A stretch of DNA of 64,000 bases from Oerskovia rustica (GTDB lineage Bacteria; Actinomycetota; Actinomycetes; Actinomycetales; Cellulomonadaceae), in the NCBI RefSeq assembly GCF_014836555.1, contig NZ_JACSQQ010000001.1, positions 48,970 to 112,969 of the forward strand, given 5' to 3'. Shown here piece after piece: positions 1 through 64,000 of the stretch. Made by a program: the position numbers and the translations under genes. Positions within the stretch are counted from its first letter, which is position 1, and each line of letters opens with the position of its first letter. A model generated the notes under the pieces. The model was not told the DNA's origin and ran no database searches. It saw only the letters and a list, made by a program, of their open reading frames with translations.

Positions 1-92
1 GGGGCCACGGTGCCCCGAGCGACCGGGAGGCGGCAGCCCCCGCCCTTCCCGCCCGGCCACGCAGGGCCCGAGCGGGAGCGGGAGCCGGGACC

Positions 93-608
93 TCAGGCCT
101 TCGGCGTGACGTACGGGATGCGGCCGCGGTCGACCGCACGGTAGTCGAGCAGCGCAGAGCCGATGACCCCGACGAGGAGCACCACGGCGAAGACGACGCG
201 GTCGTAGAACTCGTAGTTGCGCAGGACGGCCAGGACGATCCCGAGCAGGACGATCTTGACGAGCCAGCTGCCCAGCACGACGGCCGCCGTCGTCGTCGGG
301 GTCGAGCGCGCGGTACGCGCCATCGCCACGATCGTCGTGCCGGAGAACACCAGCGCGATCGCGACGCCCATGAGCGCACCCCAGACACCTGCGGTGCCGG
401 CCAGGAGCGCCCCCAGCCCCACGCCCAGGACCAGGAGCCCTCCGAGCAGCAGCAGGGTGTCGCGCAGCGCGGTCCGGAACACGGCGCTGACCGCGTCCCC
501 CACGGCGTCCGCCGAGACCTGCGCGGTGCTCGCGCCCGTGGGCTCCACCCCGCTCTGGCCCTGGTCGCTCGTCGGCTCGTCGGGAGTCTGCGGTGCGGGG
601 GTCGTCAT
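93..608 (-). CDS. AtpI-like membrane protein preceding the ATP synthase operon
   Basis: A 171-residue protein with a polar N-terminal stretch of about 45 residues and four hydrophobic segments (roughly 50-70, 75-95, 108-128, 136-155). Its ATG overlaps the stop of the WecA-like gene as ATGA, so it closes the rho-to-atp gene run; actinobacteria carry a small subunit-I-like protein exactly here, just before atpB, which would lie off the left edge. AtpI-family proteins assist assembly of the F0 c-ring. That role is inferred from topology and position, as no diagnostic motif is visible. The 92 bases to its left hold nothing I can identify. Confidence 0.75.
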   Translation of the reverse strand: MTTPAPQTPDEPTSDQGQSGVEPTGASTAQVSADAVGDAVSAVFRTALRDTLLLLGGLLVLGVGLGALLAGTAGVWGALMGVAIALVFSGTTIVAMARTARSTPTTTAAVVLGSWLVKIVLLGIVLAVLRNYEFYDRVVFAVVLLVGVIGSALLDYRAVDRGRIPYVTPKA

Positions 609-1864
609 CGGGAGTGTCCTTCGGGGTGGGCGCGGAACGGATCGGTCGGGGGTTCAGTGGTGGTCGGCGTCGACGCAGGCGCGACCGGCGAGGCCCCGCT
701 CGCCGCCGCGACGCGTCGGGGCGGGGGCGCGGACGGGATGCCCTCGGGCGCGGTGACCGCGTCGTCGTCGAGGAACCGACCACGGGTGCGCAGCGGGCCG
801 AGGGTGAGGATCGCCGCCACGACGACGGCAACGACCAGCCCGATCGCGACGTTCTCCGCGGGCCAGCGCACGAGCGCGACCGCGCCGAACGCGAAGACGG
901 CGGTCCACACGTACATGATGATGACCGCACGCCGGTGCGAGTGGCCGAGCGCCAGGAGCCGGTGGTGCAGGTGGAGCCGGTCCGGGTGGAAGGGCGACTT
1001 GCCCGTCCCGACCCGGCGCACCACGGCGAGGACCATGTCGAGCAGCGGGAGCAGGATGACCGCGAGCGGCAGCAGGATGGGGATGAGCTCGCGCTGTCGG
1101 CTCGGGTCCGAGGCCATGCCGGTGTCGATGCTCCCGGTGACCACGATCACCGCGGACGCGAGCACGAGCCCGAGCACCATGGAGCCGGAGTCGCCCATGA
1201 AGATCCGGGCGGGATGGAAGTTGTGGGGCAGGAACCCGAGACAGATGCCGACGAGGGCCGCCATGACCAGGGTCGCGAGGTTGGAGTAGTCGGTGGGGCT
1301 CGCGGCGACGGTCAGGCTGTAGGTGTAGACGAAGTAGGCGCTGCCGCCGATCGCGATGAGTCCTGCGGCCAGGCCGTCGAGCCCGTCCACGAAGTTCACG
1401 GCGTTCATCGCGACCACGATGACGAGCACCGTGACGATGAGCGAGAGCCGGGACGAGCCGATGACGAGCCCGTTGATGGGGAACGTCACGAGCTGCACGC
1501 CCTGCCACGCGACGAACAGCGCCGCGAGGACCTGACCGGCGAGCTTGGTCATCCAGTCCAGGTCCCAGATGTCGTCGGCGACGCCGAGGAGACAGACGAT
1601 GAGCGCCCCGCCGACGATCGCCCACGCCCGGTCGTCGATCGCGAAGACCCCGTCGAGGAAGGGCATCTGCGAGGCGAACGTCACCGCCACGACGAGCCCC
1701 GCGGTCATCGCGAGCCCGCCGAGGCGGGCCGTGGGGATGGTGTGCACGTCGCGGTCACGGACCGCGGTGATGGCCCCGGTCCTCGCGGCGACCCAGTACG
1801 CGAGCGGCGTGAGGAGGTAGGTGACCGCCGCTGCGATCAGCAGGACGAGCAGATAGACCCTCAC
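605..1864 (-). CDS. wecA: WecA/TagO-like undecaprenyl-phosphate sugar-1-phosphate transferase
   Basis: Integral membrane enzyme of the MraY/WecA family, which transfers HexNAc-1-phosphate from a UDP-sugar to undecaprenyl (decaprenyl) phosphate, the first membrane step of surface-glycan synthesis. About eleven hydrophobic segments; family signatures NAVNFVDGLDGLAAG, FMGDSGSMVLGL and the cytoplasmic histidine motif DRLHLHHRLLALGHS near the C-terminal third are all present. The 419-residue length includes a polar tail of about 50 residues. Start is a GTG sharing GTGA with the stop of the upstream tsaC gene; the protein begins VRVYLLVLL directly in its first membrane helix. Known order in Mycobacterium (rfe before atpB) supports the call; the sugar specificity cannot be read from sequence. 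Confidence 0.9.
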   Translation of the reverse strand: MRVYLLVLLIAAAVTYLLTPLAYWVAARTGAITAVRDRDVHTIPTARLGGLAMTAGLVVAVTFASQMPFLDGVFAIDDRAWAIVGGALIVCLLGVADDIWDLDWMTKLAGQVLAALFVAWQGVQLVTFPINGLVIGSSRLSLIVTVLVIVVAMNAVNFVDGLDGLAAGLIAIGGSAYFVYTYSLTVAASPTDYSNLATLVMAALVGICLGFLPHNFHPARIFMGDSGSMVLGLVLASAVIVVTGSIDTGMASDPSRQRELIPILLPLAVILLPLLDMVLAVVRRVGTGKSPFHPDRLHLHHRLLALGHSHRRAVIIMYVWTAVFAFGAVALVRWPAENVAIGLVVAVVVAAILTLGPLRTRGRFLDDDAVTAPEGIPSAPPPRRVAAASGASPVAPASTPTTTEPPTDPFRAHPEGHSR

Positions 1865-2610
1865 CCGCCGTTCGCCTCCGGGCCGCTCGCCGGCACGGTC
1901 TCGTCGGAGGGCGCGTCCTCGTCCGTCGGCAGGTCGCCGGTCCCGGCGACCTCGTCGGCGGGCTCCTCGCCGACCCCCAGGACCGGCGCGACCTCGCGGA
2001 GGCGCTCGAGCGACACCGCGCCCTCTCGCACGACCCGCAGGTGCGGCCCCGTCGCGTCGACGATGGTCGAGGCCACTCCCCCGGGCGCGGCGCCGCCGTC
2101 GAGGTAGACCGCGACCGAGTCCCTGAGCTGCACCTGGGCGTCGGCGACCTCGAGCGCGGCGGGCAGGCCCGTGGAGTTGGCGCTCGAGACCGCGAGCGGT
2201 CCCGTGCGGCGCAGCAGGGCGAGTGCGGCCGGGTGGTCGGGCATGCGCAGCGCGACGGTCCCGTGCGTCTCGCCGAGGTCCCACGCGAGCGAGGGCTGCG
2301 CGGTCAGGATGATGGTGAAGCCGCCGGGCCAGAACGCCTCGACGAGGGCGCGCGCGTCGTCGGGCACGTCGGTCGCGAGCCCGTCGAGTGTCCGCAGGTC
2401 GGGGACGAGGACGGGCGGCGGCATCTGCCGCCCGCGTCCCTTCGCGGCCAGGAGGGCCGTGACGGCCTCGGCGTCGAACGCGTCGGCCCCGATCCCGTAG
2501 ACCGTGTCGGTCGGCAGGACCACGAGGCCGCCTCGCGAGACGGCGTTCACCGCCTCGTCGATCGACGGTCCCCAGGTGTTCGGGTCGGTGACGGGGTGCA
2601 CAGAGCTCAC
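1861..2610 (-). CDS. tsaC: L-threonylcarbamoyladenylate synthase (TsaC/Sua5/YrdC)
   Basis: Makes threonylcarbamoyl-AMP from threonine, bicarbonate and ATP for the t6A37 modification of ANN-decoding tRNAs. YrdC fold over residues 15-205: the signature LPTDTVYGIG near residue 32, FWPGGFTIIL, RMPDHPAALALL and SSANSTGLPAA. The usual KGRP segment reads KGRGRQ here. After the domain comes an acidic tail of about 40 residues; it lacks a full Sua5 C-terminal domain, so it is the short TsaC form with an extension. GTG start, five bases after the prmC stop, and GTGA overlap with the next gene, so it is translationally coupled on both sides. Confidence 0.92.
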   Translation of the reverse strand: MSSVHPVTDPNTWGPSIDEAVNAVSRGGLVVLPTDTVYGIGADAFDAEAVTALLAAKGRGRQMPPPVLVPDLRTLDGLATDVPDDARALVEAFWPGGFTIILTAQPSLAWDLGETHGTVALRMPDHPAALALLRRTGPLAVSSANSTGLPAALEVADAQVQLRDSVAVYLDGGAAPGGVASTIVDATGPHLRVVREGAVSLERLREVAPVLGVGEEPADEVAGTGDLPTDEDAPSDETVPASGPEANGG

Positions 2611-2615
2611 GCTTC

Positions 2616-3632
2616 TCAGTCTTCCATGTCCGAAGGGTCCCCTGGTGCGGGGTCAGGCTCGCTCGTCGGGCGCGCGCGCCGGGCCACGACCATACGCGGT
2701 CTGCCCGTGAGGTCGTCGGCCGTCCGGATGTCCTCGAAGCCGCCGACCGCGGCGACCATGTCGCGCGCCGACCGCGCCTGCACCTCGGCGTGCTCCATGA
2801 CGTAGAGGCCGCCGGGGGCCAGGAGGCGGGCGGCGGCGCGGGTCACTCCGCGAGGCACCTCGAGGCCGTCCTCGCCGAGCCCGTAGAGCGCGACCTGGGG
2901 GTCGTGCAGCGCGACCTCGGGGTCGCGCGGGACCGCGTCGGGCGGCACGTACGGCGGGTTCGAGACGACGACGTCGCACGACCCGTCGAGCTCGGCGAGC
3001 GCGGTCCGCGCGTCCCCGCGCACCAGGTGCACGACGGCGCCGCTCGCCTCGCGCGTCCGGGTGACGTTGCGTTCTGCCCACGCGTGCGCGTCGCGGTCGA
3101 GCTCGACCGCGTGCACCCGGGCACCCGGGACCTCGGTCGCGACGGCCAGGGCGATCGCGCCAGACCCCGTGCACAGGTCCACGACGACCGGCCCCTCGGA
3201 GCCCCGGGCGACGCCGAGAGCCTCGTCGATCGCGACCTGCGCGACCTGCTCGGTCTCGGGACGCGGCACGAAGACGCCGGGTCCCACGACGAGGTCGAGG
3301 TGCCGGAAGGGGGCGGTCCCGACGAGGTGCTGGAGCGGCACGCGCTCGGCACGGGCGTCGAGCAGACGAGCGAGCTCGTCGAGCACGGCGCGCACGGTGC
3401 GGGCGGGCAGCAACGAGGACACGGGACGTCCCATGACCGCCGCCGAGACGACGCGCTCGCGCGGGACGCCCGCGGCGTGCGCGAGCAGCAGCTCGGCATC
3501 CACGCGGGGCGTGTCGATCCCGGCGCGACCCAGGCGGGCCGCCGCTTCGCGCACGAGGCGCGAGACGTCGTCGGGCAGGGCGTGGGTGGGGCCGTCACCG
3601 GACGACGACGGCGGGACCACGGGAGAGGTCAC
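2616..3632 (-). CDS. prmC: Peptide chain release factor N5-glutamine methyltransferase
   Basis: Methylates the glutamine of the GGQ loop of release factors using S-adenosylmethionine. An N-terminal helical domain (about 20-110) is followed by a Rossmann methyltransferase domain with [16 protein letters not shown] as SAM motif I and the catalytic NPPY motif in [14 protein letters not shown]. Length is 338 residues, somewhat longer than the usual 280-300 because of a low-complexity N-terminus and a charged tail. Its GTG start shares GTGA with the prfA stop, pairing the modifier with its substrate, as in many bacteria. Confidence 0.95.
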
Positions 3633-4729
3633 GACGCCGCGGCGGCGAGGCGGGCCGCCTCGTCGGCGTCGATGGCCGAACGGATCACGGGCTCCAGGTC
3701 GCCGTCGAGCACCTGGTCCAGGTTGTACGCCTTGTACCCGGTGCGGTGGTCCGCGATCCGGTTCTCCGGGTAGTTGTACGTCCGGATGCGCTCGGAGCGG
3801 TCGACCGTGCGCACCTGGGAGCGGCGCAGGTCGTTCGCAGCGGCGGCCTCCTCCTCCTGGCGTGCGGCCAGGAGCCGGGCACGCAGCACGCGCATGGCCT
3901 GCTCGCGGTTCTGGAGCTGGGACTTCTCGTTCTGCATCGAGACCGTGATGCCCGTGGGCAGGTGCGTGATGCGCACCGCGGAGTCTGTCGTGTTGACGGA
4001 CTGGCCGCCCGGGCCCGAGGACCGGTACACGTCGATGCGGAGCTCGTTCTGGTCGATCTCGATCTCGCCGGCGTCCTCGACCTCGGGGAACACGAGCACG
4101 CCCGCGGCCGAGGTGTGGATGCGGCCCTGCGACTCGGTCACGGGTACGCGCTGGACGCGGTGCACGCCACCCTCGTACTTGAGGTTGGCCCACACCCCAT
4201 CGGCAGGGTCCGAGGAGCCTGCTCGAGCCTTGACCGCGACCTGGACGTCCTTGTAGCCGCCGAGGTCGGAGTCCGTGGCCTCGATGACCTCGGTCTTCCA
4301 GCCCCGGCGCTCGGCGTAGCGCAGGTACATGCGCAGCAGGTCGCCCGCGAACAGGGCTGACTCCTCGCCGCCCTCGCCCGCCTTGATCTCGAGGATCACG
4401 TCGCGTCCGTCGTCGGGGTCGCGCGGCACGAGGACCCGGCGCAGCTTCTCGGTCGCGGCCGCGGCCGCCTCCTGGAGCGCGGGGAGCTCGGCGGCGAATT
4501 CTGCGGTGTCTTCCCCTGAGCCTTCGATCAGCTCGGCCGCGGCCTCGGCGTCGTCGGTCGCGTCCCGCCACGCGCGGTAGGCCGCGACGACCTGGCCCAG
4601 CTCGGCGTAGCGGCGCCCGAGCGTGCGCGCCCGACCGGCGTCCGCGTGGACCGCGGGGTCGGCGAGCAGCGTCTCGATCTCGGCGTGCTCGGCGAGCAGG
4701 TGTTCGACGGCGGCGAAGGACTCGGTCAC
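3629..4729 (-). CDS. prfA: Peptide chain release factor 1
   Basis: Reads UAA and UAG and releases the nascent chain. Of 366 residues (family usually about 360), it shows the peptidyl-transferase-centre motif [17 protein letters not shown] with GGQ, and a PVT tripeptide in [15 protein letters not shown], the anticodon-like element of RF1 rather than the SPF of RF2. I chose the GTG at 4729 ([12 protein letters not shown]) because the family alignment starts there; the open frame runs 44 codons further upstream but through the rpmE terminator region, without family similarity. Followed by prmC with a GTGA overlap. Confidence 0.96.
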
Positions 4730-4840
4730 GAGGGTGTCCTGACGAGAGGGGTGGGTGGCGGGGGCTGTGCGGCTGATGACGGCTGGTCGCGGCTCGGCGC
4801 AGTGCCGCACGATGCGGCGCGCTCTCGCCGGAAAAGACGA

Positions 4841-4909
4841 CAGCGCCGGTGGAGCGGGCACGCCGCCTGCCCCTGGAGAGGTTGACGGACGCCCGGACCA
4901 CCGGCGCTG
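4841..4909 (-). terminator. Terminator after rpmE
   Basis: Twelve-base perfect inverted repeat (4841-4852 with 4898-4909, arms CAGCGCCGGTGG and its complement) separated by 45 bases. Read on the minus strand the closing arm is followed by TCGTCTTTTCC, a short T-run, 9 bases after the rpmE stop. The long loop makes it less certain than a compact hairpin. Confidence 0.6.
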
Positions 4910-4917
4910 GAGAGTCG

Positions 4918-5136
4918 CTACTTGTCGGCGGCCTTCTTGCCGTAACGAGCCTCGAAGCGGGCCACGCGGCCACCGGTGTCGAGGATCTTCTGCTTGCCCG
5001 TGTAGAACGGGTGGCAGGCCGAGCAGACGTCGGACGAGATGCGCCCGGACTTCTCGGTGCTGCGCGTGACGAACGTGGAACCGCAGGTGCAGGTCACCTC
5101 GGTCACGACGTACTCGGGGTGGATATCAGCCTTCAC
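4918..5136 (-). CDS. rpmE: Ribosomal protein bL31, zinc-binding form
   Basis: 72-residue large-subunit protein beginning [18 protein letters not shown]. Four cysteines at 16, 18, 38 and 41 (CTC and CSAC) form the zinc site of the C-plus type, so this is the zinc-replete L31; the cysteine-less, Zur-controlled paralogue is not in this window. The GTG at 5136 is chosen because it matches the conserved bL31 start and sits behind GAGGAG. It lies between rho and prfA, the same order as in Mycobacterium. Confidence 0.97.
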
Positions 5137-5246
5137 AGGACTCTCCTCAATGGGGTGCCCCCGGGTCGTCTGCGGACAGCAGCCGTGAACCGGGAACGGG
5201 GAAACCAACAGGACATTGTGCCAGACGGGTCCGGCACACGGAAAAT

Positions 5247-5281
5247 CCGTGGGCCGCTCTCTCGGGGCGAGCGGCCCACGG
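5247..5281 (-). terminator. Intrinsic terminator after rho
   Basis: Perfect 13-bp stem (5247-5259 with 5269-5281, arm CCGTGGGCCGCTC) with a 9-base loop, four bases past the rho stop on the minus strand and followed by ATTTTCC. It separates rho from rpmE transcription. Confidence 0.8.
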
Positions 5282-5285
5282 GGGA

Positions 5286-7349
5286 TCAGACGGCGCGTCC
5301 GACCTCTTCGTCGTTGTTGATGCCGCCAGGTGTGGTCTTCTGCACCTGGAGCAGGAACTCGACGTTGGACTTCGTCTCCTTGAGCTTGCCGAGCAGCAGC
5401 TCGATGGCCTGCTGCTGGTCGAGCGCACCCATCACGCGGCGCAGCTTGTAGACGATGCGGAGCTCGTCCTGCGGCATGAGGATCTCCTCGCGGCGCGTAC
5501 CGGACGCGTTGACGTCCACGGCCGGGAAGATGCGCTTGTCCGCGAGCGAGCGGGAGAGCCGGAGCTCCATGTTCCCGGTGCCCTTGAACTCCTCGAAGAT
5601 GACCTCGTCCATCTTGGAGCCGGTCTCGACGAGCGCCGAGGCGAGGATCGTGAGCGACCCGCCGTTCTCGATGTTGCGCGCCGCGCCGAAGAAGCGCTTG
5701 GGCGGGTAGAGCGCCGAGGCGTCGACACCACCGGACAGGATGCGCCCGGACGCCGGGGCCGCGAGGTTGTACGCACGCGACAGTCGCGTGAGCGAGTCGA
5801 GCAGCACGACGACGTCCTGGCCCAGCTCCACGAGACGCTTGGCGCGCTCGATCGCGAGCTCGGCGACGATCGTGTGGTCGGAGGCCGGACGGTCGAACGT
5901 CGAGGCGATGACCTCGCCCTTGACGGTGCGCTCCATGTCCGTGACCTCTTCAGGTCGCTCGTCCACGAGCACGACCATGAGGTGGACCTCAGGGTTGTTC
6001 GTCGTGATCGCGTTCGCGATCTGCTGCATGATGATCGTCTTGCCCGCCTTGGGCGGGGCGACGATCAGACCACGCTGGCCCTTGCCGATCGGGGCGACGA
6101 TGTCGATCACGCGCGGCGTGAGACGACCGACCTCGCCCGTCTCCAGGCGCAGACGCTCCTGCGGGTAGAGCGGGGTCAGCTTGTTGAACTCGGCACGGTT
6201 GCGGGCGGCCTCGGGAGACATGCCGTTGACCGAGTCGAGCCGGACCAGCGCGTTGAACTTCTGGTTGCGCGGTCCGGTCTGCTGGAACGACTCCCCGTCG
6301 CGGGGCTGACGCACCGCGCCGACGATCGCGTCACCGCGACGCAGGCCCGACTTCTTGACCTGGCCGAGCGAGACGTAGACGTCGTTCGGACCGGGCAGGT
6401 AACCGCTGGTCCGCACGAACGCGTACTGGTCGAGCACGTCGAGGATGCCGGCCACGGGCAGCAGCACGTCGTCCTCGGACACCTCGATCTCGTCGAGGCC
6501 CACGACGTCGATGTTCCCGCCACGGGTGCGGCCGCGCTTGCGGTCCCGGTCGCGGTTGCGGTCGCGCCCACGACGGCGGCGTCCGCCGCGCTCGTCGTAC
6601 TCGTCCGCCTGACGGTTGCCCTGACCCTGCTGGTCGCGCTGGCCGCCCTGCTGGTTGCCCTGGCCCTGCTGGCGCTGGCCGCCCTGGCGCTCCTGCTGGC
6701 CGTTCTGGCGCTCGCCCTGGCCCTGCTGGTCGCGCTGCTCGCGCTGGCGCTCCTGGCGTCCGGTGCCCGCTCCGGCGGCCTCGGGAGCCGACTCACGAGC
6801 GGTCTCGCCCTCGCCGCCGCGCGGGGCGCCGGCGCCCCGTCCGGCGCGACGCGAACCGCGCTCGGGAGCCGTGCCCGTCACCAGGCCCACGGCGGCGGCC
6901 GCACGAGCGGCACGCTCGTCCGGGGTCTCTCCCCCGGCAGCACGGTCGGCGTCGACGCGCGCGACGCGGCTGCCCTGCTCCAGGAGCGGGGCGACGATGT
7001 CGGCGGCCTGGTCGGCGCGCGCGGCACGCTGGCCCCGCTCGCGGCGGGGGCGCTCGGTGCGCTCGACGTTCTCGGTCGCCGTGCGCACGGGGACCTCGAC
7101 GGCCGGCTGCACGACGACCTTCTCGGTCTGGGTGTCCTTCTCCGGCGCGCGACGCGCGGCGGCGGACGCCCCGGCGGTGCGCTCGGGAGCGCTCTTCTCG
7201 CCGGAGGTGGAACGGATGACGTCGACAAGATCGCTCTTGCGCATCTTGGACGTGCCCTTCACACCGAGCTGCGAGGCGAGTGCCTGCAGCTCGGGGAGGC
7301 GCAGCGTCGAGAGTGCGCCTGCACGGGCGGTGTCGGTGGTGTCTGTCAC
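5286..7349 (-). CDS. rho: Transcription termination factor Rho
   Basis: Hexameric RNA helicase that ends transcripts. The N-terminus (about 1-50) is the Rho_N helical domain ([18 protein letters not shown]); then a very long inserted region to about residue 285, alanine-, arginine- and finally glutamine/glycine/arginine-rich; then the cold-shock RNA-binding fold ([20 protein letters not shown]) and the ATPase core with [21 protein letters not shown] as Walker A and [16 protein letters not shown] as Walker B. At 687 residues it is much longer than the E. coli protein (419), which is usual for actinobacteria. GTG start behind GAGGGGAAGGG. It has a long untranslated leader. Confidence 0.97.
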
Positions 7350-7675
7350 GAAGGACCCTTCCCCTCGTTTGCGCCCACTTGCTCTGTGCGAGGGGTGGGC
7401 CGCGGGTGATCGACGCTCGGCACGTGACGGCCGGAACGCAGTGGAACCACGCGTCAGTGGTACGACGACGTCAGCTGACGTGGGCTGGATTGCCTTCTCG
7501 CGGGGTATGAGGCGCAGTCAGTGGTTGCTCTGCCGATGCCCGGGGACTCGGCGGAGATTCGTCGAGGAATCACCGAGGCATCATCACGAACCTGCGAAGG
7601 CTCAATGGATTCTACCATCCGTAGCCCCCCGCAGGACCAGTCCCCCCAGGGGCTGCGCCAGGGGGCGACGTCCGG
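7350..7675 (-). promoter_or_regulatory. Gene-free leader region upstream of rho
   Basis: 326 bases between the thrB stop and the rho start. A TAGAAT hexamer on the minus strand (7613 to 7608) is a plausible -10, but I see no good -35 at 16-18 bases. From there the leader would be about 250 bases. It contains the rho ribosome-binding site next to the start and no long open frame. Rho genes often control their own expression through the leader; that is an inference here. Confidence 0.4.
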
Positions 7676-8653
7676 TCAGCGCACCTGTCGCGGGGACGGT
7701 TCCGGGAGGCCCGTCGAGCCCAGGACGCGCTCCGAACGCACGCCTCCCTGGTCGATGCCCGGACGGTACGCGCGCCACTGGTCCGAACCGTGCAGCAGGT
7801 CGCGCAGCACGGCGTCGGCCTGGTCACGTTCGTCGACGCTCCCCAGCAGCAGGACCGTGGGGCCCGCACCCGAGATCGTCGCTGCCAGACCGTCGGCACG
7901 CAGCGCGCGCACGAGCTCCCACGACGCGGACATGACCCCCGCGCGATACTCCTGGTGGAGCCGGTCCTCGGTCGCGTCGAACAGGTGCTGCGGCGAACGG
8001 GTCAGCGCCTCGACGAGCAGCGCTGCACGCCCCGCGTTGAGCGCGGCGTCGGCGTGCGGCACGGTCTCCGGCAGGACGCCGCGAGCACGGCTCGTCGCGA
8101 GCCGGACGGTGGGGACCAGCACGGTCGCCTCGATGTCCGGGTGGACCTCGAGGCGCACCGCGTGCGCCCCCTCGTCACCCTCGACCGTGCTCGTCCACGC
8201 GATCGTCGCGCCCCCGTAGATCGCGGGAGCGGCGTTGTCGGGGTGCCCCTCGAACTCGGTCGCGAGCTGCAGGACCGTCGCGTCGTCCAGGGCCGCGGGG
8301 TCCGCGACCAGGGCGCGCGCGGCGACGATCCCCGCCACCACCGCAGCGGCCGAGGATCCGAGACCCCGGCCGTGCGGGATCGCGTTGGTCGCCGTCAGGT
8401 GCAGCCCCGTCTGGGGCGCGCCGACCAGGTCGAGGGCCGCGCGCAGGGCGCGCACGACCAGGTGCCGCTCGTCGCCGGGGACCTCACCGGCCCCCTCCCC
8501 CTCGACGTCGACGACCACGTCGCCGTTGCCGAGCGCGCGCACCTCGAGCACGTCGTAGCGCGCGAGGGCCAGCCCCATGGCGTCGAAGCCCGGGCCGAGG
8601 TTCGCGCTCGTCGCGGGCACACGCACGCGCACATGGTCGGCTCCGAGCTGCAT
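7676..8653 (-). CDS. thrB: Homoserine kinase
   Basis: GHMP-family kinase phosphorylating L-homoserine with ATP, the step before threonine synthase. 325 residues; VRVPATSANLGPGFDAMGLAL at the N-terminus holds the substrate-binding start of the family, and IPHGRGLGSSAAAVVAGI is the GHMP ATP-binding motif near residue 95. A C-terminal GHMP segment (TISGAGPTVLLLG) is intact. ATG start. It lies 56 bases after thrC, so hom, thrC and thrB form one threonine operon on the minus strand; lysA and argS sit upstream. Confidence 0.95.
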   Translation of the reverse strand: MQLGADHVRVRVPATSANLGPGFDAMGLALARYDVLEVRALGNGDVVVDVEGEGAGEVPGDERHLVVRALRAALDLVGAPQTGLHLTATNAIPHGRGLGSSAAAVVAGIVAARALVADPAALDDATVLQLATEFEGHPDNAAPAIYGGATIAWTSTVEGDEGAHAVRLEVHPDIEATVLVPTVRLATSRARGVLPETVPHADAALNAGRAALLVEALTRSPQHLFDATEDRLHQEYRAGVMSASWELVRALRADGLAATISGAGPTVLLLGSVDERDQADAVLRDLLHGSDQWRAYRPGIDQGGVRSERVLGSTGLPEPSPRQVR

Positions 8654-8709
8654 CTCGCGGGACCTCTCTTCGGGGAGCTACGGGGAGTTCGGGGACGGAC
8701 GGCGAGCGC

Positions 8710-9813
8710 TCAGCCGAGCTGGAGCGCGTCGGCGATCGAGACGACGTCGGCGCTGACCCGGATCGGCGTCACGTCGGCTCCGTCGAGCGTCTTGAGAGCC
8801 CACTGCGGGTCCTTGAGCCCGTGGCCCGTGACCGTGACGACGATGCGCGCGCCCGCGGGCACGAGACCGCGCTCGGCCCGCGAGAGGATTCCCGCGACAC
8901 CGGCCGCCGAGCCGGGCTCGACGAACACCCCGGCCTCGGCCGACAGGATGCGGTGCGCCGCGAGGATCTGCTCGTCGGTCACGGCCTCGATGACGCCGCC
9001 CGACTCGTCGCGCGCGGCCTCGGCCTGCGCCCAGGACGCGGGGTTGCCGATGCGGATCGCGGTCGCGATGGTCTCGGGGTGCGTGATGGGGTGGCCCGCG
9101 ACGATCGGGGCGGCACCGGCAGCCTGGAAGCCCCACATGATCGGGGTCCGCGTCGAGACCGCGGGCAGGTGCGCGCCCGGGGCGTCGGGGTCGCCGAGGC
9201 CCGCGTACTCGCGGAAGCCCTTCCAGTACGCGGTGATGTTGCCCGCGTTGCCCACGGGCAGAGCGTGGATGTCCGGGGCGTCGCCCAGCGCGTCGACGAT
9301 CTCGAACGCACCGGTCTTCTGACCCTCGATGCGGTCAGGGTTGACCGAGTTCACGAGCTCGACCGGGTACGCCTCGGCGAGCTTGCGGGCCGCGACCAGG
9401 CAGTCGTCGAAGTTGCCGTCGACCTGGAGCAGCTTGGCGCCGTGCGCGATCGCCTGGCTCAGCTTGCCCATCGCGATCTTGCCGTCCGGGACCAGGACGG
9501 CGCACACCATGCCGGCCTTGGTCGCGTACGCGGCGGCCGAGGCCGACGTGTTGCCCGTCGAGGCGCACACCACGGCCTTCGACCCGCGGCCCGCGGCCGA
9601 GGAGATCGCGGCGGTCATGCCGCGGTCCTTGAAGGACGCGGTCGGGTTCATGCCCTCGACCTTGAGGAAGACCTGCGCCCCGGTCCGGGCCGAGAGCGCG
9701 GGCGCCTCGACGAGCGGCGTGCCGCCCTCGCCGAGCGTCACGATGCGCTCGGTGACGTGGGCGGGCATGCGGTCGGCGTACTCGGCGATGATGCCTCGCC
9801 ACTGGTGGGCCAT
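8710..9813 (-). CDS. thrC: Threonine synthase
   Basis: PLP enzyme converting O-phosphohomoserine to threonine. 367 residues, the compact actinobacterial form. The PLP lysine is K62 in [11 protein letters not shown]; the phosphate-binding loop is [14 protein letters not shown]. The start ATG overlaps the hom stop by one base (TGATG), which fixes the start at [14 protein letters not shown] and couples translation to Hom. Confidence 0.95.
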
Positions 9814-11177
9814 CAGGCTCCCTCGACTCTCAGGACGGACGTGATCTCTCGGACGGGTTCGAGCACCGCGATCGCGTCGACCGTCGCGGCGAGCGCGGCC
9901 TCCGCTGCGGCGTGGGTCGTGATGACGAGGTGCGCGACGCCGGTCGACCCGCCGTCGGCGCCGTGCGTGTCGTCGGCCCCGGGCGCGGCGGCTTCCGAGG
10001 GCTGGCGCACGGCCTCGATCGAGACGCCCTTCGACGCCAGGACCTGGGCGACCTGGGCCAGGACGCCGGGGCGGTCGTCGACCGCGAGACGGACCTGGTA
10101 GCGCGTGACCGCGGTGCTGGCCGGCAGGATCGGCAGGGCCGCGTAGGTGGACTCCTCGGGGCCCTTGCCGCCGAGCACGCGGTGACGCGCGGCGGACACG
10201 ACGTCGCCGAGCACGGCGGACGCCGTCGGCGCTCCGCCCGCACCGCGGCCGTAGAACATGAGCTCGCCCGCCGCGTCGGCCTCGACGAAGACCGCGTTGA
10301 AGGCCCCGCGCACACCGGCGAGCGGGTGCGCGACGGGCACGAGCGCCGGGTGCACGCGCACCGAGACGCCGTGCGAGCCGTCGTCGTCCGTCACGGACTC
10401 CGCGATGGCGAGCAGCTTGATGACGTGACCGGTCTGCGCGGCCCACGCGACGTCGTCGGCGGTGATCCTCGTGATGCCCTCGCGCGCGACGTCCTCGAGC
10501 GAGACGCGCGTGTGGAACGCGAGGCTCGCGAGGATCGCAGCCTTGGCCGCGGCGTCGAAGCCCTCGACGTCGGCGGTCGGGTCGGCCTCGGCGTAGCCGA
10601 GGTCCTGGGCCTGTCGCACGGCGTCGTCGAACGACATGCCCGTGCTCGCCATCTGGTCCAGCACGTAGTTCGTGGTGCCGTTGACGATGCCCAGGATGCG
10701 GCGCACGCTGTCGCCCGCGAGGGACTCGCGGACGGGGCGGACGATCGGGATCGCGCCCGCGACCGCGGCCTCGAAGTAGATGTCGACGCCCGCGGTGTCC
10801 GCGGCCTTGTAGAGCGTGGGGCCGTCCTCGGCGAGGAGCGCCTTGTTCGCGGTCACGACGGCGGCGCCCGCCTCGATCGCCCGCAGCAGCAGCGCGCGGG
10901 CCGGCTCGATGCCGCCCATGACCTCGATGACGATGTCGGCGCGCGCGACGAGCCCCTCGGCGTCCTCCGTCAGGAGCGAGCGGTCGACCGACTCGGCGAG
11001 CGGCCGCGGGGCCGACGCGTCACGCACCGCGATGCCCACGAGCTCGAGCGGTGCCCCGACGCGCGAGGCCAGGTCGGCGCTCTGCTGCGTCAGCAGCCGA
11101 GCCACCTCGGACCCGACGACGCCGCACCCGAGCAGCGCGACGCGCAGCGGACCTTGCTCCTGCTGGCTGGCTCCCAC
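9813..11177 (-). CDS. hom: Homoserine dehydrogenase with C-terminal ACT domain
   Basis: Reduces aspartate semialdehyde to homoserine. 454 residues: NAD(P)-binding domain starting [17 protein letters not shown] (about 13-150), catalytic domain with [11 protein letters not shown] and [14 protein letters not shown], and an ACT regulatory domain from about residue 350 ([18 protein letters not shown]) expected to sense threonine. It is monofunctional, with no aspartokinase domain. GTG start immediately behind GGAGGAGGAGC, a very strong ribosome-binding site, after a 246-base region that should hold the operon promoter. Confidence 0.95.
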
Positions 11178-11423
11178 GAAGCTCCTCCTCCATCACCCGG
11201 CCCGCACGGTCAGCGGTGCCGTCGTTCTCCTGGCCCTGTCGGACGCGATCACGTCGCAGGGCCCCTCGGTCCCGGTGGGCACGGCACCCTGTGCCGCACG
11301 TCCCCACCGGTCGATCCCGAGCATGTCGATCCTCGCCCGGTTGCCCGGATCCTGGGCGCTCGTCTCAGGATACGGGTGCGCGGTCACCGGGCCGCGAGGC
11401 GCCGCGCCCGGGCCCGGCGGGCG
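11178..11423 (-). promoter_or_regulatory. Presumed promoter region of the hom-thrC-thrB operon
   Basis: 246 bases between the lysA stop and the hom start. A TATCCT hexamer occurs on the minus strand about 180 bases before hom, without a recognisable -35. No threonine- or isoleucine-rich leader peptide and no attenuator-like terminator pair is visible, so feedback is more likely at the enzyme ACT domain. Confidence 0.3.
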
Positions 11424-12869
11424 TCAGCCCAGGTCGAGCGCGAGCAGGTCGTCCTCGGTCTCACGACGGATCAGGACCCTGGTCCCGCCGTCGGTCACGG
11501 CCACGACCGGGGGCCGGGGCACATGGTTGTAGTTCGAGGCCATCGAGCGCCCGTAGGCGCCCGTCGCCGCGACGGCCAGCAGGTCGCCGGCCCGCACGTC
11601 GCCCGGGAGCAGCACGTCGTGGACCACGATGTCGCCGCTCTCGCAGTGCTTGCCGACCACGCGTGCGAGCACGGGCGCGGCGTCCGAGAGCCGGTTCGCG
11701 AGCTCGGCGTGGTAGTTCGCGCCGTACAGCGCCGGGCGGATGTTGTCGCTCATGCCGCCGTCGATCGAGACGTACGTGCGCACGGTCGTGCTCTCGGCCT
11801 CGCCGTCCCCGGCCGCCCCGCCGACCCGCACGGGCTTGACCGTTCCGACCGTGTAGAGCGTCAGGCCAGCGGGCCCGACGATCGCCCGGCCCGGCTCGAT
11901 CGAGAAGCGCGGCAGGGGCGTGCCGAGGTCCGCCGACGAGGCCGCGACCGACGCGGCGACGTCCTTCGCGATGCGGTCCGGGTCGAGCGCGACCTCGCCC
12001 GGCAGGTACGCGATGCCGTACCCACCGCCCAGGTCCACCTCCGGGACCAGGAAACCCGTGCGCTCCGCGAGCGCGGCCCGCAGCTCGAGGACCTTGCGCG
12101 CCGCGACCTCGAAGCCCGACGGGTCGAGGATCTGCGAACCGATGTGCGAGTGGATGCCCAGCAGCTCCAGCTCGGGGTGCGCGAGCACCGCGAGGAGCGC
12201 GGTCATGGCCGGGCTGTCCTCGGCCTGCGCGTCCGGCGCGGTCGCGAGGGACAGCCCGAACTTCTGGTCCTCGTGCGCGGTCGAGATGTACTCGTGGCCA
12301 CCCGCGTGCACACCCGTGGTCACCCGGATCATGACCGGGGCCGGAACCCCGCCCCGCGCCCGGGACGCGGCGGCCACGCGCTCGACCTCGGCGAGCGAGT
12401 CGACGATGATCCGGCCCACGCCCGCCTCGAGGGCGCGCACGATCTCCGCGTCCGACTTGTTGTTCCCGTGCAGCCCGATGTGCTCACCCGGAACGTCCGC
12501 GCGCAGCGCGACCGCGAGCTCGCCGCCCGTCGCGGTGTCGACCCGCAGGCCCTCGGCACGGACCCAGCGGGCCACGGCGACCGACAGGAACGCCTTGCCC
12601 GCGTAGTACACGTCGACTCCCGCACCGACCTCGGCGAACGCGGCCTCGAACGCGCGACGGTACGACCGTGCCCGCTCGCGCAGGTCCGCCTCGTCGAGCA
12701 CGTACGCCGGGGTGCCCTGGGCGGCCGCGAGCTCGCGCACGTCGACCCCCGCGACCGTCAGCGCGCCGTCGGGACCGCGGCGCACGCCGCTCGACCACGG
12801 CTCGCCCGGCACGAAGGTGCCGGTCGGCGAGAAGGCGGGCGGCGTCGTCGGGCCTGCCGACGCGCTCAC
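11424..12869 (-). CDS. lysA: Diaminopimelate decarboxylase
   Basis: PLP enzyme of the alanine-racemase fold making L-lysine from meso-diaminopimelate. 481 residues; PLP lysine in [11 protein letters not shown], substrate and phosphate motifs [22 protein letters not shown] and the active-site CESGD with ALYGANYH near the C-terminus. The GTG start ([13 protein letters not shown]) shares GTGA with the argS stop. An N-terminal extension of about 25 residues precedes the family core. Confidence 0.95.
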
Positions 12870-14560
12870 ATGCGCTCCGGCGCGGACACGCCCAGCAGGC
12901 CGAGGCCGTTGGCGAGCACCTGACGCGTCGCGTCGTTGAGCCACAGGCGCGTGCGGTGCACGTCCGTGACCTCCTCGTCGCCCAGCGGCGTCACGCGGCA
13001 CTCGTGGTACCAGGAGTGGTAGTCGCCCGCGAGCGCCTCGAGGTAGCGCGCGACGCGGTGCGGCTCGCGCAGCTCCGCGGCCTGGCCCACGACGCGGGGG
13101 AACTCGGTGAGCGCACCGAGCAGGATCGACTCGGTCTCGTGCGTCAGGAGCGACGGGTCGAACGCCTCGCTCCCGTCCTCACGGAACCGCGAGACCCCGT
13201 GCGCCTCGGCGTTGCGCGCGACGTTGGCGGTGCGGGCGTGCGCGTACTGCACGTAGAAGACCGGGTTCTCGTTGGTCGCCCTGGACAGCAGGTCGAGGTC
13301 CAGGTCGATGCTCGAGTCGGTCGAGGAGCGCGCGAGCGAGTAGCGCGCGGCGTCCACGCCCACGGCGTCGACCAGGTCCTCGAGCGTCACGACGGTCCCG
13401 GCGCGCTTGGACATGCGGACCGGCTGGCCGTCCTTGACCAGGTTGACCATCTGCCCGATGAGGATCTGCAGGTTCTTGCCCGGCTCGTCGCCGAACGCCG
13501 CGCACACCGCCATCATGCGGCTCACGTACCCGTGGTGGTCCGCGCCGAGCATGATGATGACGTCGTCGAACCCGCGCTCGCGCTTGTCGAGGTAGTACGC
13601 GATGTCGCCCGCGATGTACGCGGCCTCGCCGTCCGACTTGATGATGACGCGGTCCTTGTCGTCACCGAAGTCGGTCGTGCGCAACCACGTCGCGCCGTCG
13701 GCCTCGAAGACGTGGCCGCCCTCGCGCAGGCGCTGGACCGCGCGCTCGACCGCACCCGACTCGTGCAGAGAGTCCTCGTGGAAGTACACGTCGAAGTCGA
13801 CGCCGAAGTCGTGCAGCGCGCTGCGGATCTCGTCGAACATGCGCTCGACGCCGCGCGCCCGGAAGACCTCCTGGGCCTCGTCGTCGGGCAGCGTGCGCGG
13901 GTCCGGGTCGCCCGCGGCGATCGCGTCGGCGATGACGGCCTCGGCGATGTCCGAGATGTACTGGCCGCCGTACCCGTCCTCGGGAGCGTCCTGGCCCTTG
14001 GCGCGCGCGAGCAGCGAGCGAGCGAAGCGGTCGATCTGCGCACCGTGGTCGTTGAAGTAGTACTCGCGCTCGACCACGGCACCCGAGGCCTGCAGCACGC
14101 GGGCCAGCGAGTCGCCGACCGCGGCCCAGCGCACGCCGCCGATGTGGATGGGACCCGTGGGGTTCGCCGAGACGAACTCCAGGTTGATGCGCGTGCCGGC
14201 CTCGGAGTCGTTGTTCCCGTAGGCCGCACCCTGGACGAGGATCGTGCGCGCGAGCTCGCCCGCGGCCGCCGCGTCGAGCGTGATGTTCAGGAAGCCCGGC
14301 CCGGCGATGTCCACCGACTTGATGCCCGGGTGCGCGGCGAGGCGCTGCGCGAGGTCCTCGGCCAGGACGCGCGGGGCCACGCCGGCCTTCTTCGCGAGCT
14401 GCAGGGCGACGTTGGTGGCCCAGTCGCCGTGCTCGCGCTGGCGGGGTCGCTCGACGTGGACCGGCGCGGGGACCGCGTCGGCGGGCAGGGCGAGGGTGCC
14501 GTCGGCGACGGCGGAGGCCAGGGCAGCGCTGAGCGCTTCGGAGAGCTCGTTCGGGGTCAC
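12866..14560 (-). CDS. argS: Arginyl-tRNA synthetase
   Basis: Class I synthetase charging tRNA-Arg. 564 residues: N-terminal Add-1 domain (1-105) that recognises the D-loop, the catalytic core with [18 protein letters not shown] (HIGG in place of HIGH, common in actinobacterial ArgS), a KMSKS-like RMSKRAG near residue 390, and a C-terminal DALR anticodon-binding domain. GTG start with the stop overlapping lysA. It opens the argS-lysA block, an order shared with Corynebacterium and Mycobacterium. Confidence 0.96.
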
Positions 14561-14582
14561 CCGACGATTCTAGCGAGGGACG

Positions 14583-15989
14583 CTAGCGCTTTGTGTCGTC
14601 GCCCGCGGGCGACGACGTGGGCCCACCCCGCCGTGCACGCGGAACCCACGTGTCCTCGATCATGACGGGACGGCACCCCGCGACCGCGGCGACGAGGATC
14701 ACGGCGAGGGTGCCGAACAGGAAGACGAACGTGCTGTCCCACGTCCCGCTGCGGCCGTAGAGGATGCCCGCGGTCAGGGGCCCGGCCCCTGCGATGAGGT
14801 ACCCGACGCCCTGCACGAACCCGGACAGCGCCACGGCCCCGGCCGAGGTGCGGCTGCGCAGGTTGATGAGCGCGAGCCCCAGCGGGAACGTCGAGGCCCC
14901 GAGCCCTGCGAGCACGACCCACACCCACGTCGCAGGACCTGCCTGACCACCCATGAGCCCGCCGTACCCGACCGCGAGCATCGCGACGAAGACCACCACG
15001 AGGGGGTACGGGTTGCGCATCCGGGCTGCGAGCAGCGGCGTGACGATCGACATCGGCATGCCGACGAACGCGTACAGCGCGAGCGCGCTCGCCGCCGTGG
15101 GCTCCGACATCCCCGCGTCGATCAGGACGTGCGGCAGCCACGCGAACATGACGTAGGTGTTGAGCGAGTTGAGACCGAACATCCCCGCGACGCCCCACGC
15201 GAGCGGGCTGCGCCAGGCGCGCCCCTCGTGACGGTGCCGCCCGTCGAGCCCCACCGTGTGCTCGGGCGAGTGCTCGAGCACCGACGCGAGCTCGGCGCGG
15301 GCACGGGCCGAGCGGGCGATGACCACGGTCCACGGCACGGCCGCGAGCAGGCCCACGAGCGCCCAGCCGCCCAGGGCCGGACGCCAGCCCAGCGACGAGG
15401 CGATACCCACCACGAGCAGCGGCGGGATCGCGGTGCTCAGCGAGAGCGTCACGGTGTACGCCGCGGTCACGGCCCCGATCCGGTCGGGGAAGTACCGCTT
15501 GACCAGGGGCGGGAGCAGCACGTTGCCCATGCCCATGCCCGCGAGCGCCACCGCGGTCCACAGCAGGAAGGACGGGGCCGTGCTCGACAGCGACCGCAGG
15601 ATCTCCCCGACCGAGCTCACGACCAGCGCGGCGACGAGCGTCGGCTCGAGCCCGAACCTGCGCGACAGGACCGGGACGAGCGAGCCGAAGACCGCGAACG
15701 CGATGACCGGGACAGTGCCCAGCAGACCCGCGACCTGGTCGCTCAGGTCGATGTCGGCCCGGACCACCTCCAGGATCGGGGAGACCGAGGCGACCGCGAT
15801 CCGCAGGTTGAAGGCCGCGAGGACGATCCCGGCAAGGACGACGAACCGCCCTCTCCACGGGCGGCGGGCGTTGTCGGGGGTGCTGTCGGGGGTCGAGCTC
15901 GAGTCCTGGCGATCCACTCCAGGAGGGTACGCATCCGTTTCCCGGGGCACCCGTCCCGGAGGCCGTTCCGGGCTGGTGAGTCCGGTCAC
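14583..15989 (-). CDS. MFS transporter, CynX/NimT-like
   Basis: 468-residue membrane transporter with about twelve hydrophobic segments after a polar, proline-rich N-terminus of some 48 residues. The pattern LAAFNLRIAVASVSPILEVV in TM1, the GTVPVIAFAVFGSL loop and the charged RRFGLEPTLVAAL segment resemble the CynX/NimT branch, which exports or imports small anions, nitroimidazoles and cyanate-like compounds. The substrate cannot be told. The GTG at 15989 is the furthest possible start; a later start nearer the first helix is possible. It ends 22 bases before argS and is probably its own unit. Confidence 0.8.
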   Translation of the reverse strand: MTGLTSPERPPGRVPRETDAYPPGVDRQDSSSTPDSTPDNARRPWRGRFVVLAGIVLAAFNLRIAVASVSPILEVVRADIDLSDQVAGLLGTVPVIAFAVFGSLVPVLSRRFGLEPTLVAALVVSSVGEILRSLSSTAPSFLLWTAVALAGMGMGNVLLPPLVKRYFPDRIGAVTAAYTVTLSLSTAIPPLLVVGIASSLGWRPALGGWALVGLLAAVPWTVVIARSARARAELASVLEHSPEHTVGLDGRHRHEGRAWRSPLAWGVAGMFGLNSLNTYVMFAWLPHVLIDAGMSEPTAASALALYAFVGMPMSIVTPLLAARMRNPYPLVVVFVAMLAVGYGGLMGGQAGPATWVWVVLAGLGASTFPLGLALINLRSRTSAGAVALSGFVQGVGYLIAGAGPLTAGILYGRSGTWDSTFVFLFGTLAVILVAAVAGCRPVMIEDTWVPRARRGGPTSSPAGDDTKR

Positions 15990-16105
15990 CCCGCCACCAC
16001 GAGGCCAGGCGTCCCGGACGACTCTCGGCAGGTGGGAGCACGAACCCGCCGGAGACTGGTAGTCTCGTGCACCGTGCCGGATGCTCGTCAGAGCGAACGC
16101 ATGCT

Positions 16106-16181
16106 GCCCTCGTAGCTCAGTGGATAGAGCGTCTGCCTCCGGAGCAGAAGGTCGTAGGTTCGAGTCCTATCGAGGGCACCA
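16106..16181 (+). tRNA. tRNA-Arg (anticodon CCG)
   Basis: Cloverleaf: acceptor GCCCTCG (16106-16112) pairs with CGAGGGC (16171-16177); D-arm stem GCTC/GAGC; anticodon stem TCTGC/GCAGA around loop CTCCGGA with anticodon CCG at 16139-16141; T-loop TTCGAGT. Discriminator A16178 and an encoded CCA at 16179-16181. It reads CGG, a common arginine codon in this GC-rich genome. Confidence 0.97.
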
Positions 16182-16187
16182 CGGACC

Positions 16188-16217
16188 AAGCCCCTGGACC
16201 TCTCGGTCCAGGGGCTT
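16188..16217 (+). terminator. Terminator of tRNA-Arg
   Basis: Perfect 13-bp hairpin (16188-16200 with 16205-16217, arm AAGCCCCTGGACC) with tetraloop TCTC, six bases after the CCA. Only a CTT follows, no long T-run. Confidence 0.8.
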
Positions 16218-16314
16218 CGTCGTGCCCGGGACCCGTCACGGTGGTCCGGGACTCCCCCGCACCCGTGTAGCGTCCGCACTACTGGGCCACCGTGGTCTCG
16301 TTGACGGGACAAGC

Positions 16315-17478
16315 GTGACAACAGCATCGAACGACACCATCCTCGGCCTCCTCGGGAGGTCGCGGAAGCCCGACGAGCGCCGGCTCCCCCTCCACCCCGA
16401 CCACCTCGAGCGCATCGCCCCCGAGCTCCGGTCGCGGATCGTCGTCGAGCACGGGTACGGCGAGCGCTTCGGGGTGAGCGACGAGCAGATCGCGCCCTGG
16501 GTCCGCTCCCTGGGCACCCGCGCCGAGGTCATCGCGGCAGCCGACGTGATCCTGCTGCCCAAGCCCCAGCTCGAGGACCTGCGCGACCTGCGCCCCGGCC
16601 AGACCCTGTGGGGCTGGCCGCACTGCGTCCAGGACCGCGACCTGACCCAGCTCGCGATCGACAAGCGGCTCACGCTCGTCGCGTTCGAGGCCATGCACCA
16701 CTGGGCGGCGGACGGCGGGTTCGGCCTGCACGTCTTCCACAAGAACAACGAGATGGCCGGCTACTGCTCGGTGCTGCACGCGCTCGAGCTGTGCGGCTCG
16801 ACGGGCGACTACGGCAGGCGCCTGACCGCCGTGGTCATCGGCTTCGGCGCCACCGCTCGCGGAGCCGTCACCGCCCTCAACGCGCACGGCGTGCACGACG
16901 TCCGCGTGCTCACCAACCGCCGGGTCGCCGCGGTCGCGGCACCGATCCACTCGGCGCAGATCGTGCAGTTCGACCACGACGACGCGCCGTACCTCAGCGA
17001 GGTCATCACCGACGAGGGCCGCCTCCCGCTCGCCCCGTTCCTCGCCGAGAGCGACATCGTCGTCAACTGCACCCTCCAGGACCCGAACGCGCCCCTGCTC
17101 TACCTGCGCACGTCGGACCTGGGAGCGTTCCGTCCGGGCAGCCTGATCGTCGACGTGTCGTGCGACGACGGCATGGCGTTCGACTGGGCGCGCTCGACCA
17201 CGTTCGCCGACCCTCTGGTCACGGTCGGCAAGAGCATCAACTACTACGCGGTGGACCACAGCCCGTCGTACCTGTGGAACTCGGCGACGTGGGAGATCAG
17301 CTCGGCGGTCCTGCCCTTCCTCCCGGCGGTCATGGCAGGCCCGGCGGGCTGGGAGGCGAACGAGACGGTCCGCCGTGCGATCGAGGTGCGCGACGGGGTC
17401 GTCCTCAACCCCGCCGTCCTCGATTTCCAGCACCGCGAGGCCGCGTACCCGCACCACCCGGTCCCGGCCCTGCCGTGA
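16315..17478 (+). CDS. Alanine dehydrogenase/PNT-fold protein, N5-(carboxyethyl)ornithine synthase-like
   Basis: 387 residues. The N-terminal half (about 5-135) resembles the AlaDH_PNT substrate domain (LGRSRKPDERRLPLHPDHL); a Rossmann dinucleotide motif follows as VVIGFGATARGAV near residue 180. The closest family I recognise is N(5)-(carboxyethyl)ornithine synthase, which reductively couples pyruvate and ornithine with NADPH; alanine dehydrogenase is the alternative. GTG at 16315 behind GGGACAAGC is the only start close to the domain. It stands alone between tRNA-Arg and the CYTH gene, with no arginine or opine genes nearby, so the true reaction is uncertain. Confidence 0.7.
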   Translation: MTTASNDTILGLLGRSRKPDERRLPLHPDHLERIAPELRSRIVVEHGYGERFGVSDEQIAPWVRSLGTRAEVIAAADVILLPKPQLEDLRDLRPGQTLWGWPHCVQDRDLTQLAIDKRLTLVAFEAMHHWAADGGFGLHVFHKNNEMAGYCSVLHALELCGSTGDYGRRLTAVVIGFGATARGAVTALNAHGVHDVRVLTNRRVAAVAAPIHSAQIVQFDHDDAPYLSEVITDEGRLPLAPFLAESDIVVNCTLQDPNAPLLYLRTSDLGAFRPGSLIVDVSCDDGMAFDWARSTTFADPLVTVGKSINYYAVDHSPSYLWNSATWEISSAVLPFLPAVMAGPAGWEANETVRRAIEVRDGVVLNPAVLDFQHREAAYPHHPVPALP

Positions 17479-17487
17479 GCGACCGCG

Positions 17488-17493
17488 TACGGT
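17488..17493 (+). promoter_or_regulatory. -10 element TACGGT, leaderless start of the CYTH gene
   Basis: TACGGT lies seven bases before the ATG at 17501, the spacing expected if transcription starts at the A of the start codon. No Shine-Dalgarno sequence is present. Confidence 0.5.
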
Positions 17494-17500
17494 ATGTCCT

Positions 17501-18127
17501 ATGACGGACGGTGGTAACGGAGACTTCGAGTTCGAGCGTCGCTTCCTCGTGAAGGACGTCCCGGTCGACCTGCTCGACGCGCCCGCGCTCATCGTGCAGA
17601 GCTACTTCCTGGCGGAGGACGGCTACGCGCTGCGCCTGCGCGCCCAGGCGAGCGCGACGGCCGGCGAGCTCGGCGCCGCCACCTCTCCCCTGAGCGTCCT
17701 GGACCGGTACGCGTTCGACTTCTGCGCCCTGACGGTCAAGGGGCCGCAGGTGGGCGGCACCCGGTACGAGGCCGAGCGTGAGATCGACGTCAACGTCGGG
17801 GTCGAGATGATCCGCCGTGGTGGCGGCCGCATCGTCAAGACCCGCTACTCGGCGTGGCTCGGGGCGGACGGCTGGGTCATCGACGTGTTCGGGGGCGCGA
17901 ACCACCCGCTCGTGATCGCGGAGTGCGAGCGGTCCGGCCCGGTCGTGGACCTCCAGATCCCGGCGTTCTGCGTCACCGAGATCACCGACGACCGTCGCTT
18001 CTCGAACGACTCGCTCTCGCACACCCCGTACTCGGCGTGGGCCGGGTCGTTCGCCGCGGAGCTCGCGGTCTCCGGGCCGCGGTTCCGCCAGGACTTCGGG
18101 CACAACGCCCACCTGCCCGGGGAGTAG
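17501..18127 (+). CDS. CYTH domain protein
   Basis: 208 residues. The opening FEFERRFLVKDVP is the EXEXK-like start of the CYTH (adenylyl cyclase class IV/thiamine triphosphatase) tunnel fold, and later strands carry YALRLRAQ, CALTVKGP, RYEAEREID and LVIAECERSG, whose paired charges line the tunnel that binds triphosphates and divalent metals. The first motif reads EFERR, so the lysine is an arginine. Substrate (inorganic polyphosphate, thiamine triphosphate or another) is unknown. Convergent with the HTH gene downstream; the terminator overlaps its stop. Confidence 0.8.
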   Translation: MTDGGNGDFEFERRFLVKDVPVDLLDAPALIVQSYFLAEDGYALRLRAQASATAGELGAATSPLSVLDRYAFDFCALTVKGPQVGGTRYEAEREIDVNVGVEMIRRGGGRIVKTRYSAWLGADGWVIDVFGGANHPLVIAECERSGPVVDLQIPAFCVTEITDDRRFSNDSLSHTPYSAWAGSFAAELAVSGPRFRQDFGHNAHLPGE

Positions 18128-18136
18128 CCCGGGCAG
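18113..18136. terminator. Bidirectional hairpin between convergent genes
   Basis: Nine-bp perfect stem CTGCCCGGG (18113-18121) with 18128-18136, six-base loop. It overlaps the stop of the CYTH gene and lies two bases past the stop of the facing gene, so it can serve both. Confidence 0.6.
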
Positions 18137-18137
18137 T

Positions 18138-18797
18138 TCAGGCCCCGTCGCCCACGAGGCGCGGCCCGTCCACGACGCCACGGTCTCCCCCGACGGGGGC
18201 GACCCCCAGGCTGCGCGCGTAGTAGACCCACGGGAACCACGACCCGATCCGTTCCCACCCGTCGGCCTCGAGCCCGAACCGGCTCGCTCCCAGGACGTAG
18301 ACGCGCTTGTGCTCCCACTGCGTCGTGGTGCGCACGAGCCGGTGGAAGCCCGCCCCGAAGCCCGTCGAGCGCCAACCCTTGCGCCCGTAGGCCTCGAGCG
18401 CGGGCATCTCGGTCACGGCCGTGACGGGAGAGAGGATCCGGGTGTCGCCGACCTCCGCGCCCCCGACGAGGTCCTGGACCGTGCCCGGCGCCCCCGGCCC
18501 GACCGGACGACCGAAGCGCTGCTGCGCGGCCTGCCGCGAGATCCCGAGGGTCGTGCCGATCGCCTCCCAGCTGTGCCCTGCCGAACGCCCCGACGACACG
18601 GCCGTCGCGAGCAGCGACTCGGCCGAGGTGGCGGCCCGCGCGGTGAGCGCGACGAGCTCGAGGTGCGCGCCGGGGTCGGTCGCGATGCGGTCGCCGATGC
18701 CGGGGTCGGCAGCGGTCACGGCTTCCGCGAGCAGGTCGTCGAGCGTCCGGTCGTCGTCGCGCGGCTCGAGGCTTCCCCAGGCGGGTGCGTCGCTCAC
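18138..18797 (-). CDS. Helix-turn-helix protein of unknown role
   Basis: 219 residues from a GTG at 18797; upstream codons remain open but lack similarity. Residues 44-70 are helical and alanine-rich; residues 77-96 (SWEAIGTTLGISRQAAQQRF) form a clear helix-turn-helix of the kind found in many actinobacterial proteins. The C-terminal half (about 110-205) has many aromatic residues (GFHRLVRTTTQWEHKRVYVL, WFPWVYYARS) and no family I can name; it may sense a ligand or contact a partner. Twin palindromes lie just upstream, between it and the divergent antiporter, so it may regulate both. Function is not assigned. Confidence 0.7.
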   Translation of the reverse strand: MSDAPAWGSLEPRDDDRTLDDLLAEAVTAADPGIGDRIATDPGAHLELVALTARAATSAESLLATAVSSGRSAGHSWEAIGTTLGISRQAAQQRFGRPVGPGAPGTVQDLVGGAEVGDTRILSPVTAVTEMPALEAYGRKGWRSTGFGAGFHRLVRTTTQWEHKRVYVLGASRFGLEADGWERIGSWFPWVYYARSLGVAPVGGDRGVVDGPRLVGDGA

Positions 18798-18888
18798 GGT
18801 TCGCGCCTCTCCTCGATGCCCGACGCCGGAGCACCGGTCGCGAGGGCGGCGGACAGGTCGGCGACGGGAGAACTTCGGGTAGCCATGC

Positions 18889-18905
18889 GTCAACCTTGGC
18901 TTGAC
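18889..18905. promoter_or_regulatory. Palindrome GTCAA-N7-TTGAC, copy 1
   Basis: Inverted repeat with arms GTCAA and TTGAC and spacer CCTTGGC. It is the first of two identical-architecture sites 28 bp apart centre to centre in the divergent region between the HTH gene and the antiporter; likely operator. Confidence 0.6.
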
Positions 18906-18916
18906 AACCCGTGACT

Positions 18917-18933
18917 GTCAAGAACCTGTTGAC
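18917..18933. promoter_or_regulatory. Palindrome GTCAA-N7-TTGAC, copy 2
   Basis: Same arms with spacer GAACCTG; one further flanking base pair (T18916/A18934) extends symmetry to TGTCAA-N7-TTGACA. The TTGACA could also act as a -35, so binding here would compete with RNA polymerase. Confidence 0.6.
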
Positions 18934-19021
18934 ACTTGCAGCGCGGCCGCACCCGGTCGGGAACACGCCGTCGGGCACGCCTCCCGCGCCGTCCCGGCCG
19001 ACCCGACGGAGAATGCAGGGC

Positions 19022-20722
19022 ATGGACGAGGCCGTCGTACTTCTGGTCATCACCGGCGCGCTGGCCGTCACGGCCGCCGCCCGGCACTGGGACCTGCCCG
19101 CTCCCCTCGTGCTCGTGACCGTGGGCCTCGGCGTCTCGCTGATCCCCGCCGTCCCCCACATCGAGCTCGAACCCGAGGTGCTCCTCGGCGTCATCCTGCC
19201 GCCGCTGCTCTTCTCGGCGGCCAACGGCAGCTCCTACCAGGACTTCCGGTCGTCCCTCCACGCGATCGTGCGCCTCGGGGTCGGGCTCGTGATCGTCACT
19301 GCGCTGGCCGTCGCGTGGGTCGCGACCCTCCTGCTGCCCGACCTGCCGTTCGCCGCCGCTCTCGTCCTGGGCGCCGTCGTCGCCCCGCCCGACGCGGTCT
19401 CGGCCGCCGCGGTCGGACGCCGACTCGGACTGCCACGACGCGTCATGACGCTCCTCGGCGGCGAGAGCCTGATCAACGACGCGACGTCGCTCACGCTCTA
19501 CAAGGTCGCCCTCGCGGGCGTCGCCACGGGCGCGTGGGTGTGGACCGAGGGCATCGGCGTCTTCACGCTCGCCGTCGTCGTCGGCGTGGGCGTCGGCCTC
19601 GTCATGGGCATCGGGATGCACGCCGCACGGCTGCGGCTCGCCGACCCCCTCCTGACGAGCGTCGCCGGGATCATCCTCCCGTTCGCGGCCTACTGGATCG
19701 CGGAGGAGCTCAGCGGCTCGGGCGTGCTGGCCGTCGTCGCCGCGGGCCTCTACCTGGGGCACACCGCCCCGACCGCGGGCTACGAGACCCGCCTCGTCGA
19801 GGAACCCCTGTGGGACAGCCTCGACCTGCTGCTCGAGGCCATCACGTTCGCGATCATCGGTCTCCAGCTCAAGTTCGTCGTCGAGACCGTCGTGGACTCC
19901 GACGAAGGGCTGCGGACCGCGATCTGGGTGTCCCTCGCGGCCCTCGTCGTGACCATGGCCGTCCGTCCGCTGTACGTCTTCGCCACGGCGTGGCTCGACC
20001 GCGTCCACCTGCCGGGCTCGAAACGCTCGCGAGCCGACCAGCTCGACTGGCGCGAGTCCCTCGTGGTCTCCTCGGCCGGCATGCGAGGTGTCGTGACGCT
20101 CGCCGCCGCGGCCGCCATCCCCGCGACGCTCGGCGGGGCCGAGTTCCCCGGCCGCGCGACCATCCAGCTCGCGGCCTTCACGGTCGCGATCGGGACGCTC
20201 CTGCTGCAGGGCGTGACGCTGCCGTGGGTCATCCGGACGCTCGGGGGCGGGGGCGAGGACGAGGCCGCGAGCGACGCCGCCGAGGAGGCCCGGGTCCGTC
20301 GGCTCATGGCCGACGCCCAGGCCGAGACCATCGCCCACGCCACGCGGGAGTGGGCGCCCGTGATCGGCGAGGAGAAGGCCGAGGCGACACGGGCCGCCAT
20401 GTCCGCCGCGATCGTCGGACGCGCACAGGCCGCGGCGCGCCTGCTCTCGCCCGAGTCGGCGGCCGAGGAACCCGTCGAGCAGGCTCCCGTCCGCGCGCGA
20501 CCCACGGGCGGCCGGGCGTTTCCCGTGGCCAGGCCCGGCGACCGGTCGGAGGACCTGCGCCGGCTCAACGCCCTGCGCGCCGACATGAACAGGGCCCAGC
20601 GCCAGGTGCTGGTCGACGAGCGCGACGCCGGACGCCTCAACGAGGCCGTGATGCGCAGGATCCTGCGCGAGCTGGACATCGAGGCCGAGGCGCTGGCCGA
20701 GTCCTGGGTCAACCGGATCTGA
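19022..20722 (+). CDS. CPA1-family Na+(K+)/H+ antiporter
   Basis: 566 residues. About twelve membrane helices over residues 1-405 in the CPA1/NhaP pattern, with the ion-binding ND pair in GGESLINDATSLTLYK and APPDAVSAAAVGRR in the preceding helix. A soluble tail of about 150 residues follows, helical and charged, presumably regulatory. I prefer ATG 19022 (MDEAVVLLVITG), which starts next to helix 1 with GGAGA ten bases upstream; ATG 19013 is nearly as good. Expected to exchange cytoplasmic sodium or potassium for protons. Divergent from the HTH gene across two palindromes. Confidence 0.87.
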   Translation: MDEAVVLLVITGALAVTAAARHWDLPAPLVLVTVGLGVSLIPAVPHIELEPEVLLGVILPPLLFSAANGSSYQDFRSSLHAIVRLGVGLVIVTALAVAWVATLLLPDLPFAAALVLGAVVAPPDAVSAAAVGRRLGLPRRVMTLLGGESLINDATSLTLYKVALAGVATGAWVWTEGIGVFTLAVVVGVGVGLVMGIGMHAARLRLADPLLTSVAGIILPFAAYWIAEELSGSGVLAVVAAGLYLGHTAPTAGYETRLVEEPLWDSLDLLLEAITFAIIGLQLKFVVETVVDSDEGLRTAIWVSLAALVVTMAVRPLYVFATAWLDRVHLPGSKRSRADQLDWRESLVVSSAGMRGVVTLAAAAAIPATLGGAEFPGRATIQLAAFTVAIGTLLLQGVTLPWVIRTLGGGGEDEAASDAAEEARVRRLMADAQAETIAHATREWAPVIGEEKAEATRAAMSAAIVGRAQAAARLLSPESAAEEPVEQAPVRARPTGGRAFPVARPGDRSEDLRRLNALRADMNRAQRQVLVDERDAGRLNEAVMRRILRELDIEAEALAESWVNRI

Positions 20723-20731
20723 CGGGCTCCG

Positions 20732-21532
20732 TCAGGTGGGGCCGCCGAGCTCCACGACACCCTCGGTGAACTCGAAGTGCCACGGCTCGTAGGCGCCGCC
20801 GCCGCCCCGCTTGGCCCACGACGGGTTGGCCCAGCCGTACACGCCGCCGTTCTTGTTGATCCACGAGTAGACCTCGCGGTTGCCCGTCTCGCTCGAGCAC
20901 AGGTCGATCGCCAGGCCCCACCCGTGGAACGACGTCCCCGGCTTGGCCGCGAACGCCCCGCGCGAACCCTTGAGGGAGACCTGCGACGCGATCGTGCGGT
21001 AGCTCGAGACCAGGCACATGTCCCGCCCGAACGTCGACCGGAAGGCCTCGTTCATGGCCGACAGCGCGACCGCCGCATCCGGACGCAACGACTCCCCCGG
21101 CTGCCACAGGTCGCACAGCTCGTGGCCCGTGAGCCTGCCGTTGGCGCTCGTCGGCTTGACGGTCGGGTCGCAGTCCGGCAGCGGGGCACGCTCGACCGAT
21201 CGGCTCGCGGCCTGCGCCCGGCCGTCGATCTTCGGGGCCGCGGCCACGTACTCGGACGTGGGCTCGGCCGAGGCCGGGTTGTTGACGAGGTCCAGGGCGC
21301 TGGGTCCGGTCGGTCTGCCGTCCGGGCCGAAGGGTGCAGCCGGGCCGTCCTGGGCTCCGGCCGACAGCGGCATCGCGATGGTCGCGACGGCGAGCGTCCC
21401 GAGGACCGCCATGCGGGGGGCCCAGCGCTGGTGGGAAGGGATCTCCGCCCGACGGCGCCCCTTGTGCCCGCTCTCCGCCTCGCGGCGAGCGCGACGGGAG
21501 TCGGAGGACTGGGACGTCGACACCGACTCCAC
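20732..21532 (-). CDS. Secreted M15-family D-alanyl-D-alanine carboxypeptidase (VanY-like)
   Basis: 266 residues from the GTG at 21532, chosen for the GGAGG five bases upstream; the frame stays open another 54 codons without signal. A hydrophobic segment near residue 40-60 (MAVLGTLAVATIAMPLSAGA) after an arginine-rich stretch looks like a signal or anchor, then an Ala/Pro-rich linker. The peptidase core carries VSSYRTIASQ, the zinc ligands in GTSFHGWGLAIDL (HxxxxxxD) and YEPWHFEF with catalytic glutamate and histidine. It should trim peptidoglycan stem peptides outside the membrane. It ends only nine bases past the convergent antiporter gene. Confidence 0.88.
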   Translation of the reverse strand: MESVSTSQSSDSRRARREAESGHKGRRRAEIPSHQRWAPRMAVLGTLAVATIAMPLSAGAQDGPAAPFGPDGRPTGPSALDLVNNPASAEPTSEYVAAAPKIDGRAQAASRSVERAPLPDCDPTVKPTSANGRLTGHELCDLWQPGESLRPDAAVALSAMNEAFRSTFGRDMCLVSSYRTIASQVSLKGSRGAFAAKPGTSFHGWGLAIDLCSSETGNREVYSWINKNGGVYGWANPSWAKRGGGGAYEPWHFEFTEGVVELGGPT

Positions 21533-21818
21533 CGGACCTCCGCTCGAAGAACCGTCCGGACACCTCACAGTGGACGGAGCGGCACAGACGACAAGAAACG
21601 CGCTGCACCTCGCAGAAAGGACGACCCTCCGGTACAGGAGGAACCGTGCGAGACGAGCATCGGACACGATATCCGGGGGCGCCGGGGAAGCCAAGTCCCC
21701 TGTTCAACGGGCCGGCCGTGGGCCGCCCCGCGCCGGACAGTGCCGCCCCCGACGGCCGGCCCCGGGAGCGGAGGCGGCGCACCCGGACCCCGGGCGCGCC
21801 ACCCCTTCCCGCCCAGCC
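21533..21818 (-). other. Gene-free stretch upstream of the carboxypeptidase
   Basis: 286 very GC-rich bases between the CNNM gene stop and the peptidase start. Just before the start CCGGAC pairs with GTCCGG around GGTTCTTCGAGCGGAG, a short hairpin that would enclose the GGAGG site. No c-di-AMP (ydaO) riboswitch core is visible, although such elements precede some actinobacterial wall hydrolases. Confidence 0.3.
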
Positions 21819-22934
21819 TCAGCGCACCCGCCGCTGCATCGCGTCCCGCACCTCGCCCACGAGCTCCTCCAGGATGTCCTCGAGGAAGACGACGCCCAGC
21901 GCACCGGGAGCGCCGACCGGTGCGACGTCGTCGGGCAGCGCGGTGGACGAGGCGTCGGGGATGCCGCCCTCACGCTCCAGCACCCCGGGGTCGACACGCG
22001 CCAGGTGCGCGCCGGAGCGCTGCATTGCCCGCAGCGCGTCCTCGATCTCGTCGCCCGGCTCGGCCGTCGCGAGCGCGCGCACACGCCACGAGGGCACCGG
22101 CCGGAACCGGTCCTCGCCGCTCGCGTACAGCACGTCCTTGAGGTGCAGGTAGCCGACGAGCTCGCCGTGCACGTCGGCGACCGGGAAGCGGCTGAAGCCC
22201 GTCTTGGCGACCAGACGCTCGATCTCGTCGGGCGTGCACCCCTCGACCACGGTCACGAGGCGGTCGACCGGCACCATGACCTCGGCCGCCGTGCGCTCCG
22301 AGAACTCGATGGCCCCCGACAGCAGGCCCTGCTCGTCCTGGAGGATGCCCTCGGCCTGCGAGTGCTCGACGATCGACTGCACCTGCTCGGCCGTGAAGAC
22401 CGACGCGACCTCGTCCTTGGGCTCCACCCCGGTCCAGCGCACCACGTGGTTCGCGAGCCAGTTGAGCGAGACGATGATCGGCTTGAGGATGCGCCCCAGC
22501 ACGACGAGCGGCGGACCGAACCACATGACGGCCTTCTCGGGACCGGACACCGCGAGGTTCTTCGGGACCATCTCGCCGAGGACCACGTGCAGGTAGACCA
22601 CGATCGCCAGCGCGATCACGAAGGCGATCGGGTGCGTGAGCGACGGGCTCACGCCCAGGGCGTGCAGGGGCACCTCGATGAGGTGCGCGACGGCCGGCTC
22701 CGCGACGACACCCAGCCCCACCGAGCACACCGTGACGCCGAGCTGGGCGCACGCGAGCATGAGCGAGACGTGCTCCATGGCCCACAGGACCGTCTGCGCC
22801 CGGCGGTTGCCCTGCGCCGCGAGCGGCTCGATCGCGCTGCGCCGGGCCGAGATGATCGCGAACTCCGCACCCACGAAGAACGCGTTCGCGGCCAGGAGGA
22901 ACAGGCCCAGCAGAAGGGCTGCGGTCGAGCTCAT
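21819..22934 (-). CDS. CNNM/DUF21 and CBS-pair membrane protein, short form
   Basis: 371 residues. DUF21 domain with about four hydrophobic segments (residues 1-160, VGAEFAIISARRSAIEPL and VLGEMVPKNLAVSGPEKAV), then a CBS pair from about 205 (VMVPVDRLVTVVEG, FSRFPVADVHGELVGYLHLKD). The second CBS motif is followed almost at once by the stop, so the CorC_HlyC domain is missing. Such proteins are linked to magnesium or cobalt transport and to membrane repair. The start ATGA overlaps the stop of the longer paralogue upstream, so they probably form a heteromer. Confidence 0.87.
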   Translation of the reverse strand: MSSTAALLLGLFLLAANAFFVGAEFAIISARRSAIEPLAAQGNRRAQTVLWAMEHVSLMLACAQLGVTVCSVGLGVVAEPAVAHLIEVPLHALGVSPSLTHPIAFVIALAIVVYLHVVLGEMVPKNLAVSGPEKAVMWFGPPLVVLGRILKPIIVSLNWLANHVVRWTGVEPKDEVASVFTAEQVQSIVEHSQAEGILQDEQGLLSGAIEFSERTAAEVMVPVDRLVTVVEGCTPDEIERLVAKTGFSRFPVADVHGELVGYLHLKDVLYASGEDRFRPVPSWRVRALATAEPGDEIEDALRAMQRSGAHLARVDPGVLEREGGIPDASSTALPDDVAPVGAPGALGVVFLEDILEELVGEVRDAMQRRVR

Positions 22935-24424
22935 CGGGCACCTCCTTGCGAGCCGTCACCCGGGTGCCGGTCGGCGCTCGACCTGCCCGGCGACCCGGCT
23001 CGGCGGCCGTCCGTGTCGCCATGCTCCTGCGGGGCGAGCACACGGACCCGGAGCCGCTCGACGCGGCGCCCTTCCATGGCCTCGACACGCAGCACGACGT
23101 CGCCGGCCCGGACCTCGTCCCCGACCTCCGGCACCCGGCCCAGGTCGGCCATGACGAGCCCCCCGAGGGTCTCGTAGGCGCCGTCCTCGGGCACCACCAG
23201 CCCCGTCGACTCCACGAGCTCGTCCGGGCGGACGACCCCTGGCACGATCCACGAGCCGTCGGCCCCACGGGCCGTGCCGGCCCGGCGCGGGTCGTGCTCG
23301 TCGGCGACGTCGCCCACGAGCTCCTCGACCACGTCCTCCAGGGTCACGACCCCCGAGGTTCCGCCGTACTCGTCCACGACCACGGCCATCTGCAGACCGA
23401 AGCCGCGCAGCTCGACGAGCAGCGGCCCCAGCGCGACCGTCTCCGGGACGCGCGGGGCGTCGACCATGAGCGCGGCGGCCGGCACCTCGCCACGACGCTC
23501 GTGGGGCACCCCCACGGCGCGGCGCAGGTGCACGAGACCGAGCACGTCGTCGCGATCCTCGCCGATCACGGGGAAGCGCGAGTGTCCCGACGTGCGGGCG
23601 AGCGCCACGACGTCCTCGGCCGTGTCGTCACGGCGCAGCACCACCATGCGCATGCGGTCCGTCATGACGTCGACCGCGCTGAGCTCGTCGAGCTCGATCG
23701 AGTTGGTCAGGAGCGTCGCGACCGAGGTGTCCAGGGTGCCCTCCTGGGCCGACCGCTTGACGAGCGCCGCGAGCTCGGACGCCGAGCGCGCGCCCGACAG
23801 CTCCTCGCGCGGCTCGACGCCCATGCGGCGCAGGATCGCGTTCGCCGAGCCGTTGAGCACCGAGATGACCGGTCGGAAGAGCTTGGTGAACTGCCGCTGG
23901 ACCGGGACGACCTGGCGGGCGGTGGCGTACGGGGTCGAGAGCGCGAAGTTCTTGGGGATGAGCTCACCGAAGAGCATCGAGAACAGGTTCACGACGACGA
24001 GCGCCAGGATCACCGCGAGGACCGTGGCCGCGCTCGCCCCGAGGGCCGTGCTGCCGAGCGCGTCGCCGATGAGGCTCTGGAGGGCCGGCTGGGCCGTGTA
24101 CCCGAGCAGGATGGTCGTGATCGTGATGCCGACCTGCGCCGACGAGAGCTCTGTCGACAGGTGCTTGAGTCCGGCCCGGACGCTGCGGTCGCGGCGGCTG
24201 CTGCGCGCCTCGGCCCCGGGGGCGTCGGCCCTGGGCGTCCCACCCGGTGCGCCGTCGCGGCCCCCCTGCTCGACGCCGTGGGCCTCGTCGCTGCCCGGCT
24301 TGGCCAGGACGGCGGGGTCGAGGGTGACGAGCGAGAACTCGCTCGCCACGAAGACTGCTGTGCCTGCGGTCAGGAGCACCCCCAGCGCGACCATCAACCA
24401 GTCGCCTACCACGGGGTGCTCCAC
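22931..24424 (-). CDS. CNNM/DUF21, CBS-pair and CorC_HlyC membrane protein
   Basis: 497 residues, full-length relative of the gene it precedes: DUF21 domain (1-200; SEFSLVTLDPAVLAK, then an inserted Gly/Asp/Ala-rich stretch of about 40 residues, then LSTELSSAQVGITITTILLGY and FGELIPKNFALSTPYAT), CBS pair (about 250-375; VDEYGGTSGVVTLEDVVEELV) and a C-terminal CorC_HlyC domain (about 390-475). The insertion between helix 1 and the conserved LSSAQ motif is unusual. GTG start with weak ribosome-binding site, divergent from the two-component operon. Likely divalent-cation (Mg2+) transporter or regulator. Confidence 0.88.
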   Translation of the reverse strand: MEHPVVGDWLMVALGVLLTAGTAVFVASEFSLVTLDPAVLAKPGSDEAHGVEQGGRDGAPGGTPRADAPGAEARSSRRDRSVRAGLKHLSTELSSAQVGITITTILLGYTAQPALQSLIGDALGSTALGASAATVLAVILALVVVNLFSMLFGELIPKNFALSTPYATARQVVPVQRQFTKLFRPVISVLNGSANAILRRMGVEPREELSGARSASELAALVKRSAQEGTLDTSVATLLTNSIELDELSAVDVMTDRMRMVVLRRDDTAEDVVALARTSGHSRFPVIGEDRDDVLGLVHLRRAVGVPHERRGEVPAAALMVDAPRVPETVALGPLLVELRGFGLQMAVVVDEYGGTSGVVTLEDVVEELVGDVADEHDPRRAGTARGADGSWIVPGVVRPDELVESTGLVVPEDGAYETLGGLVMADLGRVPEVGDEVRAGDVVLRVEAMEGRRVERLRVRVLAPQEHGDTDGRRAGSPGRSSADRHPGDGSQGGAR

Positions 24425-24632
24425 GGATATCGGGGTGTGCTCTTCATCGTGCCAACGATGTTATCGGCCGAGGGCCCGCCGTCCATCCGTGGCGCGGGCC
24501 GTCCCGGCCTCCCGTCCGTCGGCGACGGCCTCACACGACCCACGCCGGACACGCACCGGAACACCACAGACATCGACGGAACTTTCGTCCGTCCTGCGGC
24601 CATCGACGCCCCGGTTGTGCCACGCTGGTGCC
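24425..24632. promoter_or_regulatory. Divergent promoter region, CNNM pair and two-component pair
   Basis: 208 bases. It holds a hairpin CATCGT-GCCA-ACGATG (24445-24460) next to a TAACAT on the minus strand (24463 to 24458), and CACGCT (24621-24626) six bases before the response-regulator ATG. Two CGGAAC words stand 20 bases apart in the middle; I cannot assign them. Confidence 0.4.
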
Positions 24633-25390
<758 letters not shown>

Positions 25391-25394
<4 letters not shown>

Positions 25395-26545
25395 CCTCCG
25401 GCCCCCGGACCATCCGCCCCCACCTCCCGGACGTCCGGCCCCTCGACTCGTTCCGGTCGCTCAAGATCAAGCTCGGCGTGCTGGTCTTCGCGACCGTCAC
25501 GCTCGCGGTCCTCATCACCTGGCTCGGTCAGCAGAACAAGCTCGGCCCCACCCGCACGTTCCCGCTGGCGATCGTGCTCTCGCTCCTGCTCACGCAGATC
25601 CTCGCGCGCGGCATGACCTCGCCCCTGCGCGAGATGACGGCTGCCGCGCAGTCCATGGCCGACGGGGACTACACCCGGCGGGTGCGCGCGACGAGCCGTG
25701 ACGAGGTGGGCCAGCTCGCGGTCGCCTTCAACATCATGGCCGAGGACCTGGCGTCGTCCGACCAGATGCGACGAGAGCTCATCGCGAACGTGTCGCACGA
25801 GCTCCGTACACCGATCGCGGCGCTCCAGGCCCAGCTCGAGAACGTCGTCGACGGCGTGAGCGAGGCGAACCCGGCGACCATGGAGATGGCCCTCGCCCAG
25901 ACCGAGCGCCTGACCCGCCTCGTGACGTACCTCCTGGACCTGTCCCGGATCGAGGCGGGCGCCGCGGCCCTCAACTTCCAGGACATCCCGCTCGGCGACT
26001 TCCTGGAGGAGAACGCCGACGCCGTCTCGATGGTCGAGGCCGGCAAGCAGCTCCAGTACGTGGTCGACGTGACCCCGGAGGACCTCACGCTGCCGGCGGA
26101 CCCCGAGCGTCTGCGGCAGATCGTCACGAACCTGCTCCAGAACGCGATCCGGCACTCGCCCCAGAACGGCGAGATCCGGCTCGAGGCCTACCCCGTCGAC
26201 GACGACGTCGTGATCGAGGTCATCGACGAGGGACCCGGCATCGCGAAGAAGGACCGCGAACGGATCTTCGAGCGCTTCGCCCGGGGCAACGCCCCGTCGC
26301 AGGGCCACTCGTCGACGGGCGGGACGGGGATCGGGCTCGCGATCGTGCGCTGGGCGGTCGACCTGCACGGCGGGCGGATCGAGGTCGCGGACTCCCTCCA
26401 GGGCGCCACGATGCGCCTGACCTTCCCGGCTCGTCCCCAGCCGCACACGACCGGCCTCCCGGACGACCTGCCGGAGATCCTGGGTCACCCCGGCGCGCCT
26501 CGTCCGAGCGACCAGGAGCGACGCCCGTCCGACCCGACGGAGTGA
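25391..26545 (+). CDS. Sensor histidine kinase
   Basis: 384 residues. Two close hydrophobic segments (about 27-45 and 57-72) with almost no extracellular loop between them, so it may sense the membrane or an internal signal. HAMP domain about 73-125, HisKA with phospho-acceptor H136 in IANVSHELRTPIAAL, HATPase with N box LLQNAIRHSPQNG, G1 VIDEGPGIAKKD and G2 STGGTGIGLAIV. GTG start overlaps the response-regulator stop. The C-terminal 35 residues are polar and Pro-rich. Confidence 0.93.
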
Positions 26546-26800
26546 GACCTTCGTCACACTCGGTGGCGGGCATACCCGGCGATGGTCTAAACGACCTGAC
26601 CTTTGGTCAGCGAACAGGTCGCTGTTGCCCCCCTGTTTGCCTCTGGCAGACGTCCCGTGAAGAACCGGCCGACACCCTGCACATTTCCGCCGGACGAGGC
26701 TCGGGCGAGCGGACCGGAGGGCCTAGGCTTGACGGGTCCGGTTCCGGACTAGGTACCCGATATCCAGTGACGATCAGTGGTGAAAGTGGGCGATCCTCGC
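26546..26800 (+). promoter_or_regulatory. Upstream region of kgd
   Basis: 255 bases between the kinase stop and the kgd start. TTGACG (26729-26734) is a fair -35; the nearest -10-like word TAGGTA follows after only 15 bases, so the promoter is uncertain. No clear terminator for the preceding operon is seen. Confidence 0.3.
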
Positions 26801-29800
26801 GTGTCCCCGAAGGCTGAGTCAGAGTCGATCAGCGCAGCAAGTTCTGTGTTCGGCGCCAACGAATGGCTCGTCGACGAGCTCTACGAGCAATACCTCAAGG
26901 ACAAGAACGCGGTGGACCCCGCGTGGTGGGAGTTCTTCGCGGACTACCGTCCCGGGGACAAGGCGAGCGAGGTGAACGGGAGCAGCGCCACCGCCGCTCC
27001 CTCCGCCCCTGCCGCAGGGACTGCGACGCCCGCCGTCGCGACCCCGGCCCCCGCGGTCCAGATCCCGGCGAACGCACCGGCAACGCCGCCGGCCCACGCC
27101 ACGAGCGCCGTACCGGCGACCGACGGCTCTGCCGCCGGTGAGTCCGCGCAGCGCCCCAAGTCCCCCGTGGTCCCCGCCGACCCGACCGTCAACGCCGCGA
27201 TCGCGGCCGTGAAGGCCAACCGTCCGGTCGCGACCGCGCAGCCGGCGACGGCCCCGTACGCCGCGGTCGCCGCCGCGAAGTCGAAGTCCGACACGCCCGA
27301 CGCCGCGGACGACGTGCAGAAGCTGCGCGGCCCCGCCGCGCGCGTCGTCGTGAACATGGAGGCGAGCCTCGAGGTCCCCACGGCGACCTCCGTGCGCGCC
27401 GTGCCGGCCAAGCTCATGGTCGACAACCGCATCGTGATCAACAACCACCTCGCCCGCGGGCGCGGCGGCAAGATCTCGTTCACGCACCTCATCGGGTACG
27501 CGCTCGTCGAGGCCCTCGGCGAGATGCCGGCCATGAACGCGAGCTACACGCAGCTCGACGGCAAGCCCGCGGTGAACAACCCGGCGCACGTCAACTTCGG
27601 GCTCGCGATCGACCTCGCCAAGCCGGACGGCACCCGCCAGCTCCTCGTGCCGAGCGTCAAGAAGGCCGAGCAGATGGACTTCGCCCAGTTCTGGGCGGCC
27701 TACGAGGACCTGGTCCGCCGGGCCCGCGGCAACAAGCTCACGGTCGACGACTTCGCCGGCACGACGATCTCGCTCACCAACCCGGGCGGCATCGGCACCG
27801 TGCACTCGGTCCCGCGCCTCATGCAGGGCCAGGGCACGATCATCGGCGTCGGCGCCATGGACTACCCCGCGGAGTTCGCGGGTGCCTCGGTCGAGCAGCT
27901 CGCGCGCCTCGGCGTCTCGAAGGTCCTGACGATCACGTCGACCTACGACCACCGCATCATCCAGGGCGCCCAGTCCGGCGAGTTCCTGCGCATCCTCGGG
28001 ACCAAGCTGATCGGTGAGGACGGGTTCTACGACCGCGTCTTCGCCGCGCTGCGCATCCCCTACGAGCCGGTCCGCTGGACCCGCGACAACACGACGGACG
28101 CCGAGATCGAGGCGGCCAAGCCCGCCAAGATCGCCGAGCTCATCCACTCGTTCCGCTCGCGCGGCCACCTGATGGCCGACACGGACCCGCTCGCCTACCG
28201 CCAGCGCAAGCACCCCGACCTGGACGTCCAGACCCACGACCTCACGCTGTGGGACCTGGACCGCACCTTCCCCACGGGCGGGTTCGGCGGCAAGACCAAG
28301 TCGACGCTGCGCGACATCCTCGGCCTGCTGCGCGACTCGTACTGCCGCTCGATCGGCATCGAGTACATGCACCTCGCGGACCGCGCCCAGCGTCGCTGGC
28401 TCCAGGAGCGCCTCGAGTCCGGGTACGCCCGCACCCCGCGCGAGGACCAGCTGCGCATCCTGCGCCGCCTGAACTCCGCAGAGGCGTTCGAGACCTTCCT
28501 GCAGACCAAGTTCGTCGGCCAGAAGCGCTTCTCGCTCGAGGGTGGCGAGTCCGTCATCCCGCTGCTCGACGCCGTCCTGTCCAAGGCGGCCGACGGCGGC
28601 CTCGACGAGGTCTGCATCGGCATGGCCCACCGCGGCCGCCTCAACGTCCTCGCGAACATCGCCGGCAAGAGCTACGCGCAGATCTTCGCCGAGTTCGAGG
28701 GCAACCAGGACCCCAAGAGCGTCCAGGGCTCGGGAGACGTCAAGTACCACCTCGGCACCGAGGGCACGTTCTCGGCCGAGTCGGGTGCGCAGACGCGCGT
28801 CTACCTCGCGGCCAACCCCTCGCACCTCGAGGCGGTCGACCCGGTGCTCGAGGGCATCGTGCGCGCCAAGCAGGACCGCATCGACCTGGGCGGCGACGGG
28901 TTCTCCGTCCTGCCGATCCTCATCCACGGCGACGCGGCCTTCGCGGGCCAGGGCGTGGTGCCCGAGGTCCTGAACCTCGCGCAGCTGCGCGGGTACCGCA
29001 CGGGCGGCACGATCCACGTCATCATCAACAACCAGGTCGGCTTCACCACGGGCCCGTCCTCGTCGCGCTCGACGCTCTACTCGACCGACGTCGCCAAGGG
29101 CTACCAGGTCCCGATCTTCCACGTGAACGGTGACGACCCCGAGGCGTGCGTGCGCGTCGCCGAGCTCGCCTTCGCGTTCCGCGAGCAGTTCGACCGTGAC
29201 GTCATCATCGACATGATCTGCTACCGCCGCCGCGGCCACAACGAGGGCGACGACCCCTCGATGACGCAGCCGCTCATGTACAACCTGATCGAGGCCAAGC
29301 GCTCGGTGCGCAAGCTCTACACCGAGAACCTCGTCGCACGCGGCGACATCACGCTCGAGGAGGCCGAGCACGTCCTGCAGGACTACCAGGCCCAGCTCGA
29401 GCGCGTCTTCACCGAGACCAAGGAAGGCGGCTTCACGCCGTCGCCCGCCACCGAGCCCGTCGCGGGCCTGGAGCGCCCCGAGTCCCAGCGCGAGGACGCC
29501 GGCACGATGGTCGGGTGGAAGACCGCGATCGACCAGTCGATCATCGAGCGCGTGGGTCAGGTGCACGTCTCGCCGCCCGAGGGCTTCACGGTCCACCCCA
29601 AGCTGGCGCAGCTCCTCGAGAAGCGCAACCAGATGTCCGCCAACGGCGGCATCGACTGGGGCTACGGCGAGCTGATCGCGTTCGGGTCGCTGCTCGTGGA
29701 GGGCACGCCCGTGCGCCTCGCCGGCCAGGACTCGCGCCGCGGCACGTTCGTCCAGCGCCACGCGGTCCTGCACGACCGCGAGACCGGCGCCGAGTGGACC

Positions 29801-30664
29801 CCGCTGCTGTACCTCTCCGCGGACCAGGCGAAGTTCTGGGTCTACGACTCCTCGCTGAGCGAGTACGCGGCCCTCGGGTTCGAGTACGGCTACTCGGTCG
29901 AGCGTCCTGACGCCCTGGTGCTGTGGGAGGCGCAGTTCGGCGACTTCGTCAACGGCGCGCAGACCGTCATCGACGAGTTCATCTCGTCCGCCGAGCAGAA
30001 GTGGGGCCAGAACTCCTCGGTCGTCATGCTCCTGCCGCACGGCTACGAGGGCCAGGGGCCGGACCACTCGTCGGCCCGCATCGAGCGGTTCCTCCAGCTC
30101 TGCGCGGAGAACAACCTCACGGTCGCGCAGCCGTCCACGCCGGCGTCGTACTTCCACCTGCTGCGTCAGCAGGCGTACGCCCGCCCGCGCCGCCCGCTCG
30201 TGGTGTTCACGCCCAAGCAGCTGCTGCGTCTCAAGGCGGCCGCGTCCGGGGTCGAGGACTTCACGACCGGGACCTTCCAGCCGGTGCTCGGGGACACGAC
30301 GGCGAACCCGTCGTCGGTCGACCGCGTCCTGCTCTGCACGGGGCGCGTCTACTACGACCTGGTCGCCGAGCGCGCCAAGCGTGGGGACGACCGGACGGCG
30401 ATCGTCCGCCTCGAGCAGCTCTACCCGCTCGACGTGGAAGGCATCCGTCGGGAGGTCGCGAAGTACGCGGGCGCCGAGGTCGTCTGGGTCCAGGACGAGC
30501 CGGAGAACCAGGGCGCGTGGTCGTTCGTCCACGTGAACCTGCCCGAGGACCTGCCTCGTGTCCGGGTCGTCTCGCGCCCGGCGTCGGCCTCGACCGCTGC
30601 CGGCACGGCCAAGAAGCACCAGGCCCAGCAGGCCGTCCTCCTCGAGCAGGCGTTCGCCCGCTGA
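26801..30664 (+). CDS. kgd: Multifunctional 2-oxoglutarate metabolism enzyme (Kgd/OdhA type)
   Basis: 1287-residue fusion typical of actinobacteria. Residues about 10-45 ([17 protein letters not shown]) are the E1 N-terminal tail, then an Ala/Pro-rich linker to about 165, an E2-like acyltransferase domain (about 175-400, with [18 protein letters not shown]) lacking a lipoyl domain, and the thiamine-diphosphate E1 part with [30 protein letters not shown] and [16 protein letters not shown]. It decarboxylates 2-oxoglutarate for the TCA cycle and can act as 2-hydroxy-3-oxoadipate synthase. In relatives it is controlled by the FHA protein GarA/OdhI. GTG 26801 (VSPKAESES) is chosen by family start; GTG 26777 is also in frame. 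Monocistronic. Confidence 0.95.
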
Positions 30665-30694
30665 GCAGGACTCGCGCGCTGACCCCCTGAGGGC

Positions 30695-30741
30695 CATGAC
30701 GAAGGCCGCCTCCCCCGTCCGGGGAGGAGGCCTTCGTCATG
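30695..30741. terminator. Bidirectional terminator after kgd
   Basis: Long hairpin, 13 bp plus 7 bp separated by one G-A mismatch (30695-30715 with 30721-30741), five-base loop CGTCC. It lies between convergent kgd and the aldo/keto reductase gene. No T-run follows. Confidence 0.8.
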
Positions 30742-30765
30742 CGTCGTACAGGCCGGCTGGGTCGC

Positions 30766-31761
30766 CTACCAGCGGCCGTGGACCTGCTCGCGCAGGTACC
30801 GGTCGTAGATCTCACGGACCCCCGACGCGAACAGCGGTCCGAGCACCTCCGCCGAACCGGCCTCGGCGTTGGCGCGGGCCTGCTCGACGTTGCGGGCACC
30901 GGGGATCACGGTCGAGACACCGGGCTGCTGCCAGATCCAGGCGATCGCGGCCTGGGCCGGGGACACGTCGGGTCCGAGCACGTCGTGCACGAGCGCGGTG
31001 AACTCCCCCGCAGCCGTGAGACCGGTGGCGAAGTCGACCCCGGAGAAGGTCTCGCCGACGTCGAACGCGGAACCGTCGCGGTTGAAGCTCCGGTGGTCGT
31101 TCTCGGCGAAGGTCGTCTCGCGCGTGTACTTCCCGGACAGCAGGCCCGAGGCCAGGGGGACGCGAGCGATGATCCCGACGCCCGCGTCGGAGGCCGCGGG
31201 CAGCACCTCGTCGAGGGGCTTGAGCCGGAACGCGTTGAGGATGATCTGGACGGTCGCGACGCCGGGGCGCGCGATGGCCGCGAGCGCCTCGTCGACGGTC
31301 TCGACGCTCACGCCGTAGGCCGCGACCGACCCCTCGGCCACGAGCGTGTCGAGCGCGTCGTACACCTGGTCGTCGTCGACGACCGAGGACGGCGGGCAGT
31401 GGAGCTGGACGAGGTCGAGGCGCTCGGTGCGCAGGTTGCGGCGCGACCGGTCCGTCCACTCGCGGAAGTTCGCGAGCGTGTAGCTCGCGGGCTCCTGCGG
31501 GGCTCGTCGGCCCATCTTGGTCGCGACCGTGATGCCCGCGCCAGGGTTGTCCGCGAGGTAGGACCCGATGATCTCCTCGCTGCGACCGTCGCCGTAGACG
31601 TCGGCGGTGTCGAAGAAGGTCACGCCGGACTCGGCGGAGGCGTCGAGCACGGCGCGGGCGTCGGCCTCGCTGACCTCACCCCAGTCCGCCCCGAGCTGCC
31701 AGGTGCCGAGCCCGACGACCGAGACCAGTCGTCCGGTGCGTCCGAGCACTCGTCGTTCCAT
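30766..31761 (-). CDS. Aldo/keto reductase
   Basis: 331-residue NADPH-dependent (beta/alpha)8-barrel oxidoreductase. LGRTGRLVSVVGLGTWQLG opens the barrel; the catalytic Asp-Tyr pair is in FFDTADVYGDGRSEE, the lysine in TVATKMGRR, and the histidine in LDLVQLHCPP. The cofactor end carries STVIPGARNVEQARANAEA. ATG 31761 follows GAGGAGGAACAC. The family reduces sugars, quinones or xenobiotic carbonyls; substrate is unknown. It faces kgd and is divergent from the epimerase gene. Confidence 0.9.
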   Translation of the reverse strand: MERRVLGRTGRLVSVVGLGTWQLGADWGEVSEADARAVLDASAESGVTFFDTADVYGDGRSEEIIGSYLADNPGAGITVATKMGRRAPQEPASYTLANFREWTDRSRRNLRTERLDLVQLHCPPSSVVDDDQVYDALDTLVAEGSVAAYGVSVETVDEALAAIARPGVATVQIILNAFRLKPLDEVLPAASDAGVGIIARVPLASGLLSGKYTRETTFAENDHRSFNRDGSAFDVGETFSGVDFATGLTAAGEFTALVHDVLGPDVSPAQAAIAWIWQQPGVSTVIPGARNVEQARANAEAGSAEVLGPLFASGVREIYDRYLREQVHGRW

Positions 31762-31895
31762 GTGTTCCTCCTCGTCCTGCGGGTGGTGCTCCCGTCCCCG
31801 GCAGTGCCGGGGACGGTGCGTCGCTGGGCCGTGCGCCCGGGAGGGCGGCACGACCGGGTTCTACTGTCCCTGTTCGTGGGGAGTTCCGCACCCAG

Positions 31896-31901
31896 TAGCG
31901 T
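31896..31901 (+). promoter_or_regulatory. -10 element TAGCGT, leaderless start of the epimerase gene
   Basis: TAGCGT ends six bases before the GTG at 31908, placing the transcription start at the start codon. This spacing decided the start choice over GTG 31902. Confidence 0.5.
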
Positions 31902-31907
31902 GTGCAC

Positions 31908-32822
31908 GTGAACATCCATGCACCGTCAGGCGTCCAGATCCGCATCGAGCACGGGGACCACCGTGCCACGCTCACGGCGGTCGGTGCGACCGTCCGTGAG
32001 TACTCCGTCGGGGGGCGCGACGTCTTCACGCCCTTCGCCGAGGACGAGATCGCTCCCGCGTCGCACGGCGCGGTGCTGCTCCCCTGGCCCAACCGGCTGC
32101 GCGACGGGCGGTACACGTTCGACGGTGTGGATCACCAGCTCCCGATCACCGAGGTGCCGAGGAGCACGGCCATCCACGGTCTGGTGTGCTGGGAACGCTG
32201 GGACGTCGTCGAGCAGTCGACCTCGGCCGTGACCTTCGAGCTGCACCTCGTCCCGACGCCCGGCTACCCGTTCGACCTCGTCGCGCGCGTCACGTACGCA
32301 CTGAGCGACGCAGGGCTGCGCGTCACGGCCCGCACGACGAACGTGGGCACGTCCGACGCCCCCTACGGCGTCGGGTTCCACCCGTGGCTGTCGCCGGGCA
32401 CCGCGACGGTCGACGAGTGCACGCTGCGCCTCGACGCGCGCACCCGTGTCACGACGGACGAGCGGCTGCTGCCCACGGGCACCGAGTCCGCTGCGGGCGA
32501 CCTCGACCTGCGCGAGCCCCGCCTGCTCGCGGGCATCGACCTCGACGACGCGTACGTCGACGTCCTGCGGGACGAGGACGGGCTGTCCTGGATGCGTCTG
32601 GCAGCTCCCGACGGCCGCACGGCCGCGGTCTGGATGGACTCCTCGATGGACACGTGGCAGGTGTGCACGGGCGACCACGTCTCGGCGGCCGGCTACCGGC
32701 GCACGGGGGTCGCGGCCGAGCCCATGAGCTGCGTCGCTGACGCGTTCCGGACGGGCGAGCGCCTCGTGCGCCTCGCTCCGGGTGCCTCGCACGACGCCGT
32801 GTGGGGTGCGACGCTCCTCTGA
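31908..32822 (+). CDS. Aldose 1-epimerase family protein
   Basis: 304-residue galactose-mutarotase-like beta-sandwich protein interconverting alpha and beta anomers of hexoses. Conserved elements: LLPWPNRLRDGRYTF, the catalytic histidines in AIHGLVCWE and GVGFHPWLS, and the catalytic glutamate in VAAEPMSCVADAF. GTG start without a Shine-Dalgarno site. No sugar operon surrounds it; it may act as a general mutarotase. Confidence 0.9.
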   Translation: MNIHAPSGVQIRIEHGDHRATLTAVGATVREYSVGGRDVFTPFAEDEIAPASHGAVLLPWPNRLRDGRYTFDGVDHQLPITEVPRSTAIHGLVCWERWDVVEQSTSAVTFELHLVPTPGYPFDLVARVTYALSDAGLRVTARTTNVGTSDAPYGVGFHPWLSPGTATVDECTLRLDARTRVTTDERLLPTGTESAAGDLDLREPRLLAGIDLDDAYVDVLRDEDGLSWMRLAAPDGRTAAVWMDSSMDTWQVCTGDHVSAAGYRRTGVAAEPMSCVADAFRTGERLVRLAPGASHDAVWGATLL

Positions 32823-33007
32823 CGGGGCGTGGCGCCGGTCACGTCCTGTCCGGCCCGGCGTCGGGGCGCCTCTCTCCCCCTGGGCCTCCCCGCGCGAGGG
32901 GAGGTCGACGATTCCCGGTCCGGGTGGCGCCCGACCGGCCGGACATCCCGCACGGGAGCCTTGTCGTGACGGACAATGGTGCGCGAGCGAACGAGGAGCA
33001 CATCACC

Positions 33008-33613
33008 GTGGGAGAACCTGAAGTACGGATCTGCGTGGTCGGCGACGAGCTGAGCGCGGGTGTCGGCGACGCCAAGGGCCTCGGTTGGGCCGGGCGCGTG
33101 GTCGCGCGCACCCGTTTCCCGGGGACGGCGATGGTCTTCCCTCTCGCGATCCCGGGCGAGACGACGACGGCGATGAGCCAGCGCTGGGACGCCGAGACGA
33201 GCAGGCGCTTCGACCACGACCCCGAGGCCGACAACCGGCTCGTCCTCGCCCTGGGTCGTCACGACCTCGACGCGGGCCTGTCGGTGGCGCGGTCGCGGCT
33301 CAACCTGGCGAACGTCCTGGACGTGGCCGAGCACCGTCGTCTGCCCACGTTCGTCGTCGGGCCGCCGCCCGGCCGACCCGAGGACAACGACCGGGTCGCC
33401 GAGCTCTCCGCGGCTTTCGCGGACGTGGCCAACCGGCGCCGCGTGCCGTACGTGGACACGTTCACGCCCCTGGTCACGCACGAGCAGTGGCTCGCGGACC
33501 TCGCGACGAGCGGCGGCGGGTACCCGGGGCAGGCGGGCTACGGGCTCATGGCGTGGCTCGTCCTGCACACGGGCTGGCACGCGTGGCTCGGCCTGCCCGA
33601 CGACGTCGCGTAG
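33008..33613 (+). CDS. SGNH/GDSL-fold protein lacking catalytic residues
   Basis: 201 residues. The fold of the GDSL hydrolases is clear from ICVVGDELSAGVGD at the N-terminus, the glycine-rich LGWAGRVVART, the LVLALGRHDL strand and a C-terminal helix. However, block I reads GDEL (Ser replaced by Glu), block III has GRHD for GxND, and block V has GGGYPGQAGY where DxxHP is expected. All three catalytic blocks are therefore altered, so hydrolysis by the usual Ser-His mechanism is unlikely. GTG 33008 has AGGAG nine bases upstream; GTG 32966 is an alternative. Confidence 0.7.
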   Translation: MGEPEVRICVVGDELSAGVGDAKGLGWAGRVVARTRFPGTAMVFPLAIPGETTTAMSQRWDAETSRRFDHDPEADNRLVLALGRHDLDAGLSVARSRLNLANVLDVAEHRRLPTFVVGPPPGRPEDNDRVAELSAAFADVANRRRVPYVDTFTPLVTHEQWLADLATSGGGYPGQAGYGLMAWLVLHTGWHAWLGLPDDVA

Positions 33614-33787
33614 CCAAGGTGCCCGGCCCGCCGACGGTGACGCTCGTGCGCGCCGAGGGTGACCGGCTCACCCGCCGACGGTGACCACACCCGGGCTGCG
33701 AGTGCGACGACAGCGGCCTGCGGCCACCCCGTCCAGGGGTGACCGCAGGCCGCTGTCGTCGTCTCGGGGCGCAGACCGCCCTGGGTC

Positions 33788-34585
33788 TCAGCCTCGCGAG
33801 ATCGTGAGGTTGCCCGAGACCGTGCTGACCGACACGTACGCGCCGCTCGTGCCCTCCGAGTGGTCCACGGACGTGGTGCGGGACTGCGCGCTGGGGACGG
33901 GGGCGCCGTCGAGCACGACCTTGCCCGTGACCGCGCGCGCCTTGAGGTTGACCCCCGCACCCTCGCTCAGGCGCAGGGTGACGTCGCCCGAGACGGTCTT
34001 GGCGGTCACGAGGGGGGTCGTCTCGCGGGCCTCCACGACCACGTCTCCCGTGACCGTGCTGATCGTGACCCGTCCGAGCGCGCCCTCGGCCTCGACGCGG
34101 CCCGAGGCCGTGCTGACCTTGACGTCACCCTCGTGCGTCGCGACCGCGACGCGTCCCGCGACGGTCTTGACCGAGAGGGGGCCCACGGTGTCGGTCACGG
34201 TGACCGACCCGTCGGCCGTGGTCACGGACACGGGCGCGCGGGTGCCGCTGACGGTCGCCGCGGCGCGGGCGGTCGCGATCTTGACGGGCAGGTGGGCCGG
34301 GAGCACGACCCGGACGGTGGCGGTGTCCTTGTCCTTGAGGCCGCGCAGCCGGTCCACGGCCCCCTCGACGCCGTCGAAGTCGTAGGCGATCTTCAGCTCG
34401 CCCGCGTGCGTCGTGACCCGCAGGGGCCGGGGGCTCACGTCGGTCACGTCGACGGTCGCGCCGGACTCCCGGCTCGGGTCGCTCACGACCTCGACTGCCC
34501 CGTTCGTGAGGCCCACGACGAGCGACGCCACGTCGGCGACCTCGATCTGCTGCGGTGCTGCGATGACCCAGGACTCGGTTCCCAT
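33788..34585 (-). CDS. DUF4097 (toastrack-like beta-helix) protein, downstream copy
   Basis: 265 residues beginning MGTESWVIAAPQQIEV. From about residue 95 it consists of short repeated strands of the type VSVTTADGSVTVTDTVGPL, KTVAGRVAVAT and STVTGDVVVEA, the pattern of DUF4097 beta-solenoid proteins. No signal peptide or membrane helix, so it acts in the cytoplasm. DUF4097 proteins often accompany PadR regulators and envelope-stress membrane proteins; the biochemical role is unknown. ATG behind GAAGGAG. Third gene of the operon, after padR and the paralogous first gene. Confidence 0.83.
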   Translation of the reverse strand: MGTESWVIAAPQQIEVADVASLVVGLTNGAVEVVSDPSRESGATVDVTDVSPRPLRVTTHAGELKIAYDFDGVEGAVDRLRGLKDKDTATVRVVLPAHLPVKIATARAAATVSGTRAPVSVTTADGSVTVTDTVGPLSVKTVAGRVAVATHEGDVKVSTASGRVEAEGALGRVTISTVTGDVVVEARETTPLVTAKTVSGDVTLRLSEGAGVNLKARAVTGKVVLDGAPVPSAQSRTTSVDHSEGTSGAYVSVSTVSGNLTISRG

Positions 34586-34677
34586 GTCGTTCTCCTTCGT
34601 CGTCTGCGTGTCGTGCCGGTCGTCGTGCTGGTTCGGGTCGTGCGGGTCGTGCGGGTCCGCCGCCTCGGGGCCGCCGG

Positions 34678-35280
34678 TCACGGCAGCGTCCCCCGGACCG
34701 CCCGCCGGGCGGAGTCCAGGACCGTGCGCAGCGTCTCGAGCGTCAGCTCGGTGACCGCGCTGCTCGCGTCGGCGCGCCGGAGGTCGGCGCGCCCGTCGTC
34801 GCGGAACCGTTGCACCCTGGCCTCGGCCTCGACGCGGCGGGCGTAGGACTCGCCACGGCGAGGGTCGGGGGTGGCGGCCGGCCGCGGACGGACGCGTGCC
34901 TCCTGGGCCGCGGCCGCGAGCTCGGCGCGCAGGCCCTGCATCGAGCCCTGGATGTCGGCCCGCAGGGCGTGCGCCCGGGTGCGCACGGTCTGGGCGATCC
35001 CGTCCTCGAGCGCCGCGACGTCGGCCCGGCGCGCCGCGACCTCGGCCCGGCCGGCGGGCGTGAGCTCGTACGTCGACTTGCGGGCGCTGTCGCTGCGCCG
35101 CACGAGCCCCTCCCCCTCGAGCCGGGCGAGGCGCGGGTAGATGGTGCCGGCGCTGGGGCGGTAGGTGCCGCCGAAGCGGTCGCTGAGCTCGGTCATGAGC
35201 TCGTAGCCGTGCTTGGGCCCGGACTCGAGCAGCGCGAGGAGGTAGAGCCGGAGCTCCCCGTGGGCGAAGACGGAGGCCAT
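34678..35280 (-). CDS. PadR-family transcriptional regulator
   Basis: 200 residues. The winged-helix PadR domain covers about 9-85 (LRLYLLALLESGPKHGYELM, GTYRPSAGTIYPRLARLEGEGLV), followed by a helical dimerisation/effector part rich in Ala and Arg, longer than in the small PadR-s2 class. The start overlaps the stop of the DUF4097 gene by one base (TGATG). Palindromes at 36302-36319 and 36327-36342 in front of the operon suit autorepression. Confidence 0.92.
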   Translation of the reverse strand: MASVFAHGELRLYLLALLESGPKHGYELMTELSDRFGGTYRPSAGTIYPRLARLEGEGLVRRSDSARKSTYELTPAGRAEVAARRADVAALEDGIAQTVRTRAHALRADIQGSMQGLRAELAAAAQEARVRPRPAATPDPRRGESYARRVEAEARVQRFRDDGRADLRRADASSAVTELTLETLRTVLDSARRAVRGTLP

Positions 35281-36260
35281 CAGCGGTCCGCCGGTCCGTC
35301 CGCGGGTCCGCCGCCGGGCGTGCCTGTCCACGTCGCGCGGCTGTCCGCGGTGCCCCAGGGGGCGCCGTACCCCGGGTACGCGTCGGTCGCGGCGTCGTCG
35401 AACGACCAGGCCGGGGCGCTGTCCGCGACACCGCCGGGTGCGTCCCACGCGACGGCGTCGGCGGGCTCCCCCCGCAGCACCGTGACGTTGCCCGAGACGG
35501 AGTTGACCTGGAGCTTCTTGCCCGGGGTCCCGGACGGACCCGCCTGGCGGTAGGAGCCACCGGGCGTGCCGCGGTGCTCGACGCCGTCGACCACGAGGCG
35601 ACCGCTCACGCAGCGCAGGGTGTAGTCGAGGGCGTCGGGCTCGGGCACGCGCACCAGGACGTCGGCCGAGACGGCGTTGACGTTCATCACGTCGGGCGTC
35701 GCGCCCGAGTCGAGCGTGACGTTCCCGGAGACGGTGTTGAGCTTGACGTCGGTCAGCGCGCCCGAGGCCGTGAGGTCGCCCGACACGGAGTCCATGACGA
35801 GGGTGCCCACGTGGTCGCGGACCGTGACCTCGCCCGAGACCGTGTCGACGCGGACCGCGCCGGTCGTCTGCGTCGTCATGACCGAGCCACCCACGGTGGC
35901 GACGGAGACCTTCGCCTGGGTCCCGGCGACGAGGCCGTCGCCGCGCACGGTCGCGAGCTTGACCCGGACGTGCGCGGGCACGCCGACGTAGACGTCGGCG
36001 CGGTCCTTGCCACGGTAGTTGCGGAACGAGTCGAGGAAGCCCTGCCAGCCGCCCGTGGGCGAGTACCCGACCGTGAGCCGGTCGCCGTCGAGGCGGACCT
36101 CGAGCGGACGGCCCTCGATCGAGTGGACCTCGACGCGGACGCCGGGCTCGTCGTGCACCACGACGTCGATGCGTCCGTTGAGCAGGTTCGCGTCGAGGCG
36201 GGCCACGGGCCCGACGTCGATCGTCTGCGGACCGGTCACGGTCCAGTTCTCGGTCGCCAT
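35280..36260 (-). CDS. DUF4097 protein, first gene of the PadR operon
   Basis: 326 residues, paralogue of the gene two positions downstream: MATENWTVTGPQTIDV matches its N-terminus, then repeats such as RVDTVSGEVTVRDHVG, MDSVSGDLTASG, KLNTVSGNVTLDSG and QVNSVSGNVTVLRG form a beta-solenoid to about residue 275. A Gly/Pro/Ala-rich C-terminal tail of 50 residues is unique to this copy. Cytoplasmic. ATG 36260 behind GAGGAG. It is expressed first from the operator-controlled promoter. Confidence 0.83.
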   Translation of the reverse strand: MATENWTVTGPQTIDVGPVARLDANLLNGRIDVVVHDEPGVRVEVHSIEGRPLEVRLDGDRLTVGYSPTGGWQGFLDSFRNYRGKDRADVYVGVPAHVRVKLATVRGDGLVAGTQAKVSVATVGGSVMTTQTTGAVRVDTVSGEVTVRDHVGTLVMDSVSGDLTASGALTDVKLNTVSGNVTLDSGATPDVMNVNAVSADVLVRVPEPDALDYTLRCVSGRLVVDGVEHRGTPGGSYRQAGPSGTPGKKLQVNSVSGNVTVLRGEPADAVAWDAPGGVADSAPAWSFDDAATDAYPGYGAPWGTADSRATWTGTPGGGPADGPADR

Positions 36261-36301
36261 GTCTCTCCTCGCGTTCCTGCGGTGTCCCGCCCGGTCCCGT
36301 G

Positions 36302-36319
36302 AACGCGATGTATCGCGTT
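36302..36319. promoter_or_regulatory. PadR-type operator O1
   Basis: Perfect palindrome AACGCGAT-GT-ATCGCGTT just downstream of the predicted start of transcription of the DUF4097-PadR operon. Confidence 0.7.
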
Positions 36320-36326
36320 TCTGGTC

Positions 36327-36342
36327 ACACGATATATCGCGT
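36327..36342. promoter_or_regulatory. PadR-type operator O2
   Basis: Palindrome ACACGATATATCGCGT with one mismatched pair, centre 24 bp from O1. It overlaps the predicted -10 element and part of the spacer, as expected for a repressor site. Confidence 0.7.
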
Positions 36343-36357
36343 CTTGGACCAGGACAA
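36329..36357 (-). promoter_or_regulatory. Promoter of the DUF4097-PadR-DUF4097 operon
   Basis: On the minus strand TTGTCC (36357 to 36352), a 17-base spacer and TATCGT (36334 to 36329). Start of transcription would fall near 36322, about 60 bases before the ATG at 36260. Confidence 0.6.
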
Positions 36358-36408
36358 GCCCCAGATGTGGGAACATGGAGCAGACAGAATCCGGCGTGAG
36401 GAGCAATC

Positions 36409-36483
36409 ATGAGCAAGCGCGGACGCAAGCGTCGCAGCCGCAAGGGCAGCGCAGCGAACCACGGCAAGCGCCCCAACGCCTGA
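36409..36483 (+). CDS. Ribosomal protein bL37
   Basis: A 24-residue, strongly basic protein: MSKRGRKRRSRKG, then SAANHGKRPNA. It matches the small large-subunit protein bL37 known from mycobacterial ribosome structures, which has the same length and the same ANHGKRPNA ending. ATG follows GAGGAGCAATC, a strong ribosome-binding site, and a near-ideal terminator lies 49 bases after the stop. Easily missed by gene callers because of its size. Divergent from the PadR operon. Confidence 0.9.
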   Translation: MSKRGRKRRSRKGSAANHGKRPNA

Positions 36484-36532
36484 TCACGAGCCCGCCAGGG
36501 CCGCGATCACGCGCCCTGCGGGCGAGTGCGAC

Positions 36533-36572
36533 GAAAGGGCCCGTCCTCACCTCGGTGAGGACGGGCCCTTTC
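36533..36572. terminator. Strong bidirectional terminator
   Basis: Perfect 18-bp stem (36533-36550 with 36555-36572) with tetraloop CTCG. The arms end GAAAGGG and CCCTTTC, giving a short T-run on either strand, so it serves bL37 on the plus and rsrA on the minus strand. Confidence 0.9.
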
Positions 36573-36690
36573 GACGTTCTCGGCGGCGGCACCCTCGCGG
36601 GGGTGCGGCCCGGCCGCGCCGCCTCGCCGAGAAGGCGGCCGACACGGAAGCGCAGAGGTGCCCGACGGCGTCACGCCCCCGGGCGGCGCG

Positions 36691-37014
36691 TCAGATGCCC
36701 TCGATGACCGTCGTCGTACGCAGTACGGTGAACTGCGCCTGGATGCGCAGCCGGAGCTCCACGGGAGCCTGCTCGTGGCACGAGCGGCGCACGAGCTGCT
36801 TGACCAGCTCCTCGGCGCTCAGCTCGGCCAGGCACGGCGAGCAGTGCGCGACGTGCGCGCGCATGCGCACCTCGTCGTCGGAGGTCATCTCCGAGTCGAG
36901 GTACTCGTACAGGTGCTTGAGCGCGTGCTCGCACTCGGTCTCGCCCTCGGTCGAGTGGGGGATCGGCACGATGACCTCGTCCTGCGCCTCCGTGCCCACG
37001 TTCTGCTGACTCAC
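36691..37014 (-). CDS. rsrA: Redox-sensing zinc anti-sigma factor (RsrA/RshA type)
   Basis: 107 residues. The zinc motif HVAHCSPC supplies H54, C58 and C61, and C28 lies exactly 26 residues before H54, reproducing the C11/H37/C41/C44 spacing of Streptomyces RsrA; C79 matches C62. By that analogy the trigger disulphide would form between C28 and C61 or C58, releasing zinc and SigR under thiol oxidation. GTG start sharing GTGA with the sigR stop. Cytoplasmic partner of the sigma factor upstream. Confidence 0.93.
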
Positions 37015-37679
37015 GACTCACCTCCGGGGGTCTTGGCCCCCACCAGTCCTCGGTCCTTTGCGTAGTCGCTCAGGAGATCACGCAGCTGGTGCCGACCGCG
37101 GTGGAGCCGCGACATCACGGTCCCGATCGGCGTGCCCATGATCTCGGCGATCTCCTTGTACGGGAAGCCCTCGACGTCCGCGTAGTACACGGCCATCCGG
37201 CGGTCCTCCGGCAGCTCCTGGAGAGCCTTCTTCACGTCGGAGTCCGGGAGCCGGTCCAACGCCTCGGCCTCGGCCGAGCGCAACCCCTGCGACGTGTGCG
37301 ACGCCGCGCGGTGGATCTGCCAGTCCTCGACGTCCTCCGCCGCGGACTGCAGCGGCTCGCGCTGCTTCTTGCGGTAGTTGTTGATGAACGTGTTGGTGAG
37401 GATCCGGTAGAGCCACGCCTTGAGGTTGGTGTCCGGGCGGTACTGGTGGAACGCGGCGAACGCCTTGGTGAACGTCTCCTGGACCAGGTCCTCCGCGTCG
37501 GTCGGGTTGCGCGTCAGGCGCAGCGCCGCCGAGTAGAGCTGGTCGAGGTACACCAGCGCGTCGCGCTCGAAGCGCGCCGAACGGGCCGCGTCGTCCTCCG
37601 TGGAGGGAGCCCGGTTGGTGTCCTCGGCGTCATCGGCGCCCGAGAGGTCGCCTGCGCTGCTGCTGATCTGGTCCGTCAT
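37011..37679 (-). CDS. sigR: ECF sigma factor SigR/SigH
   Basis: 222 residues from ATG 37679 ([12 protein letters not shown]). Sigma region 2 (about 45-115: [56 protein letters not shown]) and region 4 (about 155-210: [41 protein letters not shown]). It drives the thiol-oxidative stress response (thioredoxin, mycothiol genes). The frame stays open upstream, with an in-frame GTG at 37817 that would add 46 residues and lies next to a perfect SigR promoter, so an extended isoform like Streptomyces SigR-prime is likely. Confidence 0.94.
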
Positions 37680-37687
37680 CGACAACG

Positions 37688-37693
37688 AGCCTA
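37688..37693 (-). promoter_or_regulatory. -10 element for the short SigR transcript
   Basis: TAGGCT on the minus strand, eight bases before ATG 37679, suggesting a constitutive, nearly leaderless transcript for the short form. AGGAGG just upstream is too far (16 bases) to be a good ribosome-binding site. Confidence 0.45.
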
Positions 37694-37826
37694 GTCCTCC
37701 TGCCGGTCGGGTGTCCGCCGAGAGCGCAGAAGGTGCGACCGCGCCGAACGGCACGACCTCGAGGCTCGGTGCGGCGGGGGCGCTCACGGCCGCTTCCGCT
37801 TCCAGTACACATGTCACGCTCAGCAC

Positions 37827-37852
37827 AACCGTCGGGTGCGCCGTGTCATTCC
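37827..37852 (-). promoter_or_regulatory. SigR-dependent autoregulatory promoter
   Basis: GGAAT (37852 to 37848), exactly 18 bases, then GTT (37829 to 37827), the SigR/SigH consensus. It lies about 150-170 bases before the short sigR start and ten bases before the in-frame GTG 37817. Confidence 0.85.
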
Positions 37853-37959
37853 CGCAGGGGCCGGATCCCGCGGTTCGCACGCCTCCCGGGGCGGGCAGAG
37901 GCAAGCCTGTGCTCGGTGAGGACAGGCAACCATCGGGTGTGCTCGGGCCCGATCCTCGC

Positions 37960-37965
37960 TAGCGT
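37960..37965 (+). promoter_or_regulatory. -10 element TAGCGT, leaderless start of ferritin
   Basis: TAGCGT ends six bases before the ATG at 37972; no Shine-Dalgarno site is present. Confidence 0.5.
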
Positions 37966-37971
37966 GACCGC

Positions 37972-38517
37972 ATGACGACCACGACTCCCGACTCCCGGTT
38001 CCGCACCCTCCTGCGTGAGCAGGTCGGACACGAGCTCGACGCCCACCAGCAGTACATCGCGATCGCCGTGTGGTTCGACTCGCACGACCTGCCCCAGCTC
38101 GCCGCGCACTTCTACCGCCAGTCGGTCGAGGAGCGCAACCACGCCATGATGATCGTGCAGTACCACCTCGACCGTGACCTGGAGATCTCGATCCCCGGCA
38201 CGGGCGCGGTGCGCAACGACTTCGACTCGGTGCTCGAGCCCCTCCAGCTCGCGCTCGACCAGGAGAAGCAGGTCACCGACCAGATCGAGGCCATCTTCCG
38301 CGCGGCCCGCGAGGAGGGCGACGCCCTGGGCGAGCAGTTCCTCCTGTGGTTCCTCAAGGAGCAGGTCGAGGAGGTCGCGTCGGCCACGACGCTGTTGACC
38401 GTCGCCCGCCGCGCCGGCGAGAACCTGTTCGACCTCGAGAACTACGTGGCCCGCGAGACCATCGGAGACGGCGGAGAGTCCGCGGACGCCCCCGAGGCTG
38501 CCGGCGGCGCGCTCTGA
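37972..38517 (+). CDS. Ferritin
   Basis: 181 residues, four-helix bundle that oxidises and stores iron as a 24-mer. Ferroxidase ligands: E21 in VGHELDAHQQY, E54 and H57 in SVEERNHAMM, and the third-helix EKQVTDQIEAIF with the later glutamine/glutamate in FLLWFLKEQVEEV. No methionine haem ligand of the bacterioferritin type at the usual place, so non-haem ferritin is preferred. A short acidic, Ala/Gly-rich tail follows the bundle. It is divergent from sigR. Confidence 0.93.
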   Translation: MTTTTPDSRFRTLLREQVGHELDAHQQYIAIAVWFDSHDLPQLAAHFYRQSVEERNHAMMIVQYHLDRDLEISIPGTGAVRNDFDSVLEPLQLALDQEKQVTDQIEAIFRAAREEGDALGEQFLLWFLKEQVEEVASATTLLTVARRAGENLFDLENYVARETIGDGGESADAPEAAGGAL

Positions 38518-38531
38518 CCTGACGAGCCCAC

Positions 38532-38562
38532 GGGCGGAGCCGGGCAGGTCCCGGCTCCGCCC
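38532..38562 (+). terminator. Terminator after ferritin
   Basis: Perfect 13-bp stem GGGCGGAGCCGGG (38532-38544) with 38550-38562, loop CAGGT, 14 bases after the stop; no T-run. The rest of the 283-base gap to the next gene shows nothing. Confidence 0.75.
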
Positions 38563-38800
38563 TCGCCGTGCCTGCGCCCGTGCCGGCCTCCGGACCTTCC
38601 CGCCCGACGGCGCCGCTCACCCGGGCGCGCGCGTCGCCCGCTCCTGGATCACCCCGCTCCCCCGGCGCGCGTCGCCCCGAGGGTGCACGCCCGGTGGCAT
38701 GCTGAGCAGCGATGGGACAGGCTGGGTCGACCGGGGGCGGCACCGGCGTCCCGGTGTCCGCCGCTCTCACCGGTACCCGTTCGACGAAGGAGACCCACCG

Positions 38801-39415
38801 ATGCTGCTGCGTCACGTCGCGAGGCCCATGCTGGCCTCCTGGTTCATCTACGACGGCGTGCAGGCCGCCCTCAAGCCCGCGGAGCACGTGCGCGCAGCCC
38901 GACGGGGCGTGAGCCTCGTCGGTCAGCAGCTCGGCGTCGAGGAGCCGCTCAGCGAGAAGCAGGTCTCGGCGCTGGTCCGGGCTCACGGCGCGGCGACCGC
39001 GGTCGCCGGTCTCTTCCTCGCGGTCGGCAAGGCGCCCCGGACCGCCGCCCTCACGCTCGCGGCCCTGAGCGTCCCCCTCGCGGTCGTCAACCAGCCCTTC
39101 ACCCCGAGCGACGTGCCTCGCGACGTGCGCGCCCGCAAGTTCGTGGGCAACCTCGGCGCGATCGGTGCGGCACTCATCGCCGGGGCCGACTACGAGGGGC
39201 GCCCCGGTGTCCGCTGGCGCGTCGACCGTGCACGCAAGGACCTCGACCTGGCCAAGAACGCCAAGCACCAGGTCGACGCGGCCAAGCACAAGGTCGAGTC
39301 CGCGACCGACAAGGCCACGCACGCCGTGACGGCGAGCGCCCGCACCGCGACCCGCACAGCACGTCGCGCCGCGAGCTCGGCGGCCGGGACCGTCAAGGGC
39401 GCCGTCTCGCACTGA
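38801..39415 (+). CDS. DoxX-like membrane protein with long basic tail
   Basis: 204 residues. The first part (VARPMLASWFIYDGVQAALKP, a loop ending VRAHGAATAVAGLFLAVGK, AALTLAALSVPLAVVN and KFVGNLGAIGAALIAGAD) has the four hydrophobic segments of the DoxX family. From about residue 145 a Lys/Ala/Arg-rich helical tail (KNAKHQVDAAKHKVESATDK) follows, resembling histone- or apolipoprotein-like repeats and likely cytoplasmic. ATG behind AAGGAG. DoxX proteins take part in membrane redox or thiol chemistry, which would fit the nearby sigR locus, but that is only inference. Confidence 0.78.
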   Translation: MLLRHVARPMLASWFIYDGVQAALKPAEHVRAARRGVSLVGQQLGVEEPLSEKQVSALVRAHGAATAVAGLFLAVGKAPRTAALTLAALSVPLAVVNQPFTPSDVPRDVRARKFVGNLGAIGAALIAGADYEGRPGVRWRVDRARKDLDLAKNAKHQVDAAKHKVESATDKATHAVTASARTATRTARRAASSAAGTVKGAVSH

Positions 39416-39590
39416 GGACCACAGGCACCGCCGGCCCGGGAGGCCCGCCCCGGCTTCCTCGCACGACCGCCTCCGGCCCACCGACGGTTCGCTCGCCGCG
39501 GCCCGACCACGGCAGGTGAGCGACGCCGTCGGGCCGTGGACGGGCCCGGCCGAGGACCGGACCGAAGCCCTCCCCCGAAGCCCCGTGCCA

Positions 39591-39596
39591 TAACCT
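39591..39596 (+). promoter_or_regulatory. -10 element TAACCT, leaderless start of aroA
   Basis: TAACCT ends seven bases before the GTG at 39604, with no ribosome-binding site between. Confidence 0.45.
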
Positions 39597-39603
39597 GGGG
39601 CAT

Positions 39604-40947
39604 GTGACCAGCGACCTTCCTGCCGCCCGCCCCGACGAGACCACCCCCGCGCTGCCGGCGTGGCCCGCGCCCAGCCAGACCGGCGCGACCGCCGGCGCCC
39701 CGCTCGACGCGACCGTCGCGGTCCCAGGCTCCAAGTCGCTCACCAACCGCCTCCTCGTGCTCGCGGCCCTCGCCGACGGGCCGGGCGTGCTGCGCGGCGC
39801 GCTGCGCAGCCGCGACACCGACCTCATGGCCGCTGCGCTGCGCGACCTGGGCGTGGGCATCACCGAGGGTGAGGACCCGAGCGAGCTGCACGTGACGCCC
39901 GGCGCGCTGCGCGGCCCCGCCGAGATCGACTGCGGTCTCGCGGGCACCGTCATGCGCTTCGTCCCCGCGGTCGCAGCCCTCGCCGACGGCACCGTGCGGT
40001 TCGACGGCGACGAGGGCGCACGCGTGCGCCCCATGGGCCCCGTGCTCGACGCGCTGCGCGACCTGGGCGTGCCCGTCGAGGGCAAGGACACCCTGCCGTT
40101 CACGATCACGGGACGCGGCGCGGTGCGCGGCGGGCACGTCGACGTCGACGCGTCGGGGTCGAGCCAGTTCGTCTCGGGCCTGCTGCTCGCCGCCGCGCGC
40201 TTCGAGCAGGGCGTCACGCTGCGCCACACGGGCCCGACGCTGCCGAGCGTGCCCCACATCGACATGACGGTCGAGGTCCTGCGCGAGGTCGGCGTCCAGG
40301 TCGACGACTCGCGCCCCACGATCTGGACCGTCTCCCCCGGGCCGATCGCCGCGCGCGACGTGTACGTCGAGCCCGACCTCTCGAACGCCGGGCCGTTCCT
40401 CGCCGCGGCCCTCGTGGTGGGCGGCACGGTGCGCGTCCCGGGCTGGCCCGCCGTGACGACCCAGCCGGGCGCCATGATGGCCGAGCTCCTCACCGCGATG
40501 GGCGGCCGCGCCGAGCTGACCGACGGCGTCATGGCCGTGACCGGGACGGGCGAGGTCCGCGGGATCGACGTCGACCTCCACGAGGCCGGCGAGCTCGCCC
40601 CGACCATCGCGGCCCTCGCCGCGATCGCCGACTCCCCCAGCCGCCTGCGCGGCATCGCGCACCTGCGCGGCCACGAGACCGACCGCCTGGCCGCGCTCGC
40701 GACCGAGATCACGCGCCTCGGCGGGCAGGCCGAGCAGACGCACGACGGCCTCGTCATCACCCCGCGCCCGCTGCACGGCGCCACGTTCCGCACGTACCAC
40801 GACCACCGCATGGCGACCTCGGGCGCCCTGATCGGGCTGCGCGTTCCCGGCGTCCTCGTGGAGGACGTCGAGACGACCGCCAAGACCCTGCCCGGGTTCA
40901 CCACCATGTGGGACCGCATGCTGAGCGCCGCGGGATCGGCGAGCTGA
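39604..40947 (+). CDS. aroA: 3-Phosphoshikimate 1-carboxyvinyltransferase (EPSP synthase)
   Basis: Couples shikimate-3-phosphate with phosphoenolpyruvate in the chorismate pathway. 447 residues with an N-terminal extension of about 30. Motifs: [16 protein letters not shown] (SKS and R), [32 protein letters not shown], the shikimate site [26 protein letters not shown] with the catalytic aspartate, and [11 protein letters not shown] near the end. The LAGTVMRF loop has alanine at the position that, in class I enzymes, influences glyphosate binding. GTG start; the stop overlaps rsgA by one base. Confidence 0.96.
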
Positions 40948-42113
40948 TGGCGCGGCGCGTCCGCGACGAGTCCGACTTCCGCGACCGGGCGAGCAACAAG
41001 AACTCGCGCCCGCGGACCAAGCAGCGTCCCCAGCACGAGGACGCCGAGACCGGGCTCGTCACGGGCGTCGACCGCGGGCGCTACACGCTCCTGCTCGACG
41101 AGGACCGGCCGACCGAGCGCACCATCCTCGCGATGAAGGCGCGCGAGCTGACCCGCAACCGCGTGGTGTGCGGCGACCGCGTCGACATCGTGGGCGACAC
41201 CACGGGCGAGGACGGGACGCTCGCGCGCATCGTCCGCATCCAGGAACGCACCTCGACCCTGCGGCGCACGGCCGACGACACCGACCCGTACGAGCGCATC
41301 ATCGTCGCCAACGCCGACCAGCTCGTGATCGTCACGGCCCTCGCCCAGCCCGAGCCCCGCACCCGCATGATCGACCGCTGCGTCGTGGCCGCGTACGACG
41401 CGGGCATGGACGTCCTGCTGTGCCTCACCAAGGCGGACCTCGCCGACGCGACGCCGCTGCGCGAGCTCTACGAGCCCATCGGGGTCAAGGTCGTCGTGAC
41501 GCGGCGGGTGCACGACGAGGACTCTCCTGCCGGGACCGGGACCGGCGACGGTGCCGGGGCCGGGCACGGCGGTCACGGCGGGCACGGCGCCCACGGTGAC
41601 GAGCCCGGCCACAACGCCTCCGACGCGGCCGAGGACGCGTGGCGCATCGAGCCGCTCGAGGCCGTGCGGGCCGAGCTCGAGGGCCGCACGTCGGTCCTCG
41701 TGGGCCACTCGGGCGTCGGCAAGTCGACGCTCGTCAACGCCCTGGTGCCGGACGCGTACCGGGCGACGGGCGTCGTCAACGACGTCACGGGCCGTGGTCG
41801 GCACACGTCGACGTCGGCCGTCGCGCTGCGCCTGCCCGACGCCGACGGCAACCCCGCGGGGTGGGTCATCGACACGCCCGGCGTGCGGTCGTTCGGGCTC
41901 GCGCACGTCGACGTCGAGAACCTCCTCAAGGCGTTCGACGACCTCGACGTGGTCGCCGAGGACTGCCCGCGAGGCTGCACGCACCTCGACGGCGCGCCCG
42001 ACTGCGCGCTCGACGACTGGCTCGAAGCCTCCCCCGAGGACGAGAAGGCGGCGCGTACCGCGCGTGTCGAGTCGTTCCGACGTCTGCTGGCGGCGCGCAC
42101 CGGTACGGTGTGA
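40947..42113 (+). CDS. rsgA: Ribosome small-subunit maturation GTPase RsgA
   Basis: 388 residues. Circularly permuted GTPase: OB-fold (about 30-95), then G4 LTKADL (about 161), G1 GHSGVGKSTLVNAL (about 253), G2 GRGRHTSTSA and G3 DTPGVRSFGL, and a zinc knuckle DCPRGCTHLDGAPDCAL. It proofreads late 30S assembly. Between G4 and G1, residues about 195-223 are a Gly/Thr/His-rich insertion with repeated GHGG units, unusual for the family. ATG overlaps the aroA stop (TGATG), an order shared with Mycobacterium. Confidence 0.94.
   Translation: MARRVRDESDFRDRASNKNSRPRTKQRPQHEDAETGLVTGVDRGRYTLLLDEDRPTERTILAMKARELTRNRVVCGDRVDIVGDTTGEDGTLARIVRIQERTSTLRRTADDTDPYERIIVANADQLVIVTALAQPEPRTRMIDRCVVAAYDAGMDVLLCLTKADLADATPLRELYEPIGVKVVVTRRVHDEDSPAGTGTGDGAGAGHGGHGGHGAHGDEPGHNASDAAEDAWRIEPLEAVRAELEGRTSVLVGHSGVGKSTLVNALVPDAYRATGVVNDVTGRGRHTSTSAVALRLPDADGNPAGWVIDTPGVRSFGLAHVDVENLLKAFDDLDVVAEDCPRGCTHLDGAPDCALDDWLEASPEDEKAARTARVESFRRLLAARTGTV
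42104..42109 (+). promoter_or_regulatory. -10 element TACGGT before hisN
   Basis: TACGGT, inside the last codons of rsgA, ends seven bases before the hisN ATG at 42117, allowing a leaderless internal transcript besides the aroA-rsgA-hisN operon message. Confidence 0.45.
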
Positions 42114-42116
42114 GCC

Positions 42117-42896
42117 ATGCCGACCTACGACGACGACCTGCGCCTGGCTCACGTGATCGCCGACCAGGTCGACTCCCACACCATGTCCCGCTTCAAGGCG
42201 CTCGACCTGTCCGTGGAGTCCAAGCCGGACAACACCCCGGTCAGCGACGCCGACCGCGCCGCGGAGGAGATCATCCGCAGCCACCTCTCGCGGGCCCGCG
42301 GGCGCGACGCGATCGTCGGTGAGGAGTTCGGCGAGACCGGTCACGGCGCCCGCCGCTGGATCATCGACCCGATCGACGGGACCAAGAACTTCGTGCGCGG
42401 GGTCCCGGTGTGGGCCACGCTCATCGCGCTGGCCGACGGCGACGAGATCGTCGTCGGGCTCGTGTCCGCTCCTGCCCTGGGCCGCCGCTGGTGGGCCGCC
42501 AAGGGCACGGGCGCGTGGAGCGGGCGCTCGCTCGCGGCCGCGAGCAGGCTGCGCGTCTCGCAGGTCGGCAAGCTGGACGACGCCTCGCTGTCCTACTCGT
42601 CGCTGTCGGGGTGGGAGGAGCGCGGCAAGCTCGACGCGTTCCTCGACCTGACCCGCGAGACCTGGCGGACGCGGGCCTACGGCGACTTCTGGTCCTACAT
42701 GCTCGTGGCCGAGGGGGCCGTGGACGCCGCCGCCGAGCCCGAGCTCGAGCTCTACGACATGGCGGCCCTGGTCCCCATCGTCACCGAGGCCGGCGGGACG
42801 TTCACGTCCCTCGACGGCTCGCCCGGGCCGTGGGGCGGCAACGCCGTCGCCACGAACGGCCTGCTCCACGACGAGATCCTGGGCCGCCTCTCCTGA
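42117..42896 (+). CDS. hisN: Histidinol-phosphatase, inositol-monophosphatase family
   Basis: 259 residues. Metal-binding motifs of the lithium-sensitive phosphatases: [29 protein letters not shown] (DPxDGT) and [18 protein letters not shown]. The [10 protein letters not shown] and [15 protein letters not shown] segments are typical of the actinobacterial histidinol-phosphate phosphatase HisN. It removes phosphate from L-histidinol phosphate; a general inositol phosphatase is the alternative. Starts three bases after the rsgA stop. Confidence 0.9.
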
Positions 42897-42933
42897 CCGA
42901 CCCGGCCGGGTGGCTGCCCGGCTGCCCGGCGGA

Positions 42934-42988
42934 CGAGAACGGACCTGAGGTCGTCATCCGGTGGATGGCGGCCTCAGGTCCGTTCTCG
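42934..42988. terminator. Bidirectional terminator after hisN
   Basis: Perfect 17-bp stem CGAGAACGGACCTGAGG (42934-42950) with 42972-42988, enclosing a 21-base loop that itself can fold (CATCC/GGATG). It lies between convergent genes. Confidence 0.8.
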
Positions 42989-43006
42989 GCACCTGCTACC
43001 GCAAGG

Positions 43007-43531
43007 TCACTTGGCGCGGGGGACGCTCTTGAGCTCCGACCAGTCGTACCAGAGCAGGTCGCGCTCGCTCACGCGGTCGAGCGCGGCGTCGAGGTCCTCG
43101 TCGCGGTCCTCGTCGGCGGCCGCGAAGACCTCGGCGATGTCCGTCGCGGCCTCGGGCTCGTCGACGTGGACGCACACGATGCGCACCTCGGGGATGGACG
43201 CCGTGACGTCGACCGCGCTGGGCGCGAGGTCGTCGGCCGACTCGTCGTCGCCGGGCTGGGTCAGCGCGACCATCTCGTCGGGCACCTCGACCGTGACGAC
43301 GAGACGCTGACGCGGGGCGCCGACGCGACCGGCGATGAGCGCGAGGGAGTCGTCGGCGGCCTCGAGGGCCGCGGCGAACTCCAGCCCCTCCTCGTCCTCG
43401 TCGGGCAGCTCGCGGGAGAGGGCGGACGTGACGGCGTGGGCGGCTCGCGGAGCGAGGGACCAGACGGCCTCGTCGCCGGTCACGGTGACGGCGTCGAGCT
43501 CGTCGACGGTGGCGGGAACGTAGATGCGCAT
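43007..43531 (-). CDS. Conserved actinobacterial protein, DUF6912-like
   Basis: 174 residues starting MRIYVPATVDELDAV, which I recognise as the opening of the DUF6912 family. Very acidic (clusters PDEDEEGLEF, DEDRDEDLDAALD), with alternating strands VVTVEVPDEM and VRIVCVHVDEPE, so probably a small alpha/beta cytoplasmic protein; no catalytic motif. ATG 43531 is preceded by CACACT six bases upstream at leaderless spacing. Its function is unknown. It lies between hisN and the CpaE-like gene. Confidence 0.65.
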   Translation of the reverse strand: MRIYVPATVDELDAVTVTGDEAVWSLAPRAAHAVTSALSRELPDEDEEGLEFAAALEAADDSLALIAGRVGAPRQRLVVTVEVPDEMVALTQPGDDESADDLAPSAVDVTASIPEVRIVCVHVDEPEAATDIAEVFAAADEDRDEDLDAALDRVSERDLLWYDWSELKSVPRAK

Positions 43532-43588
43532 GGGATCAGTGTGCCGGTTCCGGGACGCGTTCGCGTGGTCCACCCGGCGTGGACGCGC

Positions 43589-44935
43589 TCACGGGGGCCC
43601 GACCGCCCCTCGCACCCGCTCGGCGAGGTCGGCGACCGCCCGCCGGACCGGGGTCTGCGGTGCGTGCTCGGCGAGGGTCCTGCCCGCGAGCAGCACCGCG
43701 TCGAGAGTCTGCCGGTCGTCCGGGAGGACGTGCAGGTCCGTGACACCGCCGTACCGGCCGAGTGCGTCCCGGACCGCGGCCTCGGGTCGAGGCCCGGCCG
43801 CCGAGGACCGGACCCGGTTCGCGACCACGATCCGCAGCGCCCCGCTCGTCGCACCGCTGTCCGCAAGATCTCCCAGGCCCCGGACGAGCCGTTGGATCCC
43901 GACGGCGTCGGACCCGCCGACGACCAGCACGACGTCAGCGGCGGCGAGCGCGCTGAGCGTCGCCCCGTTGCGCTGCGGGGCGTGGGTGTCGTACGACAGC
44001 AGCTCGTCCTGCTCGAGCCCGAACCCGCAGTCGATCACGGTCCAGTCGGCGAGCGCCCGCGACAGCCCCCAGACGACGTCGAGCGACGTCGCCGGGAGCT
44101 CGGGCCAGCGCGCGGCACGCGTGATCCCGGTCAGGACGCGCAGTCGCGGTGCCACGACCGGGGCCAGGCGCGCCAGACCCGCGAGGTCGAGAGCTCCCTG
44201 CCCCGCGCTGCGGGCGGCCGCCGCGAGGCCCGGTGACTCGTCGAGCAGGCCGAGGTGCTGGGCCACCGAGCCGGCGTAGGTGTCGGCGTCGACGAGGAGC
44301 ACCTCGGCGAGATACCCGCCCTCCGCGCCCGACGGCGTGTCCTGGCCCCGGCGGCGACGTCGCCCACCTCGCCGCGACCGGTGGGCGTCCGGCCCGGCCA
44401 GCTCGGCCGCGAGGTGCACCGCCAGCGTCGTCCGCCCGGGAGCGCCGGCCGGTCCCCAGACCGCGACGACCCGCCCGGTCCGCGGGGCCTGGTCGCGCGC
44501 GCCGTCACCCGGCTCGGCGGGGAGGCCGCCCGACGGCGGTCCTCCCTGCCCACGACCCCGTCCGTGGGCCTCGTCGCGGACCGTCGCGACGAGCACCTCG
44601 CTCGGGGTGTCCTCGTCGAGGACCACGTCGACACCGATGGCACGCAGCCGGTCGCCGAGCCACTCCTGCCGCCCCGCGAGCACGACGACCCGCACACCGC
44701 ACCCGTGCAGGTGCGCGATCGACTCACGGTTGATCCCGGGCAGGTCGGCCGAGATGATCGCGGCCGTGCCTGCGCCGGCCCCGGCCGCGGCGAGAAGCTC
44801 GGTGAGGTCGGCACACCGGCGCGCCACGGCGACTCCGGACCCGGGGGTCGTCAGCGCTGTCACGACCGCGGTCTCGCCGCTGCCCCTCACCGCGCACAGG
44901 ACCGACGCGACGGGCAGCGTCGCGTCGGCGGTCAT
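43589..44935 (-). CDS. CpaE/MinD-like P-loop ATPase with degenerate Walker A
   Basis: 448 residues. The N-terminal part (about 10-130) resembles a receiver-like domain without obvious phospho-acceptor, as in CpaE; a low-complexity linker follows. The SIMIBI ATPase domain starts with WGPAGAPGRTTLAVHLAAEL (residues 160-179): both lysines of the KGGxGKT pattern are replaced, the P-loop one by R168. Later LLVDADTYAGSVAQHLGL and DWTVIDCGFGLEQDEL keep the MinD order. CpaE proteins position pilus machines, yet no other tad gene is in the window. Start overlaps the SAF gene (ATGA). Confidence 0.75.
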   Translation of the reverse strand: MTADATLPVASVLCAVRGSGETAVVTALTTPGSGVAVARRCADLTELLAAAGAGAGTAAIISADLPGINRESIAHLHGCGVRVVVLAGRQEWLGDRLRAIGVDVVLDEDTPSEVLVATVRDEAHGRGRGQGGPPSGGLPAEPGDGARDQAPRTGRVVAVWGPAGAPGRTTLAVHLAAELAGPDAHRSRRGGRRRRRGQDTPSGAEGGYLAEVLLVDADTYAGSVAQHLGLLDESPGLAAAARSAGQGALDLAGLARLAPVVAPRLRVLTGITRAARWPELPATSLDVVWGLSRALADWTVIDCGFGLEQDELLSYDTHAPQRNGATLSALAAADVVLVVGGSDAVGIQRLVRGLGDLADSGATSGALRIVVANRVRSSAAGPRPEAAVRDALGRYGGVTDLHVLPDDRQTLDAVLLAGRTLAEHAPQTPVRRAVADLAERVRGAVGPP

Positions 44936-45618
44936 GCGCTGCCGCCTGCGACGGGCACGACAGCGATCTCGCCCTCGGCCGCGAGAGCCGCGAGGACCCC
45001 GGCCAGCTCGTCCGTGGGAACCAGCACGTGGAGCGTGGTCGGCCCTCCGGTCACGAGCGTCCCCCCGGACTCCGCGACCTGCGCGACCACGACCTGCGAG
45101 GCGAGCGTGTAGGGCCCGCCCCCGTCCTTCTCGTCCGCCTTGCGCTCGGCCGCCGTCGCCCCGTCGTCGGAGGCCGGGACGAACCAGACGTCCACGAGGG
45201 CACCGTCGGTGACCCTGTCGGACAGCGCCCCCGCGACCGGGATCGCCACGGCACGGACCGCGAGCTCCTCCGACCCGCCCACCGCGGAGCGGGCCACGAG
45301 CTCCCCGTCACCCACCACGCGGAGCGCCACCAGGTCGTCCGGCAGCGGTCGCCCCGCGAGGAAGTACTTCCCGTCCCCGGACCCGAGGCGCACCTCGACG
45401 GCCCGGAGGTTCCTCGCGTCGACGGGCTCGCCCGGTGTGAGCGGGCCCGCCGCGGCGTAGACGGCGACGGTCCGACCGGCCGACGACACGGCCCACGAAC
45501 CGAGGGCGACCGAGGCTGCGACGAGCACTAGCCCGAGGAGCAGCCGAGGGTCCCGCCAACCGGGCCGTCGAAGTCGGGCGACCGTGGGCGTCGGCAGCGG
45601 GTCGAGGGAGCTCGTCAT
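44932..45618 (-). CDS. SAF-domain protein (CpaB/RcpC-like)
   Basis: 228 residues. One membrane helix near residues 27-46 (LLLGLVLVAASVALGSWAVS) and an SAF domain at about 50-115 (AVYAAAGPLTPGEPVDARNL), followed by a beta-rich part with VRAVAIPVAGALSDRVTDGA and VDVWFVPAS, as in CpaB/RcpC proteins that bind peptidoglycan at the base of Flp pili. The rest of the protein is outside the membrane. ATG with GAGGGAG nearby; first gene of a two-gene operon with the CpaE-like ATPase. Confidence 0.75.
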   Translation of the reverse strand: MTSSLDPLPTPTVARLRRPGWRDPRLLLGLVLVAASVALGSWAVSSAGRTVAVYAAAGPLTPGEPVDARNLRAVEVRLGSGDGKYFLAGRPLPDDLVALRVVGDGELVARSAVGGSEELAVRAVAIPVAGALSDRVTDGALVDVWFVPASDDGATAAERKADEKDGGGPYTLASQVVVAQVAESGGTLVTGGPTTLHVLVPTDELAGVLAALAAEGEIAVVPVAGGSA

Positions 45619-45796
45619 GAGTGTCCGTTTCGTCGTCGGGAGATTTCGTGCGGGCAGGGGCGGGGCGACGCCCCCGAGTGGCGAGCATCAGGGAGCCAGG
45701 GGGCCATCATGCCGACCGACGCCCCCCGCGCGAGCCGAAGGGGCGGTCGCCTGTGGACAACCCGTACCGGTGTCGGCTCCGTGAAAGACTGTTCCC

Positions 45797-46012
45797 ATGT
45801 CACAGCGCTTCCTCACCCTCGCGGACGTCACGGAGGAGCTCAACATCTCTGCGGCTCAGGCCTACGCGCTGGTCCGCAGCGGTGACCTCCCGGCGATCCA
45901 GGTCGGCGGACGAGGTCAGTGGCGGGTCGAGGCCAGCGAGCTCGAGGGCTACATCCAGCGCATGTACGCACAGACCCGCACCCGTATCGACGCGGGCGAC
46001 TTCGAGTCCTGA
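45797..46012 (+). CDS. BldC-like MerR/excisionase-fold DNA-binding protein
   Basis: 71 residues. LTLADVTEELNISAAQAYALVRSGDLPAIQV is the winged helix-turn-helix of BldC and phage excisionases, followed by GGRGQWRVEASELEGYIQRMYAQ. Streptomyces BldC (68 residues) controls development by binding head-to-tail on direct repeats. No phage genes are near, so a chromosomal regulator is favoured over an excisionase. Divergent from the SAF/CpaE-like operon; ATATC-poor GC-rich 178-base region between. Confidence 0.85.
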   Translation: MSQRFLTLADVTEELNISAAQAYALVRSGDLPAIQVGGRGQWRVEASELEGYIQRMYAQTRTRIDAGDFES

Positions 46013-46103
46013 GCTCCCGAGCGGTCGCCGTCGGCGTGACGCGATCGCCGCGCCACGCACCCCCTGCTCCCCCTGCACCTGCACCCGCCCCCTGGTCCGT
46101 CGC

Positions 46104-46628
46104 CTACGACTCGCTCACGCAGAGCAGCGCCGCGAACGGGACGGCTCGGCTGCTCCTCGCGCCGCCCCCGGTGTCCGTGACGTCCAGGTGGTCCTTGCCG
46201 ACCCGTCCGACCCGTCCGTCGACCTCACCGGCGAGCGTCCGCACACGGACGACGGCGCGGTCGCGCATGAGCGCCCTCAGCAGGGCCGGCAGCCCGCGGC
46301 CGGCTCCTGTGCCGGAGGGCGCGGGGACGCCGTGCGCGCTGAGCCCGTCGAAGACCGTGACCGCGAGCAGAGGCACGACGTGCCGTCGATTCCCGTCCGC
46401 GAGCATGAACCAGTCGGCGGCGGCTGCCCGGACCTGACCGGTCAGGTGTGAACCGTCGGCGAGCCTGACCGTGACCGGCCGACCCTCGATGCTTCCCCGC
46501 AGGCGGTCTGCGAGCGAGATCGTGGCCTGCTCCGCACGGGTGAGGTCCGCGAGCACGTGGGCGTCAGCCTGGACGTCGGCGGCGTCGAGCTGTGCCTCGA
46601 GGTCGGCGAACAACAGGTCCCAGCGCAC
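46104..46628 (-). CDS. Conserved protein of unknown function
   Basis: 174 residues from the GTG at 46628 (VRWDLLFADLEAQLDAADVQ). Residues 1-50 form an amphipathic helix pair rich in Ala/Asp/Glu; the rest alternates short strands (VTVRLADGSHLTGQVRAAAA, WFMLADG, VVRVRTLAGEVDGRVGRVG), resembling a small barrel like an Sm or DUF2642 fold, though I cannot name the family. No membrane segments. TACGGT six bases before the start supports this start and a leaderless mRNA. It faces the BldC-like gene and is divergent from the LysM gene. Confidence 0.65.
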   Translation of the reverse strand: MRWDLLFADLEAQLDAADVQADAHVLADLTRAEQATISLADRLRGSIEGRPVTVRLADGSHLTGQVRAAAADWFMLADGNRRHVVPLLAVTVFDGLSAHGVPAPSGTGAGRGLPALLRALMRDRAVVRVRTLAGEVDGRVGRVGKDHLDVTDTGGGARSSRAVPFAALLCVSES

Positions 46629-46634
46629 GCCCAC

Positions 46635-46640
46635 ACCGTA
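46635..46640 (-). promoter_or_regulatory. -10 element TACGGT, leaderless start
   Basis: On the minus strand, TACGGT (46640 to 46635) ends six bases before GTG 46628; no ribosome-binding site. Confidence 0.5.
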
Positions 46641-46713
46641 GCGGTCGGCCCGGGGGTTTCGTCCAGAGGCGTCCGAACTGCGAACTCCCTCTGGACAACC
46701 GAAGAACGGTCTA

Positions 46714-46745
46714 GTTTGATGTAGCACGATCAAACTGCATCAAAC
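46714..46745. repeat. Three ATCAAAC heptamers, two direct and one inverted
   Basis: GTTTGAT at 46714-46720, ATCAAAC at 46729-46735 and again at 46739-46745. The two direct copies are ten bases apart, one helical turn. AT-rich for this genome, and 56-87 bases before the LysM gene; a likely regulator site. Confidence 0.55.
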
Positions 46746-46800
46746 GCGATGATCGATCCGAGCACGGACCCGACGTCGTCGTCCATCTTCAGGGGGAAGC

Positions 46801-47928
46801 ATGGCGCAGCACTCCGGACCCGACCACGCGAACGCGCGGCGAGACGCTCGACACGGCCCGCGGCTGGCCGCACTCGTCGCCCTCGCCGCCGCGACCAGCT
46901 CTGCCGCAGCCCTGCTCACCCTGCGGGTCCTGACGCTCGCGGACGACCTCCCCACCCCTCGCTTCGAGACCTATCTGGAGCTCCCGCTCGTCGGGGCGGG
47001 AGGCCTGCTCGCCGCCTGGGTCGCGATCAACTCCTTGCTCGCCGTGGCGTGCGTCCTCGTGCGCGCCGCGGGACACCGATGGTCGGCCGGCGAACGGATC
47101 GTCCGTCAGCTCGCGCCGGCCCTCGTCCGCCGGCTCGCCAGCACGAGCGTCGCCGTGTCGGTCGGGGCAGGACTCGTCCTGGGCGCCGGCAGCGCCCAGG
47201 CGGCCGAGGTCGACCCCGCCGCCCCCGTCCCGGCACCCGCGGTCGTCGATCTCGGCTGGCAGAGCACGTCTCCCGAGCAGGCCGTCGCCCGGGAAGCGGC
47301 GCTCCCCGCAGCCGGACCGACGGAGGTTCTTGCCGACTCCGTCGCGGACAGCCCGGAGAGCGCGCCCCCGGTACCCGACGACCGCGAGCATCCCGCCGCC
47401 GAGACAGGTACCGACACAGGCACCCCGACGGTCGACCCCGGCAGCCCGATCTCCTCCGACCTGGGCACGGGGCAGACGGACGACGCCGTGCCGTCGACCG
47501 TCGCGCCAGGCGACCGGGACGCTGGGAGCCCCGCGCCACCCCCGACCGACGTGGTCTCGAGCACCGGCGCGGCGAGGCCCGGCCACGTCCCGCTCAGCGG
47601 GCTCCTGGGCGGCGCGCAGCGCGTCGTCCCGGCACCGCGGGCCGACAGCCCGCCCGCCGTGGCGTCGTCTGGCCCGACTCGGTCAGAGGGCTCCAGGACC
47701 GCCGTTCCCCTGCCCGACGTCGGGAACGACGCCTCGACCGTCTCGGTCGTCGTCCTGCGCGGCGACTCCCTCTGGTCCCTCGCCGAGCGAGCACTCGGCG
47801 AGGGGGCGACCGACGCGGAGGTCGCCGCGGAGTGGCAGCGCTGGTACGCGGCGAACACCGCGGTCATCGGCGAGGACCCCGACCTCATCAGACCAGGTCA
47901 GGTCCTACGGGCACCCCGAACTCCCTGA
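46801..47928 (+). CDS. Membrane protein with C-terminal LysM domain
   Basis: 375 residues. Two hydrophobic segments (about 22-45 and 62-88) and a third at 117-137 (VAVSVGAGLVLGAGSAQAAE), then an extended Pro/Thr/Asp-rich stalk of about 170 residues, and a LysM-like domain at about 315-372 (VVVLRGDSLWSLAERALG, NTAVIGEDPDLIRPGQVL) that should bind the GlcNAc backbone of peptidoglycan. The domain has an insertion (AEWQRWYAANTAV). ATG behind CAGGGGGAAGC. Preceded by the ATCAAAC repeats; followed by the Rv3235-family gene 92 bases on. Confidence 0.83.
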   Translation: MAQHSGPDHANARRDARHGPRLAALVALAAATSSAAALLTLRVLTLADDLPTPRFETYLELPLVGAGGLLAAWVAINSLLAVACVLVRAAGHRWSAGERIVRQLAPALVRRLASTSVAVSVGAGLVLGAGSAQAAEVDPAAPVPAPAVVDLGWQSTSPEQAVAREAALPAAGPTEVLADSVADSPESAPPVPDDREHPAAETGTDTGTPTVDPGSPISSDLGTGQTDDAVPSTVAPGDRDAGSPAPPPTDVVSSTGAARPGHVPLSGLLGGAQRVVPAPRADSPPAVASSGPTRSEGSRTAVPLPDVGNDASTVSVVVLRGDSLWSLAERALGEGATDAEVAAEWQRWYAANTAVIGEDPDLIRPGQVLRAPRTP

Positions 47929-48020
47929 CCCTGCAACCTCTGCACAGCACCGCCGACCTAGCACACCGTCCCACCGGTCGTCCTTCGACGCACCGGCCCT
48001 TGCCGACCCCAGGAGACGTC

Positions 48021-48551
48021 ATGCCGATCACCGCCGTCCGCCACCATGCCCGCCCGATTCGTTCCGGTGCGGCCCCTCGCCTCGCCGCCCCGCCGGCCGC
48101 GCTCCCCCGAGCCGTCCCGCGGGGGCCCCGGGTCCTGACCTTCGGGGGTGCACCGCAGTTCCCCGTCGCCGAGGACCTTGCCGACAACGGTCGGCCCGTC
48201 ACGTCGACGACGGAGCTCGTGCTGCCGGACCCGACGTCGATCTGCTGCTCGGTCGTCCGGGCCGCCGTCGAGGTGCTGCGCGGTGAACGCCCCGTCGCGC
48301 AGCTCCAGCGGTGGCTCGCCCCGGACGTCTTCGACGCACTGGGCCGACGCGCGCTGCTGATGCAGGGCTCCGCCGAGCCGGACGTGGCGGCACGGCCCGT
48401 CGTCATCCGCAGGGCGCGGCTCGTGCGCCTCGGCGAGACCACGGCCGAGGCCACGGTGGTCCTGGAGGACATGGACAGAGTGCGAGCGGCGGCCCTCCGA
48501 CTCGAGGCCCGACGCGGCGTGTGGCGCGTCGTGGTCCTCGAGATCGGCTGA
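48021..48551 (+). CDS. Rv3235-family protein
   Basis: 176 residues. After a basic, Pro-rich N-terminus of about 60 residues, the conserved part reads CSVVRAAVEVLRGERPVAQL, QRWLAPDVFDALGRRA, then VIRRARLVRLGETTAEATVV and RLEARRGVWRVVVLEIG, a helix-plus-sheet domain known from Mycobacterium Rv3235 and relatives. It neighbours secA as in Mycobacterium. No biochemical function is known to me. ATG with AGGAG seven bases upstream. Convergent with secA, leaving 31 bases between stops. Confidence 0.8.
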   Translation: MPITAVRHHARPIRSGAAPRLAAPPAALPRAVPRGPRVLTFGGAPQFPVAEDLADNGRPVTSTTELVLPDPTSICCSVVRAAVEVLRGERPVAQLQRWLAPDVFDALGRRALLMQGSAEPDVAARPVVIRRARLVRLGETTAEATVVLEDMDRVRAAALRLEARRGVWRVVVLEIG

Positions 48552-48582
48552 CCGCCGCTCGCGGGTGTCCTCTCGGAGAGGG

Positions 48583-51603
<3,021 letters not shown>

Positions 51604-51748
51604 GCAGTACTCCCGTATCGATCGAGCCCCCGGGCCGGACGGTCCGGGGCGAATGCGAGGCGACCACCTGGCGGCAGTCGGCTGGATCACACCACAGACC
51701 ATCGTAGGCGAGTCCGGCACATGGGTGGGCTTCTGTCCGGTACCTGTG

Positions 51749-51768
51749 GTTTCGCTCTCCGGCGAAAC
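51749..51768 (-). terminator. Possible terminator hairpin
   Basis: GTTTCGC (51749-51755) pairs with GCGAAAC (51762-51768), loop TCTCCG, about 20 bases past the stop of the YcaQ-like gene on the minus strand. Short stem and no T-run. Confidence 0.35.
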
Positions 51769-51789
51769 GCACGGTCCGGGGCGCGAGAG

Positions 51790-53061
51790 CTACCCGGCAG
51801 CCCCGGCGTCCACCCGCCCGACCTCTGCCGCGAGCGCGGGCGCCAGGTCCCCCGCCGGCCCGACGACGACGTCCGCCAGCCCCAACCAGGTCGCCATGAG
51901 GCGGAGCTCGGCCGCGAGCGCCGGCGCGGTGCCCGCGTCGGCGTGCTCCTCGCGGTGCGCCGACAGGACCCTGAGCAGCCCGGCGCGACGGTCCGCCTTG
52001 AGGTCGACCTTCGCGGTGATGCGGTCGCCCTGGAGGAACGGCAGCACGTAGTAGCCGTGGACCCGCTTGGCCGCGGGCACGTAGATCTCGATGCGGTAGT
52101 ACGTGCCGAAGAGTCGTTCGAGGCGGGTGCGCTCGAACACGAGGGGGTCGAAAGGGCTGAGCAGCGCGCGTCCCTGGGCGCGACGCGGGAGGGCGGCGTC
52201 GCGGTGCAGGTACGTGGTCTCGTCCCAGCCCCGGACCTCGACGGGGCGGAGTACGCCGTCCTCGACGAGGTCGGCCAGCGCGCGGCGCGGGGCCGGGCCC
52301 TTGAGCCGGAAGTAGTCCTGGAAGCAGCGCAGCGTCCCGACGCCGTGCGCCCGCGCCCCGATCTCCAGCAGGCGGCGGACGGCGTCCTCGTCGCTCACGG
52401 GCGGCGCGGCGAGCACCGCGGGCGGCAGGACCCGCTCGGTCAGGTCGTAGCAGCGCTCGAACGCGGCGTTGCGGCGCGCCGCAGTGATCTCGCCCGTGAA
52501 GAAGAGGAGCTCGAGGGCCCGCTTGGCCAGCGACCAGTTCCAGCCCCACTCCACCGTGCCGCGCGCCTCGCCCATGCCCTGGGCCTCGAGGATCTCGTGG
52601 ACCTCGCTCGCCGTGACCGGCCCGCGCTCGGTCACGATCTGCCGGACGTGCTCCACGACGGCCGAGTGGGAGGCCTCGACCCCGCTGATCGACCCCCACG
52701 CCTCGGTGCGGTACGCGCGCTGGCGCCACTCCAGGAGCCGGTAGGTCTCGGGCGGGACGTAGGACGCGACGTGCGCCCAGTACTCGACGAGCCGGCGCGG
52801 TGCGCGTCCCGCGGCCCGGTCGAGCAGCGACACGTCGTACGGGCCGAGCCGCGAGTACAGCGGGACGAGGTGGGCCCGGGCCAGGACGTTGACCGAGTCG
52901 ATCTGCAGGAGCCCGAGCCGGTCCACGGTGCGCTGCACCTGGCGCAGCGTGACCTCCCGGGGCGCGGCGGCGTCGGGCCGTGGAGCGTGCAGGCCCTGCG
53001 CGGCGAGGGCGACCCTGCGGGCCTGGGCGAGCGACATCGACTCGGTCTTCACCCGGTCCAT
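51790..53061 (-). CDS. Winged-helix DNA glycosylase of the YcaQ/AlkX (HTH_42) family
   Basis: 423 residues of the HTH_42 superfamily; E. coli YcaQ unhooks DNA interstrand crosslinks by glycosylase action. Tandem winged helices, the QxD catalytic motif in LLQIDSVNVL near residue 70, and family segments PLYSRLGPYDVSLLDRAA, RRLVEYWAHVASYVPPETY, LSPFDPLVFERTRLERLF and RIEIYVPAAKRVHGYYVLPF. ATG 53061, GTG 53052 and ATG 53037 are all possible; the domain starts soon after the last. Between hpf and secA, as an actinobacterial insertion into that block. Confidence 0.88.
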   Translation of the reverse strand: MDRVKTESMSLAQARRVALAAQGLHAPRPDAAAPREVTLRQVQRTVDRLGLLQIDSVNVLARAHLVPLYSRLGPYDVSLLDRAAGRAPRRLVEYWAHVASYVPPETYRLLEWRQRAYRTEAWGSISGVEASHSAVVEHVRQIVTERGPVTASEVHEILEAQGMGEARGTVEWGWNWSLAKRALELLFFTGEITAARRNAAFERCYDLTERVLPPAVLAAPPVSDEDAVRRLLEIGARAHGVGTLRCFQDYFRLKGPAPRRALADLVEDGVLRPVEVRGWDETTYLHRDAALPRRAQGRALLSPFDPLVFERTRLERLFGTYYRIEIYVPAAKRVHGYYVLPFLQGDRITAKVDLKADRRAGLLRVLSAHREEHADAGTAPALAAELRLMATWLGLADVVVGPAGDLAPALAAEVGRVDAGAAG

Positions 53062-53095
53062 CCTGCCGCGCGCCACCGACACCCGCCCGGACGCA

Positions 53096-53138
53096 CCGAC
53101 GGGGTGGCGCCGCCTGGTCGGCGACGTCACCCCGTCGG
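53096..53138 (-). terminator. Inverted repeat between hpf and the YcaQ-like gene
   Basis: Fourteen-base arms (53096-53109 with 53125-53138) with one G-T wobble and a 15-base loop. It lies about 20 bases after the hpf stop on the minus strand; probable terminator, without T-run. Confidence 0.5.
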
Positions 53139-53156
53139 GTCAGCTGGTGGCGGCGG

Positions 53157-53804
53157 TCAGCCCGCCTCGGGTGCGGCCTTGGTGCCGCCTGCGCAGGACG
53201 TGTCGAGCGCGATGACCCCGTAGCTCCATCCACGGCGCCGGTAGGCGACCGAGGGGCGGGCCGTCTCCACGTCGACGAAGAGGTAGAAGTCGTGGCCCAC
53301 CATCTCCATCTCGTAGAGGGCGTCGTCGATCGTCATGGGCTCTGCGGAGTGGAGCTTCTGACGGATGACGACGGGCGAGTCGCCGAGCTGGGTCTCGACC
53401 GCGTCCCCCGGTGCTGCCGGGTGCTCCGGCGCGGGCTCGGGGTGCTTGTCCTCCGGGATGAACGGCCGGACGTCGACGGGCGGTGCGGGGTTGTTGTTGC
53501 GGTGGTTCTTGCGACGGTCGCTGACGCGTCGCAGCCTCTCCTGGAGCTTGTTCATGGCCAGGTCGAGTGCCCCGAACCGGTCGTCTGCTGCCGCCTCGGC
53601 GCGGACGACGGGTCCCTTGGCGCGGACGGTCAGCTCGACCCTCTCGCGCACCTCGGACAGTCGGGGGTTGTTCTCGTGGGTGACCTCGACGTCGATCCGC
53701 TGGGCGGTCGGTGCGAGCTGCTCGAACTTCGCGAGCTTTTCTTCCACGTGTCGGCGGAAGCGGTCAGCCACTTCCGTGTGCCTGCCGACGACAACGATCT
53801 CCAT
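53157..53804 (-). CDS. hpf: Ribosome hibernation-promoting factor, long form
   Basis: 215 residues. The N-terminal ribosome-binding domain (1-100: MEIVVVGRHTEVADRFRRHV, VEVTHENNPRLSEVRERVEL) is joined by a Pro-rich linker to the C-terminal dimerisation domain (about 150-205: VVIRQKLHSAEPMTIDDALYEMEMV, GHDFYLFVDVETARPSVAYR read in two parts). Long HPF dimerises 70S ribosomes into inactive 100S particles during stationary phase or hypoxia. ATG behind GGAGG. Confidence 0.95.
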   Translation of the reverse strand: MEIVVVGRHTEVADRFRRHVEEKLAKFEQLAPTAQRIDVEVTHENNPRLSEVRERVELTVRAKGPVVRAEAAADDRFGALDLAMNKLQERLRRVSDRRKNHRNNNPAPPVDVRPFIPEDKHPEPAPEHPAAPGDAVETQLGDSPVVIRQKLHSAEPMTIDDALYEMEMVGHDFYLFVDVETARPSVAYRRRGWSYGVIALDTSCAGGTKAAPEAG

Positions 53805-53901
53805 GTGAGCCTCCGCAAAGGGTCTCGGACGCTCTCGGTGCTTCCAGAGCGTCCCGTGTGGTCCTGGGTCTGGCTCCCCCGAGGGGGATCCGGAGTACCT
53901 A

Positions 53902-54864
53902 TCACCTCCCTGCCCGAGGACCTTGCCTCGGGTCGATCGCTCTGTGGCCGCACGGGTCCCCTACCAACCGTTCCCCGTGACGACTGGTCCCCAGGTTAAC
54001 CCTCCCGGTAGGTAAAGGCAGCATCTTCGGGAGATGAACTTCAGGTGGCGCGTCACCTCGCCGCGGAGGGGGTGTCGCGCCGAGCACGACCGCGCCCAGG
54101 ACCCGGGCGCCGGCGTCCTCCAGCGCCCGTTCGCACGCCGCGAGCGTGGCCCCGGTGGTGAGCACGTCGTCCACCAGGAGGCAGACGGCTCCTGGTCGCG
54201 GGAGGCCCCGGCGCGCCGCGCGGCGGGCGACGCGCACGCCCCGGAGGCGTGCGCCCCGGCTCCTCGACCCGAGGCCCACCTGGTCCCGCCCGTGCCGTCC
54301 CCGCTGCGCCAGGACGGGCGCCGCGGCCGCGTCGACCCCGGCGTCCGCGAGGCCGCGGGCGAGGGCCCTGGCGAGCCCCTGGACGGGCTCGGAACCGCGT
54401 GCGCGGCGCGCCGCGGCGGACGACGGCGCGGGCACGACCAGGACGCGCGCCGGTGCACCGGACCGCGCACCCTCCCCCGGCCCGACGGCGCCGCGCACCC
54501 AGGGTGCGACGGCACGCCCGGCGCGGTACGCGGCCCCCTCGACGACCGTCGAGAGGTCGTGACGCCCCTTGTCCTTCCACGACACCACGATGCCCCGGAG
54601 CGGGCCGGCGTACGGTGCGAGAACCCACACGGGCAGCGGCGGGGTCCCGTCCATCCGGTCGAGCCGCGGAGCGTCGGCCTCGCGACGGGTCGGGGCGCGG
54701 TCCAGGACCTGAGCGCACGCCGAGCAGAGCGGGACGTCCCGCGCACCGCAGCCGGGGCACTCGACCGGGACGAGCAGGCGCGAGAGCGTGCGTACCCACC
54801 CGCTCAGGGCGACGAGGAGGCCGGGGAGGCGAGCGGGCTCGGGCTGCTGGGGACGGTGGCGCAC
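53902..54864 (-). CDS. comF: ComF-family phosphoribosyltransferase-like protein
   Basis: 320 residues from the GTG at 54864, the only start before the domain. A zinc finger VECPGCGARDVPLCSAC near residue 27-43 and the PRPP-binding signature VCLLVDDVLTTGATLAACERAL near 255 define ComF, which in naturally competent bacteria supports DNA uptake; in actinobacteria its role is unclear. The PRT domain should end near residue 275, yet the frame continues about 45 residues (TPPPRRGDAPPEVHLP onward) with no family similarity. Between lpqB and hpf, as in Mycobacterium. Confidence 0.82.
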   Translation of the reverse strand: MRHRPQQPEPARLPGLLVALSGWVRTLSRLLVPVECPGCGARDVPLCSACAQVLDRAPTRREADAPRLDRMDGTPPLPVWVLAPYAGPLRGIVVSWKDKGRHDLSTVVEGAAYRAGRAVAPWVRGAVGPGEGARSGAPARVLVVPAPSSAAARRARGSEPVQGLARALARGLADAGVDAAAAPVLAQRGRHGRDQVGLGSRSRGARLRGVRVARRAARRGLPRPGAVCLLVDDVLTTGATLAACERALEDAGARVLGAVVLGATPPPRRGDAPPEVHLPKMLPLPTGRVNLGTSRHGERLVGDPCGHRAIDPRQGPRAGR

Positions 54865-54989
54865 GCACGCGATCGTGCAGGACTGCCGGTCGGCTCCGTC
54901 GCCGTCGGGAACGCGCCTGTGGACGGCTGCGCCGAGCGCGAGCCTGTGCACGGCCCGCTCACGGCCCCCTGCCGCACGGCGCCTCGGCC

Positions 54990-56720
54990 TCAGCCCGGGA
55001 ACGCCGGCAGCGCGACGTTCTCTATCCGCTTCTCCCAGACGGCGCCCGACCGGCTTCGCCCGAACAGCGTCCCGTCCTGGGTGAGGACCTGGACCGTCCG
55101 GTCGCCGTCGCCCGCGCTGATCGCCGTCGCCCCCGCCACCGGTGAGAGCCTCGTGGTCTCGCCACCGACCAGGACGAGGTGGACCGTCGGGGCGGCCTCC
55201 GTGTCGTCGGTGCCCAGGACCGCGAGCGTCGTCTCGTCGGCCCAGACGACCTGCGAGGCCGAGGTGATGGGAGCACCGACCCGGAAGGGTTCCGAGAGCC
55301 CCGTCGGGACGTCCTTCTCGTCGCGCACGATCCCGGCGACCTCCACCCGGGTGCCCGTACCGTCCGAGCTGATCACCGCGATCCGGGCGCCGTCGTGCGC
55401 GACGCGGATCGACTGCACGGTGCGCCCCGCCAACCACGGCGCGGCGACCGTGACAGGTTCGCCCGCCTCCGCGAGGTCCGCACGGACGACCTGCAGCGCG
55501 CCCGACTGCGCCATGGGACCCGACCACACCCCGCCGAACCGGTCGACGCTCGGCGCGAGCAGGTCCTCGCCCGTCAGGAGCGGGACCTGCGGCAGGTTCT
55601 TGGTCGCGAGCCGGACGAGCCCGTCCGAGCCGTCGCGGACCACGAGCGGGCGCGCGTTGCTGCCCTGCGCCAGCGCGGTGGCGGTGGTCCCGGCGAGCGA
55701 GACCGCCGGGGACAAGGAGGTCGCCTGGTCCGCGCCGCCGTCGAGCGCCTTGATCTCGCCCTCCGCCGCGACGACCTCGCTCCCCTCCGTCACCGCCTTG
55801 ATCGGCACCGTCCCGCCCGTGGGGGTGCTCAGCAGGTCCTCCCCGCGGTAGAGGTTGACGGTGAGCGGCAAAGCGTCGAAGAGCGTCGCCTCGAGCTGGG
55901 CCTTGAGGAGCGCGCGGTCCTCGGGCGGCGCGAGCGAGATCGTGTCCGTCAGCCGGACCTCGGTGATGCCGCCCTCGCTCGGCACCGCGTCGATGCTCAG
56001 ACGCGTTCCCTCGGGGACCACGGGCGCCGTCGCGCCCCTCAGCCACTCGACCGGTCCGATCAGGATCTCGGTCACGGCGCTCGTCTGCCACCCCCTGTTG
56101 GGGAACCAGCGGTCGTCGGGGACGAGCACCTCACGGTCGGCCGACGGGAAGTACAGGCGGGTCTGCCGGAAGGCCGCCTGGAAGCTGCTCTCGGAGAGCA
56201 GCAGCCCGTCCTCGGCCGTCTCGATCCGCCACTGTCCGTCACCCTGGCGAACCAGCCCGAACGACACCGGGACGGCGCCCTCCCCGCGGGGGACGTCCTC
56301 GGTGTAGACGCCACGCTTGTCCAGGGCCCCGACGACCGTCGCGCTGCCCGTGACCGTCACCTGCCCCGTCTTCACGGCCTCCTCGTCCATCGTCAGGTCG
56401 AGGTCGCCGTCGAAGACCAGGACCTGGGAGTCCCAGCTCCAGGCGTCGGCGTCCGTGAGGAACTCCTGGGCGACGTCGAAGTCACCGGCCGGTCCGGCCG
56501 CCTGCGCGGTCAGGAAGCCCGACACGATCCGCACCGGGTCGTCACCCGCGACCGGTCCCCGCGCGCGCAGCCCCGGGGCGTTGAAACCCTGCACCACGTC
56601 GCTGCCACGGATCACCGGGCCCGAGGTCGGGATCGACGCGCAGCCGGACAGCGCGAGGGCCGCCACCACGAGCCCTGCTCCGAGGGCGCTCGTCGGCCTG
56701 CCGGGTCGTCGCTCGGTCAT
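54990..56720 (-). CDS. lpqB: Lipoprotein LpqB
   Basis: 576 residues. Signal peptide with lipobox LALSGCAS (lipidated C27), then a GerMN domain (about 205-300: FPNRGWQTSAVTEILIGPVE, GITEVRLTDTISLAPPED) and a C-terminal seven-bladed propeller-like part. LpqB works with the MtrAB system, modulating MtrB activity in the periplasmic space. ATGA overlap with the mtrB stop shows coupled expression. The partner genes directly precede it. Confidence 0.95.
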   Translation of the reverse strand: MTERRPGRPTSALGAGLVVAALALSGCASIPTSGPVIRGSDVVQGFNAPGLRARGPVAGDDPVRIVSGFLTAQAAGPAGDFDVAQEFLTDADAWSWDSQVLVFDGDLDLTMDEEAVKTGQVTVTGSATVVGALDKRGVYTEDVPRGEGAVPVSFGLVRQGDGQWRIETAEDGLLLSESSFQAAFRQTRLYFPSADREVLVPDDRWFPNRGWQTSAVTEILIGPVEWLRGATAPVVPEGTRLSIDAVPSEGGITEVRLTDTISLAPPEDRALLKAQLEATLFDALPLTVNLYRGEDLLSTPTGGTVPIKAVTEGSEVVAAEGEIKALDGGADQATSLSPAVSLAGTTATALAQGSNARPLVVRDGSDGLVRLATKNLPQVPLLTGEDLLAPSVDRFGGVWSGPMAQSGALQVVRADLAEAGEPVTVAAPWLAGRTVQSIRVAHDGARIAVISSDGTGTRVEVAGIVRDEKDVPTGLSEPFRVGAPITSASQVVWADETTLAVLGTDDTEAAPTVHLVLVGGETTRLSPVAGATAISAGDGDRTVQVLTQDGTLFGRSRSGAVWEKRIENVALPAFPG

Positions 56721-58516
56721 CGTGCCTGCTCCTCGTCGACGGACGTACCCGGTCGTTCGGTGACGACGCCCTGGCGGACGAACGTGAGGTTCTCGTCAGG
56801 GAGGACGGGAAGGGCCGAGGGGCTCGTGGTGCCCTCCGTCGGGTCCTCGACCCGCTCGATCTGCCCCGTCGGCGGGCGCAGACCGCGTCCGTGCGTCGGC
56901 TCCTCGGGCACCAGCGGGAGCGGCGACGCCTCGAGCCGGATCCCGGCGCGCAGCGGGAGCGTGAGACGGAAGGCGGCCCCCTGGCCAGGGCGCCCCCAGA
57001 CCTCGAGCCACCCACCGTGCAGGTGCGCGTCCTCGAGCGAGATGGCGAGGCCGAGCCCCGTCCCCCCGGTCGTGCGGGCGCGCGCCGGGTCGGCCCGCCA
57101 GAAGCGGTCGAACACGTGCAGCGCCTCGTCCTGCGTCATCCCGACGCCGTGGTCGCGGACCACCACCGCGACCGCGTACCGGTCGTGGGCCACCGTGATC
57201 TCGACGGGCTTCTCCTCGGCGTGCTCGATCGCGTTGACCACGAGGTTGCGCACGATCCGTTCGACCCGACGAGGGTCGACGTCCGCGGTCACGGCCTCGT
57301 CGGGGAGGTGCACCGACATCCACACGCCCTTGCGCTCCGCGAGCGGCGCGGCGAGCTCGACGGCCGCGTTGACCACGTCCCGCACGTCGCGGCGCTCGGC
57401 GTCGAGCTGCGCGGCCCCCGCGTCGAACCGGCTGATCTCCAGCAGGTCGGCCAGGAGGTCCTCGAACCGGTCGAGCTGGGTCTGGAGGAGCTCGGCCGAC
57501 CGCTTGGACGCGGGGTCGAAGTCGTCGCGCGAGGCGTGCAGGACCTCGCCCGCCATCCGGATCGTCGTGAGCGGCGTGCGCAGCTCGTGCGACACGTCCG
57601 ACACGAAGCGCCGCTGCAGCAAGGACAGCTCCTCCATGCGGCCGATCTGGAGCTGCAGGCTCTCCGCCATCTCGTTGAACGACCGGGCGAGCGTCGCGAG
57701 CTCGTCGTGGCCCTTGACCGGGAGGCGCTCGTTCAGGTGCCCGTCGGCGAGCCGCTCCGCGACCCCCGCGGCGTTGCGGACCGGCTGGACCGCCTGGCGG
57801 GTCACGACCCAGGTGATCAGACCCAGGATGCCCACGACGAACACCGCACCGACGACCAGGGTCCCCTGGAGGAACGAGAGGGTCTCCTGCTCGGGCGCGA
57901 GCGTGTACAGGAAGTAGAGCTCGTAGACACCGACCGTCGGCACCTGGACCTTCGACCCCACGAGGACCCCGGGGTCCACGGGCGAGTGCGGGTCGGACGG
58001 GTCGCGCGGGATCGCGACCGACTGGAGCTCGCGGCCGTCGCTCTCCATGACAGCCGCCCGGAGCTCGTCCGAGACCAGGCTCGCGAGCTGGTTGTCGGTG
58101 CTCACGTCGTTGAGGCGCGACGGCGCCCCCTCGGGCCGCATGAGGAAGATCTTGCGGTCGGGGCTGCCGCTCGTGCGCAGGGTGTTGTGCACGTCGAGCA
58201 GGAGGGTCTGGATCTCGGAGTCCTTGGTCTTGGACACCGAGGCCGTGAACAGGCTCTGGGCCTGCTGGATCGAGTTGGCGCTCTCGACGTTGATCTGCTC
58301 GAGGCGCTGGTCGAACAGGCCGTCGCGCATCGTGCTCGACAGGTAAGCGCCGAGGGCCGCGACCGTGATCACCCCGACGACGAGCGCGGTCCCGACCACG
58401 CGGAGCTGCATCGACGACCGGGCCTGCCAGGTGAGGCGACCGACCGTGGCGCGCAGGCGCCGTCGGGCGCGACGGAACGACCGCCCCACCCGCGCGCGCA
58501 GCGACGGAGCGCTCAC
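56717..58516 (-). CDS. mtrB: Sensor histidine kinase MtrB
   Basis: 599 residues. Two membrane helices (about 38-62 and 205-228) bound an extracytoplasmic domain of about 140 residues; HAMP (about 230-285), HisKA with H310 in FVSDVSHELRTPLTTIRM, HATPase with N box LVVNAIEHAEEKP, VVRDHGVGMTQDEA and TTGGTGLGLAIS. A 60-residue polar tail follows. It controls cell division and wall remodelling through MtrA. GTG shares GTGA with the mtrA stop. Confidence 0.96.
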   Translation of the reverse strand: MSAPSLRARVGRSFRRARRRLRATVGRLTWQARSSMQLRVVGTALVVGVITVAALGAYLSSTMRDGLFDQRLEQINVESANSIQQAQSLFTASVSKTKDSEIQTLLLDVHNTLRTSGSPDRKIFLMRPEGAPSRLNDVSTDNQLASLVSDELRAAVMESDGRELQSVAIPRDPSDPHSPVDPGVLVGSKVQVPTVGVYELYFLYTLAPEQETLSFLQGTLVVGAVFVVGILGLITWVVTRQAVQPVRNAAGVAERLADGHLNERLPVKGHDELATLARSFNEMAESLQLQIGRMEELSLLQRRFVSDVSHELRTPLTTIRMAGEVLHASRDDFDPASKRSAELLQTQLDRFEDLLADLLEISRFDAGAAQLDAERRDVRDVVNAAVELAAPLAERKGVWMSVHLPDEAVTADVDPRRVERIVRNLVVNAIEHAEEKPVEITVAHDRYAVAVVVRDHGVGMTQDEALHVFDRFWRADPARARTTGGTGLGLAISLEDAHLHGGWLEVWGRPGQGAAFRLTLPLRAGIRLEASPLPLVPEEPTHGRGLRPPTGQIERVEDPTEGTTSPSALPVLPDENLTFVRQGVVTERPGTSVDEEQAR

Positions 58517-59196
58517 CCGCGCGCCGCACCCGCCTTGTACCCGACGCCGCGCACGGTCAGGACGATCTCCGGGTTCTCCGGGTCGTGCTCGACCTTCGAC
58601 CGCAGGCGCTGCACGTGGACGTTGACCAGGCGCGTGTCCGCCGCGTGACGGTAGCCCCAGACCTTCTCGAGGAGGACCTCGCGCGTGAAGACCTGCCAGG
58701 GCTTGCGGGCGAGCGCGACCAGGAGGTCGAACTCGAGGGGCGTGAGCGCGATGGGGCGGCCGTCGCGCGTGACCCGGTGCCCGGTCACGTCGATCTCGAC
58801 GTCGCCGATCGCGAGGTGCTCGGGGGCGGGCTCGTCCGAGCGGCGCAGGCGGGCCCGGATCCGCGCGACGAGCTCCTTGGGCTTGAACGGCTTGGAGATG
58901 TAGTCGTCCGCGCCGGACTCCAGGCCGAGCACGACGTCGACCGTGTCGCTCTTGGCCGTGAGCATGATGATGGGCACCCCCGACTCCGCACGGATCAGAC
59001 GGCACACCTCGGTGCCGTCCTTGCCGGGCAGCATGAGGTCCAGCAGGACGAGGTCCGGCTGGGTGCTGCGGAACGCGGCCAGAGCGAGGTCCCCGTCCGC
59101 GCAGAACACCGGGTCGAACCCCTCGGACCGCAGCACGATGCCGATCATCTCGGCGAGAGCGGTGTCGTCGTCGACCACAAGCACACGTACCTTCAT
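58513..59196 (-). CDS. mtrA: Response regulator MtrA
   Basis: 227 residues: receiver (1-118) with acidic pocket VVDDDTALAEM, phospho-acceptor D53 in LVLLDLMLPGKDG, TAKSDT and ISKPFKPKEL; winged helix (about 130-225) with LTPLEFDLLVALARKP and VNVHVQRLRSKVE. It regulates replication and wall-hydrolase genes in actinobacteria. ATG 59196 has CAAAAT ending six bases upstream on its strand, so the mtrA-mtrB-lpqB message may be leaderless. Confidence 0.96.
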   Translation of the reverse strand: MKVRVLVVDDDTALAEMIGIVLRSEGFDPVFCADGDLALAAFRSTQPDLVLLDLMLPGKDGTEVCRLIRAESGVPIIMLTAKSDTVDVVLGLESGADDYISKPFKPKELVARIRARLRRSDEPAPEHLAIGDVEIDVTGHRVTRDGRPIALTPLEFDLLVALARKPWQVFTREVLLEKVWGYRHAADTRLVNVHVQRLRSKVEHDPENPEIVLTVRGVGYKAGAARG

Positions 59197-59202
59197 GGCC
59201 CC

Positions 59203-59208
59203 ATTTTG
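59203..59208 (-). promoter_or_regulatory. -10-like element CAAAAT before mtrA
   Basis: CAAAAT (59208 to 59203) ends six bases before the mtrA ATG. It has C rather than T at its first position, so it is weaker than the TANNNT cases. Confidence 0.4.
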
Positions 59209-59404
59209 CCATCGACCGCGGGCTCGTCGGTCCGACCCACCGTGGGGCGGCCGGTGTTCACCCGAACGGCCCGGCCACCGCGTCGGCCGGTCCCCCGTAC
59301 TAGGGTGGTCCGCTACCGGGCCGGACGCCGTCGTGGCGTCGTGCACGGCCTCATCAGGACGAGCCCTCGGGGCCCGACAGAACCGAGCGGGGACAGCAGA
59401 GCAG

Positions 59405-60721
59405 ATGACGACGCCCGACGACGCCGGCACGCCAGCACCGGACGACACCCCGCGCTACGGCCAGCGCGCCCCGCAGCCACCGGCGGGCGCGACGCCACCC
59501 GTCGGCGGGCCGCCCGCGCAGCCCGGTCGGTACGGCCCCCCGGCACAGTCCGGCCAGCCTGCGCCGGCCCAGCCCACGTCGAACGCATGGGGGCAGCCGC
59601 AGTACGGGCAGCAGGGCCAGTACGGCCAGCCCTCCGGCGAGCCCGGCCAGCACGGTGCGCCGCAGCACGGGCAGTACGGCCAGCCCGGCCAGTACGGCGC
59701 ACCGCAGTACGGCGGCCCCCCGCAGCCCGGCTACGGTCCGCCGTCCTTCGCGGGCAAGCCCTACGCCCCGCCCGCGAACAAGCCCGGCATCATCCCGCTG
59801 CGCCCGCTGAGCCTCGGCGAGATCTTCGACGGCGCGTTCGGTGCGATCCGCGCCAACCCCAAGGTGATGCTCGGGATGAGCGCGACCGTGATCGCGATCG
59901 CGACGGTCCTCGGGCTCGGCCTGGGCGTGCTGATCAGCGGGATCTTCTCGCCCCAGCTCGCCCAGATCGAGGCGGAGCTGAGCGTCGAGATGGGCGCCGA
60001 CGCCACGGGCCTCACGGAGATGTTCCCCCTCCTCGGCGCCTCGATGGTGTCCTCGGTCGTGCTCGCCCTCGCGATGCCCGTCGTCAACGGCCTGCTCATC
60101 ACCTCGGTGGGCCAGTCAGTGATCGGTCGCAAGGCGAGCGCGGGCGAGGTCTGGGCCCAGGCGAAGTCGAAGATCTGGCCCCTGCTGGGCTTCTCGATCC
60201 TCTGGTCGATCGCCCTCGGGGCCGTCTGGTTCGTCTACCTGCTCCTCACGGTCCTCGCGTTCACGGCCGACGTCGGCCTCGGCATCGCCGTCGCGCTCCT
60301 CGGGCTGCTGGGTCTTGCCGTGTTCGGCTGCTGGTTCCTCGTCCGCACGCTCCTCGTCCCGCCGGCCATGGTCCTCGAGGGCCAGGGCTTCGCGAGCGGC
60401 GTGAAGCGCGGCTGGACCGTCTCTCGCGGCTCGTTCTGGCGGCTGCTCGGGATCTACCTCCTGGCCTCCGTCGCGGTCGGCACCATCACCTGGCTCGTCT
60501 CGCAGCCGTTCGGGATCATCGGCGGCATGGTCTCGCTCATGAGCATGTTCGCGATGTATGCGATCGTGGCCGTGGGGTCGATCGTCACGGGGGTCATCAG
60601 CGCGGTGTTCCTCGCGGGCGTCGTCTCGCTGCTCTACATCGACGTCCGCATGCGCCGCGAGGGGCTGGACGTCGAGCTCACGGCCGCGGCCGAAGAGCAC
60701 ACGGGCCACGGCCCGGCGTGA
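59405..60721 (+). CDS. Membrane protein with Gln/Gly/Tyr/Pro-rich N-terminus (DUF7544/GDPD-anchor-like)
   Basis: 438 residues. The first 125 are low-complexity with repeats of QYGQPGQYG type; then IIPLRPLSLGEIFDGAFGAI, a motif typical of actinobacterial proteins of the glycerophosphoryl-diester-phosphodiesterase membrane-domain type, and about six to seven hydrophobic segments to the end. No enzymatic domain is present. It leads an operon with DUF4129, DUF4350, MoxR and DUF58 genes, each starting at or in the previous stop. Divergent from mtrA. ATG 59405 has only a weak ribosome-binding site. Confidence 0.78.
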   Translation: MTTPDDAGTPAPDDTPRYGQRAPQPPAGATPPVGGPPAQPGRYGPPAQSGQPAPAQPTSNAWGQPQYGQQGQYGQPSGEPGQHGAPQHGQYGQPGQYGAPQYGGPPQPGYGPPSFAGKPYAPPANKPGIIPLRPLSLGEIFDGAFGAIRANPKVMLGMSATVIAIATVLGLGLGVLISGIFSPQLAQIEAELSVEMGADATGLTEMFPLLGASMVSSVVLALAMPVVNGLLITSVGQSVIGRKASAGEVWAQAKSKIWPLLGFSILWSIALGAVWFVYLLLTVLAFTADVGLGIAVALLGLLGLAVFGCWFLVRTLLVPPAMVLEGQGFASGVKRGWTVSRGSFWRLLGIYLLASVAVGTITWLVSQPFGIIGGMVSLMSMFAMYAIVAVGSIVTGVISAVFLAGVVSLLYIDVRMRREGLDVELTAAAEEHTGHGPA

Positions 60722-61473
60722 CCGGCGCGCTCCCTGCGTCGCTCGCCGCCTGGCAGGCGGCCGCCCCGGCGCGCCTCGGCCTTGCGCAGGGTGTGCGGTG
60801 GGACGTCCCGGTCGTCCCCGACGCCGACACCGCACGGCAGTGGCTGAAGGAGGAGCTCCTCGACCCCGTGTACGTGGACCAGCCCTCGCTCCTGTCGCGC
60901 TTCATCGACTGGCTGACCGGCCTGTTCACCGACGTCCGGGTCCTCGACGTGAACCCCGTCGTGGCCTCGCTCGTGATCGTCGGGCTCGTCCTCGTCGTAG
61001 CGGTGGTCGCCTACGTGGTCACGGGCCCGGTCCGCCTGTCCCGCAAGGCCCGTTCGTCGGTCGCTGTGTTCGACGACGACGAGCGCTCGGCCAAGGAGCT
61101 CCGGGCCGCGGCCGACGCCGCCGCCTCGGTGGGCGACTGGCCGACCGCCGTCGTGGAGCGCTACCGCGCCGTCGTGCGCTCGCTCGAGGAGCGCGTGATC
61201 CTGGACCCGCGCCCCGGTCGCACGGCCCACGAGGCCGCGGACGACGCCGCCCTGCGACTCCCGGCGCTCGCCGACCGGCTCACGGTCGGCGCGCGCCTGT
61301 TCGACGACGTCCGGTACGGCAAGGTGTCGGTGGGCCCAGCGGCCGACCAGGCGCTGCGAGAGCTCGACGCCGCGACCCTCGCCACGACGCCGACGCCGCC
61401 CGCCCACCTGCTCGGCGGCCTGGAGCCCGACTCCCCCGCGCAGGCGCCCACCCCCTCGGGAGGCTCCCGGTGA
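60718..61473 (+). CDS. DUF4129-domain membrane protein
   Basis: 251 residues with one membrane helix near 80-102 (VVASLVIVGLVLVVAVVAYVV) and a cytoplasmic C-terminal DUF4129 domain (about 125-215: LRAAADAAASVGDWPTAVVE, RPGRTAHEAADDAAL, DRLTVGARLFDDVRYG). DUF4129 proteins accompany MoxR/DUF58 operons and resemble transglutaminase-linked helpers. GTG overlaps the previous stop (GTGA) and its own stop overlaps the next gene the same way. Confidence 0.85.
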   Translation: MTGALPASLAAWQAAAPARLGLAQGVRWDVPVVPDADTARQWLKEELLDPVYVDQPSLLSRFIDWLTGLFTDVRVLDVNPVVASLVIVGLVLVVAVVAYVVTGPVRLSRKARSSVAVFDDDERSAKELRAAADAAASVGDWPTAVVERYRAVVRSLEERVILDPRPGRTAHEAADDAALRLPALADRLTVGARLFDDVRYGKVSVGPAADQALRELDAATLATTPTPPAHLLGGLEPDSPAQAPTPSGGSR

Positions 61474-62729
61474 CGACTGGTCTCGACGCACCGCCGCCCC
61501 CCGTCACGGCACCCGACACGACCGCCGCAGCCGTCACCACGGCCTACGTCCCTGTGCGCGTGACGGGCGACGGCACCACGACCGGCTCCCGTGCCGCACG
61601 CCGGTGGCGGGCCGCGCGCTGGCCTCTCGCCGTGCTGCTCCTGATCGCGATCGTCGCGGGGCTCGCCGCACTGTCGCGACCCGCCGTCTCGAGCACCCCG
61701 TTCGCCCCGGACAACGCCGGGCCGAACGGTGCCCGGGCCCTTGCCCAGGTGCTGGGCGACCAGGGCGTCGACGTCGAGCACGTGACCACGACCGCGGACG
61801 CGGTCTCCCGCGCCGACGCCGGGACGACGCTCCTCGTCACCTCCGACCTCAACCTCCTGCCCGAGCAGGTCGACGCGATCCTGGCGACCGAGGCCGACCT
61901 GGTGCTCCTCGAGCCGGGGTACGACCTGCTGGAGGGCGCGACCGACGGGGCCGCGACCCTGGGCGACGACTGGTCGTCGCCCGACGCCCTGCGGAGCCCG
62001 CAGTGCACCGACCCCGACGCGACCGCCGCCGAGGAGATCCGCAGCACGGGCTACGGCTTCACCTCGACCGGCCCCGGGTCGGTCGTCTGCTTCCCCGGCG
62101 ACGACAGCCCGCCCGACACCGGCGCCTACCTGGTCCACGAGGGCGACCGCCGCGTCGTCGCGCTCGACGACGCGGGGCTGATCACCAACTCCCGGATCGA
62201 CCAGGACGGCAACGCGGCCCTCGCGCTGCGCTCGCTCGGCCGGCACGAGACCCTGACCTGGTTCGTCCCCGACCTCCTGGACACCTCGTCCACGGACACC
62301 TCCGTCGCAGGGGCGGCCACGCTGCCACCGTGGGTGCCGATCGTCCTCGTCCAGCTCCTCGTGGTCGCCCTGTTCGCGGCGCTCTGGCGCGGACGCCGCC
62401 TCGGTCCGCTCGTGACCGAGGACCTCCCGGTCGTCGTCCGCGCGTCGGAGACGACACGCGGCCGGGGGCGCCTGTACCGCCGGTCCCGCTCGCGCGGCCA
62501 CGCCGCAGCAGGTCTGCGGGCTCACAGCGCCGATCGCATGGCCTCACGCCTGGGCCTGCCCCGGTCCGCAGCCGCCCCCGCGCTGATCGACGCGGTCGTC
62601 CGCGCCACGCACCGCCCGGCCGAGCAGGTCGCGCACCTCCTGTACGGCCCACCACCCGCCGACGACGCAGCGCTGCTCGAGCTCGCACGTCACCTTGACC
62701 AGTTGGAGAGCGAGGTCTTCCACCCGTGA
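61470..62729 (+). CDS. DUF4350-domain membrane protein
   Basis: 419 residues. Membrane helix at about 49-70, an extracytoplasmic DUF4350 domain (about 75-250: FAPDNAGPNGARALAQVL, TLLVTSDLNLLPEQVDAI), second helix near 288-308 (WVPIVLVQLLVVALFAALW), and a basic cytoplasmic tail (GRRLGPLVTEDLPVVVRASE). The DUF4350 fold resembles glutamine-amidotransferase-like domains used for binding rather than catalysis. GTG with GTGA overlaps at both ends. Confidence 0.85.
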   Translation: MTTGLDAPPPPVTAPDTTAAAVTTAYVPVRVTGDGTTTGSRAARRWRAARWPLAVLLLIAIVAGLAALSRPAVSSTPFAPDNAGPNGARALAQVLGDQGVDVEHVTTTADAVSRADAGTTLLVTSDLNLLPEQVDAILATEADLVLLEPGYDLLEGATDGAATLGDDWSSPDALRSPQCTDPDATAAEEIRSTGYGFTSTGPGSVVCFPGDDSPPDTGAYLVHEGDRRVVALDDAGLITNSRIDQDGNAALALRSLGRHETLTWFVPDLLDTSSTDTSVAGAATLPPWVPIVLVQLLVVALFAALWRGRRLGPLVTEDLPVVVRASETTRGRGRLYRRSRSRGHAAAGLRAHSADRMASRLGLPRSAAAPALIDAVVRATHRPAEQVAHLLYGPPPADDAALLELARHLDQLESEVFHP

Positions 62730-63898
62730 CGCACCACCCCGAGGGGTCGAACCCCTATCAGCAGCCCGCGGACCGCTACGCGCCTCCGCAGGCCCAGCCC
62801 GCACAGCCGGTGCCCGCCCAGCCCCAGGACCAGGCCGAGCCCCCGGCGCAGCCGCCCGCGTACGGCGCCCCCGTCCCTCCGGCGCCCGCTGCCCCCGCCC
62901 CGCACGTCGTCGCCGACGCACCCGCCCAGGCTGCGCCGTCGGGCCCCTCGCACGAGCTGCGCGCGGCCCTGGCCGCGGTGCGGACCGAGGTCGGCAAGGC
63001 CGTGGTCGGCCAGGACGCCGCGGTCACGAGCCTGCTCATCGCGATGCTCTGCAAGGGCCACGTGCTCCTCGAGGGCGTGCCCGGGGTCGCCAAGACGCTG
63101 CTCGTGCGCACGCTCGCGGCCTCGCTCGACCTGGACACCAAGCGCGTCCAGTTCACGCCCGACCTCATGCCGGGCGACGTCACGGGCTCTCTCGTGTACG
63201 ACGCGCGAACGGCCGAGTTCAGCTTCCGCGAGGGCCCCGTCTTCACGAACCTGCTGCTCGCCGACGAGATCAACCGCACGCCCCCCAAGACCCAGGCCTC
63301 GCTGCTCGAGGCCATGGAGGAGCGCCAGGTCTCGGTCGACGGCACGCCCCGCCCGCTGCCGGACCCGTTCCTCGTCATCGCGACGCAGAACCCGGTCGAG
63401 TACGAGGGGACCTACCCCCTCCCCGAGGCCCAGCTCGACCGCTTCCTGCTCAAGCTCGTCCTGCCGCTGCCCGAGCGCGACCAGGAGATCGAGGTCCTCG
63501 CACGGCACGCCGCCGGCTTCAACCCGCGCGACCTGGCCGCGGCGGGCGTGCGACCCGTCGCGGGCCGCGACGTCCTGGACCGTGCACGCGCCGAGGTGGC
63601 CCAGGTGCAGGTGTCGCGCGAGGTCCTCGGCTACGCCGTCGACCTGTGCCGTGCCACGCGCCACTCGCCGTCGCTGTCGCTCGGCGTCTCGCCGCGAGGC
63701 GCCACGGCCCTGCTCGCGACGTCTCGTGCGTGGGCATGGCTGTCCGGTCGCGGGTACGTCACGCCCGACGACGTCAAGGCCCTGGCCCACCCGACGCTGC
63801 GCCACCGCGTCCAGCTCCGGCCCGAGGCCGAGCTCGAGGGCGTGACCGCCGAGAGCGTGCTCGACACGGTGCTGGCCTCCGTGCCGGTCCCGCGCTGA
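62726..63898 (+). CDS. MoxR-family AAA+ ATPase
   Basis: 390 residues. An unusual Pro/Gln/Ala-rich N-terminus of about 75 precedes the ATPase: Walker A LLEGVPGVAKTLLVRTLA, Walker B in NLLLADEINRTPPKTQASLL, sensor 1 in FLVIATQNPVEYEGTYPLP, arginine finger region EAQLDRFLLKL and a lid domain. MoxR ATPases act as chaperones that mature partner proteins, often VWA/DUF58 proteins, in envelope stress. GTG overlaps the DUF4350 stop. The partner DUF58 gene follows. Confidence 0.92.
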   Translation: MTHHPEGSNPYQQPADRYAPPQAQPAQPVPAQPQDQAEPPAQPPAYGAPVPPAPAAPAPHVVADAPAQAAPSGPSHELRAALAAVRTEVGKAVVGQDAAVTSLLIAMLCKGHVLLEGVPGVAKTLLVRTLAASLDLDTKRVQFTPDLMPGDVTGSLVYDARTAEFSFREGPVFTNLLLADEINRTPPKTQASLLEAMEERQVSVDGTPRPLPDPFLVIATQNPVEYEGTYPLPEAQLDRFLLKLVLPLPERDQEIEVLARHAAGFNPRDLAAAGVRPVAGRDVLDRARAEVAQVQVSREVLGYAVDLCRATRHSPSLSLGVSPRGATALLATSRAWAWLSGRGYVTPDDVKALAHPTLRHRVQLRPEAELEGVTAESVLDTVLASVPVPR

Positions 63899-63922
63899 GC
63901 GCCACGTGCCTGAAGGGATGAC

Positions 63923-64000
63923 ATGGCTCTGACGTGGCGCGCCGTCGCGCTGGCGGCCCTCGGCGTGGTGGCGGTCCTCGTGGTGCCCTCGTACGGCACC
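63923..64000 (+). CDS. N-terminus of a membrane protein, probably DUF58 (partial)
   Basis: 26 codons from ATG 63923 to the window edge: MALTWRAVALAALGVVAVL and on, a basic start and a hydrophobic segment. AAGGGATG lies just upstream. DUF58 proteins with two N-terminal helices normally follow moxR in this operon, which is the basis of the call. Confidence 0.6.
   Translation, partial: MALTWRAVALAALGVVAVLVVPSYGT

Follow-up and report, generated by a model that had tools for sequence, protein, structure and literature searches.

The 64,000-nucleotide stretch of Oerskovia rustica DNA analysed here (the window) carries, at positions 36409-36483 of its plus strand, a 24-codon open reading frame that, judged from its sequence, almost certainly encodes the ribosomal protein bL37, of which the genome has a single copy. 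The gene adds one member to an established family and is an ordinary, expected bL37 ortholog. We further hypothesize, tentatively and with slightly more doubt than belief, that an atypical extended -10 of the form TGN-GANNNT (with G at position -12), specific to this gene, drives those bL37 genes that have stayed next to sigR and is kept in at least three families and at least two orders at varying distances from the start codon, so that the supply of bL37 would be separately regulated; and, alongside this, that bL37 has been lost in a sister family, with no replacement by uL30.

The bL37 gene and its product

The first-pass annotation of this DNA had described a 24-codon gene with an ATG and a GAGGAG site, and both are present: the frame runs from ATG over 24 codons to a TGA stop (product MSKRGRKRRSRKGSAANHGKRPNA), and the ribosome-binding site, GAGGAG, lies on the plus strand at 36398-36403, 5 bases 5' of the ATG; relatives have G/A-rich sites at about the same place. 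The peptide is laid out as a short basic N-terminal helix followed by the C-terminal tail ANHGKRPN, and the whole 4.35-Mb genome encodes bL37 at one place. Its identification as bL37 was borne out: the product scores 51.6 bits against the NCBIfam model NF047428 (50S ribosomal protein bL37, equivalog; curated cut-off 30, E 7.5e-14), the alignment covering model positions 1-24 of 24, and aligns end to end with mycobacterial and C. acnes ribosome chains. In a PDB search five distinct sequences aligned to the product, the best with E 3.7e-7 over residues 1-24; four are named as ribosomal (some varyingly, e.g. THX or eL31) and one merely as 'peptide', and the bL37 chains aligned over their full length include those of 5o60, 7kgb and 8crx. 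A Pfam search with the product gave 0 matches. All six residues that are invariant in a profile of 30 diverse bL37 sequences (profile A1: K3, A16, N17, H18, G19 and P22) are present in the product, the invariance of ANHG being partly built in, since the rows were found with an ANH/SNH-type filter. The host is actinobacterial, as expected for a member of the bL37 family.

A frame this short could in principle be a chance basic ORF in GC-rich DNA and no gene at all, and 78 ORFs of at least 22 amino acids overlap positions 33000-40500, many of them necessarily spurious. We regard this as highly improbable for 36409-36483, given its E of 7.5e-14 to a curated 24-position model, the presence of bL37 in 61 of 61 genomes of the family, the conservation of an upstream element, and an excess of synonymous codon change: with the window as reference, the family's bL37 sequences show 242 synonymous versus 112 non-synonymous codon differences, where random single codon changes would be 24% synonymous (57 sequences including the window's, from 60 loci, three with a one-residue-shorter product having been dropped). 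What the sequence data show directly is that the ORF matches the family, that its protein is under selection, that it is single-copy and that it keeps a conserved place convergent with sigR-rsrA.

Mycobacterial bL37 (PDB 5o60, 7kgb and others) resembles the product in its 24 residues, its ANHGKRPN tail and its end-to-end alignment, but the 5o60 sequence is identical at 19 of 24 residues, three of the five substitutions lying in the middle. Some loci of family f7 encode this 5o60 sequence; unlike the window, the 14 loci fetched from that family have no PadR or DUF4097 gene within the flanks. C. acnes bL37 (8crx) also has 24 residues and the same tail, but differs in its N-terminal half (MGKTGRKRRARRKKG); one relative, L021 of family f9, encodes a peptide identical to that of 8crx and carries the upstream element described below in its strict form.

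For C. acnes bL37 an action outside the ribosome has been proposed, disk assays reported in PMC10085706 having shown that bL37 inhibits both S. epidermidis and S. aureus in their growth, so the peptide of the window might likewise act mainly elsewhere, for example as an antimicrobial. This seems very unlikely: inspection by eye shows no hydrophobic segment that could serve export, the named neighbour genes are not transport genes, and dozens of PDB entries list identical or near-identical chains, which mostly bear ribosomal names.

A conserved promoter-like element upstream of bL37

At 36366-36378 on the plus strand lies a promoter-like element, TGTGGGAACATGG, which we read as an extended -10 (TGG at 36368-36370 followed by GAACAT at 36371-36376), with transcription expected to start at about 36383. 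Upstream regions of the family contain T[AG]TGGGA in 54 of 60 loci (base-shuffle expectation 1.0) and TGTGGGANNAT in 48 of 60 (expectation 0.01), these loci representing all of the 61 genomes except G456, which was not fetched; the element lies 43-123 nt from the bL37 start codon. Conservation extends beyond the searched string, with an A (51 of 54 regions) and a T (54 of 54) at its end and then a G-rich pair. In this alignment (54 distinct regions out of 57, three of the 57 from other families), the sole other column above threshold is T-rich and lies 19 bases 5' of the element, and no clear -35 paired with the element was found.

The strict form, TGTGGGANNATRG, occurs once in the window's genome, 5' of bL37. 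Across the 61 family genomes it occurs 54 times, versus 18 for the reversed control pattern; because 39 of the 54 sit just 5' of bL37 (by eye; 15 lie elsewhere), the strict-form element is no general promoter class. Within the window, TGNGANNNT stands upstream of one of 23 roughly called genes that have intergenic upstream DNA.

Family f9 has T[AG]TGGGA in only 6 of 30 loci and shows looser versions, such as TGCGACAATGG and TGAGACGATGG, for which reason all versions are read as an extended -10, TGN-GANNNT. Searched for 15-125 nt upstream of bL37, this pattern is found in 58 of 60 loci of the window's family f1 (dinucleotide-shuffle mean 3.9) and 25 of 30 of f9 (mean 2.3). Since the pattern was chosen after f1 and f9 had been viewed, fairer tests are f7, with 8 of 13 loci (mean 0.6), and the mixed set of f2, f3, f4 and f8, with 4 of 6 together (mean 0.3). 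In f6 (1 of 8, mean 0.6) the pattern is no commoner than chance would give, and the same holds for other classes (2 of 38, mean 1.7). All these counts leave out L006 and L031, and related loci in them are not independent. At -12 a promoter usually has T; the canonical TGN-TANNNT occurs in none of the first 109 loci, which, with fewer than two expected, amounts to no strong depletion. A consensus promoter scan found no sigma-70-type promoter here.

Sigma-R control of bL37 was considered and rejected. A sigma-R promoter has a -35 GGAAT and, a fixed distance from it, a -10 GTT, an arrangement not seen in the conserved element, TGTGGGANNAT. The TGTGGGA block bears a faint likeness to an ECF -35, but the next two bases vary and no fixed -10 follows. 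The element also resembles the 5S rRNA sequence GTGTGGGAGAGTAGG, and a constant A versus G speaks against its being a mimic of it.

The conserved element points to regulation of bL37. If the extended -10 reading is true, bL37 would be transcribed alone from 36366-36378 and regulated separately, for instance by growth rate or the stringent response, via a -12 base that weakens melting. The text of open-access papers yielded no published account of the element or of bL37 regulation, and those open-access papers listed as containing its letter strings are unrelated by title.

Genomic neighbourhood

The gene lies, as had been claimed, between a PadR operon and sigR-rsrA. Upstream on the minus strand are a DUF4097 (Toastrack) gene at 35280-36260 (PF13349, 40 bits, cut-off 22.9), the first gene of the divergent PadR operon; a PadR-family regulator at 34678-35448 (PF03551, 69 bits, cut-off 27); and a second DUF4097 gene. 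Downstream, and convergent with bL37, are rsrA at 36691-37014 on the minus strand, for a mycothiol-system anti-sigma-R factor (TIGR03988, 80.3 bits, cut-off 62.5), and a sigR/sigH-type sigma factor gene at 37011-37904 on the same strand (TIGR02947, 345.6 bits, cut-off 251.55). For both the regulator and the sigma factor the coordinates are those of the longest frame, the true start probably being internal.

Between bL37 and rsrA, at 36532-36573, a perfect stem with a 4-base loop is indeed present, 19 bp long where 18 bp had been claimed, and the predicted fold of 36484-36590 has an energy of -79 kcal/mol (z -7.55 versus shuffles). A simple terminator scan returned 0 terminators for bL37, none with a U tail; the hairpin is absent from that scan because no T-run follows the stem, its U's lying inside. 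Because it sits between convergent genes, we take it as a probable two-way terminator, which would end the transcripts of both bL37 (plus strand) and rsrA (minus strand).

The proposal that this placement could anchor annotation in the family stood on one side and failed on the other. Of 20 family loci, 19 have SigR near bL37 and encoded on the other strand, whereas a PadR gene turned up in 6 and a DUF4097 gene in 8 (1.5-kb flanks; some PadR genes may be farther off). Counts of this kind rest on fetched flanks of mostly 1.5-3 kb. Among other families of the class, 19 of 30 loci have SigR nearby in this opposed orientation. The misses in the two sets include L006, at a contig end, G139, where SigR lies about 2.7 kb off (L070), eight loci of f6 and one second copy (L031). 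For family f9 the figure is 28 of 30 loci with SigR nearby, 22 of them with it on the opposite strand, and for other classes 0 of 38. The sigR-rsrA side is accordingly a usable landmark in the family. Annotations readily omit ribosomal proteins this small; NCBIfam now holds a bL37 model, NF047428.

Two palindromic sites around CGATRTATCGCG, at 36303-36318 and 36327-36342, lie between the PadR operon and bL37 and end 23 bases 5' of the promoter-like element. They account for 4 matches on both strands versus 0.28 expected, are seen in several relatives, and are probable PadR operators.

Proposed role in the ribosome

PMC5876184 describes bL37 as a helix of about 13 residues plus a loop, in a pocket that the 23S helices H39, H40, H72 and H89 form together with the H41/H42 joint, and in PMC10085706 C. 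acnes bL37 is proposed to link H39, H40, H72, H89 and the 5S rRNA tip; its exact function remains to be elucidated, according to PMC6133939. The window's bL37 would be made and built into O. rustica ribosomes, where, going by the position and contacts in published structures, it would sit in the 50S cleft of 23S H39, H40, H72 and H89 and the 5S rRNA tip, and would brace H89 behind the peptidyl transferase centre; overall it probably braces the peptidyl transferase region. bL37 seems dispensable in mycobacteria, because a knock-out with bS22 was obtained, which left the mycobacteria more antibiotic-sensitive (a study cited in PMC11446355).

Two known systems touch the same position. In Borreliella burgdorferi an N-terminal extension of uL30 fills the bL37 pocket and is proposed, in PMC10618245, as the evolutionary source of bL37; in contrast to the window, the pocket is there filled by part of uL30 and not by the product of a separate gene. 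The uL30 of the window's genome shows no such extension beyond an ATG adjoining the model start (start judged by eye). CLaSP of Coxiella burnetii is likewise a small ribosomal protein overlapping the bL37 position, but according to PMC13392368 it is not substantially identical to bL37 in sequence and shares no structure with it.

Distribution among genomes

All 61 genomes drawn from the window's family have one bL37 match each, and bL37 is found in 57 of 61 drawn from f9. Within the phylum it is not universal: over 396 genomes, NF047428 matches 67 at E 0.001 (50 above the cut-off) and profile A1 matches 82 at E 0.01, namely 31 of the 38 genomes that belong to the window's class and 51 of the 358 that do not. 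Absences outside the well-sampled families mean little, because short divergent members may be missed.

That bL37 is confined to actinobacteria fits the genomes of the phylum, the 14 named control genomes, among which one, C. glutamicum, matches NF047428, and the public-contig matches listed, save for a few titles. A pattern scan of public contigs found at least 120 stretches, and among the matches listed 120 of 120 encode bL37-like peptides; because the pattern asked for a glycine at the second residue past PN, it covers only forms with a longer C terminus. Of 80 titles from these at least 120 matches, 77 are actinobacterial, two read 'Acidobacteria' (L090 and L091) and one 'Saccharibacteria' (L136). 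The titles of L090 and L136 are probably wrong, the former because its peptide is one common in a family within the window's phylum. L091 is a contig titled Acidobacteria with a bL37-like peptide.

A tblastn search of the peptide against plasmids and phages gave 0 matches; such blanks mean little, because tblastn also missed a place in Nocardia found by DNA search, probably owing to its low-complexity filter. The Nocardia record in question has two features only in its table.

Some genomes hold two bL37-like genes or matches (G377, G334 and G182; loci L004 and L031, L060 and L067); in G377 the second copy has 38 residues and a basic C-terminal tail. Most loci of family f6 (L051, L059-L062 and L068) encode a diverged form of bL37 ending in RPQS or RPQC. 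These forms fall mostly below the NCBIfam cut-off and have no SigR in their flanks, and the current NF047428 model may miss such forms.

Apparent loss in a sister family

Family f5 belongs to the same order as the window. bL37 was found in 0 of its 5 genomes in the phylum draw, and a credible bL37 in 0 of 40 genomes drawn from the family, the sole match (uncounted) being an 11-residue fragment, E 0.009, inside a 340-residue frame. The SigR loci of five f5 genomes have no bL37-like ORF within about 1.5 kb; in two of them (L211 and L214) there are short frames rich in arginine that do not resemble bL37. From these sequence surveys, the family has apparently lost the gene, and no published account of bL37 loss in one family was found in the text of open-access papers. 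Ribosomes with and without bL37 within one order would offer a natural experiment on its role beside the peptidyl transferase centre.

Because bL37 is proposed to derive from a longer uL30 (PMC10618245), uL30 in f5 should be longer if it were the substitute. An extension of this kind was rejected: in 14 of 14 genomes uL30 is no longer, measuring 57 residues from the model start, and its start codon probably lies 2-4 residues ahead of that point (starts judged by eye, the frames often being open upstream).

The 23S rRNAs of 10 f5 and 8 bL37-bearing genomes (of 10 bL37-bearing loci, L318 and L321 were excluded because they turned out to be something other than 23S) show 61 near-fixed differences. 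The approximate bL37 pocket, 180 nt of 23S with helix limits that we take to define it, holds 5 of the 61 versus 3.8 expected (P 0.33), and none lies in H89. Four of the five pocket differences fall in H39-H40 (45 nt; 0.9 expected), a concentration seen afterwards that could be a lead on a change in the rRNA pocket. The 5S matches are 117 nt long in all 22 compared.
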